This document shows positions 1 to 31,830 of a stretch of DNA of 31,830 bases, piece by piece. The notes under the pieces were generated by a model. It made no database searches and was not told where the DNA came from. It was given only the letters and a program-made list of their open reading frames with translations. The translations under genes were made by a program, and so were the position numbers. This stretch comes from a virus: positions 1-31,830 of IMG/VR virus record IMGVR_UViG_3300005664_000034; one strand, given 5' to 3'. Numbering within the stretch: the stretch's first letter is position 1; each line of letters starts with the position of its first letter.

Positions 1-3000
1 TCGAACAGAATACGTGGTACCAGAGCCTTCGGATTATCCACACCAGAGAACGTATAGGCCCGCACCATGTCCTGAGCCACCTGTGCGAACGCAAACCCCG
101 GCAATAGCGTTACACCAGCCCGCATCGTTTTAGCGATATTCTGGAACGCCGTGACGAGACTTCCTACCTCCGTGGGCATCCCGGCAAACGCCGCCACATC
201 AAGCGGGTCCATGACGTAAAATTCTGCTCTTTCTCCTTTGATGTACGTGGACACATAGTGTTTTTCCGTTCCGGGTGGGTGCATGGCATTCACCGGAGTC
301 AGTTTAGCGTATCCCAGTCGCTCCAAATCTGATAGTGATCGCCTAACCGCATTGACTTTAACCGCATCTCCAACCATCCGCGAGGACAACGCTAAGAACG
401 CATTAACAATGTCGCCAACCTGACGTTTTGTCGTGGAGCCTTTGAACGGACGATAAGCAGCCACCCCTTGCAGGCCCCGGCTCTTGCCCGTCGCCTTAGC
501 CAACACGTTATCCAGATCATCCAAACGGTCGAACGGAACGTAGGCCGTAGCCTCCTTCCAATCCTCTGCCTTATCCTCCGATATACGTCCAGCCTCAACC
601 AGATTATCAATCAAGTTAAACCGAACAGCATCCATCATTTCCAGAATCTCCTGCGCTTCCGGCGTGGCGTTATACGCCGCTTCCATGGCTAGGATTTCTG
701 AAGGAGTAAAGTCCAGTTGGACGAGGTTCTCATCCCGTAGCTTATCCGCCAGTTTCTGCTTACCAGCCGCTTCCATTGCTAGCGCTTGAACCTCGATGTC
801 CTGATTGTGTTTAAGCAGGGCCGCTTCCCGATGACCGTACATCAACGTGCTGAGCGTCTTCACGGTCTGCTCATACGTCTTACCTTCCTGCTGAGCTATG
901 GCATTAACATACTCCACCACCTTTTCACCAGACACAGGGCGACCACGAGTGATTGGGAACCGTGCCGTATCAGGGGTAGTCAATTCTGTAGCCGTGTACA
1001 TACCATCAGCGGTCTTCTTCAAACCACCAGTAGTAAGTACAGCCTCAGCGATACGCTGGAAGTCCAGAGCCTGTGCGAGCAGCAGGGCAGGATTCGTATT
1101 CCCCAGAGCGTCACGGACCTTGTACCCATACCCTTCCCACAGCTTCTTATCCAGCGAAGCCATCTTGTCGGTGAGCAGGTTGCGAACCTTCCCTATGGTA
1201 CTTCCGATAATAATGTCTTTAATGCTTTGGGAAAGCGTAGGGTCCTGCTTGATCGCTATGATGTCCGCTGACGAAGCAAGCTGCTCATTAGCTGTGGTGT
1301 TAATCGCGTAGGAATACGATTCCTTTGGTCCCAGTTTACCGAAGTGCAGGACATTACTCTTGTTTACAGCCGGGAGCGCTTCAAGCAGCCTATTTACGGC
1401 TGACCTATCCTGTGGTGGGCGGTTGGTCAGATTCAACCAGAAGTCCACAATCCTATCCCACAGAGAGCGCTTACTACCCGCATCCAAAGCCTTAAGCTCC
1501 CGCTGGAACGCTGGATTAGAGTACGCCTCAGATACGAATTCCTTTACGTTCGTAAAGCCGTATGATTTGCTACCACCACTTCTAGCCTTGTAATCCTTGT
1601 ATATTTTCTGGAATACCTTAGCAGATGACGCATTAGCGTTTATCGCGTATACCGTAGCAGCGTGGGCAAACTCATGTAGGAAAGCATACTCAGAGTCGCC
1701 CCGTTGGAAGATAACAATAGCGTTGTTGCCTTCGTCAAATACAGCCAGATACTTACCACCCCTAGAGGTATCAATTCGGACAGGTACGTGTACAGGTAGT
1801 TTCAGGTACGCTTTAGCGAGCGCTTTGTAGAACGGGCTAGATCCCGAATGACTGAGGAATTTAAGGATGGTGTTAGTATCCGCCCTAGAGTCGATAAGCT
1901 GCTCAACAGCCAAAGATACAACAGGGTCCCCTTCGGAATTCCGACTGACCGTAGGCATGACTACCGTTTTCAGTAACTCATGTCCAGCCTTAATAGCGTC
2001 TTCAGCGTGTACCTTATTCTTCAGGTCACCATTCTTGGTGAAATACTTCTTCCGCCATTCCTTGAATTCAGGTAGAGAGTTCGGGACGTTGTACTCAATC
2101 TCGTCGTCCAGCGTGGCGAGGTCAGTGATGTTGTAGGGGTACTTCGGCGCGGGTTGCGCTTCTCCCCTAGCTATCGCCTTACGCTTAGCTTTATCAGCTT
2201 GGTAGTCATCAATGTAGGCTTCGCCTATAGCCCCCTCAAACTCCGACTTTTCCTTGTCGTACAGTTTGTAGTATGCGGACTCCGCGCGTTTCGCGGCTTT
2301 ATAGAATTCCTTATTGGCTGCTTCCAATTCAGCAGCGGCTGACATCTGCTCAGCTTCGTTACCTGTAAACTCGGCTATCTGTAGACGCTCCTCAGCAGCA
2401 TCCCGGGCCGTTTCAAGAGGCTTAAGAGCGGCTTTATGTTCCGCCAGTTTCCCACGATACGCCTGCTCCTGCTCCGGGGTAATACCACTGACAAGGGGAG
2501 GTTCATACTCCGTCTTTTTCGCCGGGAGCGGTTCGCTTAGTGTAGGCTGTAGTGGCGGCGTTCCTCGTACGTCATTTCCAGCAGGTGCGCCAGTATCTCC
2601 CACTCCTGATACGACAGCTTTACTAGCTCCTCTGGTACGGGGCTTTCCATTTCCGTTTCCAGATACAGGAACGCTTGAGACACTTGTGTTACCGTCAGCC
2701 GCGACAGCAGGGGCACCATTTCCGGCGTCAGTTTCGGTGGCATCAGTTGTCTCCTCAAATCCCGGTAGCGCTAATTGTTGTCGGCGCAGATAGTTAACGA
2801 ACGGGGCCACCTTAGCTATAGTAGCTTGAGAAGTAGCTCTATTCTCCAACAGAGTTTCCAGCCCACTCAGTAGCTTATTAACGTCTGAGGTTCGGTCCAT
2901 CCGAAACAGGGTATCACCAAGTTGCTTCATGAACTTGGATTGACGTGGTACCCCAATACTGGCTAGCTTATCGTACCCTACTGTTGGTGGTGTCTCAAGC

Positions 3001-4283
3001 GTGCGATTCAGACTGGTATTAGCCGCCTCTGGGTCCACTTCACCCGGGGGCAATTCCTCAAACAGTTCCGGTTGGGCAGAGTCCGAGAATGGTAGCTGAC
3101 GCTGCCTATCATCATACCGTACGGTAGGTTCAGGGATATCCTCAGACTTATCTTCAGCCTTAGGTACATACTCCCCGAACAGGTCAGGTTGTCCAGCTTC
3201 TTCCGCCGAGAGTAGGTCAGGGTTCGTTTCTGGAACCTTACGGTTATACCCCTCAAGAGTAAGCTGCTTCAGGGCTTCTCTAACCCGAGCCAATTCCGCC
3301 TTGTCTGCTGGGGAGGGCCGCTTACCCTTCATAGCCTCCATGAGCCGTTGCTCATGTTGCTTCAGTTCACCATAGTCAGCCGGGAGCGGGCCTTGTTCAC
3401 CAGCCGGGGGAGGAGCCGTGCCAGCCTTAGCCGCCCTAGCAGTCGCTTCCTCGCGCCGAGCCTTGTCGATGGGGGTTTCGCCATCAACCACCTGCCCATG
3501 GTTCCCACGGCGACCGAGAGCCGCGTCCGTCAATCCCTGAATAAGCGCACCCACACCAGCGCCATACGCGCCAGCTTCACCAGACCCCTCAACAATAGCT
3601 TGGTCAGGTTTATAGACACCCTTAGCGATCAGGTTTTGCAGAATCTGGGCAGAGGCTTCCTGTGCGCCTTCAGCGCCGCCAGTAACAGCAGCGCGGCGAA
3701 TGTAGTTAAAGATGCCTTCTTTAACTGGGGTACTGAGGTGTTCAAGGAACTTGAACACAGGGAGAATTTCCGTAGCGCCTACGGCTGCTCCCAACGCTGT
3801 GGATAGCCCACGCTGCCCCGAGTTCGCTCCATCCTGCTCAGCCCTTACCCGAGCTTCACCGGCACCCGCAGCAGCGCCCATGCCCCCGGCAGCAACCCTA
3901 CCGACCATACCCAGCGGGCCTAGGGCGAAGAACGGGGCCGTGGAGCCTACACCTTCACCCAGCTTTCTACCTACAGATTGTTCGTACCCGGGGGATGCCG
4001 CAAATGGCTTACGGATTGTATCCGCTATATCACGGGTAGTTTCCCGTACGGATTGCTCTTGCTCTTCGGGGAGAAGAGAAGCGGCCCCAGCGACCGCTGA
4101 TTGGGTCATATTGACCGCGCCGGGGACCAACCCCTTAAACAGTTCTTTTACATTACCACCAATGGTAGTTTTGGGGGCAAACTCTGGGAACTGTGATTGG
4201 ATAAGCTGGGCGGCTTTCTCTTTAGGTACGTCGTCAGGAAACTCAACTGTGCGCCCATCTGGGAGAGTTACGCTATACGACAT
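1..4283 (-). CDS. Giant polyvalent/ejected virion protein, 3' end beyond window
   Basis: One frame is open from an ATG at 4283 to the left edge (1427 codons visible, C-terminus missing). An AGGA ribosome site precedes the ATG, 8 bases after the upstream stop. Visible parts in order: a short N-terminal domain; a Gly/Ala-rich hydrophobic stretch (about residues 45-160) that could cross a membrane; a charged low-complexity linker (about 270-620); a zincin-like HEFAH motif at residues 870-874 (YAFLHEFAHAA); helical regions; YVPFDR at about 1248; and a segment with LPGFAFAQVAQDMVRA at about 1393. The last two recall the large polyvalent-protein-associated domain LPD38. Phage polyvalent proteins of this size are typically injected with the DNA. 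Its place after three ejection-type genes, like T7 gp16 at the end of the core-protein genes, supports an internal virion protein. Peptidase activity is inferred only from the motif. Confidence 0.85.
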   Translation of the reverse strand, partial: MSYSVTLPDGRTVEFPDDVPKEKAAQLIQSQFPEFAPKTTIGGNVKELFKGLVPGAVNMTQSAVAGAASLLPEEQEQSVRETTRDIADTIRKPFAASPGYEQSVGRKLGEGVGSTAPFFALGPLGMVGRVAAGGMGAAAGAGEARVRAEQDGANSGQRGLSTALGAAVGATEILPVFKFLEHLSTPVKEGIFNYIRRAAVTGGAEGAQEASAQILQNLIAKGVYKPDQAIVEGSGEAGAYGAGVGALIQGLTDAALGRRGNHGQVVDGETPIDKARREEATARAAKAGTAPPPAGEQGPLPADYGELKQHEQRLMEAMKGKRPSPADKAELARVREALKQLTLEGYNRKVPETNPDLLSAEEAGQPDLFGEYVPKAEDKSEDIPEPTVRYDDRQRQLPFSDSAQPELFEELPPGEVDPEAANTSLNRTLETPPTVGYDKLASIGVPRQSKFMKQLGDTLFRMDRTSDVNKLLSGLETLLENRATSQATIAKVAPFVNYLRRQQLALPGFEETTDATETDAGNGAPAVAADGNTSVSSVPVSGNGNGKPRTRGASKAVVSGVGDTGAPAGNDVRGTPPLQPTLSEPLPAKKTEYEPPLVSGITPEQEQAYRGKLAEHKAALKPLETARDAAEERLQIAEFTGNEAEQMSAAAELEAANKEFYKAAKRAESAYYKLYDKEKSEFEGAIGEAYIDDYQADKAKRKAIARGEAQPAPKYPYNITDLATLDDEIEYNVPNSLPEFKEWRKKYFTKNGDLKNKVHAEDAIKAGHELLKTVVMPTVSRNSEGDPVVSLAVEQLIDSRADTNTILKFLSHSGSSPFYKALAKAYLKLPVHVPVRIDTSRGGKYLAVFDEGNNAIVIFQRGDSEYAFLHEFAHAATVYAINANASSAKVFQKIYKDYKARSGGSKSYGFTNVKEFVSEAYSNPAFQRELKALDAGSKRSLWDRIVDFWLNLTNRPPQDRSAVNRLLEALPAVNKSNVLHFGKLGPKESYSYAINTTANEQLASSADIIAIKQDPTLSQSIKDIIIGSTIGKVRNLLTDKMASLDKKLWEGYGYKVRDALGNTNPALLLAQALDFQRIAEAVLTTGGLKKTADGMYTATELTTPDTARFPITRGRPVSGEKVVEYVNAIAQQEGKTYEQTVKTLSTLMYGHREAALLKHNQDIEVQALAMEAAGKQKLADKLRDENLVQLDFTPSEILAMEAAYNATPEAQEILEMMDAVRFNLIDNLVEAGRISEDKAEDWKEATAYVPFDRLDDLDNVLAKATGKSRGLQGVAAYRPFKGSTTKRQVGDIVNAFLALSSRMVGDAVKVNAVRRSLSDLERLGYAKLTPVNAMHPPGTEKHYVSTYIKGERAEFYVMDPLDVAAFAGMPTEVGSLVTAFQNIAKTMRAGVTLLPGFAFAQVAQDMVRAYTFSGVDNPKALVPRILF

Positions 4284-4291
4284 ATACGATC

Positions 4292-5971
4292 CTATTCGAT
4301 TTTTCCAGTCGCTGGGTTATACCGCAGTGACGCGCCCGCCCCTGATTGAGCGGAGGTACCGCCAATCATACTTGGCTCTACGCCGATTGCAAGCATTTCA
4401 TCACGCACCATCTTTTGGTACATCGCCCCCGTTGGGTCTTTGGTGATACGCATCGCCAGCATAGGGTCATTCTTCAGCCTATTCTGTACATTATCAATAG
4501 CCTTATCCCGCATAGCCATCAACTTCACTTCAGCCGTAGTACCACCTACCCGAGCATCCGCCGAAATACGAGAAGATTTAATGTGCGCGTCTGCGTTGAT
4601 GTTAGCAACGTCAAGGTCCTTCTGGCGCTCAGCGGCTTTATCACCCATATCAGCTTGGTGTTTAGCCAGTACCATCTTAGCCTGAGCAATCTTCTCATTA
4701 GCCGTTTGCAGTTTGTCCACATCACCGGTACGCATCGCCAATTTCTTCTCAAGGATGCCCTGCTTAAGCTGGTCATTAGCGTCACGGATAGTGTCAATCT
4801 TATCCCGCTCAGAACGGCGAAGTTGTTCCTGTGCTCCGTAGACCTTAGCAGCCGCACCAGCGGCGCCCGCAATACCACCCTTACGAGTAGCTTCAGCCGC
4901 AGCACCTAGCATCTCCGCATTACTAAAGAACCCTGCTGGTCCCTTATTCTCACCCTCACGCTTAGCCATTCTAGCTTCACGATCAGCGGCGATCTTAGCG
5001 GCAGAGTCCAGATATTCTTTACGGAGTGCTTCAGTCTGTTCGTCAGGTTTAGCGTTCTGCCCCAAGATATTCTGAAGGTACTCCGAAGCTGAGTCCATAC
5101 CCGTTGATGGTACCGGAGCCGCCGTAGGTCCAGCCGCAGCCGGTGTAGCCTTACTAGGAAGAGCCGCAACAATTCCTGCCGGGGCCGCTGCGCGTTGTGG
5201 TGCGGCTGGTGTAGGAACAATACCCTTATTCTGCGCCATCAACTTAACCAGTTGATCCGTGATAACAGCCTTCTCTTCAGGGCCAATTCCCGGCGTACGA
5301 AGAGCGTCAGATAATGTACGAATCTGCTCTTCCAAATCCCCGCCAATACGAAAATTAGGTTCAGCGTGTCCAGCGGATTTCTCGGCTGCTGACGATGGTG
5401 ACGCGGGTGATGCGGCTCTCCTAATCTTGTCCATCATAGGGGTCATAGAACTTCTATCCCCACCATAGAACGAATCAGGTAGGTAAGGAACATTCACCCC
5501 AAACGCTCTGAGGGGTCTAGTAATTCCAGATTCAAGCGCCCCAGCGATACCCCTAGGGATAAGTGAGCCGACATCATATCCAGCCGCCAGCAGTTCCTTT
5601 ATCCTACCCATAGCGCCAGCACCCAAACGCCCAGCGCCCGACTCAATAGCCTCACGGTCAGAAGCTTCCTGCTCTCCCTCTACATAGTCACCCTTAGCGT
5701 AACCAACAATACCACCATTGGCAAACGACTGCTGTGTGGGGATAGAGTCAATCCCTTGAGCCTGCTGCATGACCTGTTGGGCGATAGGCGGCTGTTGTTG
5801 CGCCTGCTGCGCCATGGCTTGCTGACCCTGTTGGGCCTGCTGCATCTGACCTTGTTTAACGCGCCGCTGCAACTCGGAAAGGGCTGCGTAAGGCGGGATT
5901 TCTCCCTGCCCCAAAACAGCCTGTTGAAGTGCCTGCATTGGCAGGCCAGAGAGGTTACCTTGAATGCTCAT
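4292..5971 (-). CDS. Putative internal virion/ejection protein, 559 aa
   Basis: The N-terminus (about residues 35-75) is extremely glutamine-rich with repeated QQAQ units. It is followed by the motif FANGGIVG at residues 83-90 and a long Ala-, Lys- and Asp-rich helical region (about 290-500) that looks like a coiled coil. There is no signal peptide. The start ATG overlaps the stop of the upstream 400-residue gene (TAATG), indicating translational coupling. It lies between other putative ejection proteins and directly precedes the giant polyvalent gene, the place where podoviruses encode proteins carried in the capsid and released with the DNA. The ejection role is inferred from position and composition. 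No catalytic motif was recognised. Confidence 0.8.
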   Translation of the reverse strand: MSIQGNLSGLPMQALQQAVLGQGEIPPYAALSELQRRVKQGQMQQAQQGQQAMAQQAQQQPPIAQQVMQQAQGIDSIPTQQSFANGGIVGYAKGDYVEGEQEASDREAIESGAGRLGAGAMGRIKELLAAGYDVGSLIPRGIAGALESGITRPLRAFGVNVPYLPDSFYGGDRSSMTPMMDKIRRAASPASPSSAAEKSAGHAEPNFRIGGDLEEQIRTLSDALRTPGIGPEEKAVITDQLVKLMAQNKGIVPTPAAPQRAAAPAGIVAALPSKATPAAAGPTAAPVPSTGMDSASEYLQNILGQNAKPDEQTEALRKEYLDSAAKIAADREARMAKREGENKGPAGFFSNAEMLGAAAEATRKGGIAGAAGAAAKVYGAQEQLRRSERDKIDTIRDANDQLKQGILEKKLAMRTGDVDKLQTANEKIAQAKMVLAKHQADMGDKAAERQKDLDVANINADAHIKSSRISADARVGGTTAEVKLMAMRDKAIDNVQNRLKNDPMLAMRITKDPTGAMYQKMVRDEMLAIGVEPSMIGGTSAQSGAGASLRYNPATGKIE

Positions 5972-7173
5972 TACGTCCCCGCCTTCTGTGGGTTAAACAG
6001 GTTGTATAGACTCAAGGCCCCAAGCCCACCACTCAACAACGAGTTAATAGCCGAATCACCTGACTGATATTGGTTCGCTTGCAACGGGAGCCCAGACAAC
6101 AATTTCTGCATGTTCTGCGCCTGCACCTGTGGGTAGTTCATGGATTCCTGCCACTGTGCGTAGCCAAAGTCCAGAGGCTGTTGAGCCAGTGAATTCTGTG
6201 TAGCACCCGCCCCCATTTGCGCCCCGAGGTTATTCAGTTGCGCGGCATTCTGCGCGGTACCCAGTGAAGACAATCCCTGTCCAGCATTCAATGCACTTGT
6301 CCGCGAAGCGTTGATAGCCGACATAGCCGAGTCAAAAGCACTCTGTTGTCCCTTGTTCTGGATATCCCCCAATTGTGTAGAAAGATTCCTAGCCGCTTCC
6401 GCCTCTTGCAGTCCCTGACGACTACCACCGAATGCCCCAGAGCCAACAGCCTGAGCATTACGCCCTTGCTGAGCAATCTGGTCAGAACGAATAGCTTCAC
6501 GCTTATTAGCGTCCACCACGTTCTGCATGTACGGGCTCATGAACTGAGCAACCGTGTTCGGGTTACTGGCGTCGTACTGCGGGCCGTTAAGCACGTTCGT
6601 GAACGCTTGTCCAGCTTGCCCATACTGCCCCGGCATCGAGAGCCCACCGATACCTTGGAATGCCTGATTCTGTAGGTTAGACGCACCAGCGAAACGATTC
6701 CCTGTGTAGGGTTGGTATGGCGCATTAGCCGCCTGCTCACCGCGAGCCAGCATGTTGTACACATACTGGTCGAAATTCGGTGACAGCGTAGACTGTGATG
6801 GGTCCAGCGTAGAACCATTAGGCGCGATAGGCGACTGAGTTCCGTTCGTAGGGAGCGTCCCAATTCCACCGGGGGTAGGCTGCTGTGGCTGGGTACCCGG
6901 CTGAGTGCCGTAATACTGCGCGTAGGGCATCCCGTTAGGCGTGCTGGGAGTTCCCGGCGTACCTGAGGTGTTACCACCGATGGTGAACTTACTAGCTGTA
7001 GGTATTACAGCCGGTTGAACCTGTGTAGGGGCTGGTGCTGGGGCTGGTTGTCCCATGGGTTTAGGCGTCAGCGACGTAGACGTTCCCATTTGGGACAGAG
7101 GGCTAATCCCCCCTGTAGCCGTAGTGTTAGCCTTCGGCTGATAGATGCTCGAAAAGTCGTAGATGCTTGCCAT
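5971..7173 (-). CDS. Putative internal virion/DNA-injection protein, 400 aa
   Basis: The N-terminal third (about residues 30-130) is a Pro/Gly/Thr/Gln-rich, probably disordered segment. The rest is predicted helical with many Gln, Asn and Ala residues. The motif FMSPYMQNVVDANKRE at about 205-220 and the following SGAFGGSRQ are features I associate with DNA-injection proteins of uncultured podoviruses, though this is recognition from memory. The C-terminus has a Gly/Leu-rich hydrophobic patch (LLSGGLGALSLYNLF). Its stop overlaps the start of the next gene and it follows the 661-residue gene with a 3-base gap. A GGGG-containing ribosome site precedes the ATG. The role as a capsid-internal protein needed for genome delivery is inferred. 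Confidence 0.8.
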   Translation of the reverse strand: MASIYDFSSIYQPKANTTATGGISPLSQMGTSTSLTPKPMGQPAPAPAPTQVQPAVIPTASKFTIGGNTSGTPGTPSTPNGMPYAQYYGTQPGTQPQQPTPGGIGTLPTNGTQSPIAPNGSTLDPSQSTLSPNFDQYVYNMLARGEQAANAPYQPYTGNRFAGASNLQNQAFQGIGGLSMPGQYGQAGQAFTNVLNGPQYDASNPNTVAQFMSPYMQNVVDANKREAIRSDQIAQQGRNAQAVGSGAFGGSRQGLQEAEAARNLSTQLGDIQNKGQQSAFDSAMSAINASRTSALNAGQGLSSLGTAQNAAQLNNLGAQMGAGATQNSLAQQPLDFGYAQWQESMNYPQVQAQNMQKLLSGLPLQANQYQSGDSAINSLLSGGLGALSLYNLFNPQKAGT

Positions 7174-7176
7174 GAT

Positions 7177-9162
7177 TTACCCCAATGCCTGAATGTGGCG
7201 GATAGTGTTTGTGTCAGCCGCTACGTTTCTATTACCACGCCGTTCGGTCATGATTTGCTCCATGGCCTGCTTCAACTTAGCCGCGCCAGATTTCGTATCT
7301 CCATTCCCAATCTCAGACACAACACGGGCTGGGAAGATGAATTCACCGGTAGCGATTTCTGCGGGCTGCTGTCCATCAATCTGTGCTGGGATTGAATCCG
7401 ATACGCCGTCACCCGGCCCCTGAATCAGCCGACCCTGCGCCAATCCAGCAATGCCACCCATCTTAGGGCTATACGCCCCCGGAGTCTGAGCCAGCCCACC
7501 CATCGCCATACGCACCGGGCCATACTGGGAATTGCTCACCGCATACTGCCGTGCTGGGAGAGACTGATAACCGCGTGTCGTCCCACCACCAGTAGCTTTC
7601 TGGCGTCCAGCGTATTGAGCCAGCGCCCCGAGCAGAGCCGCAATCCCTTTCCCTGATGCCAACCCACCAAGCGCCGAACCACCAGCCCCCAACAGGCTTT
7701 GCAACCACGAAGGCATACCACCGCCACCGGTAGAAGTCCCCGGATTAGCTGTACCCCCACCAACGGGGTATTGTCCTGCCCCGGGCTGATCGTCGCCGGG
7801 AGTGTCCTGCCCTGTCTCATCCTTCCAATACGAATCAGAAGGAACCTCAGGACCGTCTACAGCGTTATCCGAGTCAAACCAATCGAACTGATTACCCCAG
7901 TCTTCTCGACCCCAATTAGCGAGGTCAGGAGCATCCCCAGAATTCCAATCATCAGCCGATGACGTAGTTTGGTCATCGATACCCCATGCACTAAAATCCA
8001 TATTACCTCCTTGAGGTTCTTGCGGATTAGCAAAGAACCCTTCTTCCAATTCAGGATCACCACCCGGGATGAGGCTATTACTGAGGTTGACCTTACCGCC
8101 AATACCTTGTAACCCCTGACCACCAGACATCATACCCGCACCACCGGCCATCAGAGCCCGCTGAATGTCCCCAGTAGTCGCCAGCGTAGTTCCCGCTCTA
8201 GTCAGTCCAGATGCGATGTAGTCCGGTATGCCAGCGCTAAGAAGCTGCTGATTCGTGTACCCAGCCGCCGCATTAGTAGCCCCACCAATACCACCAGAGA
8301 CAGCCCCTTGCAGGATGTCCCCACCTTGCAGGCCCGAGCGGATACCACCAGTAGCAGCGCCCTGAACAACCTTATCCAACCCGGCGATACCTGTAGATGG
8401 GAGCCCACCCATCAACTTACTGCCTACCTGCCCTGAGAGGTACCCAATACCAGCGTTCTTAGCGATGTCAAGGAAGTTCCCACCCTCCACCGCTGAAACC
8501 AACCCGCCTACCAGAGGAGCAGCAATCGCGCCGACCCCGGGTATAAACGATGCGGCTAATGGGGCGAGTTTACCTAGTACGCCTAGATTGGTAGTTGATG
8601 TCTCCCACTTCGGGACAAGCACGGGCTGACCATCGCGCCCTTTGACAAACTCGAAATTGACGTGCCCTTTACCAGCAGCAGACATATTCAATCGGTTCTT
8701 CTCAGGGTCCCGCATCCAGATAGGCTTACCTGTTGCGTTATGGATGATTTCGCCCTTGTCGTTGTAGGACAAGTCGGACATGGAATGAATGTTCTGGCGA
8801 GCGATATTTTCAGCCGCAGCGTACCTATCCCAATCACCGTAGTTATTAACCCAGTTTACCCCCGAGCTACCTAACTGGTCATATATGTTCCCAATAACAG
8901 AGTATTTTGGGTCCCGTAATTTCGGGTCAGATATACCTACTGTATTGTAGAACTGTTCAGCCTGACCATATTTCTTTGCTTTAGATAACCCTTTAGGATC
9001 AGTAGCAGCGAACGCATCAAACCCCGATAGCGGGGCGGCTGGTGCAGCAGGTTGGGGCGTAGCTACCGCTGGGTTATTAGCGAAGCCAAAAGACTCGGCA
9101 ATAGACCCACCTTGCGCTGGTTGCCCGAGTAGCGCTTGAAGAGTAGGATTTGCGATAGCCAT
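7177..9162 (-). CDS. Putative internal virion protein with membrane-active segments, 661 aa
   Basis: This large protein has no recognised catalytic domain. Two hydrophobic Gly/Ala/Ile-rich stretches (about residues 195-225 and 500-535) could insert in membranes or pack amphipathically. Between them lies an acidic, tryptophan-rich low-complexity part (about 385-470, with AWGIDD, DWNSGD, NWGRED and DWGNQFDW). The C-terminus (about 575-645) is compact, with RLIQGPGDGVSDSIPAQIDG followed by a charged helix. It is the first of four consecutive genes that look like genome-ejection proteins. The ribosome site is weak, and an 88-base gap separates it from the lectin-like gene. I looked in that gap for a terminator or promoter and found no convincing one. 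The function is inferred from context. Confidence 0.8.
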   Translation of the reverse strand: MAIANPTLQALLGQPAQGGSIAESFGFANNPAVATPQPAAPAAPLSGFDAFAATDPKGLSKAKKYGQAEQFYNTVGISDPKLRDPKYSVIGNIYDQLGSSGVNWVNNYGDWDRYAAAENIARQNIHSMSDLSYNDKGEIIHNATGKPIWMRDPEKNRLNMSAAGKGHVNFEFVKGRDGQPVLVPKWETSTTNLGVLGKLAPLAASFIPGVGAIAAPLVGGLVSAVEGGNFLDIAKNAGIGYLSGQVGSKLMGGLPSTGIAGLDKVVQGAATGGIRSGLQGGDILQGAVSGGIGGATNAAAGYTNQQLLSAGIPDYIASGLTRAGTTLATTGDIQRALMAGGAGMMSGGQGLQGIGGKVNLSNSLIPGGDPELEEGFFANPQEPQGGNMDFSAWGIDDQTTSSADDWNSGDAPDLANWGREDWGNQFDWFDSDNAVDGPEVPSDSYWKDETGQDTPGDDQPGAGQYPVGGGTANPGTSTGGGGMPSWLQSLLGAGGSALGGLASGKGIAALLGALAQYAGRQKATGGGTTRGYQSLPARQYAVSNSQYGPVRMAMGGLAQTPGAYSPKMGGIAGLAQGRLIQGPGDGVSDSIPAQIDGQQPAEIATGEFIFPARVVSEIGNGDTKSGAAKLKQAMEQIMTERRGNRNVAADTNTIRHIQALG

Positions 9163-9250
9163 AATATGGTACCAATATGTCTAGGTCGAGCAATTAGCCG
9201 ATTGTGCCGCAAGCGTTGTCCACCTGTCCAGCGTTATTTGTGAGATTCCC

Positions 9251-10117
9251 TTACGGGGTAAACGGTCCAGTGGGGAGGGTGTAGCTGCTGCCCGTGTACT
9301 TGACCCCAGCCGATATGAGAATGTTGTCCAGATAGAACGGCGTGCCGATGTTGTACAAGGCTCCACTGTATCCAAATTTAACATCAGTTAACGCCCATGG
9401 GGTGGATGAGAACGAGGCGGCTGTAATCGTATCTACCAACGTACCAGCTTGGTATAAGTTAAGAGCGCCCGAGTCTTTATCCAAAACCACAGCAAACTTA
9501 ACCCATGCTGATGTTCCAGTATTATCCGACTCTAATGCTGTAGACAGACTACCAGCCCCATTCTGCACGTTCACAATCGGGTAGGGGTCAAACGGTGGGC
9601 TGGTGTCATACAGCACATCCAGACCTATCTGGAAACCATCGGCTGATCCTGAATTGATGTAGATCGCTGGTCCGCCCCCGTATACCCCACCACCATAATC
9701 CACACGTCGTACACTGAACTCAACTGTCCAGTTTTTAGATGTAGTGGCTGGAGCTGCTGAGGATACGTTAAACTCTGTTGTCTCTAGGGCGATAGAGTAC
9801 GTACCGTATTCCGCGTAGGTGCTGTCTCTGTATACATTCCCCGCCAAAAGCCCAGTAACCGTAGTCGCTGAAATTTCCTCTTCCGCCGTGGTGGTAGTCG
9901 CTGTCTCAAACCCGAACAGCATTTCTTTCGTAACGGACCCTGCCGCGATAGACACGGTACCCGCTGCTGTAGTCACAGACACACCAGTTACGGGGAGACT
10001 AATAGTCTTACCAAAGGCCCCCACAGCCGCGATTGACTGATTACCACTTAACACAATCCCTGACGGGGGAACCACAATCCCCATTAGCAGGTGGCGGTGG
10101 CCCATCAATCCCGTCAT
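9251..10117 (-). CDS. LamG/concanavalin-like tail-surface protein, 288 aa
   Basis: The ATG at 10117 overlaps the upstream stop (ATGA) and is preferred over a GTG two codons earlier. Residues about 35-60 contain LPVTGVSVTTAAGTVS, which matches the unit of the repeat protein at 15796-16863. Residues about 85-275 read as a beta-sandwich lectin-like domain: WTVEFSVRR, AIYINSG, FQIGLDV, WVKFAVVLD, LNLYQAGTLVDT and FYLDNILIS are typical alternating strands of LamG/laminin-G or concanavalin-like folds. Such domains on phage tails bind glycans on the host surface. It forms a coupled pair with the 151-residue fibre-tip-like gene upstream. Glycan binding is inferred and no specific ligand can be given. 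Confidence 0.8.
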   Translation of the reverse strand: MTGLMGHRHLLMGIVVPPSGIVLSGNQSIAAVGAFGKTISLPVTGVSVTTAAGTVSIAAGSVTKEMLFGFETATTTTAEEEISATTVTGLLAGNVYRDSTYAEYGTYSIALETTEFNVSSAAPATTSKNWTVEFSVRRVDYGGGVYGGGPAIYINSGSADGFQIGLDVLYDTSPPFDPYPIVNVQNGAGSLSTALESDNTGTSAWVKFAVVLDKDSGALNLYQAGTLVDTITAASFSSTPWALTDVKFGYSGALYNIGTPFYLDNILISAGVKYTGSSYTLPTGPFTP

Positions 10118-10569
10118 GACCACGCCTTAGCTAGAGTCACCTTCCAAGTAGTACCTTGGTCTAGGCTAGTCAAACCCATCTCATCTATAGCCCCGTTAGC
10201 CGTAGAGACATTACTGATAGTACCACCTTCCCACTTGAACGATGCGGGCCACGCCACTGTATACGGTCCAGCCCCTTGCACAAACTCTATCCACTTCGTC
10301 ATCCCCACATTGGCTGTGGCTACGTTAATGAATACGATGCTAGTGACGTTGGCTGTAAGTACCAGCCTGAAGTAATCCCCACGCGCACAGTCCACGGTCA
10401 CCACACCAGCTACAATAGTCAGTGTAGTAACCGTATTCCCTACAGTCGCCGCGTACGTGACATCATTGTTCAACCGAATCAGGTAGTTGTTAATGTCCCT
10501 GAATATCTGGTCGAACGCGCCCCGCGCATACTCCTCTGGTGGGTTGGGTATGGTAGGTGGACGCGCCAT
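10114..10569 (-). CDS. Short tail-fibre protein with a shared C-terminal domain, 151 aa
   Basis: The first 35 residues (RPPTIPNPPEEYARGAFDQ and a short helix) resemble a docking segment. Residues 58-151 match the last 97 residues of the fibre at 14542-15786: both have VDC near the start, then WPxxFKWxGGT, an ST-containing turn, and end with TTW/TSW, a short strand and AKA(W/F) or TKAF. The domain is therefore an interchangeable beta-structured fibre tip or trimerisation unit. Its start overlaps the stop of the nozzle-like gene (TAATG), and its stop overlaps the lectin-like gene (ATGA), so the three are likely coupled. The assignment as a virion surface protein is an inference from domain sharing and location. 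Confidence 0.8.
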   Translation of the reverse strand: MARPPTIPNPPEEYARGAFDQIFRDINNYLIRLNNDVTYAATVGNTVTTLTIVAGVVTVDCARGDYFRLVLTANVTSIVFINVATANVGMTKWIEFVQGAGPYTVAWPASFKWEGGTISNVSTANGAIDEMGLTSLDQGTTWKVTLAKAWS

Positions 10570-12404
10570 TAGGCTCTCCTGCCGTCAGGCTGAATCTCGA
10601 TTCTAGGGTTACCTAATTGCCACGCCACACCGAGCCCTGTACTCTCCACACGCAACGCCACCTGCCTACCACGTAGGCGAATCCAAGCCTGCTCAGTGAA
10701 TTGCTCCACTGGCACCGTGGCCGATCTGGTAATAGGTGAGGCGGTTGTCTTGCTGTAGTTCGACCCCGGCGTATTACGTACCTTCACCGTAAAGTTCACA
10801 GCGGGAGCCACATCGGTAGAATTTTCAAACGTGATGTCAGGAATCAACCGTTTAATGAACGAGAACCGCTCACCATCCTCGATGTCCATATCAGCCGTTT
10901 CAATGTACGCTTCGATTGCTACAGCCACTCCCGACGACACGTCGTCAAACCCCACTTCATGGTACAGTAAATACCCGTCACTAGCCGCGATAGGGTACAC
11001 GCGAATCTTAGAGTCCAGCCACGCTGTACGATCCATGGTACCTACATACCAGAGATTTTCTAGGTAGTTATAGATAACGTACCGATCTGGGGCTGACATG
11101 CCATTCGAGCAGTAGAACCACCACACCTCATTAAACTGCTCATTTGATCCGCTACATACTTGGTAGGCTTGACTGTGGTCAAAGTCTTGGAACACGAACC
11201 CACGTACGTTACATTGCAGGGTGTCCACCCGACCGTTGTACACGTAGAACTTATCAACCCCCATCCAATACGTGGTGTTATTTACCGTCACCACAGAGTT
11301 AGGTGAAATGATGCTGGTATTAGACGACACAAGGTCGAACCCGAACGTGTAGGGTGGGCCGAGGAATTTCTGGGAGTACAGAGCCGAATCTGTAAAGATC
11401 AGCGTTTCCTGCTTAGTCTGTTCAGCAGTAATAATCTGGGAGCCGTATGACAGTCTATACTCACCAGCCGTGTTCGTAGGAAGCTGCGTCCAGATAGTAA
11501 AGTCTTCTTGCGTGGCCCAACGGACTAGCAGCCTGTCCTGTGTAGCGCTACCGATCTCATTACAACCATACGCCACCAAGTGACGGTCATCAGTCACAGC
11601 GATGCAGGATGCCACCGTAGGCGCATCGGTAGCCACAGTCGTGATGTTTACAGCCCTAGTCCCAACGCCAGTTGTATTGTCCCAGTAATAGATGGCCCCA
11701 TCACGTATGTTTGCGAAGAGGTCTTCACCATAATTGTCTTGGCTCCATAGCCTTAGCTGGCTCGTGACGCCGATGGATGAGGCTGACCCCCACGTACCCC
11801 GGCCCCACGTCCCTGCGCCCCACCCTGTGCCCCCCACAGCCGTTGCCAGCCCTGAAGCGATGAGGTACTTGATCGTGATCGACCCTGAGGCGGGGGTACC
11901 GGAACTGGTGGCCGCTGTAGTTACCGTAATGGTGTAGTGGTCCGCATCCACATACGTAACGTAATGCTCAGTGTTAATCTCCGTGATAGGGATACCGTTG
12001 AGCGCCGCAGCAAGCCCCGAGATAACTACGTAGTCCCCTGTCGATGCGCCATGCGCCGTATCCGCTACCGTAACCGTGGTAGTCGAATTGGTAGTTAGAG
12101 CGTTCGTAGGAGTCGTCGTGGTCCGCAGTGGGGTAACATCGTTGATCGTGGTTGCCGCTTCGATATACAGGTGGTTGTTCGTCCCGATACTGAGATAGTT
12201 ATCAGCATTCAGGTTCGTCCAATTCCACAGGCTACGACACGTTCCAAGGTACTGGGTATCAGTCACACGCACCCACCCGCCAATCTTCTCAGGTCGAGAA
12301 GAACGGAACCGAACTTTATCCGAGTCCCAATACTGCCCCTCGTTACTGTAGTTAGTAGCCTCCCTATTGAGGCCGGGGCGCGGGGTGATTTTAACGAGTG
12401 GCAT
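10569..12404 (-). CDS. Tail nozzle/stabilisation-like protein (gp10 or tail tubular B type), 611 aa
   Basis: This large beta-rich protein opens with PLVKITPRPGLNREATNYSN and then WDSDKVRFRSSRPEKIGGW, a beginning I recognise from podoviral tail proteins of the P22 gp10 or T7 gp12 type, which form the tube below the portal and adaptor. The body has many short W- and Y-containing strands (LWNW, LRLWSQDNYGEDL, TYWMGVDKFYVYNGR, NEVWWFYCSNG, NYLENLWYVG) in the manner of a propeller. A Thr-rich insertion occurs at about residues 95-175. An AAGGG ribosome site precedes the ATG. No transmembrane segment is seen. The tail-tube location is inferred from length and family resemblance and was not tested by search. 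Confidence 0.75.
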   Translation of the reverse strand: MPLVKITPRPGLNREATNYSNEGQYWDSDKVRFRSSRPEKIGGWVRVTDTQYLGTCRSLWNWTNLNADNYLSIGTNNHLYIEAATTINDVTPLRTTTTPTNALTTNSTTTVTVADTAHGASTGDYVVISGLAAALNGIPITEINTEHYVTYVDADHYTITVTTAATSSGTPASGSITIKYLIASGLATAVGGTGWGAGTWGRGTWGSASSIGVTSQLRLWSQDNYGEDLFANIRDGAIYYWDNTTGVGTRAVNITTVATDAPTVASCIAVTDDRHLVAYGCNEIGSATQDRLLVRWATQEDFTIWTQLPTNTAGEYRLSYGSQIITAEQTKQETLIFTDSALYSQKFLGPPYTFGFDLVSSNTSIISPNSVVTVNNTTYWMGVDKFYVYNGRVDTLQCNVRGFVFQDFDHSQAYQVCSGSNEQFNEVWWFYCSNGMSAPDRYVIYNYLENLWYVGTMDRTAWLDSKIRVYPIAASDGYLLYHEVGFDDVSSGVAVAIEAYIETADMDIEDGERFSFIKRLIPDITFENSTDVAPAVNFTVKVRNTPGSNYSKTTASPITRSATVPVEQFTEQAWIRLRGRQVALRVESTGLGVAWQLGNPRIEIQPDGRRA

Positions 12405-12412
12405 ACATACCC

Positions 12413-12802
12413 TTATTTAGCTACGCGCTTGACTTTCTCAAACGAACGTAGTCCACCAAGCCCCAACATGCCGAGCATAAGCTCGAACAGCATACCATCA
12501 TTCCCAAGGTCTGGTGGTTTCAATTCAGGGTGCCATACAGCAGCAGCCCACGTCAACATTGGGTATCCGATATACGTATAGAGCAGAGAGGCTCCACACA
12601 CCCAGCCGATGGCAGGTCGCCAGCCACTGACGAAAATGCTAGGGTTAGTAGCTTCGGCTTTGTTAACCTCAAGCTGCCCTTGAACGATAGTGATCGCTGC
12701 CGCAAGTTCCGCTTTTTCTTGGTCAGTCTTATCAGGCCAGATTTTGTTAATGACATTCTTAGCCAGATCGATACCAGCGGTGAGAGGGTCAAGAGCCATC
12801 AT
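12413..12802 (-). CDS. Holin, GTA three-helix type, 129 aa
   Basis: The motif FVSGWRPAIGWVCG at about residues 57-70, followed by the hydrophobic stretch SLLYTYIGYPMLTWAAAVW, is the signature of the 3TM holin family found with gene-transfer-agent and phage lysis genes. A second hydrophobic segment (LFELMLGMLGLGGLRSF) lies near the C-terminus, and the amphipathic N-terminus may form the third helix. Holins of this class make lesions in the cytoplasmic membrane that let the endolysin reach the cell wall. The gene starts inside the endolysin stop (ATGATG), giving a coupled endolysin-holin pair. Either of the two adjacent ATG codons could be used; the difference is one residue. Confidence 0.85.
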   Translation of the reverse strand: MMALDPLTAGIDLAKNVINKIWPDKTDQEKAELAAAITIVQGQLEVNKAEATNPSIFVSGWRPAIGWVCGASLLYTYIGYPMLTWAAAVWHPELKPPDLGNDGMLFELMLGMLGLGGLRSFEKVKRVAK

Positions 12803-13266
12803 TCTTCCTTCAGGTTTTTAGCCACACGCCTAACCCACCCTTTACCATGAGCAGGCCACGAACTCATTTCAGTCATCCCGATCAGTCGCTCAGCATTGAA
12901 CCAGTTATTGAATTTCAACGGTGGCATATACGAGATTGCTTGCAGGGTCTGGGGTCCGAACACGCCATCCACAGGAACACCTACAGTCCGTTGAATGTTC
13001 TTAATAGCCGCCACAACGCCAGAGTTTACCGCCATATCAAACACATGGAACTTTACGCTATCAGGCACCAGATCACAGCCAGCAGGTCCCCAGTAGTCCC
13101 TACGGTAGAGTAGCTTAGCCCGCTCCAATGTCATGTTGAGAATATCCTCACCGGGGTAGGCTTTCTTGGAGATACCGAAATTCGTTTCACCCCCCCGGTC
13201 TTTAGGGTCATTAACATAGCCACCCTCGTGCCCGATGAGTTTCTCAAATGCTATGTCGAAGTTCAT
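12799..13266 (-). CDS. Endolysin, GH108 muramidase with C-terminal peptidoglycan-binding domain, 155 aa
   Basis: Residues 1-75 carry the GH108 (N-acetylmuramidase) pattern: LIGHEGGYVNDPKDRGGET with the likely catalytic Glu14, then NFGISKKAYP. Residues about 80-155 (FDMAVNSGVVAAIKNIQRTVG, then VDGVFGPQTL) match the partner PG_binding_3 type domain. The enzyme would cut the glycan backbone of peptidoglycan at lysis. Length is normal for single-unit phage GH108 lysozymes. There is no signal peptide or anchor, so export must rely on the holin encoded immediately downstream with a 4-base overlap. The start overlaps the previous gene's stop. The family assignment is based on clear motifs and is one of the firmest in the window. 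Confidence 0.93.
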   Translation of the reverse strand: MNFDIAFEKLIGHEGGYVNDPKDRGGETNFGISKKAYPGEDILNMTLERAKLLYRRDYWGPAGCDLVPDSVKFHVFDMAVNSGVVAAIKNIQRTVGVPVDGVFGPQTLQAISYMPPLKFNNWFNAERLIGMTEMSSWPAHGKGWVRRVAKNLKEE

Positions 13267-13592
13267 GGTATTCTATTCAGTCTATTGTATAGTTCCGGGA
13301 CATTGACTTCATATACACCGTTCTTAAGTCTTGCTAGTGGAAGTTTATGGCCTTCTTTTCTGGTAGCCGTTAACTGAACTATACCCAACTCATATATCTT
13401 TGTTAATAGTTCTCGTTTATCTGCTGGAGATAGTTCCCCTAACATACCCTTAAAAGTAGCTTTAGAACTATCCTGCCCATCTATCTCTAACGTGGCTACA
13501 GCCGTAAATTTAGGTTGAATTTCTCCATCTACAGCATTAGGACATACCCTAACGATATACGCTGGTGGAGTTATCAACTCTAAAGTTATCAT
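13263..13592 (-). CDS. Small protein of unknown function between adhesin and endolysin, 109 aa
   Basis: I do not recognise this protein. The start ATG at 13592 overlaps the stop of the glycine-rich gene (ATGA) and is preferred to an in-frame GTG 48 bases upstream. It is a mixed alpha/beta soluble protein: strands at the N-terminus ([15 protein letters not shown]), a helix with SPADKRELLTKIYEL at about 70-85, and a basic segment TRKEGHKL. No signal peptide or transmembrane segment is present. Its DNA is clearly richer in A and T than the flanking genes, which suggests separate acquisition. Position directly after a fibre and adhesin pair leaves a tail-fibre chaperone possible, but nothing in the sequence proves it. 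Confidence 0.75.
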   Translation of the reverse strand: MITLELITPPAYIVRVCPNAVDGEIQPKFTAVATLEIDGQDSSKATFKGMLGELSPADKRELLTKIYELGIVQLTATRKEGHKLPLARLKNGVYEVNVPELYNRLNRIP

Positions 13593-14545
13593 GCTACCGT
13601 ACCATAAGCCCGCGACGAAGATGCCGCACCACCAGTCCACGTAATAGCGAACCCGTTAAGGTCAACAGCCTTACCACCGGCTGCGCCAGCATTGTTCGTT
13701 TCCACAGCGCTGGAATTCACAACTGCATTACTACCAACGCTGCTAGAGGCATTACCCGCTCCACCCGTGGAACTTGAGCTAGTACCCGCTGTATTGACTT
13801 CCTGTCCGTTACCACCAGCAGCACCCCAGCCACCGCCACCGCCACCAGCGAAGCCGAAGGCCGCTCCAGAGCCATAGCCACCGCTACCGCCGCCACCGCC
13901 ACCGCCACCACCGCCACCGGGAGCAGCCGTAAGCGAATTTCCACCAATGCCTCCGCTACCAGCCGAGCCACCAATTTGACGGCCACCACCGCCACCACCT
14001 GACGTGCTAGCTGTACCTGTAGAGCCTGCTGCGCCCACCGCCCCACCAGCGCCACCCGTCTGTGGGGAGGATGTAGAACTACCACCAGCACCACCACCAG
14101 CGCCGCCACCACCAGAACCGTTAAGCGCTTTACCCCCGCCACCACCGCCACCAGCGATATACCCAGAGGTATTAGTTACAGTAGTGTTGAACCCCAGTTT
14201 GAGGGCAGGTCCCCCGGCTGTAGGAGCTACTAGACTACCACCTGCTGAGACAGTAGCTCCATCCCCGCCCTTACCCATGATATAGCCATTATTGACTAGG
14301 GTAATCGTGTCGCCAGAAGTTCCACCTTGCAGCGTCAGGCCCGGTAGTGTGGTACCGTTACTCCACAGATAGATACCAGAATTGATCGTAACAGTTACGT
14401 CAGTATTACCGGCTGAATATCCACTGAGTGTGGTGATATCGAGGACAGGCTCTTGCGTATCAATCGAGTATGTCTGTGAAGCGGACACACGCCCGCCCCC
14501 GCCCCCGGAACTACCTTCAACAGAGCAGCGAGTAGCGAAACTCAT
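13589..14545 (-). CDS. Glycine-rich putative distal tail adhesin, 318 aa
   Basis: The ATG at 14545 overlaps the fibre stop (ATGA). An earlier in-frame start exists but lies well inside the fibre gene. Residues about 20-130 are strand-rich ([41 protein letters not shown]). From about 130 to 270 the protein is mostly Gly with Ala and Ser, including runs of 5 to 11 glycines separated by short loops. It ends in a non-repetitive beta segment ([13 protein letters not shown]). Glycine-run sandwiches forming polyglycine-II helices are known in gp38 adhesins of T-even-like phages such as S16, which are encoded just downstream of the long fibre, as here. Receptor binding is therefore a reasonable inference. 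Cysteine is nearly absent. Confidence 0.8.
13880..13925. repeat. Triplet-repeat tract coding for a long glycine run
   Basis: On the plus strand the tract reads as imperfect cca/ccg/gcc triplets (GGN glycine codons on the coding strand). It encodes the longest glycine run of the adhesin gene. Tracts like this can gain or lose codons in frame by slippage, so length may vary between relatives. Confidence 0.7.
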
Positions 14546-15786
14546 GTAAACGCCTTTGTAATCGTTGCGTACCAAGATGTCGTAGCTGTCCTGTATGTAG
14601 CTACCACCAAATCTACAGAGTTAGGGGCTGTAGACAACACGCCAGCCGTACCACCCGGCCACTTGAATCCAGTAGGCCAATTAGACCCGACCGTTCTTGA
14701 GCCTGTAGCGTCTTGGGTAATGAATAGGTTCACTGTCTGTCCATTCCGTGGATTACTGAATACCATAGCCCCAGAGAGTGAATTGGTGAAGGTAACAGTG
14801 AACACATTAGATTGTGAGCAGTCTACCGTAGTCCCCCCAGCAACAAACGTAACCGCTACTGGTGGGGTAGACGCCGCTGTGAAAACACCTTCGGCGGGGG
14901 TAGTGGCTCCAATTGTACCATTCAGCACTGCTGAGGTTGCCGTGAGCCCTGTAATCGTAGGCGACGTAGCAAAGACCGCTGATCCTGTACCTGTCTCATC
15001 CGTGAGCGCTGCCCGCAGATTTGCGCTGGATGGCGTAGCCAGAAACGTAGCCACGTTGGTGCCCAGCCCTGCGACACCCGTACTCACAGGAAGACCCGTG
15101 CAATTGGTTAGCGTCCCAGAAGTTGGCGTTCCGAGGATCGGTGTTACCAGAGTCGGTGAAGTAGCGAAGACAGCCGAGCCTGAGCCCGTTTCGTCAGTGA
15201 GCGCAGTTGCAAGATTAGCGCTTGAAGGCGTAGTGAGAAATGTTCCAATTCCGGCTCCCATACCAGTAATCCCCGTAGAGAAGGGGAGTCCAGTACAATT
15301 AGTAAGAGTTCCTGATGCTGGCGTACCAAGCACAGGCGTCGTGAATGTAGGGCTGGTGAGCGTAGGGCTTTCGAGATTAGTAAATGCGCTAACCACGTTT
15401 GTACCATTACAGTACAGCGCCATCGACTTTCCATTGGGGATAGTGATACCACTACCAGCCGTAGGCTTAACCGTAATTGATTGTCCACCAGTGGTGGAGT
15501 TCGTCACGAAATACAACTTCGATGCCGTTGGGCAGATCACCTGTCTAGTCGCCGTAAGAGCTACACTACTGGTAACCGCAAGAAATAGGCACCGCGCCTC
15601 ATCTGTAGCTCCACTAACCGTGGTCAGCGTATAGTTAGCGTCCGTCATGGACACAGCCGCCGTACCAGCGATAGCCGAGTCAATAAGCGTTGTAACGCCA
15701 GTGTTTACAGTAGACCCCCAAGTACCGCTCAGTTCCCCCGTAGTTGGGAGAGTCAGTCTGAGTAGCGACGTATATGTAGATGGCAT
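14542..15786 (-). CDS. Tail fibre with LGTP-type repeats, 414 aa
   Basis: The N-terminus ([20 protein letters not shown], residues 11-30) is a common start of podoviral fibre proteins that dock to the tail. Residues 153-217 and 218-281 are two near-copies of a 65-residue unit: LGTP(A/T)[30 protein letters not shown] and SAVFATSPT. This unit is widespread in phage tail fibres. Residues 318-414 form a separate C-terminal domain also found in the protein at 10114-10569. A GAGGT ribosome site precedes the ATG. The fibre lies between the 13-repeat protein and the glycine-rich adhesin, with which it overlaps by four bases. It is expected to be a trimeric fibre involved in host attachment; trimerisation is inferred. 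Confidence 0.88.
14943..15330 (-). repeat. Two tandem 65-codon repeats in the tail fibre gene
   Basis: The two copies correspond to fibre residues 153-217 and 218-281. They share the peptides [18 protein letters not shown] and SAVFATSPT, with scattered changes and one boundary difference. The DNA has drifted more than the protein, so the duplication is not recent. Confidence 0.85.
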
Positions 15787-15795
15787 AATTACCTC

Positions 15796-16863
15796 TTAAA
15801 TTTGCGTCCAACCGGGGGACTGTGTGTCGTTTATCTGTACCCAGAGCGGTGTTTGGGTATCCGAAATCTGCGCCCATCCGGGGGTCTGTGAGTCGTCTAT
15901 CTGGAACCAGCCACCGATAGAGAATGAGCCGATACTAGCCGTCGCTGACACTCCCGTCAAGGGGACCGTAATACCAAGACTCAAGGTCCCGGTAGCCGTA
16001 CTTACTTGGTTTCCAGTCAGGGGAATAGCAAACGGATCAAGTACCGTTACGGACCCTACTGCTGTAGTCGCTCCTACACCAGAAATCGCCAAACTAAGCG
16101 ACGGAGTAAGCGTACCAGTATTAGTGGTAACTTGATTACCAGACAGGGCTACCGTAGCTGCCGTACTTGGGGTTACCGTACCAACAGCCGTCGTGGCCCC
16201 AACACCAGACAGGGCTCGTGATATGTCTAGCGTTACAGTACCTGTAGCTGTGGTAGCTTGTACACCAGAAACCGCTAGGCTCAGCGATGGGGTTAGTGTA
16301 CCTGTAGCTGTGGTAGCTTGTACACCGGTTAGGGCCGCAGAGAATGTACCAGCAGGGGCTACTGTACCTACTGCTGTGGTTGCTTGTACACCAGAAATCG
16401 CTAGGCTCAGCGATGGGGTTAGTGTACCTGTAGCTGTAGTGGTCTGTACACCAGCCAACGCCGTAGTTATAGCTACCGAAGGAGTTAGCGTACCTGTAGT
16501 AGTCGTGGCCTGAACACCAGCAACCGCTAAACTCAGCGATGGGGTTAGTGTACCTGTAGCTGTGGTAGTTTGTACACCGGTTAGGGCCGCTGTAAACGTC
16601 CCAGCCGAAGGAGTTACTGTACCTACTGCTGTGGTTGCTCCGACACCAGAAATCGCTAGACTCAATGACGGAGTTAGCGTACCTGTTGCTGTAGTGGTCT
16701 GTACACCGGTTAGGGCCGCTGTGTTTCCTGTCGCCTCGAAAAACCACGCATTCAGCGCCGTTGCGAGATCAGCACTACTCGCAGGTGTCGTCTGCTGCGT
16801 CAGCCCGGACGGCTTGCCTCGCGTGCCAAGCGTTGTCTTTAGCGGCCTGCCTTCGCCACTCAT
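15796..16863 (-). CDS. Repeat-built surface/tail protein with 13 GV(Q/G)xTTAxGT units, 355 aa
   Basis: After a 49-residue Thr/Lys-rich leader, residues 50-320 are 13 consecutive units of 20-23 residues with the pattern (A/P)(L/I/V)(T/S/A)G(V/N)xxTTxxGT(L/V)TP. Units of 20 and 22 residues tend to alternate, giving an approximate 42-residue super-repeat. Residues 321-355 are three 11-residue repeats of the form QI(D/S/N)D(S/T)Q(T/S)P(G/L)W and end in QI. The composition is Thr, Ala, Gly, Val and Ser with almost no charge, which suits a beta-solenoid or stacked beta-sandwich shaft. It sits directly upstream of the tail fibre with a 9-base gap, so a tail or head surface role is likely. No enzymatic motif is present. 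Confidence 0.82.
   Translation of the reverse strand: MSGEGRPLKTTLGTRGKPSGLTQQTTPASSADLATALNAWFFEATGNTAALTGVQTTTATGTLTPSLSLAISGVGATTAVGTVTPSAGTFTAALTGVQTTTATGTLTPSLSLAVAGVQATTTTGTLTPSVAITTALAGVQTTTATGTLTPSLSLAISGVQATTAVGTVAPAGTFSAALTGVQATTATGTLTPSLSLAVSGVQATTATGTVTLDISRALSGVGATTAVGTVTPSTAATVALSGNQVTTNTGTLTPSLSLAISGVGATTAVGSVTVLDPFAIPLTGNQVSTATGTLSLGITVPLTGVSATASIGSFSIGGWFQIDDSQTPGWAQISDTQTPLWVQINDTQSPGWTQI
15799..15903 (-). repeat. Three 11-codon W/QIxD repeats at the C-terminus
   Basis: The codons for residues 321-355 form three units of 33 bases (QIDDSQTPGWA, QISDTQTPLWV and QINDTQSPGWT) plus a final QI. Tryptophans and acidic residues recur at fixed spacing, unlike the nearly uncharged repeats before them. 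Confidence 0.88.
15904..16716 (-). repeat. Thirteen tandem coding repeats (60-69 bp each)
   Basis: The array encodes residues 50-320 of the 355-residue protein. Several units are close to identical at the DNA level: the plus-strand word cgatggggttagtgtacctg recurs near 16285, 16411 and 16537, spaced by 126 bases (two units). That spacing supports duplication in pairs of units and makes unequal recombination likely. Confidence 0.9.
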
Positions 16864-17709
16864 TTAGCCACTCGCAAGGATGATCTGGCCAAATGTCTGC
16901 GGGGAGCTAGTGGACTGCGCTGTCCCGATGGTTTGAAGTACAGACCCATCAAACACGCGCGGGGCTGCGTGCTGGATGACATCCTCTTCCATGACTGATT
17001 TCCGCATGGGCATTGAGGCATTGTTCATATTGAAACAAGGCATGAACGCGATGACACGGAATGCCACAAGGTGAACAACCGCCGATGTCCAGCCCACCGA
17101 CTGAATGTACGACTGCACAGACTGAACACCTGTATCACCGGCTTGCAAACTGAGAATGTAAAAACTGCCAACACCGCTGGTCGCAGTTGTCGAAACGATG
17201 TTCGTCGCCGTCCTGCTTCCCGTCCCGGCCTGATTTGTGTAGGTGACAGTGATCGTCGGGGTTCCGACTGTTGCAGCCGTCGAAACCTCAAGCGCCAATA
17301 GAACGCCATCGCCGTTCGTTGACTGATTCACATCCCTCGCCGGGAACGCTGCGCTTGTTATCGTCTGACTCGTCGTGAGCGTCGCGTTGATGCCGCTGTT
17401 GTGCCACAGCCGATCAATCAATATCACTTCCGACTGCTGTGCCGTGGTGCCGGTCGTATTTGCACGTATATTGGTGCGCGCGACGACTGTTTCACCACTG
17501 CCCGGAGACACCCACGGCAGTCCACCAGTTACCGGATTCGTCAAAGCTGCGCCGCTGACCCCGGATGAATTAGCCGTTGCCGCAGGCGGAGACGTGGAGG
17601 CATACCACGGCGACATATGACGCCCTGCCGATCCCGAAGCGCCTGCTTTGATTACGTTGATCTGCGGACGAAGCCCGCTGATAACCCCGGCAAGAGTCGT
17701 GAGCGCCAT
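16864..17709 (-). CDS. Beta-rich putative virion protein, paralogue B, 281 aa
   Basis: I do not recognise a named family, but this protein and the next gene upstream are paralogues. Shared peptides include LxDxLWxNSG, PARDxN, GxGVLxxL, IxVTYT, GSFYxxxLxAGDTGVxSVxSYI and VxLVAxRV. It appears beta-rich, with Thr, Ser, Ala and Gly dominant and no signal peptide or membrane segment. Residues about 215-281 (FMPCFNMNNASMPMRKSV and beyond) are unlike the paralogue. It ends 1 base before the repeat-protein gene. Codon choice resembles its two upstream neighbours and differs from flanking genes. A structural or surface role is inferred from context only. Confidence 0.82.
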   Translation of the reverse strand: MALTTLAGVISGLRPQINVIKAGASGSAGRHMSPWYASTSPPAATANSSGVSGAALTNPVTGGLPWVSPGSGETVVARTNIRANTTGTTAQQSEVILIDRLWHNSGINATLTTSQTITSAAFPARDVNQSTNGDGVLLALEVSTAATVGTPTITVTYTNQAGTGSRTATNIVSTTATSGVGSFYILSLQAGDTGVQSVQSYIQSVGWTSAVVHLVAFRVIAFMPCFNMNNASMPMRKSVMEEDVIQHAAPRVFDGSVLQTIGTAQSTSSPQTFGQIILASG

Positions 17710-17710
17710 A

Positions 17711-18511
17711 TCAGCCCTGCGACACGGACACGATGCCCTGAATGGTGGATGTCGTCGTCGTTGATGGGATGAAGATCAGCGCCATCGTGGTGTTGTCATA
17801 CAACTGAGGAAATCCAAGATCGATTGGCCCCAGAGCATTACCGACGTTCGTTCCAACATCAAGAGATGCCAGCACGCGATAGGCCACGAGGCTGACGCTG
17901 CCCGATGACATCGACACCGTGTTGATGTAGCTGGTAACGGAACGCACGCCGGTATCACCGGCTGCGAGTGCGAACGGATAGAACGAACCCGCCGCCGAGG
18001 ACGCAGCATAGGCAACGATTGGGTTGGCGGTGTTTCCAGTGCCGCCCGCTGCATCTGTGTAGGTGATCTGCGGCACGTTTGCGCCTGCACCCGTCGCCGT
18101 GACGATACGCAGCCCGATCAGGACGCCAGCACCGTCCGTCGCGCCGTTCGCGTCTCGTGCTGGCAGAGTCGGCTGAGTAATGGCCTGCGCTGATGTCGAG
18201 GTGACAACAAGCCCGGAGTTTTCCCACAGCACATCAACCAAAAGCAGCGTGCCAAGCTGCGTTACGGTTGAAGCAAACCGAGATAGATACGAGTTCCCAC
18301 TGCCCGGATTGGTAAACGGAATCTGCCCGTCGTTTGCCGTGACGTTGGAGCCGTTCAAGCCACCGGACGGAGCCGGCCAAGCGCCCGGAATGCCTGCCAA
18401 TGCCCACGGAGCAAACGGACGGCCAGCAACGAGAGTGCCGCTCAAAACCTTGCAGAAGTAGCGCGGAGGCTGTGCCCCTGCAATGATGCCGTCAACAGTT
18501 GTGATCGCCAT
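17711..18511 (-). CDS. Beta-rich putative virion protein, paralogue A, 266 aa
   Basis: This is the paralogue of the 281-residue gene that follows it. The opening (MAITTVDGIIAGAQPP versus MALTTLAGVISGLRPQ) and the central block with PARDANGATDGAGVL, AGDTGVRSVTSYI and SLVAYRVLA align without large gaps. It starts on the stop of the 134-residue gene (TAATG) and ends 1 base before its paralogue. By my hand count, GTA encodes only about one of its 23 valines although GTA is frequent in genes on either side, and CCG and GGC are favoured. Together these point to an imported cassette duplicated in tandem. No function can be assigned beyond probable virion association. Confidence 0.82.
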   Translation of the reverse strand: MAITTVDGIIAGAQPPRYFCKVLSGTLVAGRPFAPWALAGIPGAWPAPSGGLNGSNVTANDGQIPFTNPGSGNSYLSRFASTVTQLGTLLLVDVLWENSGLVVTSTSAQAITQPTLPARDANGATDGAGVLIGLRIVTATGAGANVPQITYTDAAGGTGNTANPIVAYAASSAAGSFYPFALAAGDTGVRSVTSYINTVSMSSGSVSLVAYRVLASLDVGTNVGNALGPIDLGFPQLYDNTTMALIFIPSTTTTSTIQGIVSVSQG

Positions 18512-18915
18512 TACGCAGCCTTGATGTAGACAGGATCGAACTGCGGCCCGGACAGAATCTCGACCGCTTGAGGCCCGAACCCGGTGATTTCGTACACGTC
18601 AGGGAATGCGCCCGTGAACGGAGCCAACACGCGCACCATCTGACCCAACGTGAACCCGCCGACAGGGGGAGCCGCAGGGCCTTCCATCCCGAGGATTTCC
18701 TGCGCTCTACCCGCTGCGATCAGGCCGACAGCCTCAAGAGCCTGGACGCCTGCAATGGTTCGCGCGTCAGCCGTATCGACGCCGTTCTCTGGCGTGACGG
18801 ACGCGAGATCGTCCAGCCAGATGCGGACATCAACAACGTCAGCCGCAGCCGTGTAGATGGCCCGCTTCTCCTCAATGGAGAAACGATCCCGGAAGTCGAG
18901 GACTGAAAGGATCAT
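18511..18915 (-). CDS. Conserved-looking protein of unknown function, 134 aa
   Basis: I do not recognise the protein. The first half is helical and acidic (FRDRFSIEEKRAIYTAAAD, then VRIWLDDLAS), followed by a helix with AGVQALEAVGLIAAGRAQEIL. The second half is Pro/Gly-rich with short strands (FTLGQMVRVLAPF, VYEITGFGPQAVEIL). It begins on the stop of the 155-residue paralogue gene (TAATG) and overlaps the next start by one base, so it belongs to the same transcript. Its codon use matches the two following paralogues, marking it as the first gene of a three-gene cassette. A small tail-associated or assembly protein is possible, without direct evidence. Confidence 0.78.
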   Translation of the reverse strand: MILSVLDFRDRFSIEEKRAIYTAAADVVDVRIWLDDLASVTPENGVDTADARTIAGVQALEAVGLIAAGRAQEILGMEGPAAPPVGGFTLGQMVRVLAPFTGAFPDVYEITGFGPQAVEILSGPQFDPVYIKAA

Positions 18916-19382
18916 TATGCGATCCTCAAGAGAGCCGTAGCTGCCACGTTAGACGGCATCGTGAGCGTCAAGGTAGCCGCCACAGGGGTTTGCGCCGTAA
19001 ACGTACAGACTTCAATTGCCCGGTTAGACTGCGTGCTGTTGTAGATCATAACAGCGTCAACAGGGCCGATAGAAACCGTGGTGTATACCAGCGAAGCTGA
19101 TGGCGTCCAAATGCCAACACCAGTATCCGTGGACGGAGCCGTGGCGTTTGTGACAGTAATACCGCCAGCGGTGTAGCCAGTACCAGTAGCTTCACCAGTA
19201 GCCGTATACGCTGTATTTGTAGGACCTGTAGTAGCGCTGGAAAGGTACAAAGCGGCCTTTACCGTATCCGTAGTAGGGGATGTCAAACTGGTACGTGACG
19301 TGATCGTGGCCGCACCCAACTGATGGTATCCCATCATTACTTCGGACTTAAAACTATTAGATACACCTGCTGAATTAGCCAT
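18915..19382 (-). CDS. Beta-rich putative virion protein, 155 aa, paralogue of the 136-aa gene
   Basis: The central block VKAALYLSSATTGPTNTAYT followed by TGEATGTGYTAGG matches VKVALYTSAAT, TTAYTTTGEASGTGYTAGG in the 136-residue protein at 19820-20230. Both also share a YNS(T/S)xSN(R/K) peptide and end in AxALxRI(A/V). The fold is probably a small beta sandwich, as in many phage decoration or tail-surface proteins. The N-terminal 35 residues, with an SFKSEVMMGYHQLGAATI helix, are unique to this copy. The start directly follows the stop of the 66-residue gene. It is likely a virion surface protein; the exact place in the particle cannot be told. Confidence 0.85.
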   Translation of the reverse strand: MANSAGVSNSFKSEVMMGYHQLGAATITSRTSLTSPTTDTVKAALYLSSATTGPTNTAYTATGEATGTGYTAGGITVTNATAPSTDTGVGIWTPSASLVYTTVSIGPVDAVMIYNSTQSNRAIEVCTFTAQTPVAATLTLTMPSNVAATALLRIA

Positions 19383-19583
19383 TTAGAAGGCCCTCGCCAA
19401 AGATAGGGTTTCAAGCCCCTTACGTTTATAGATATGAACAGCACGCTTTACGCACTCTTCACCCAACCAATGTTCGTGATTGCAGACCGTTTCCTCGTCG
19501 TTATCAACCCACACGACTTTCTCAACCAAATCTGCCAAGGGTAGATTACCCTTACTCGTGTATATCATCGGTACATCTGACAT
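19383..19583 (-). CDS. Small acidic protein of unknown function, 66 aa
   Basis: The ATG at 19583 is chosen because a purine-rich GGGGGG tract lies 6 bases upstream. The frame continues further upstream, but only inside the 88-residue gene, with a non-ATG start. The product (MSDVPMIYTSKGNLPLADLV, then WVDNDEETVCNHEHWLGEEC) has two cysteines and two histidines in CNHEHWLGEEC that could bind a metal, though the spacing fits no family I know. A basic C-terminal helix follows (VKRAVHIYKRKGLETL). The gene overlaps the 88-residue gene by 32 bases, and both sit in an AT-richer insertion between two paralogous virion-protein genes. Function unknown. Confidence 0.65.
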   Translation of the reverse strand: MSDVPMIYTSKGNLPLADLVEKVVWVDNDEETVCNHEHWLGEECVKRAVHIYKRKGLETLSLARAF

Positions 19584-19818
19584 CTTTATCCCCCCACTTA
19601 ACTTTACCTGCAAATACTGGTGGTGGAAACCTCTTATGTCTTGGGTTGATCGGTACATACGAAACAACCCGGACTTGTCCACTTCTCAAAATTTCTCCAT
19701 ATAGAACGTGGAAAAAATCCCCCCACCAACTACGTCTATATATTATGTATCCTCGCTTACCCTTCTTTTTACGTCGCCACTTCAGTGCGTACGCAAAGAA
19801 TATACAATTCGAGCGCAT
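19552..19818 (-). CDS. Small basic protein of unknown function, 88 aa
   Basis: The product is strongly basic and aromatic: RRKKKGKRGYIIYRRSWWGD at about residues 14-33, then FFHVLYGEI and RVVSYVPINPRHKRFPPP. This suggests nucleic-acid binding or a beta-barrel of the SH3 kind, but no family is recognised. The start follows the upstream stop by one base and lacks a good ribosome site, so translational coupling is likely. The gene is AT-rich compared with its neighbours. A TTTTTTC heptamer occurs in frame, but the frame it would lead to is not that of the next gene. It may be an accessory gene (moron) inserted with the 66-residue gene. Confidence 0.65.
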   Translation of the reverse strand: MRSNCIFFAYALKWRRKKKGKRGYIIYRRSWWGDFFHVLYGEILRSGQVRVVSYVPINPRHKRFPPPVFAGKVKWGDKDVRCTDDIHE

Positions 19819-19819
19819 A

Positions 19820-20230
19820 TCATACTATTCGTATCAGTGCTGAAGCTGCCGCCGAGGTGGGGAGGTTAATCACGAATGTAGTCGCACTAGACTGCTTGTC
19901 AGCCCCGAAATCAATTACCGCAATCGACTTATTACTATCGCTGCTGTTGTAGATCAGCGCTCCACGCGCCGTAATCGAGCTAGCTGCCCACGATGGGTTG
20001 TCAAATACCAACCATGCCGTAGTACCACTAGATGTTACCGAAACTCCCGTCAATACCTGTCCACCAGCCGTGTACCCAGTCCCCGAAGCCTCACCAGTTG
20101 TAGTATACGCCGTGGTTGTAGAGTCCAGCGTAGCCGCCGATGTGTACAGCGCAACCTTGAGCACCGCCGTAGTCAGCGGGGTAAGGAGGTCTACCTTACC
20201 TGATGTACATGCTGCTTGGGTTATCGCCAT
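19820..20230 (-). CDS. Beta-rich putative virion protein, 136 aa, paralogue of the 155-aa gene
   Basis: The start overlaps the stop of the adaptor gene (TAATG). The sequence is dominated by Thr, Ser, Ala and Val in short strands. Its core (VLKVALYTSAAT, then TAYTTTGEASGTGYTAGGQ) is repeated in the 155-residue protein 0.4 kb downstream. The C-terminus (SAAASALIRIV) also corresponds to the end of that copy. A compact beta domain of this length fits a tail or capsid decoration protein. It follows an adaptor gene and opens the surface-protein region. Two unrelated AT-rich genes separate it from its paralogue, so duplication was followed by insertion, or the second copy came in separately. Confidence 0.85.
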   Translation of the reverse strand: MAITQAACTSGKVDLLTPLTTAVLKVALYTSAATLDSTTTAYTTTGEASGTGYTAGGQVLTGVSVTSSGTTAWLVFDNPSWAASSITARGALIYNSSDSNKSIAVIDFGADKQSSATTFVINLPTSAAASALIRIV

Positions 20231-20865
20231 TACTTCACCGGATAGGAGACTTGACCACTACGATACATATCCTGCCTGTTCTTCCCATCCCCCAGCATCT
20301 TCAATTCAATCATGGCTGAGTCAAACATGGATTGGTACTTGGTCAACAGTTCGGGCTCGCCCTTCATGTAAATATACGCCTCCACAAGCGATCCGTAAAG
20401 TAGTACAGGGTCGAAGTTCTCCCCAACCCAAGATGTACTAGCTGTAACTATCGATTCTGGATAGTAGAAGTAATGAAGCTCCATTTGGTACGCCGAATCA
20501 GGCGTAGGGCCTAGGATGAATGTACCTGAGTCAAACTGAGCATAATGAGTAGGAACCCCCGTCGCTGACGGGTCTGGAAATGCCCCACGGATATAACTTA
20601 CATCTTTATCGATCAGGAATGTCTGCACTCCCGCAGCCGATATAACCGACATCGAGAACGTAGCCAACCAATCCGTAGGGACACTAAGGTACTTGTTATT
20701 CGCCGTGACCGTACCCACCGAATTCTTTCGCAGTGCTGGCAACTGGATAGCGTTGTAAATACGCTTCTCAGTCTGCTGTACAAAATACGGGATATTGTCT
20801 ACGAAAGAAGTTTCGTAGTTCTCCGTGTAATCTTGTATAGCTTGCGAAAGCTCAGCGTAGTTCAT
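20230..20865 (-). CDS. Head-tail adaptor-like protein, 211 aa
   Basis: The N-terminal helix MNYAELSQAIQDYTEN and the following VDNIPYFVQQTEKRIYNAI are typical of small podoviral adaptors placed between portal and tail tube. The middle has a strand block with LSVPTDWLATFSM and FLIDKDVSYIRGAFP. The C-terminal part is helical (VLLYGSLVEAYIYMKGEPEL and on), as in T7 gp11 or P22 gp4 type proteins. Length fits the group. It overlaps the 68-residue gene by 4 bases and the next gene by 1. A connector role is inferred. The 231-residue gene upstream is the other adaptor candidate, and they may form successive rings. Confidence 0.75.
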   Translation of the reverse strand: MNYAELSQAIQDYTENYETSFVDNIPYFVQQTEKRIYNAIQLPALRKNSVGTVTANNKYLSVPTDWLATFSMSVISAAGVQTFLIDKDVSYIRGAFPDPSATGVPTHYAQFDSGTFILGPTPDSAYQMELHYFYYPESIVTASTSWVGENFDPVLLYGSLVEAYIYMKGEPELLTKYQSMFDSAMIELKMLGDGKNRQDMYRSGQVSYPVK

Positions 20866-21068
20866 TTATCGCTGTCCTTTGGAGTAGCCTCACGAAACAT
20901 GAATCCCTTGACTGCTGCCCCGGCTCCACGAGCCTTAGAGAACGTCTTCGTCCCGGTACCCGATGGGTACTTACCACACACCATCACATCGTTCTTACCA
21001 ATGTCAGTCGATGGGTATCCAGCCACGTTCGGTACCGGGACACTTTTCGGTTGTTCATACTTAGCCAT
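20862..21068 (-). CDS. Small protein of unknown function, 68 aa
   Basis: The ATG at 21068 is preferred over a TTG two codons earlier because an AGGTGG ribosome site lies at a suitable distance. The product starts MAKYEQPKSVPVPNVAGYPS, then DIGKNDVMVCGKYPSGTG and KARGAGAAVKGFMFRE. It is basic and Gly/Pro-rich with no hydrophobic segment. The gene sits between the 44-residue gene (two-base gap) and the 211-residue adaptor (ATGA overlap). I do not recognise the family. By position it may be a minor head or tail completion component. Confidence 0.75.
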   Translation of the reverse strand: MAKYEQPKSVPVPNVAGYPSTDIGKNDVMVCGKYPSGTGTKTFSKARGAGAAVKGFMFREATPKDSDK

Positions 21069-21070
21069 TC

Positions 21071-21205
21071 TCAACCACCTTTCTGGTTCTTAACACGAGA
21101 CAGGCCAAATCCAAGTTCCTTGCGGTCCTTAGAAGTAGGGCCACCGGTCTTACCCTTTTTAGAAGGCTTGACCGTCGTTGGTTTCTGTGTAGGAGCGTTC
21201 TTCAT
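21071..21205 (-). CDS. Very small lysine-rich protein, 44 aa
   Basis: This short frame runs from an ATG preceded by AGGA at good spacing to a TGA two bases before the next ATG. It fills what would otherwise be a 140-base gap in a fully packed operon, which is the main reason to call it. The product is MKNAPTQKPTTVKPSKKGKT followed by GGPTSKDRKELGFGLSRV and KNQKGG: highly basic, probably disordered, ending in a KGG motif like other small proteins in this region. Function unknown. Confidence 0.65.
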   Translation of the reverse strand: MKNAPTQKPTTVKPSKKGKTGGPTSKDRKELGFGLSRVKNQKGG

Positions 21206-21212
21206 ATAAATC

Positions 21213-21542
21213 CTATGTAGTGGATACCGTTACGTTACCTATCTGCATCCCCATAGATGTATAGGCTGTTGCGCTGACAAAATTGTACACGTCTACCAGC
21301 ACTTCTCGACTCTCTGGATAGCTAAGATCAGGGCGTGGATTCCGTAGGGCCTGTGGGTCATACACTGGAAACATCCCCAACTGTAGCTGGGGTTGGTCGG
21401 GAGTCCAGCACTGTGGGCACGCCTTGATGTTAACTCTCTTCGTCTTTATCGTCAGTTCTTTTAGCTTGCCCAGAGGGAAGCGGAAACTGCATATGTCGCA
21501 GAATCCAAATGCTTTCTTCCCTGCCGCAAACTGATTACCCAT
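21213..21542 (-). CDS. Zinc-ribbon-type small protein, 109 aa
   Basis: Two CxxC knuckles, CDIC (Cys15, Cys18) and CPQC (Cys42, Cys45), are separated by 23 residues containing LGKLKELTIKTKR, a classic four-cysteine zinc-ribbon layout. The rest has PQLQLGMFPVYDPQALRNPR and a C-terminal strand region (VNFVSATAYTSMGMQIGNVT). Small zinc-binding proteins next to adaptor genes occur in several uncultured podoviruses, but I know of no defined role. The gene begins 2 bases after the 231-residue adaptor and precedes the 44-residue gene. Metal binding is inferred from the cysteines. A structural part of the head-tail junction or a regulator are both possible. Confidence 0.82.
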   Translation of the reverse strand: MGNQFAAGKKAFGFCDICSFRFPLGKLKELTIKTKRVNIKACPQCWTPDQPQLQLGMFPVYDPQALRNPRPDLSYPESREVLVDVYNFVSATAYTSMGMQIGNVTVSTT

Positions 21543-21544
21543 AA

Positions 21545-22240
21545 TTACGTGTAGCTACGACGTGGTACCCAACGAACAGCGGCCTTCTCTCTGTCTTCCG
21601 AGGAAGCCAAATCCCACTGCAATTCATACTCCGCTTTCAACTGCGGCAACATCGCTTGACCTTCAGGCATCTTCATACCAATGAAGTACGCCAATCCAGC
21701 CACCATACAGTTCAAGAATCTGAACGGGATATCCTGCGTTTGCACGCCCGTCCCGGCATCCTGCATCCGGCGCAGCCGCCAGTAGTACAGCGTGTAGGTC
21801 GCATCGCTTGGGACAGGCCACACAGTGACCCTAGGAGCTGCTACAAGGCGCTCAATGAAGATTTGGATGGGTCGGCCCGTCGCCAGCTTGTTCGGGATCG
21901 TGGCGTACGTGGAAACGCTGATGCGGGTGATTGTCAGGTCAGTCTGCGTAGAGACATTCCCATCATTCTGTCGGACTGAATGCTCAATCAAGTCAATCGT
22001 GTCAGCCGGTAGATCGTACGTAGCTGTACCCGCCACCAGCGGGATAGTTCCCGATTCAAGAGTCCACAGGTTAATACCACGCGAAGCCCACTCAATAGTG
22101 AGCAGGTTCAGGCTACGCCTAGCGGTACGAAAATCATACCCTGAACGCAGTTCACGTTGTCCACCAGTTGCCCGTTCAAATGCCTCCTCAAGGAGGTCAT
22201 TCATATTCAGGTCAAACGTGGTGGTACCTGTAGTAGTCAT
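21545..22240 (-). CDS. Head-completion/tail adaptor protein, gp4-like, 231 aa
   Basis: The N-terminal region MNDLLEEAFERATGGQRELR, then YDFRTARRSLNLLTIEWASR and GINLWTLE, reads like P22 gp4-type adaptor proteins that bind below the portal. It continues with the strand block YDLPADTIDLIEHSVRQND and PRVTVWPVPSDATYTLYYWR. It ends in helices with RFLNCMVAGLAYFIGMKMPE and LKAEYELQWDLASSEDREKA. Length is slightly above the usual 160-200 residues. The ribosome site is modest (AAGTAAG). The gene sits between small genes and upstream of a second adaptor-like gene. Its function in closing the head after packaging is inferred from family resemblance. Confidence 0.82.
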   Translation of the reverse strand: MTTTGTTTFDLNMNDLLEEAFERATGGQRELRSGYDFRTARRSLNLLTIEWASRGINLWTLESGTIPLVAGTATYDLPADTIDLIEHSVRQNDGNVSTQTDLTITRISVSTYATIPNKLATGRPIQIFIERLVAAPRVTVWPVPSDATYTLYYWRLRRMQDAGTGVQTQDIPFRFLNCMVAGLAYFIGMKMPEGQAMLPQLKAEYELQWDLASSEDREKAAVRWVPRRSYT

Positions 22241-22243
22241 AAC

Positions 22244-22432
22244 TTACTTCTTAGCCTTGACCTTACCACCGCAAGCGTACTTGCTAGGATTCATCTTACC
22301 CGACTTACCATGAATCCCTTCAGCCTTCTCACCCTTCATATACTTCGCGGGAGACTTAGCCTTGACCTTCATTTCAGCCGCTTCTTCTTTCTTGGTTTCT
22401 TTAGCCATGAAAGGGAAAATTTTCTTCGCCAT
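22244..22432 (-). CDS. Small lysine-rich protein ending in GGKVKAKK, 62 aa
   Basis: The gene starts on the stop of the previous gene (TAATG) behind a GAGGG ribosome site. The product is about one third Lys plus Glu, with MAKETKKEEAAEMKVKAKSP, then KYMKGEKAEGIHGKSGK, and ends YACGGKVKAKK. It is probably disordered or nucleic-acid-associated. A similar GG-V-basic ending occurs in the preceding 86-residue protein (AKGGQVRGCG). An internal ATG at codon 9 is a less likely start. I do not recognise a family. Such proteins are common companions of adaptor genes in environmental podoviruses, with unknown function. Confidence 0.78.
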   Translation of the reverse strand: MAKKIFPFMAKETKKEEAAEMKVKAKSPAKYMKGEKAEGIHGKSGKMNPSKYACGGKVKAKK

Positions 22433-22692
22433 TACAGTACCCTCATCTTCCCGTGACCTTTAGTCGCACATCCACAACCCCGAACCTGCCCACCTTTAGC
22501 GAATCCTGCCTTCTTCTCGGCATTCTTCAAGCGGTCATCAGGGACCACATTCGGGTCAAGCAGGCCCCGAAAATCATGCTCTTTACTAGGAGATTTAAGT
22601 GCTGATGCGGCTTCCTTAGCTGTGTACTCACTAAACGTACCTTTAGGCTTCGGCCCCATCGTACCTACTTTGGGTTCCTTACGCTCACTCAC
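22432..22692 (-). CDS. Small basic protein, 86 aa, GTG start
   Basis: A GTG at 22692 is chosen because GGAGG lies 8 bases upstream, the best ribosome site nearby. An ATG 11 codons later has a poorer one. The start overlaps the end of the small membrane-protein gene by 8 bases. The longer open frame upstream is only a shadow of that gene. The product contains FSEYTAKEAASALKSPSKEH, then DFRGLLDPNVVPDDRLKN and AEKKAGFAKGGQVRGCGCA, and ends TKGHGKMRVL. The CGC dipeptide and the basic GG motif at the end are notable. No known domain; function unknown. Confidence 0.75.
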   Translation of the reverse strand: MSERKEPKVGTMGPKPKGTFSEYTAKEAASALKSPSKEHDFRGLLDPNVVPDDRLKNAEKKAGFAKGGQVRGCGCATKGHGKMRVL

Positions 22693-22867
22693 TGCGAAAT
22701 CCTCCAATGAACTTCTGAACAGTATCAGTCTCGTAGATACGAATTCCCGTCCAAACGATTGTAAATACTGCTGCAATAGCTGGAAGGATATCCACAAGCG
22801 CCCCCACCATGGTAGCAACCGAAAGGGCGTCCAGCACCTTATGCCAGTCAATTGTATCGTCAGTCAT
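22685..22867 (-). CDS. Small one-helix membrane protein, holin-like, 60 aa
   Basis: The ATG at 22867 (MTDDTIDWHKVLDALSVATM) is preferred over an in-frame GTG five codons earlier, since GGGA stands at proper spacing. Residues about 16-43 form a continuous hydrophobic segment (VATMVGALVDILPAIAAVFT, then IVWTG), followed by RIYETDTVQ and a short polar tail. This is the shape of small class II or III phage holins that sit among structural genes in T7-like and related podoviruses. A separate, better supported holin lies next to the endolysin, so this may instead be an antiholin, a second holin or a virion membrane protein. Confidence 0.7.
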   Translation of the reverse strand: MTDDTIDWHKVLDALSVATMVGALVDILPAIAAVFTIVWTGIRIYETDTVQKFIGGFRSE

Positions 22868-22919
22868 TTTAACATTTCCCACGCCCTAAGGCTCTTGTTA
22901 ATCCGGCTGTGTAAGTAAC

Positions 22920-23201
22920 TTAACCATAGAATGCCGTTACCGTCGCGGACAGTGGGAGCGTCACATGGATGTCGGTACTAAACAACACACCATCTCCAGG
23001 GATAAACCCAAAGATAACTGACGTGTTAGTAGTTATGTCAATATCCACACGAGTAGTGCCACCAGCACCGCCATCCTTGAATGTAACACTTCCCGCCGTG
23101 CCGCCCGGGGAAATATGATACCCTTTAAGACGTTGCCGCCCAGATACCACAGTCCCCGTAGCAGCCACCCGCGAGGCTTTTACGTCTGTTGATGTAGACA
23201 T
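22920..23201 (-). CDS. Small beta-rich putative virion protein, 93 aa
   Basis: The product has the pattern RQRLKGYHISPGG, GSVTFKDGGAGGTTRVDIDI, then IPGDGVLF and a terminal TVTAFYG. I associate this arrangement with a common small phage protein of beta-sandwich type found near capsid and tail genes. There is no hydrophobic segment or cysteine. It follows the 155-residue gene by 13 bases and precedes the holin-like gene. A role as a decoration or minor fibre protein is plausible. The 37-52 bases between this gene and the next hold nothing noteworthy. Confidence 0.8.
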   Translation of the reverse strand: MSTSTDVKASRVAATGTVVSGRQRLKGYHISPGGTAGSVTFKDGGAGGTTRVDIDITTNTSVIFGFIPGDGVLFSTDIHVTLPLSATVTAFYG

Positions 23202-23214
23202 TAGCTACCCCTTA

Positions 23215-23682
23215 TTACGCCGATTGCGTAGTAGTGCCGTCTGGGTTACGAACCACGTAGGTGATAACGATAGTACCCGCACCGGTAGCCGACGCGCCCG
23301 GAACCAGCGTAAACGTCACAATAACGTCAGAGGTACCGACATTCAAACATGCTGCGGTAGCGCCAGCCGTGCCAGCAATAGCCATGGCTGCTGGGCCAAC
23401 TGCGGTGACGGTAGTAGCTGCGGTCAGGTCGGTAGCGCCGATAGACAACTTGATCGTCGTCGCTGCGCTGAATACCGTGGACGTGACAAACGCCATGCTG
23501 GTAATCATCGCGCCAGCGGGGAGGGCAAAGGCCGTGGTAGCTGCGACCGAATCGGTGTAGGCCACCGTCTTCGTTTGGGCGACTTGAGTAGCGCCCAGAT
23601 TGCGGATCGTGCCAGCGGTAGTGCCAGTGGTGTTTTTGCGGGTGCCCAGCAGCCATGGGCCAAGGCGGGTAGCGAGTGCCAT
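23215..23682 (-). CDS. Beta-rich putative structural protein, first gene after the promoter, 155 aa
   Basis: The N-terminus (LATRLGPWLLGTRKNTTGTT, then AGTIRNLGATQ) and the Thr/Ala/Val-rich body (AFALPAGAMITSMAFVTSTV, then TTIKLSIGATD and IVITYVVRNPDGT) resemble phage structural proteins next to capsid genes. No transmembrane segment or catalytic motif is present. A GAGGAA ribosome site lies just before the ATG. It is the first gene of the unit that starts after the capsid terminator, so it may be made in quantity. A capsid decoration or head fibre protein is the best guess. Confidence 0.8.
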   Translation of the reverse strand: MALATRLGPWLLGTRKNTTGTTAGTIRNLGATQVAQTKTVAYTDSVAATTAFALPAGAMITSMAFVTSTVFSAATTIKLSIGATDLTAATTVTAVGPAAMAIAGTAGATAACLNVGTSDVIVTFTLVPGASATGAGTIVITYVVRNPDGTTTQSA

Positions 23683-23761
23683 GAGAATTCCTCAGTTTGC
23701 GTCTACCGTCCCTAAGGGTGTCTGCCAAGTCAGCCGGTAAACTATGGTCTTGGTTTCGTGG

Positions 23762-23790
23762 AGCGTATCGGGGTTTACTGGGGTTGTCAA
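23762..23790 (-). promoter_or_regulatory. Sigma-70-like promoter candidate for the tail unit
   Basis: On the minus strand a perfect TTGACA (23790-23785) is followed after 17 bases by TACGCT (23767-23762), which matches the -10 consensus at three of six positions. It lies between the capsid terminator and the first downstream start (23682), leaving a leader of about 70 bases. The -35 is strong and the -10 weak, so use may need an activator or be modest. Confidence 0.45.
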
Positions 23791-23805
23791 GAATTTTCTG
23801 ACGTG

Positions 23806-23827
23806 AAAAAGCCCGCCGAAGCGGGCT
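23806..23827 (-). terminator. Rho-independent terminator after the major capsid gene
   Basis: On the minus strand AGCCCGC, a TTCG tetraloop and GCGGGCT make a perfect seven-pair GC-rich stem followed by TTTT. It begins 25 bases after the capsid stop codon. The UUCG loop is unusually stable. Partial readthrough would give capsid transcripts in excess of tail transcripts. Confidence 0.9.
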
Positions 23828-23851
23828 CCCAGCCTATTGCTTCCCAGCAAA

Positions 23852-24760
23852 TTAGCCGCCTTGCGTGCCCCAGATTCCCAGAGGATCGGACCAACCAAAG
23901 CTGTAACGCTCACGGCTCTTATACCGCACGTTACCCGTGTCAAAGTCACCGTCCATGGAGTTAGACAGCTTAACACGCTCGAAATGCTTCAGGCCATTAG
24001 GAACGTCTGTCAGCATGAACCAACCGTTAGGATCGGTCATGAAGTGGTTAACCGTGTAGCCACCACTGATTGCGCCCATCGACTTCAACGCATTGATATC
24101 GTTGTCAGTCGTACCAACACGCAGTTCCGTTTCCAGTAGGCGCTTAGCGACGAACATCAGCGCAGGTGGGATCACCAGCTTGCGCGGCTTCGCAGCGATC
24201 AGCAAACCCCGCTCATCCGTCCATGCCGCGATCTGGATAACAGCCGCCTCAAGCGAGGTTTCGTTAAGGTCCACATCGGTGGTTGGGCGGTTGGCATTGG
24301 TGCCACCAGAAACCAGAGGATGAGCCGTGCTGCACAGAGCAACACCATCACCACCCAGATATGAGCCGCTGAAAGCGTTGTTCAGGACGTTAGCGCCCTT
24401 AACTTGCTTCGTGTAGGCCATAGCGCGGGCCAGCGACTTGGTGTAACGAGTAGACAGCGAGTCGTACAGGTTATCTTCCATCGCCTCTTCGGTGATAGCG
24501 AAGCCCAGAGCGATGGTTTCATGGCTGTAGCGAGCCGTCCATGCCTCTTGCGCGTTATCGTAAGCGATAGCAGCGCCTTCAGTCTTGGTCGGAGCGGCAG
24601 CAAATCCACTCAGCTTGGTTTCCTCTTCAAAGCTACGATCCGAGGTTTCGGTTTCGTAGATTTCTTTGTGCTCTTCGCCGTAACGAGCATACTCCATACC
24701 AAACAGAGCATTCAGCCCCGGCAGGAGTTCCTTCAATAGTTGTGAACGAGAAATAGCCAT
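23852..24760 (-). CDS. Major capsid protein, 302 aa
   Basis: The gene has one of the best ribosome sites in the window (AAGGAG before the ATG) and is followed directly by a strong terminator, as expected for the most abundant virion protein. The sequence opens with LLKELLPGLNALFGMEYARY, then has YSHETIALGFAITEEAMEDN, LYDSLSTRYTKSLARAMAYT and KQVKGANVLNNAFSG, then GVALCSTAHPLVSGG. It ends with WFMLTDVPNGLKHFERVKLS and KSRERYSFGWSDPLGIWG. These match the general pattern of phage major capsid proteins of about 300 residues (HK97-like fold inferred; Mu gpT-like type). It follows scaffold and decoration genes. There is no separate head protease in the window. Confidence 0.88.
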   Translation of the reverse strand: MAISRSQLLKELLPGLNALFGMEYARYGEEHKEIYETETSDRSFEEETKLSGFAAAPTKTEGAAIAYDNAQEAWTARYSHETIALGFAITEEAMEDNLYDSLSTRYTKSLARAMAYTKQVKGANVLNNAFSGSYLGGDGVALCSTAHPLVSGGTNANRPTTDVDLNETSLEAAVIQIAAWTDERGLLIAAKPRKLVIPPALMFVAKRLLETELRVGTTDNDINALKSMGAISGGYTVNHFMTDPNGWFMLTDVPNGLKHFERVKLSNSMDGDFDTGNVRYKSRERYSFGWSDPLGIWGTQGG

Positions 24761-24770
24761 TTCTTACTCC

Positions 24771-25361
24771 TTAGACGGCGGTGATAGTAATGGTGTCGTA
24801 CATATGAACGCCAGTGTTGAACTTCACCAGAACATCAGTGAAAGCCGAGCCAGCATCAACGAAGTCGATCACGCGCATTGCCAACGTAGCCGTACGAGCC
24901 GGAGCAACCAGATTGATCGTAGAGCGGCCAGTGGTAGCCGAGCCACCAAAGTTACCCAGAGCGGCCTGATATCCACGGGTCGTGTTGGCGATGGAACCAG
25001 CACCTTGGACCTGATAGATTTGGTCCTTTTCGTCGTTCACACGAATCATGATGTTCGTGTAGCCAGCAGTCACAGCGTTAGCCGGGAGATACTGAGCGTA
25101 CACAACGTACTTCAGGACAGGATCGACGTAGCTGACACCAACGCAGACCCCCAGAACACCACCAGTAGAGGTAGTAGGTGTCAGTGTAGCTGCGCTAGGT
25201 TGTCCAGCAGAAACTGCACCGATAATGATAACATCGCCGGTATAGATAGCGGTTGCCGAATTGACGGTCATCGGGACTTCCCGAGTCGCACCGCCGTTGA
25301 ATGCCCGACCACCGATTAGGTTAACCGGGATCAAGCCGTATGGGGAAGCTGTAGCTGCCAT
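24771..25361 (-). CDS. Capsid decoration/stabilisation-like protein, 196 aa
   Basis: A GAGGT ribosome site precedes the ATG, and the capsid gene follows after 10 bases with its own good site. The N-terminus MAATASPYGLIPVNLIGGRA, then TREVPMTVNSATAIYTGDVI, and the centre GVLGVCVGVSYVDPVLKYVV are beta-rich. Small proteins of this kind beside the capsid gene commonly decorate or stabilise the shell. The C-terminal half is also strand-rich (ATLAMRVIDFVDAGSAFTDV, then VKFNTGVHMYDTITI). No cysteine pair or enzyme motif is apparent. The role is inferred from composition and position. Confidence 0.78.
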   Translation of the reverse strand: MAATASPYGLIPVNLIGGRAFNGGATREVPMTVNSATAIYTGDVIIIGAVSAGQPSAATLTPTTSTGGVLGVCVGVSYVDPVLKYVVYAQYLPANAVTAGYTNIMIRVNDEKDQIYQVQGAGSIANTTRGYQAALGNFGGSATTGRSTINLVAPARTATLAMRVIDFVDAGSAFTDVLVKFNTGVHMYDTITITAV

Positions 25362-25375
25362 ATTGACCTCTTAAA

Positions 25376-25819
25376 TTAAGTGTTACCAGAACCAAACGAT
25401 CCACGCGACGAGGAAGATTTACCTTCCGAGAAAGCGGGCATACGCGGATCAGCTTGGGTGAGAAATTTGGAACTAACGGAATTCGCTTGGTGCGCCGTTT
25501 GAGCGGCGTAGTATTCGTTGCGTTCGTCCGACATTTCTTTCGGAATCTTACACAACATCAATCCCCCAACCTCGACGTTACCTTTAGCCGACGCTTCAAA
25601 CGCCAGTTCAGGATGATCCGCCGCCTTAACAGGTTCATACCCTTCCCGCAAACGCTGTGACACGTTCGTAGGTTGAGATTCACCCATCAAATGAGTCATA
25701 ACCCACCGGAAGCTATAGCCATCCTCAGGGGTAGGATCAGGAAGCGTGCTAGCTGGGACCCAACGACGCTTTGGCTTGTCCCGTGGGGTCAAACTTTTAG
25801 GTGTACGATCTTCAGCCAT
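25376..25819 (-). CDS. Conserved head-region protein of unknown function, 147 aa
   Basis: The product has a basic Pro-rich start (TPKSLTPRDKPKRRWVPAST), then DGYSFRWVMTHLMGESQPTN, SQRLREGYEPVKAADHPELA, VEVGGLMLCKIPKEMSDERN and a polar Ser/Gly-rich tail. I recall this DGYxxRW, REGYEPV and GGLxLCKxP pattern from proteins encoded between scaffold and capsid genes in environmental podoviruses; none has a known job. It overlaps the scaffold stop by 8 bases. A head assembly factor is likely but unproven. Confidence 0.8.
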   Translation of the reverse strand: MAEDRTPKSLTPRDKPKRRWVPASTLPDPTPEDGYSFRWVMTHLMGESQPTNVSQRLREGYEPVKAADHPELAFEASAKGNVEVGGLMLCKIPKEMSDERNEYYAAQTAHQANSVSSKFLTQADPRMPAFSEGKSSSSRGSFGSGNT

Positions 25820-26762
25820 TCTGCTTCTCCAATGCTGCCACTTGGCGAGCGTAAGTTTCTAGGGGGACTCCAAGGCGTTTTGCGATATTGACTTGGGATT
25901 GCGTCAAGCGGACTTTCTTCGCTGACGTTGCTCTATCGGCACCGGCCACGACTGTAGCGGGTGGTTTGGCGGTAGGAGGTTTTTGTTCCCCCTGAAACGC
26001 CTCTGGGAAGCGCTTACGCATTTGCTGGTCGATAGTACCGTAATACTCATCCGACTGCAAATCATAACCTTCACGAAGCAGCTTATTGTGCAGGCCCAGC
26101 GCTAAGCTGGTCATTTCTTCGTCTTCCCCGAACCACGAATTCCGCTCTTTCCACCTTTGCGCTTTAGCATCGGGGCGGGGAATTGGTGGCGTCTGAGCCT
26201 GTTGTGGGGTTACTGTATCAGTGTCCGATTCCTTTTGCAAGGCTTTCGGCTTAAATGATTTCACCTTATCCAATTGAATCTGCGCTTGGTTCAGCGCTTC
26301 CTGCGCCGAGATCAGTGCATCAGCGTCCCCCGCCTCGTGAGCGGCCTTCATATCGGACCTTGCCTTAGCCAGTTCATTCTCGATGAGCTTCTGGCTTTGC
26401 GACACGTACGATGTCTGGTTTTCGGTCAGTTTCTGCCGAAGCTGCTGGCTCTCAGCGTACGCAGCTTGCGCTGCCCGCAACGCTTCATCCCGTTCACGCT
26501 GGATAGCTTCCTTAGCCCTGCGCTCGTCATGACGGGCATGGGTCAGCTTGGCGATACGTTCCTTGACGGCATCGCTGTACTCTTTAAGTTCATCCTCAGT
26601 GGGATCGAGAACTTCTTTATCCAGTGGCTTGCGCCCACGATCCTTTTCAGGGGTATCGTCTACGATTTCAACGTCGTCTTCGGCCTTTACCTCAGGCTTT
26701 TGAACGTCATCGACCTTTTGATCCTGCTCATCAGGAAATACGAATTCGGTTTTTTCACCCAT
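25812..26762 (-). CDS. Scaffolding protein, 316 aa
   Basis: The N-terminal 50 residues are very acidic. Residues about 55-185 are charged heptad-like helices (RIAKLTHARHDERRAKEAIQ, RERDEALRAAQAAYAESQQL, ENELAKARSDMKAAHE), indicating a coiled coil. A conserved-looking block follows with WFGEDEEMTSLALGLHNKLL and REGYDLQSDEYYGTIDQQMR. The C-terminus is a basic helical end (RLTQSQVNIAKRLGVPLETY), similar to capsid-binding tails of scaffolds. Placement between portal and capsid genes is standard. GGAG precedes the ATG. It should line the procapsid and leave before or during packaging. No protease domain is visible. Confidence 0.85.
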   Translation of the reverse strand: MGEKTEFVFPDEQDQKVDDVQKPEVKAEDDVEIVDDTPEKDRGRKPLDKEVLDPTEDELKEYSDAVKERIAKLTHARHDERRAKEAIQRERDEALRAAQAAYAESQQLRQKLTENQTSYVSQSQKLIENELAKARSDMKAAHEAGDADALISAQEALNQAQIQLDKVKSFKPKALQKESDTDTVTPQQAQTPPIPRPDAKAQRWKERNSWFGEDEEMTSLALGLHNKLLREGYDLQSDEYYGTIDQQMRKRFPEAFQGEQKPPTAKPPATVVAGADRATSAKKVRLTQSQVNIAKRLGVPLETYARQVAALEKQNG

Positions 26763-26774
26763 TATGTACTCCTA

Positions 26775-27182
26775 TTAGGCGCGAGAAATGCCGCGTGGGT
26801 CTTCCACAACAGCCTCGATTTGGTTGTCAGTAATCAGGCGGAATTCACGTCCGTGAATCTTCAATCGTGTGCCTGTATAGCCACGAACGATCACAAAATC
26901 GCCCTCTTTACACCACGGACCCTCAGGAAAGCGGTCTGCATCCTTGTACGCCAGCGGTCCCAATTTCATCACGAACAAGACAACTGAGGTTTGTTCCTCA
27001 ATCTTTACCGTCTGATCCGACTTAAACAAGCCATTTTCAAACGTCTTATCCGCTTCTGGGATGGCACAGAGGATGTACTCCCCTACAGGTTGTGGAAGTT
27101 GCTTAGCCTTTTCCTGCGCCGTTTCTGGCGTAGGCATATTAAGAATCATAGCTTCCCCGGTGTGTGCAACCAATTCACTCAT
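26775..27182 (-). CDS. GroES-like co-chaperonin, 135 aa
   Basis: Residues about 30-128 follow the Cpn10 plan: PVGEYILCAIPEADK (first strand), a mobile-loop-like FENGLFKSDQTVKIEEQT with GLF in place of the hydrophobic tripeptide, SVVLFVMKLGP, a roof-loop insertion, then WCKEGDFVIVRGYTGTRLKI and a closing ITDNQIEAVVEDP that matches the end of GroES. An N-terminal extension of about 30 residues is extra. Phage GroES homologues such as T4 gp31 replace host GroES so that large capsid proteins fit the folding chamber. Coupling to genes beside portal, scaffold and capsid fits this. The start overlaps the stop of the 61-residue gene. Confidence 0.85.
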   Translation of the reverse strand: MSELVAHTGEAMILNMPTPETAQEKAKQLPQPVGEYILCAIPEADKTFENGLFKSDQTVKIEEQTSVVLFVMKLGPLAYKDADRFPEGPWCKEGDFVIVRGYTGTRLKIHGREFRLITDNQIEAVVEDPRGISRA

Positions 27183-27364
27183 TCTTCTCGCTCCATAACA
27201 TTAAGCAGGTCAGTAATTTCACGTTCAGCGAGGCCCAACCCGTAAATAACCCCGCACGCTTTTTGGTAACCACCAAAATCTTCAATTCCGGTGAACACGT
27301 AGTCCTTCTGACTTTCCCTGTGTTCCCTAATCTTCTGAAGTACCACCTTCAGTGAATCACTCAT
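27179..27364 (-). CDS. Small helical protein of unknown function, 61 aa
   Basis: The gene lies between portal and GroES-like genes with ATGA overlaps on both sides, so it is certainly translated in this operon if the neighbours are. The product is acidic to neutral and helical: MSDSLKVVLQKIREHRESQK, then DYVFTGIEDFGGYQKACGVI, YGLGLAEREITDLLNVMERE. There is one cysteine and no membrane segment. I do not recognise a family. Similar-sized proteins follow portal genes in many podoviruses. Confidence 0.78.
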   Translation of the reverse strand: MSDSLKVVLQKIREHRESQKDYVFTGIEDFGGYQKACGVIYGLGLAEREITDLLNVMEREE

Positions 27365-29796
27365 TTCTTAGGTCCTTTGTTTGCGCTATTTCTAGCGATA
27401 TCACGCGAGGACAAAATCTTCATTGCCTCGATCTTCGTCTTCACACTACGATCCGCGTTCTTATTCTGTGCATCCAGAGCCAGCTTAGCCTGATCCTTCT
27501 GCGCCATCATTGACATGCGTTCACGTTCCACCTTCAAGCGCTCCACACCGATCTGATAATCGTACGTGTCATTCTGCGCCTTACGCTGGGACTCCAATTC
27601 CTTCAACTTCAATTCCGCCTGCTGCATCTGAATCATGGGGTCCTGTGACTGTTGTTCATTCTGCGCCTGTTGCGCTGCTGCTTGATTCTGGATCATCGTG
27701 CGCTGTGCCGCCTGTGCGATCAGCGGGGCCAAATTCGCCTCATCTTCCTTGCTGATCGGTGAGTGGTCATCCTCATCCAATTCAGGTAGCGGTACACCAA
27801 GCTGCTGTTCGATCTGAGCGCGGTAAGCGAACGCCGTATGTTCCGCAATGTGCGCCATCAGAGCCGACATCATCATCTGCGCCTGTGGGTTCTGCCCGAG
27901 GGCCTGTGCCACCTTGGGGTCCTGCATGAACATCTGGTGAGTCGCCATATGCGCCTCGTGATCCTGATACGCGAAGACCTTCATAGGTTTCCCACGGAGG
28001 ACATCCATGTTTTCCGTCACAGGGTCTTGTGGTGCCTGATCTTCCGGCAATGCCACAATCTTATCCACGTTCTTAATACCAAGCGTTTCCAGCATCTGGC
28101 GATGTAGATACGGCAGGTTATAAATCTGTGGGGCCGTCTGCGACAACTGCAACGCTGCTTGATACTGAATAATCCGCTGACTCATCGTCGCGGCATTCGG
28201 GTCGCTTACAGGAATAATTTCAGTGTAGGCGTAGTCAGTCTTCTTAGCCTTCGGACCATCTTCGCTATCAGCGTCGTAGCTGTAGTCTGCATCTGTGTAG
28301 TCACGAATAATACTACCCAGCAAGCGAAGCTCTTGCTTCATCGAATAGTGCAAGCGGGCCTGCACTGCCGACATGATCTTGAGTTGTCGCTCCAACAACG
28401 CCAACGTGGTACCTACCGGAGCCTGTGCGCTCATATCAGACACTTTCATGTCTGCGGTAGCGGCGAACCGGCGTGCTTCTTCTACGATCTGATTGAGCAG
28501 CGCCAATAGGGTCTGCGACGGCTCTTTGTATGGCAGGGGCATGATGTTGTCCCTGACCGTGCCGCTGGCGACATCGACATCACGGAACTCCCCCGGCGCG
28601 ATAGGCGTGTCGTCGCCCTTGATACGCAGCCCCCGCGCCTTCAAACCGCCCGGGAGGTTAGACAGGGTACCCGCATCCACCAATTGCCTAATGAGCGAGG
28701 TTGCGCTCTGGGTAGCGCCGCCAATCAGATGGATCAAACCGAACCCATAACTACCGAATCCCGGTATGTACTGATAATGGACAAAATGGTTGCGCTTCTG
28801 TTTGGTAACATCTTCCTCAAGCCAATTACGACGAATTGACAGGATTTTCGCGGAATCTTTCAGAATCGTAACCACGTACGGAACCGCGATTTTTGTCGGT
28901 TCACCATCCGCATTTTTATCCTCATATCCCTTCAGATCAAGCTCTACGTGCATTTCCAGCAGCGTGAACCGATCATCATGCGTGGCCGAAAAGCCAGTCT
29001 CCTCGTCTTTGCGCTTCTGGATATCCTGAATATCCTTCGTGGGGTCTCCCAATTCGACATCGATGTAGAACCCTGAATTCTGTAGCTTCAACAAGTCATT
29101 CTTGGTCTTACGCATTCTGTGCGTAACCCGCGATGCTGACGAAATCTCCGACATACCGTACGGCAGCACCACATCCTCAGCCGGTACGAACATCGATACC
29201 TGTCTAGCAATAGATGGGTCGTAATACACCTTCTTAAACGCGCTACCACTGATTGGCAGGTTCCACAGCATCTTTTCATGCTCTGGTCGGTACTCAACCA
29301 TAACCTCCGTCAATTGGTAATTCATGTCGTCCATGACACGAACCGCCGCTTCTTCCTTCTCTTTCGTCTTCTTCCCGATGATGTTCGTCTTCACGGGGCC
29401 AGCAGCCGGGAACTGCTCAGTGATCGCCTCCGACTGAAACCGTACAACCGCCTCCGTCAAGATAGGACTGAACGCCCCACACGCGCCATCCCACGGCTCC
29501 GTACGATCCTCGTTCTTCAGGCCGAGCAGCTTGATACCCTCCGCGTACGTGGTTTCCCAATCCTTCCGGCTGTTGATGTCATTGTCGTAGTCTTCCAACA
29601 AGTCAGTGGCAATAGACCCCAGCACGTCGTCATCGAGGTCTTCAGCCAAGTTAGCCTCAAACGCTTTACTTACCGGCTCAGGAACAGCGTCAACCTCACC
29701 ATCCTCGTTCTCAAGCTCAATCTGCAAATCCTCTGGTCCGTTGTCCAGAGTGTCAACCATACCTTGCGGCGCTTTGTACAATGAGTCGGTAATCAT
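27361..29796 (-). CDS. Portal protein, 811 aa
   Basis: The gene is of the long podoviral portal type (P22 portal is 725 residues). The N-terminal region is acidic. The clip/stem core includes SRKDWETTYAEGIKLLGLKN, EPWDGACGAFSPILTEAVVR and MLWNLPISGSAFKKVYYDPS, then VPAEDVVLPYGMSEISSASR, all familiar from P22-like portals. The body continues with FVHYQYIPGFGSYGFGLIHL and a helical stretch EEARRFAATADMKVSDMSAQ. The last 150 residues are Gln/Ala-rich coiled coil (QNQAAAQQAQNEQQSQD), recalling the barrel of P22. The protein forms the dodecameric DNA channel and nucleates capsid assembly. AAGGA precedes the ATG, which lies 8 bases after the large terminase stop. Confidence 0.92.
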   Translation of the reverse strand: MITDSLYKAPQGMVDTLDNGPEDLQIELENEDGEVDAVPEPVSKAFEANLAEDLDDDVLGSIATDLLEDYDNDINSRKDWETTYAEGIKLLGLKNEDRTEPWDGACGAFSPILTEAVVRFQSEAITEQFPAAGPVKTNIIGKKTKEKEEAAVRVMDDMNYQLTEVMVEYRPEHEKMLWNLPISGSAFKKVYYDPSIARQVSMFVPAEDVVLPYGMSEISSASRVTHRMRKTKNDLLKLQNSGFYIDVELGDPTKDIQDIQKRKDEETGFSATHDDRFTLLEMHVELDLKGYEDKNADGEPTKIAVPYVVTILKDSAKILSIRRNWLEEDVTKQKRNHFVHYQYIPGFGSYGFGLIHLIGGATQSATSLIRQLVDAGTLSNLPGGLKARGLRIKGDDTPIAPGEFRDVDVASGTVRDNIMPLPYKEPSQTLLALLNQIVEEARRFAATADMKVSDMSAQAPVGTTLALLERQLKIMSAVQARLHYSMKQELRLLGSIIRDYTDADYSYDADSEDGPKAKKTDYAYTEIIPVSDPNAATMSQRIIQYQAALQLSQTAPQIYNLPYLHRQMLETLGIKNVDKIVALPEDQAPQDPVTENMDVLRGKPMKVFAYQDHEAHMATHQMFMQDPKVAQALGQNPQAQMMMSALMAHIAEHTAFAYRAQIEQQLGVPLPELDEDDHSPISKEDEANLAPLIAQAAQRTMIQNQAAAQQAQNEQQSQDPMIQMQQAELKLKELESQRKAQNDTYDYQIGVERLKVERERMSMMAQKDQAKLALDAQNKNADRSVKTKIEAMKILSSRDIARNSANKGPKK

Positions 29797-29804
29797 ATCT
29801 ATCC

Positions 29805-31319
29805 TTAATAATACGCCGCCTTACGCGGCCTAAAGTCACCATAATCCTCGTCCGTAGGCAGAGTGATAAACCCTCCCTGCCGGAACCGCGCCAGCGCCAT
29901 ACTCATGCAGTCCACCATGTCGTCGTTAGACCCATATGGAAATGCTAGCGCTTGCTCAATCACATCCTCAGCCCATCGCCGTCCTTCGGGATACCACACC
30001 ATCCCACTACTAACGATGTCCGCTATGGCATTCACTCTAGCCACTTTATCCCCAGTATTCCGCCCCGGGGTAAACTCAGTGACAGGCACACCAGCCCTAC
30101 GTAATTCTTGGTACAACTGCGTACCAGCCGATTTCTTCTCGACTATGAACGAGTCAGGCTCCCAGTCTTTATACTCTCTATACGCCAACTGCTTCAGTTC
30201 AGGAAACTCCACCCGAACATTTATCGCATTCAGCAGTATGAGGTGACTGGCTCCCTGCGTTAATTCATCGTCAGAAAATACACCAAACGTCAGTATCGCC
30301 GTAAAGTCCGCCCGCGTATTCTTCTCAGCAGCAGCGTCAAGCGCCATGATGACATAATCACAGGTCGGCGGTCTATCTTTTTTCCACGGTCGCCACCACT
30401 CCCGTTTCAGCAGCGCCCCACCCTCCGCTGTCGGTGCCTGCATGTACTGTGCATTCCATTGGAACGCGGGCATTGATGCCTTCGTACGTTCCAGTGCAGT
30501 CAGGTCGAACTTTTCAGGCCACAGGGCTTTCCCACTAGGCAGTATCGCCGGGAATTCAAATACCTCATACTGGTCAGCTTTAGCGTTCTTCGCGCCATCC
30601 TTGACCAAGTGCCCAATCAAGTCATCTTGGTGCCACCGTGTATGCACGATCGCTACCCGACCACCAGACATCAACCGGGTACGCGCACCAAACATGAACC
30701 ACTGATACGTCTTATCTAGTGCGTCGAAGTTCCCAGCCAGCAAGTCACCTTCCTTGTGAGGGTCATCCACGAGTAGCAGGTCAGCACCTCTACCAGCAAT
30801 AGCAGCACCGACGCCAGTAGCAAAATACTCACCACCATAATTTGTAGACCATCTACCAGCGCTCTTAGAGTCCGCAGCCAGCGAGATTCCCGGGAAAATG
30901 GTCGCATATTTAGCATCAGCGATGATATTTCGTACTTTTCTACCAAAATCCACGGCCAAATCAGTGGTGTTAGACACCATCATGACCTTCTTATTCGGGA
31001 ATTTACCCAGAAACCAAGCCGGAAATAACGTAGAAATCAGGTGAGATTTACCATGTCTAGGCGGTATAGACACCGCAATACGGTCTTTTTTGTTGAATGC
31101 GATGTCCATCAGCAGGTTTGCAAGCTGCCTATGGTGCTGAGCACACAGAAAATCCGGGTCCATGTACATGCAGAACGCTATTAGGTCGTCCCTACATGAC
31201 TGCGCGAACTGTCTACGCTCTAATTCCTCTAAAATCTCCAGCGTAGCAGCCTGATCTGCCGGACTCATGGTCGGCAAAGCGTTCTCGATAGCTCTGGCTG
31301 TAGCTATATCAAGCAGCAT
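29805..31319 (-). CDS. terL: Large terminase subunit, 504 aa
   Basis: Numbering from the ATG at 31319 (a TTG three codons earlier is less likely): Walker A PPRHGKS at residues 86-92; adenine-region VMMVSNTTDLAVDFGRK; Walker B LLLVDDP at 181-187; and coupling motif VHTRWHQDD at about 226-234. The nuclease domain has acidic positions Asp328 (MALDAAAEK), Glu394 (VEKKSAG) and Asp467/Asp470 (SNDDMVD). This is a complete ATPase plus RNase H-like nuclease, so packaging and genome cutting should be functional. The start overlaps the end of the small subunit gene by 11 bases. The Trp-rich segment KREWWRPWKK marks the domain junction. The headful or cohesive-end mode cannot be told from sequence alone. 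Confidence 0.95.
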   Translation of the reverse strand: MLLDIATARAIENALPTMSPADQAATLEILEELERRQFAQSCRDDLIAFCMYMDPDFLCAQHHRQLANLLMDIAFNKKDRIAVSIPPRHGKSHLISTLFPAWFLGKFPNKKVMMVSNTTDLAVDFGRKVRNIIADAKYATIFPGISLAADSKSAGRWSTNYGGEYFATGVGAAIAGRGADLLLVDDPHKEGDLLAGNFDALDKTYQWFMFGARTRLMSGGRVAIVHTRWHQDDLIGHLVKDGAKNAKADQYEVFEFPAILPSGKALWPEKFDLTALERTKASMPAFQWNAQYMQAPTAEGGALLKREWWRPWKKDRPPTCDYVIMALDAAAEKNTRADFTAILTFGVFSDDELTQGASHLILLNAINVRVEFPELKQLAYREYKDWEPDSFIVEKKSAGTQLYQELRRAGVPVTEFTPGRNTGDKVARVNAIADIVSSGMVWYPEGRRWAEDVIEQALAFPYGSNDDMVDCMSMALARFRQGGFITLPTDEDYGDFRPRKAAYY

Positions 31320-31806
31320 CAGGCACAATCCGCTTAATAGACCTCAATTCATCCGCAATAGATATATCACGGATAGGTTTAATCTCAACTGCGTCGATTG
31401 CTTCCTCTTTCCCAGACAATTTACGCAGCTTATCCCTGAGAATGGTTTGCAGTTCGCTTGTCGCCTTGTTCTGCGTAGTAACTTCCGTCTTCTCAGTGAA
31501 CAAACCTACGTCAGTTATCTTACCTAGCAGTTCAAGTGCCTTGATTCTTACCTTAGCGTCAGAGTGATCCGACTCCTGAATCAGTCTATTCGTAATGTAC
31601 GTGCGTAATTGTGCAGCGCTTTGCACCACCATCATGTCGTGTTGTCGCAGGATTTCATTCACATACACCGCATTCTCTGGCGTGGTAACGATGTCACGCG
31701 CCTTACTAGCGGGCAGTGGTGTTTTCGGGTCCAGAGCAGCCTGAACCTCTTGCGGCGTCACCGTTGGCTCATCGATCACAGGCTCACCACTCATCTCCTC
31801 CAACAT
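31309..31806 (-). CDS. Small terminase subunit-like protein, start uncertain, at least 165 aa
   Basis: The protein has a disordered N-terminal part, then a helical core (VYVNEILRQHDMMVVQSAAQ, RTYITNRLIQESDHSDAKVR) and the peptide IKALELLGKITDVGLFTEKT, which I recognise from podoviral small terminases. A charged helix follows (ELQTILRDKLRKLSGKEE). Placement directly before terL with an 11-base overlap supports this. The first ATG is at 31806, but the frame stays open to the window edge (eight more codons, AAACKTAR), so the true start, and perhaps a DNA-binding helix-turn-helix, may lie outside. A GGAGGAG tract abuts an internal ATG at 31794 but is too close to serve it well. Confidence 0.75.
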   Translation of the reverse strand: MLEEMSGEPVIDEPTVTPQEVQAALDPKTPLPASKARDIVTTPENAVYVNEILRQHDMMVVQSAAQLRTYITNRLIQESDHSDAKVRIKALELLGKITDVGLFTEKTEVTTQNKATSELQTILRDKLRKLSGKEEAIDAVEIKPIRDISIADELRSIKRIVPDAA

Positions 31807-31830
31807 ACGGGCTGTCTTACATGCAGCAGC

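What the first reader, a model, noticed from the sequence alone, without database searches (positions are those of the whole stretch)
1..4283. Giant ejected polyvalent protein with a zincin-like HEFAH motif, running out of the window
A single frame of 1427 codons without a stop contains YAFLHEFAHAA (residues 866-876) in the middle and an LPD38-like region (YVPFDR, then LPGFAFAQVAQDMVRA) towards the visible end. The layout (hydrophobic N-terminus, linker, peptidase-like domain, further domains) is that of polyvalent phage proteins that travel with the DNA into the host. A metal-dependent peptidase delivered at infection could cut a host defence or envelope protein. The HExxH motif is seen; the activity and target are inferred.
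Basis: partly seen in the sequence, partly recalled or inferred. Interest (0 to 1): 0.68.

Follow-up and report, generated by a model that had tools for sequence, protein, structure and literature searches.

The report
Phage ejection protein carrying a metallopeptidase
The window ends inside the gene for a very large protein that this aquatic, probably short-tailed phage likely packs in its head and injects with its DNA; it carries a genuine zinc-peptidase-type domain that the injected proteins of many phages share, including three in already solved structures, one of which was published as a cell-wall-cutting enzyme.

Summary
The 1427-codon frame is on the MINUS strand (4283..3) and runs off a 31,830-bp linear viral record. 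HEFAH (870-874) is no accident: residues ~776-979 are a gluzincin-type domain. H870, E871, H874 and E915 are kept by every relative that could be scored; E915 is Glu in 105/105 sequences collected by a pattern that did not require it, and in 31/31 others. An AlphaFold2 model (pLDDT 79) has the zincin layout and matches the PhiM1 ejectosome protein (VIA Z 8.5), anthrax lethal factor (6.7) and N4 virion RNA polymerase C1 (6.5). The gene closes an ejection cassette whose last slot, in relatives, holds 760-3600-aa proteins with or without the zincin. It is a new member of a described kind (polyvalent MPTase proteins, Iyer 2017). Beyond that: no Pfam model covers the domain, and its solved PhiM1 copy was published as 'endolysin/exotransglycosidase-like'. 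Activity and substrate are untested; two homologues stored or purified apparently uncut argue against constitutive self-cleavage, so action after ejection is favoured.

The parts
3..4283 (-). giant ejection/polyvalent protein, 1427 codons visible, 3' end beyond the record
   Evidence: homologous complete proteins are mostly 2057-2444 aa
4170..4283 (-). residues 1-38: short N-terminal module (PDG..V.FP) resembling the N-termini of other giants of this phage group
   Evidence: by eye from the N-termini listed; residues 1-255 match L247 1-256 at 6e-5
3405..4151 (-). residues 45-293: Gly/Ala-rich N-terminal part
   Evidence: matches L113 at 4.5e-39 and L110 at 8e-29; phrog_10691 1.3e-11; part matches phrog_2206 (N4-type vRNAP family) at 4e-4
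1347..1958 (-). residues 776-979: zincin-type metallopeptidase domain
1662..1676 (-). HEFAH, residues 870-874: two predicted zinc-ligand histidines and the general-base Glu
   Evidence: invariant in A1 and A2
1539..1541 (-). E915: predicted third zinc ligand
   Evidence: invariant in A1 and A2; Glu in 105/105 and 31/31 aligned sequences
4292..5971 (-). 559-aa second cassette protein
   Evidence: position only; no database match
5971..7173 (-). 400-aa DNA ejection protein
   Evidence: phrog_4287 2.8e-9; homologues HTVC023P gp81, DSL-LC04 42250-43134, CRP-901 gp33
7177..9162 (-). 661-aa protein upstream of the cassette
   Evidence: C-terminal match to DSL-LC04 759-aa 'tail tape measure protein' at 5e-6

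Best explanation
The gene encodes the largest ejection protein (the protein in the position of T7 gp16 or N4 vRNAP) of an aquatic podovirus-like phage. It is a mosaic 'large polyvalent' polypeptide: a short N-terminal module, a Gly/Ala-rich part, a long linker-like stretch, a zincin-type metallopeptidase domain (H870, E871, H874, E915), and a C-terminal part that should continue into LPD38 beyond the record. It is probably packed in the head uncut and threaded out with its partner proteins ahead of the DNA. After ejection the refolded zincin would work as a zinc endopeptidase in the envelope or cytoplasm, most likely cutting a host protein in trans (an accessory effector carried on the ejection protein), otherwise cutting the ejection proteins in a regulated way. 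Shown here by computation: the domain, its conserved ligand pattern, its fold by model, the cassette position and the mosaic architecture. Inferred: zinc binding, catalysis, packaging and ejection of this particular protein, and the substrate.
For: Ligand pattern invariant in 11 and 39 aligned sequences and in 136 scored sequences. Model with zincin layout; VIA matches to PhiM1 ejectosome TEP, lethal factor, N4 vRNAP C1, Pro-Pro endopeptidases and minimal gluzincins. Profile matches in PDB sequences to three internal/ejection proteins, N4 vRNAP and lethal factor. The phi14:2 homologue is recorded as found in virions by MS/MS and as RNA-polymerase-associated. Cassette position behind a DNA ejection protein. 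The domain is present or absent in the same slot of related phages, as expected of an accessory function. N4 vRNAP is packaged unprocessed (PMC5512222); recombinant N4 vRNAP was modelled over 1007-3500 with no cleavage reported (PMC12633501); PhiM1 TEP is modelled over 1103 of 1263 residues in the mature virion.
Against: No activity, metal or substrate evidence for any member in the sources read. Foldseek against the PDB gave no significant match, and VIA Z of 8.5 and below can reflect a common arrangement. P0001 has no match to the T7 gp16 family and no detectable similarity to the shorter last-cassette proteins of HTVC023P, DSL-LC04 or CRP-901, so the equivalence rests on position. Conservation of the domain in Autographiviridae ejection proteins also fits a role in ejection itself rather than an accessory one.
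Confidence: 0.5

Rival explanations
1. Self-processing: the zincin cuts its own polypeptide or its partner ejection proteins, before or after ejection, freeing domains to reach different compartments (the main reading of Iyer et al. 2017).
For: Iyer et al. infer it from P1 DdrB, which is processed before packaging (PMC5512222). P0001 has a long linker-like stretch, residues 261-730, that could be cut.
Against: N4 vRNAP is packaged unprocessed and recombinant N4 vRNAP was resolved over RNAP plus CTD; PhiM1 TEP is modelled on both sides of the domain in the virion, though loops within it are disordered. Autographiviridae TEPs of about 1,250 aa have no other catalytic domain that was named to release.
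Confidence: 0.3
2. The site is not a working protease: the HExxH helix serves folding, packing in the head or another metal-dependent reaction.
For: The N4 authors note that HExxH also occurs in radical-SAM-associated proteins (PMC12633501); an HExxH oxygenase domain is in the VIA list at Z 3.8. [quoted passage not shown]
Against: The general-base Glu is kept along with all three ligands in all scored sequences (one of the two sets was selected for HExxH). The better-scoring named matches are ejection proteins or peptidases. Complete giants of the same phage group do without the domain.
Confidence: 0.12
3. Peptidoglycan hydrolase: the domain is the 'endolysin/exotransglycosidase-like' domain proposed for PhiM1 TEP and opens the cell wall for the ejection channel.
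For: Published label for PhiM1 TEP 268-528 (PMC11440229); phrog_342 is named for an endolysin domain.
Against: The profile aligns TEP 315-514 to the zincin motifs (E 1e-20), and the fold match is to zincins. C171 and ZX6 match phrog_342 only after positions 219 and 183, beyond the T7 gp16 transglycosylase (residues 1-156, PMC8954989). A metallopeptidase acting on peptidoglycan peptides is not excluded.
Confidence: 0.08

Closest known systems
Zincin-like MPTase domains of phage polyvalent proteins (Iyer et al. 2017, PMC5512222), including coliphage N4 virion RNA polymerase (C1, residues 2124-2375, PMC12633501)
   Same: HExxH plus C-terminal Glu, fold layout, place inside a giant ejected protein; profile E 1.3e-7 in my test, VIA Z 6.5
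   Different: No N4-type RNA polymerase domain was detected in the visible part; different flanking domains; very low sequence identity
PhiM1 tetrameric ejection protein gp48 (8vb2) and the related internal virion proteins 9sfn_G and 23sg_S
   Same: Closest solved structures, by profile (E 1e-20 to 1e-28) and, for 8vb2, by fold (Z 8.5); third and largest protein of an ejection cassette
   Different: 1,239-1,337 aa without LPD domains named; published there as endolysin/exotransglycosidase-like (PMC11440229)
Cellulophaga phage phi14:2 g065 (RNA-polymerase-associated virion protein) and crAss-like relatives
   Same: Nearest sequence relative of the domain (40% over 85 aa, E 6e-9), in a virion protein next to the RNA polymerase subunit
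   Different: The zincin lies near the N-terminus (residue 245 of 1421); no similarity detected outside the domain
Planktothrix phage Pag-Yong1 large polyvalent protein (2772 aa)
   Same: Phage related by terminase and structural genes; same zincin (E 1.8e-19)
   Different: No similarity to P0001 detected outside the domain
Anthrax lethal factor (Pfam ATLF, family M34)
   Same: Weak sequence match (Pfam E 0.0037 for the domain; PDB profile E 2.6e-4) and VIA Z 6.7
   Different: Below the Pfam cut-off (17.4 of 27.4 bits); a toxin domain of an unrelated delivery system; related only as a zincin

Membership tests
Gluzincin-type zincin metallopeptidase | HExxH motif with both His and Glu conserved | tested here: met
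Gluzincin-type zincin metallopeptidase | third ligand Glu on a downstream helix | tested here: met
   E915 in helix 154-163 of the model; Glu in 136/136 scored
Gluzincin-type zincin metallopeptidase | zincin fold | tested here: met
   model layout and VIA matches to several zincins; Foldseek alone not significant
Gluzincin-type zincin metallopeptidase | zinc binding and proteolysis | not testable with these tools
   -
Phage polyvalent (MPTase) proteins, Iyer 2017 | large multidomain polypeptide with a zincin-like MPTase domain | tested here: met
Phage polyvalent (MPTase) proteins, Iyer 2017 | LPD38 domain | tested here: inconclusive
   absent from the visible part; expected beyond the record end from six relatives
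Phage polyvalent (MPTase) proteins, Iyer 2017 | delivery into the host | not testable with these tools
   inferred from homologues and cassette position
Ejection protein in the gp16 position of podoviruses | largest, last gene of an ejection cassette | tested here: met
Ejection protein in the gp16 position of podoviruses | sequence match to the T7 gp16 family (phrog_342) | tested here: not met
   no phrog_342 match for P0001, unlike C171 and ZX6; so it is called gp16-position, not a gp16 homologue
Pfam ATLF (lethal-factor family) | Pfam gathering score 27.4 bits | tested here: not met
   14.5 bits whole protein, 17.4 bits domain

The most novel reading that the evidence does not exclude
One family of injected zinc peptidase, which no Pfam model covers and which is partly misnamed as an endolysin, is a widespread add-on of the largest ejection protein across unrelated podovirus-like groups (phiKMV-like, N4-like, crAss-like and these aquatic phages), and acts in trans on a host protein in the first minutes of infection.
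Probability: 0.35. Interest if true: 0.78.

Novelty: new member of a known kind. Interest (0 to 1): 0.5.

Why it matters
Ejection proteins are among the least understood virion parts. If an intact peptidase rides on the largest one in phiKMV-like, N4-like, crAss-like and these aquatic phages, a single active-site mutation in a tractable phage (N4 on E. coli K-12) can ask what a phage cuts as it enters a cell. It also suggests that a published domain label (PhiM1 TEP 268-528, endolysin/exotransglycosidase-like) should be re-examined, with a clear prediction: metal at two His and one Glu.

Tried and rejected
(1) Close relatives of the whole protein or of its zincin domain in IMG/VR by peptide patterns: none. 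(2) Alignment A1 was too divergent for such a scan, so a neighbouring structural gene was used to reach the phage group. (3) Bacterial genome contigs with the terminase: no relative found with these patterns. (4) LPD38 in the window: no match. (5) NCBIfam: nothing for P0001. (6) A hidden zincin in T7 gp16: the profile does not match; its HERLH stands alone. (7) Foldseek against the PDB: nothing significant, lethal factor on top. (8) CF418P1 has HEVVGH (HExxxH) in its giant protein; it was left out of the alignments. (9) Papers on 9sfn and 23sg were not found; Drobysheva 2021 and Yutin 2018 are not held.
Full report
What is there. The stretch 1-4283 holds one open frame of 1427 codons on the minus strand, starting with ATG at 4283 and running off the record at base 3. 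The record is a 31,830-base linear viral contig, so the rest of the gene cannot be had from it. The motif YAFLHEFAHAA is at residues 866-876 as reported. HExxH alone would not impress: 1.25% of shuffles of this protein have one. None of 2000 shuffles had the extended pattern HExxHxxT...E[FM].

The domain is real. tblastn of residues 780-960 found relatives in Cellulophaga phage phi14:2 (40% identity, E 6e-9), in crAss-like phages and, more weakly, in internal proteins of Autographiviridae and in Rhizobium and Flavobacterium phages. An alignment of 11 of them has exactly H870, E871, H874, T877 and E915 invariant; a second alignment of 39 sequences has the same five. That pattern fixed the histidines but not E915; E915 is Glu in 105 of 105 of those sequences that align there, and in 31 of 31 of the set found by other routes. 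Caveat: the column comes from a profile alignment across a variable insert (42-102 residues from the first His to the Glu), which could favour a Glu; the hydrophobic residue after it (F, M, V, L or I) supports the placement.

Structure. AlphaFold2 on residues 760-1000 with the 39-sequence alignment gave pLDDT 79.1 and pTM 0.70: strands at 76-78, 88-91 and 96-99, an active-site helix at 105-124 (motif at 111-115), and a helix at 154-163 with E156 = E915. This is the layout that Iyer et al. give for zincin-like MPTases (PMC5512222). Ligand distances were not measured, as the coordinates were not at hand. Foldseek against the PDB gave no significant match, with lethal factor on top at E 0.04; against viral models 25 matches pass E 0.001, among them phi14:2, phage internal proteins and polyvalent proteins. 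VIA-align put the PhiM1 ejectosome protein first (Z 8.5, rmsd 3.8, 140 residues), then lethal factor (6.7), N4 vRNAP 2124-2363 (6.5), Pro-Pro endopeptidase (5.7) and minimal gluzincins (4.8). By the tool's own note a Z near or under 8 can be a common arrangement, so the sequence evidence carries the weight: the profile finds 9sfn_G (internal virion protein, 1337 aa, E 1e-28), 23sg_S (gp10, 4e-26), PhiM1 TEP (1e-20), N4 vRNAP (3e-5) and lethal factor (2.6e-4) among PDB sequences. In a separate test N4 vRNAP scored E 1.3e-7 against 0.06 for the best of 200 shuffles.

A likely mislabel. The PhiM1 paper names TEP residues 268-528 an endolysin/exotransglycosidase-like domain, from BLASTP and DALI (PMC11440229). 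The profile match covers TEP 315-514 and aligns its HEAAH and its YGLSDTHEF to the zincin motifs. The PHROG family phrog_342 is named for an endolysin domain, but the C171 and ZX6 proteins match it only from profile positions 219 and 183 on, whereas the transglycosylase of T7 gp16 is in residues 1-156 (PMC8954989). PhiM1 coordinates and maps were not examined; this is a prediction to check.

Context and architecture. On one strand the window holds terminase, portal, head protein, tail and lysis genes, then a 661-aa protein, a 400-aa DNA ejection protein (phrog_4287), a 559-aa protein and the giant. The 400-aa protein has homologues in HTVC023P (gp81), DSL-LC04 and CRP-901 (gp33), phages related to this one by terminase. 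In those the last cassette protein is 868, 1068 and 759 aa and has no zincin; in Pag-Yong1 the corresponding gene is a 2772-aa 'large polyvalent protein' with the same zincin (E 1.8e-19). Among 34 IMG/VR records reached through the 611-aa structural gene, 11 carry the domain; many of the others are fragments, so this is not a frequency. Seven complete giant proteins with LPD38 lack this domain: L246 has ART-PolyVal and a different HExxH, L250 and L251 have a different HExSHP motif, and four have no HExxH. So the domain comes and goes in one slot.

P0001 is a mosaic. Residues 45-293 match the N-terminal parts of L113 (E 4.5e-39) and L110 (8e-29), both with LPD39; residues 1194-1426 match LPD38-type giants: L252 (5e-16), CF418P1 (5e-13), L246 and L117. 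In six relatives LPD38 begins 172-204 residues after that segment.

How it most likely works. The homologues place the domain on proteins that are packed in the head and leave it early in infection. N4 vRNAP is packaged unprocessed (PMC5512222), and recombinant N4 vRNAP was modelled over residues 1007-3500 apart from a linker and two loops, with no cleavage reported (PMC12633501). PhiM1 TEP is modelled over 1103 of its 1263 residues in the mature virion, with disordered loops within the domain. Constitutive self-cleavage is thus unlikely for these homologues; Iyer et al. do infer it for P1 DdrB, which carries another MPTase. What remains is a host target after ejection, regulated self-processing, or a non-proteolytic site. 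A host target is favoured slightly, because the domain is accessory within this phage group and because the ~1,250-aa Autographiviridae proteins have no other named catalytic domain to release. This is elimination, not proof.

Novelty. The class was described by Iyer et al. in 2017, N4 vRNAP included, and the N4 C1 motif is noted in the 2025 preprint. Not found in the literature held: the explicit link to PhiM1 and the other solved ejection proteins, the invariance of the third ligand across this family, and the lack of a Pfam model (of 39 members, one has a weak ATLF match). The window protein is a new, divergent member of a known kind.

Noticed in passing
4170-4283 (minus strand); N-termini of L112, L116, L247, L248, L249, L251: A short N-terminal module (like MSYSVTLPDGRTVEFPDDVPKEKAAQLIQSQFP) seems to recur at the very start of giant ejection proteins of this group, with and without the zincin; it could be a packaging or ejection tag. 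Seen by eye, no statistics.
   Followed up: no
L009:3174-6968, L006:8002-11700 and PDB 8vb2: Internal virion proteins annotated as having an endolysin domain (phrog_342, PhiM1 TEP) carry the zincin where the label was applied or lack the T7-type N-terminal part; the annotation looks inherited or mistaken.
   Followed up: partly
L250 residue 668 and L251 residue 698; L246 residue 615: Giants in the same slot carry other HExxH motifs (TLFHEMSHPVT, TLFHELSHPLQ, TMRHESLHALK) that the zincin profile does not recognise; possibly other MPTase clades.
   Followed up: no
L110:3509-10048 (minus strand): The C-terminal part of this related giant matches DarB-like antirestriction (phrog_10089, 4.6e-51) and the NCBIfam 'PLxRFG domain' tail (2.4e-93).
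   Followed up: no
10114-10569 and 14542-15786: Two genes of the window end in the same tail-fibre type module (phrog_9017), one at 1.1e-13 and one at 4.4e-4.
   Followed up: no
L011:4720-11565 and L014:5167-10578: In crAss-like phages cr272_1 and cr4_1 the annotated zincin gene has 18 in-frame stops under table 11, as expected if a stop codon is reassigned; no other code was tried.
   Followed up: no
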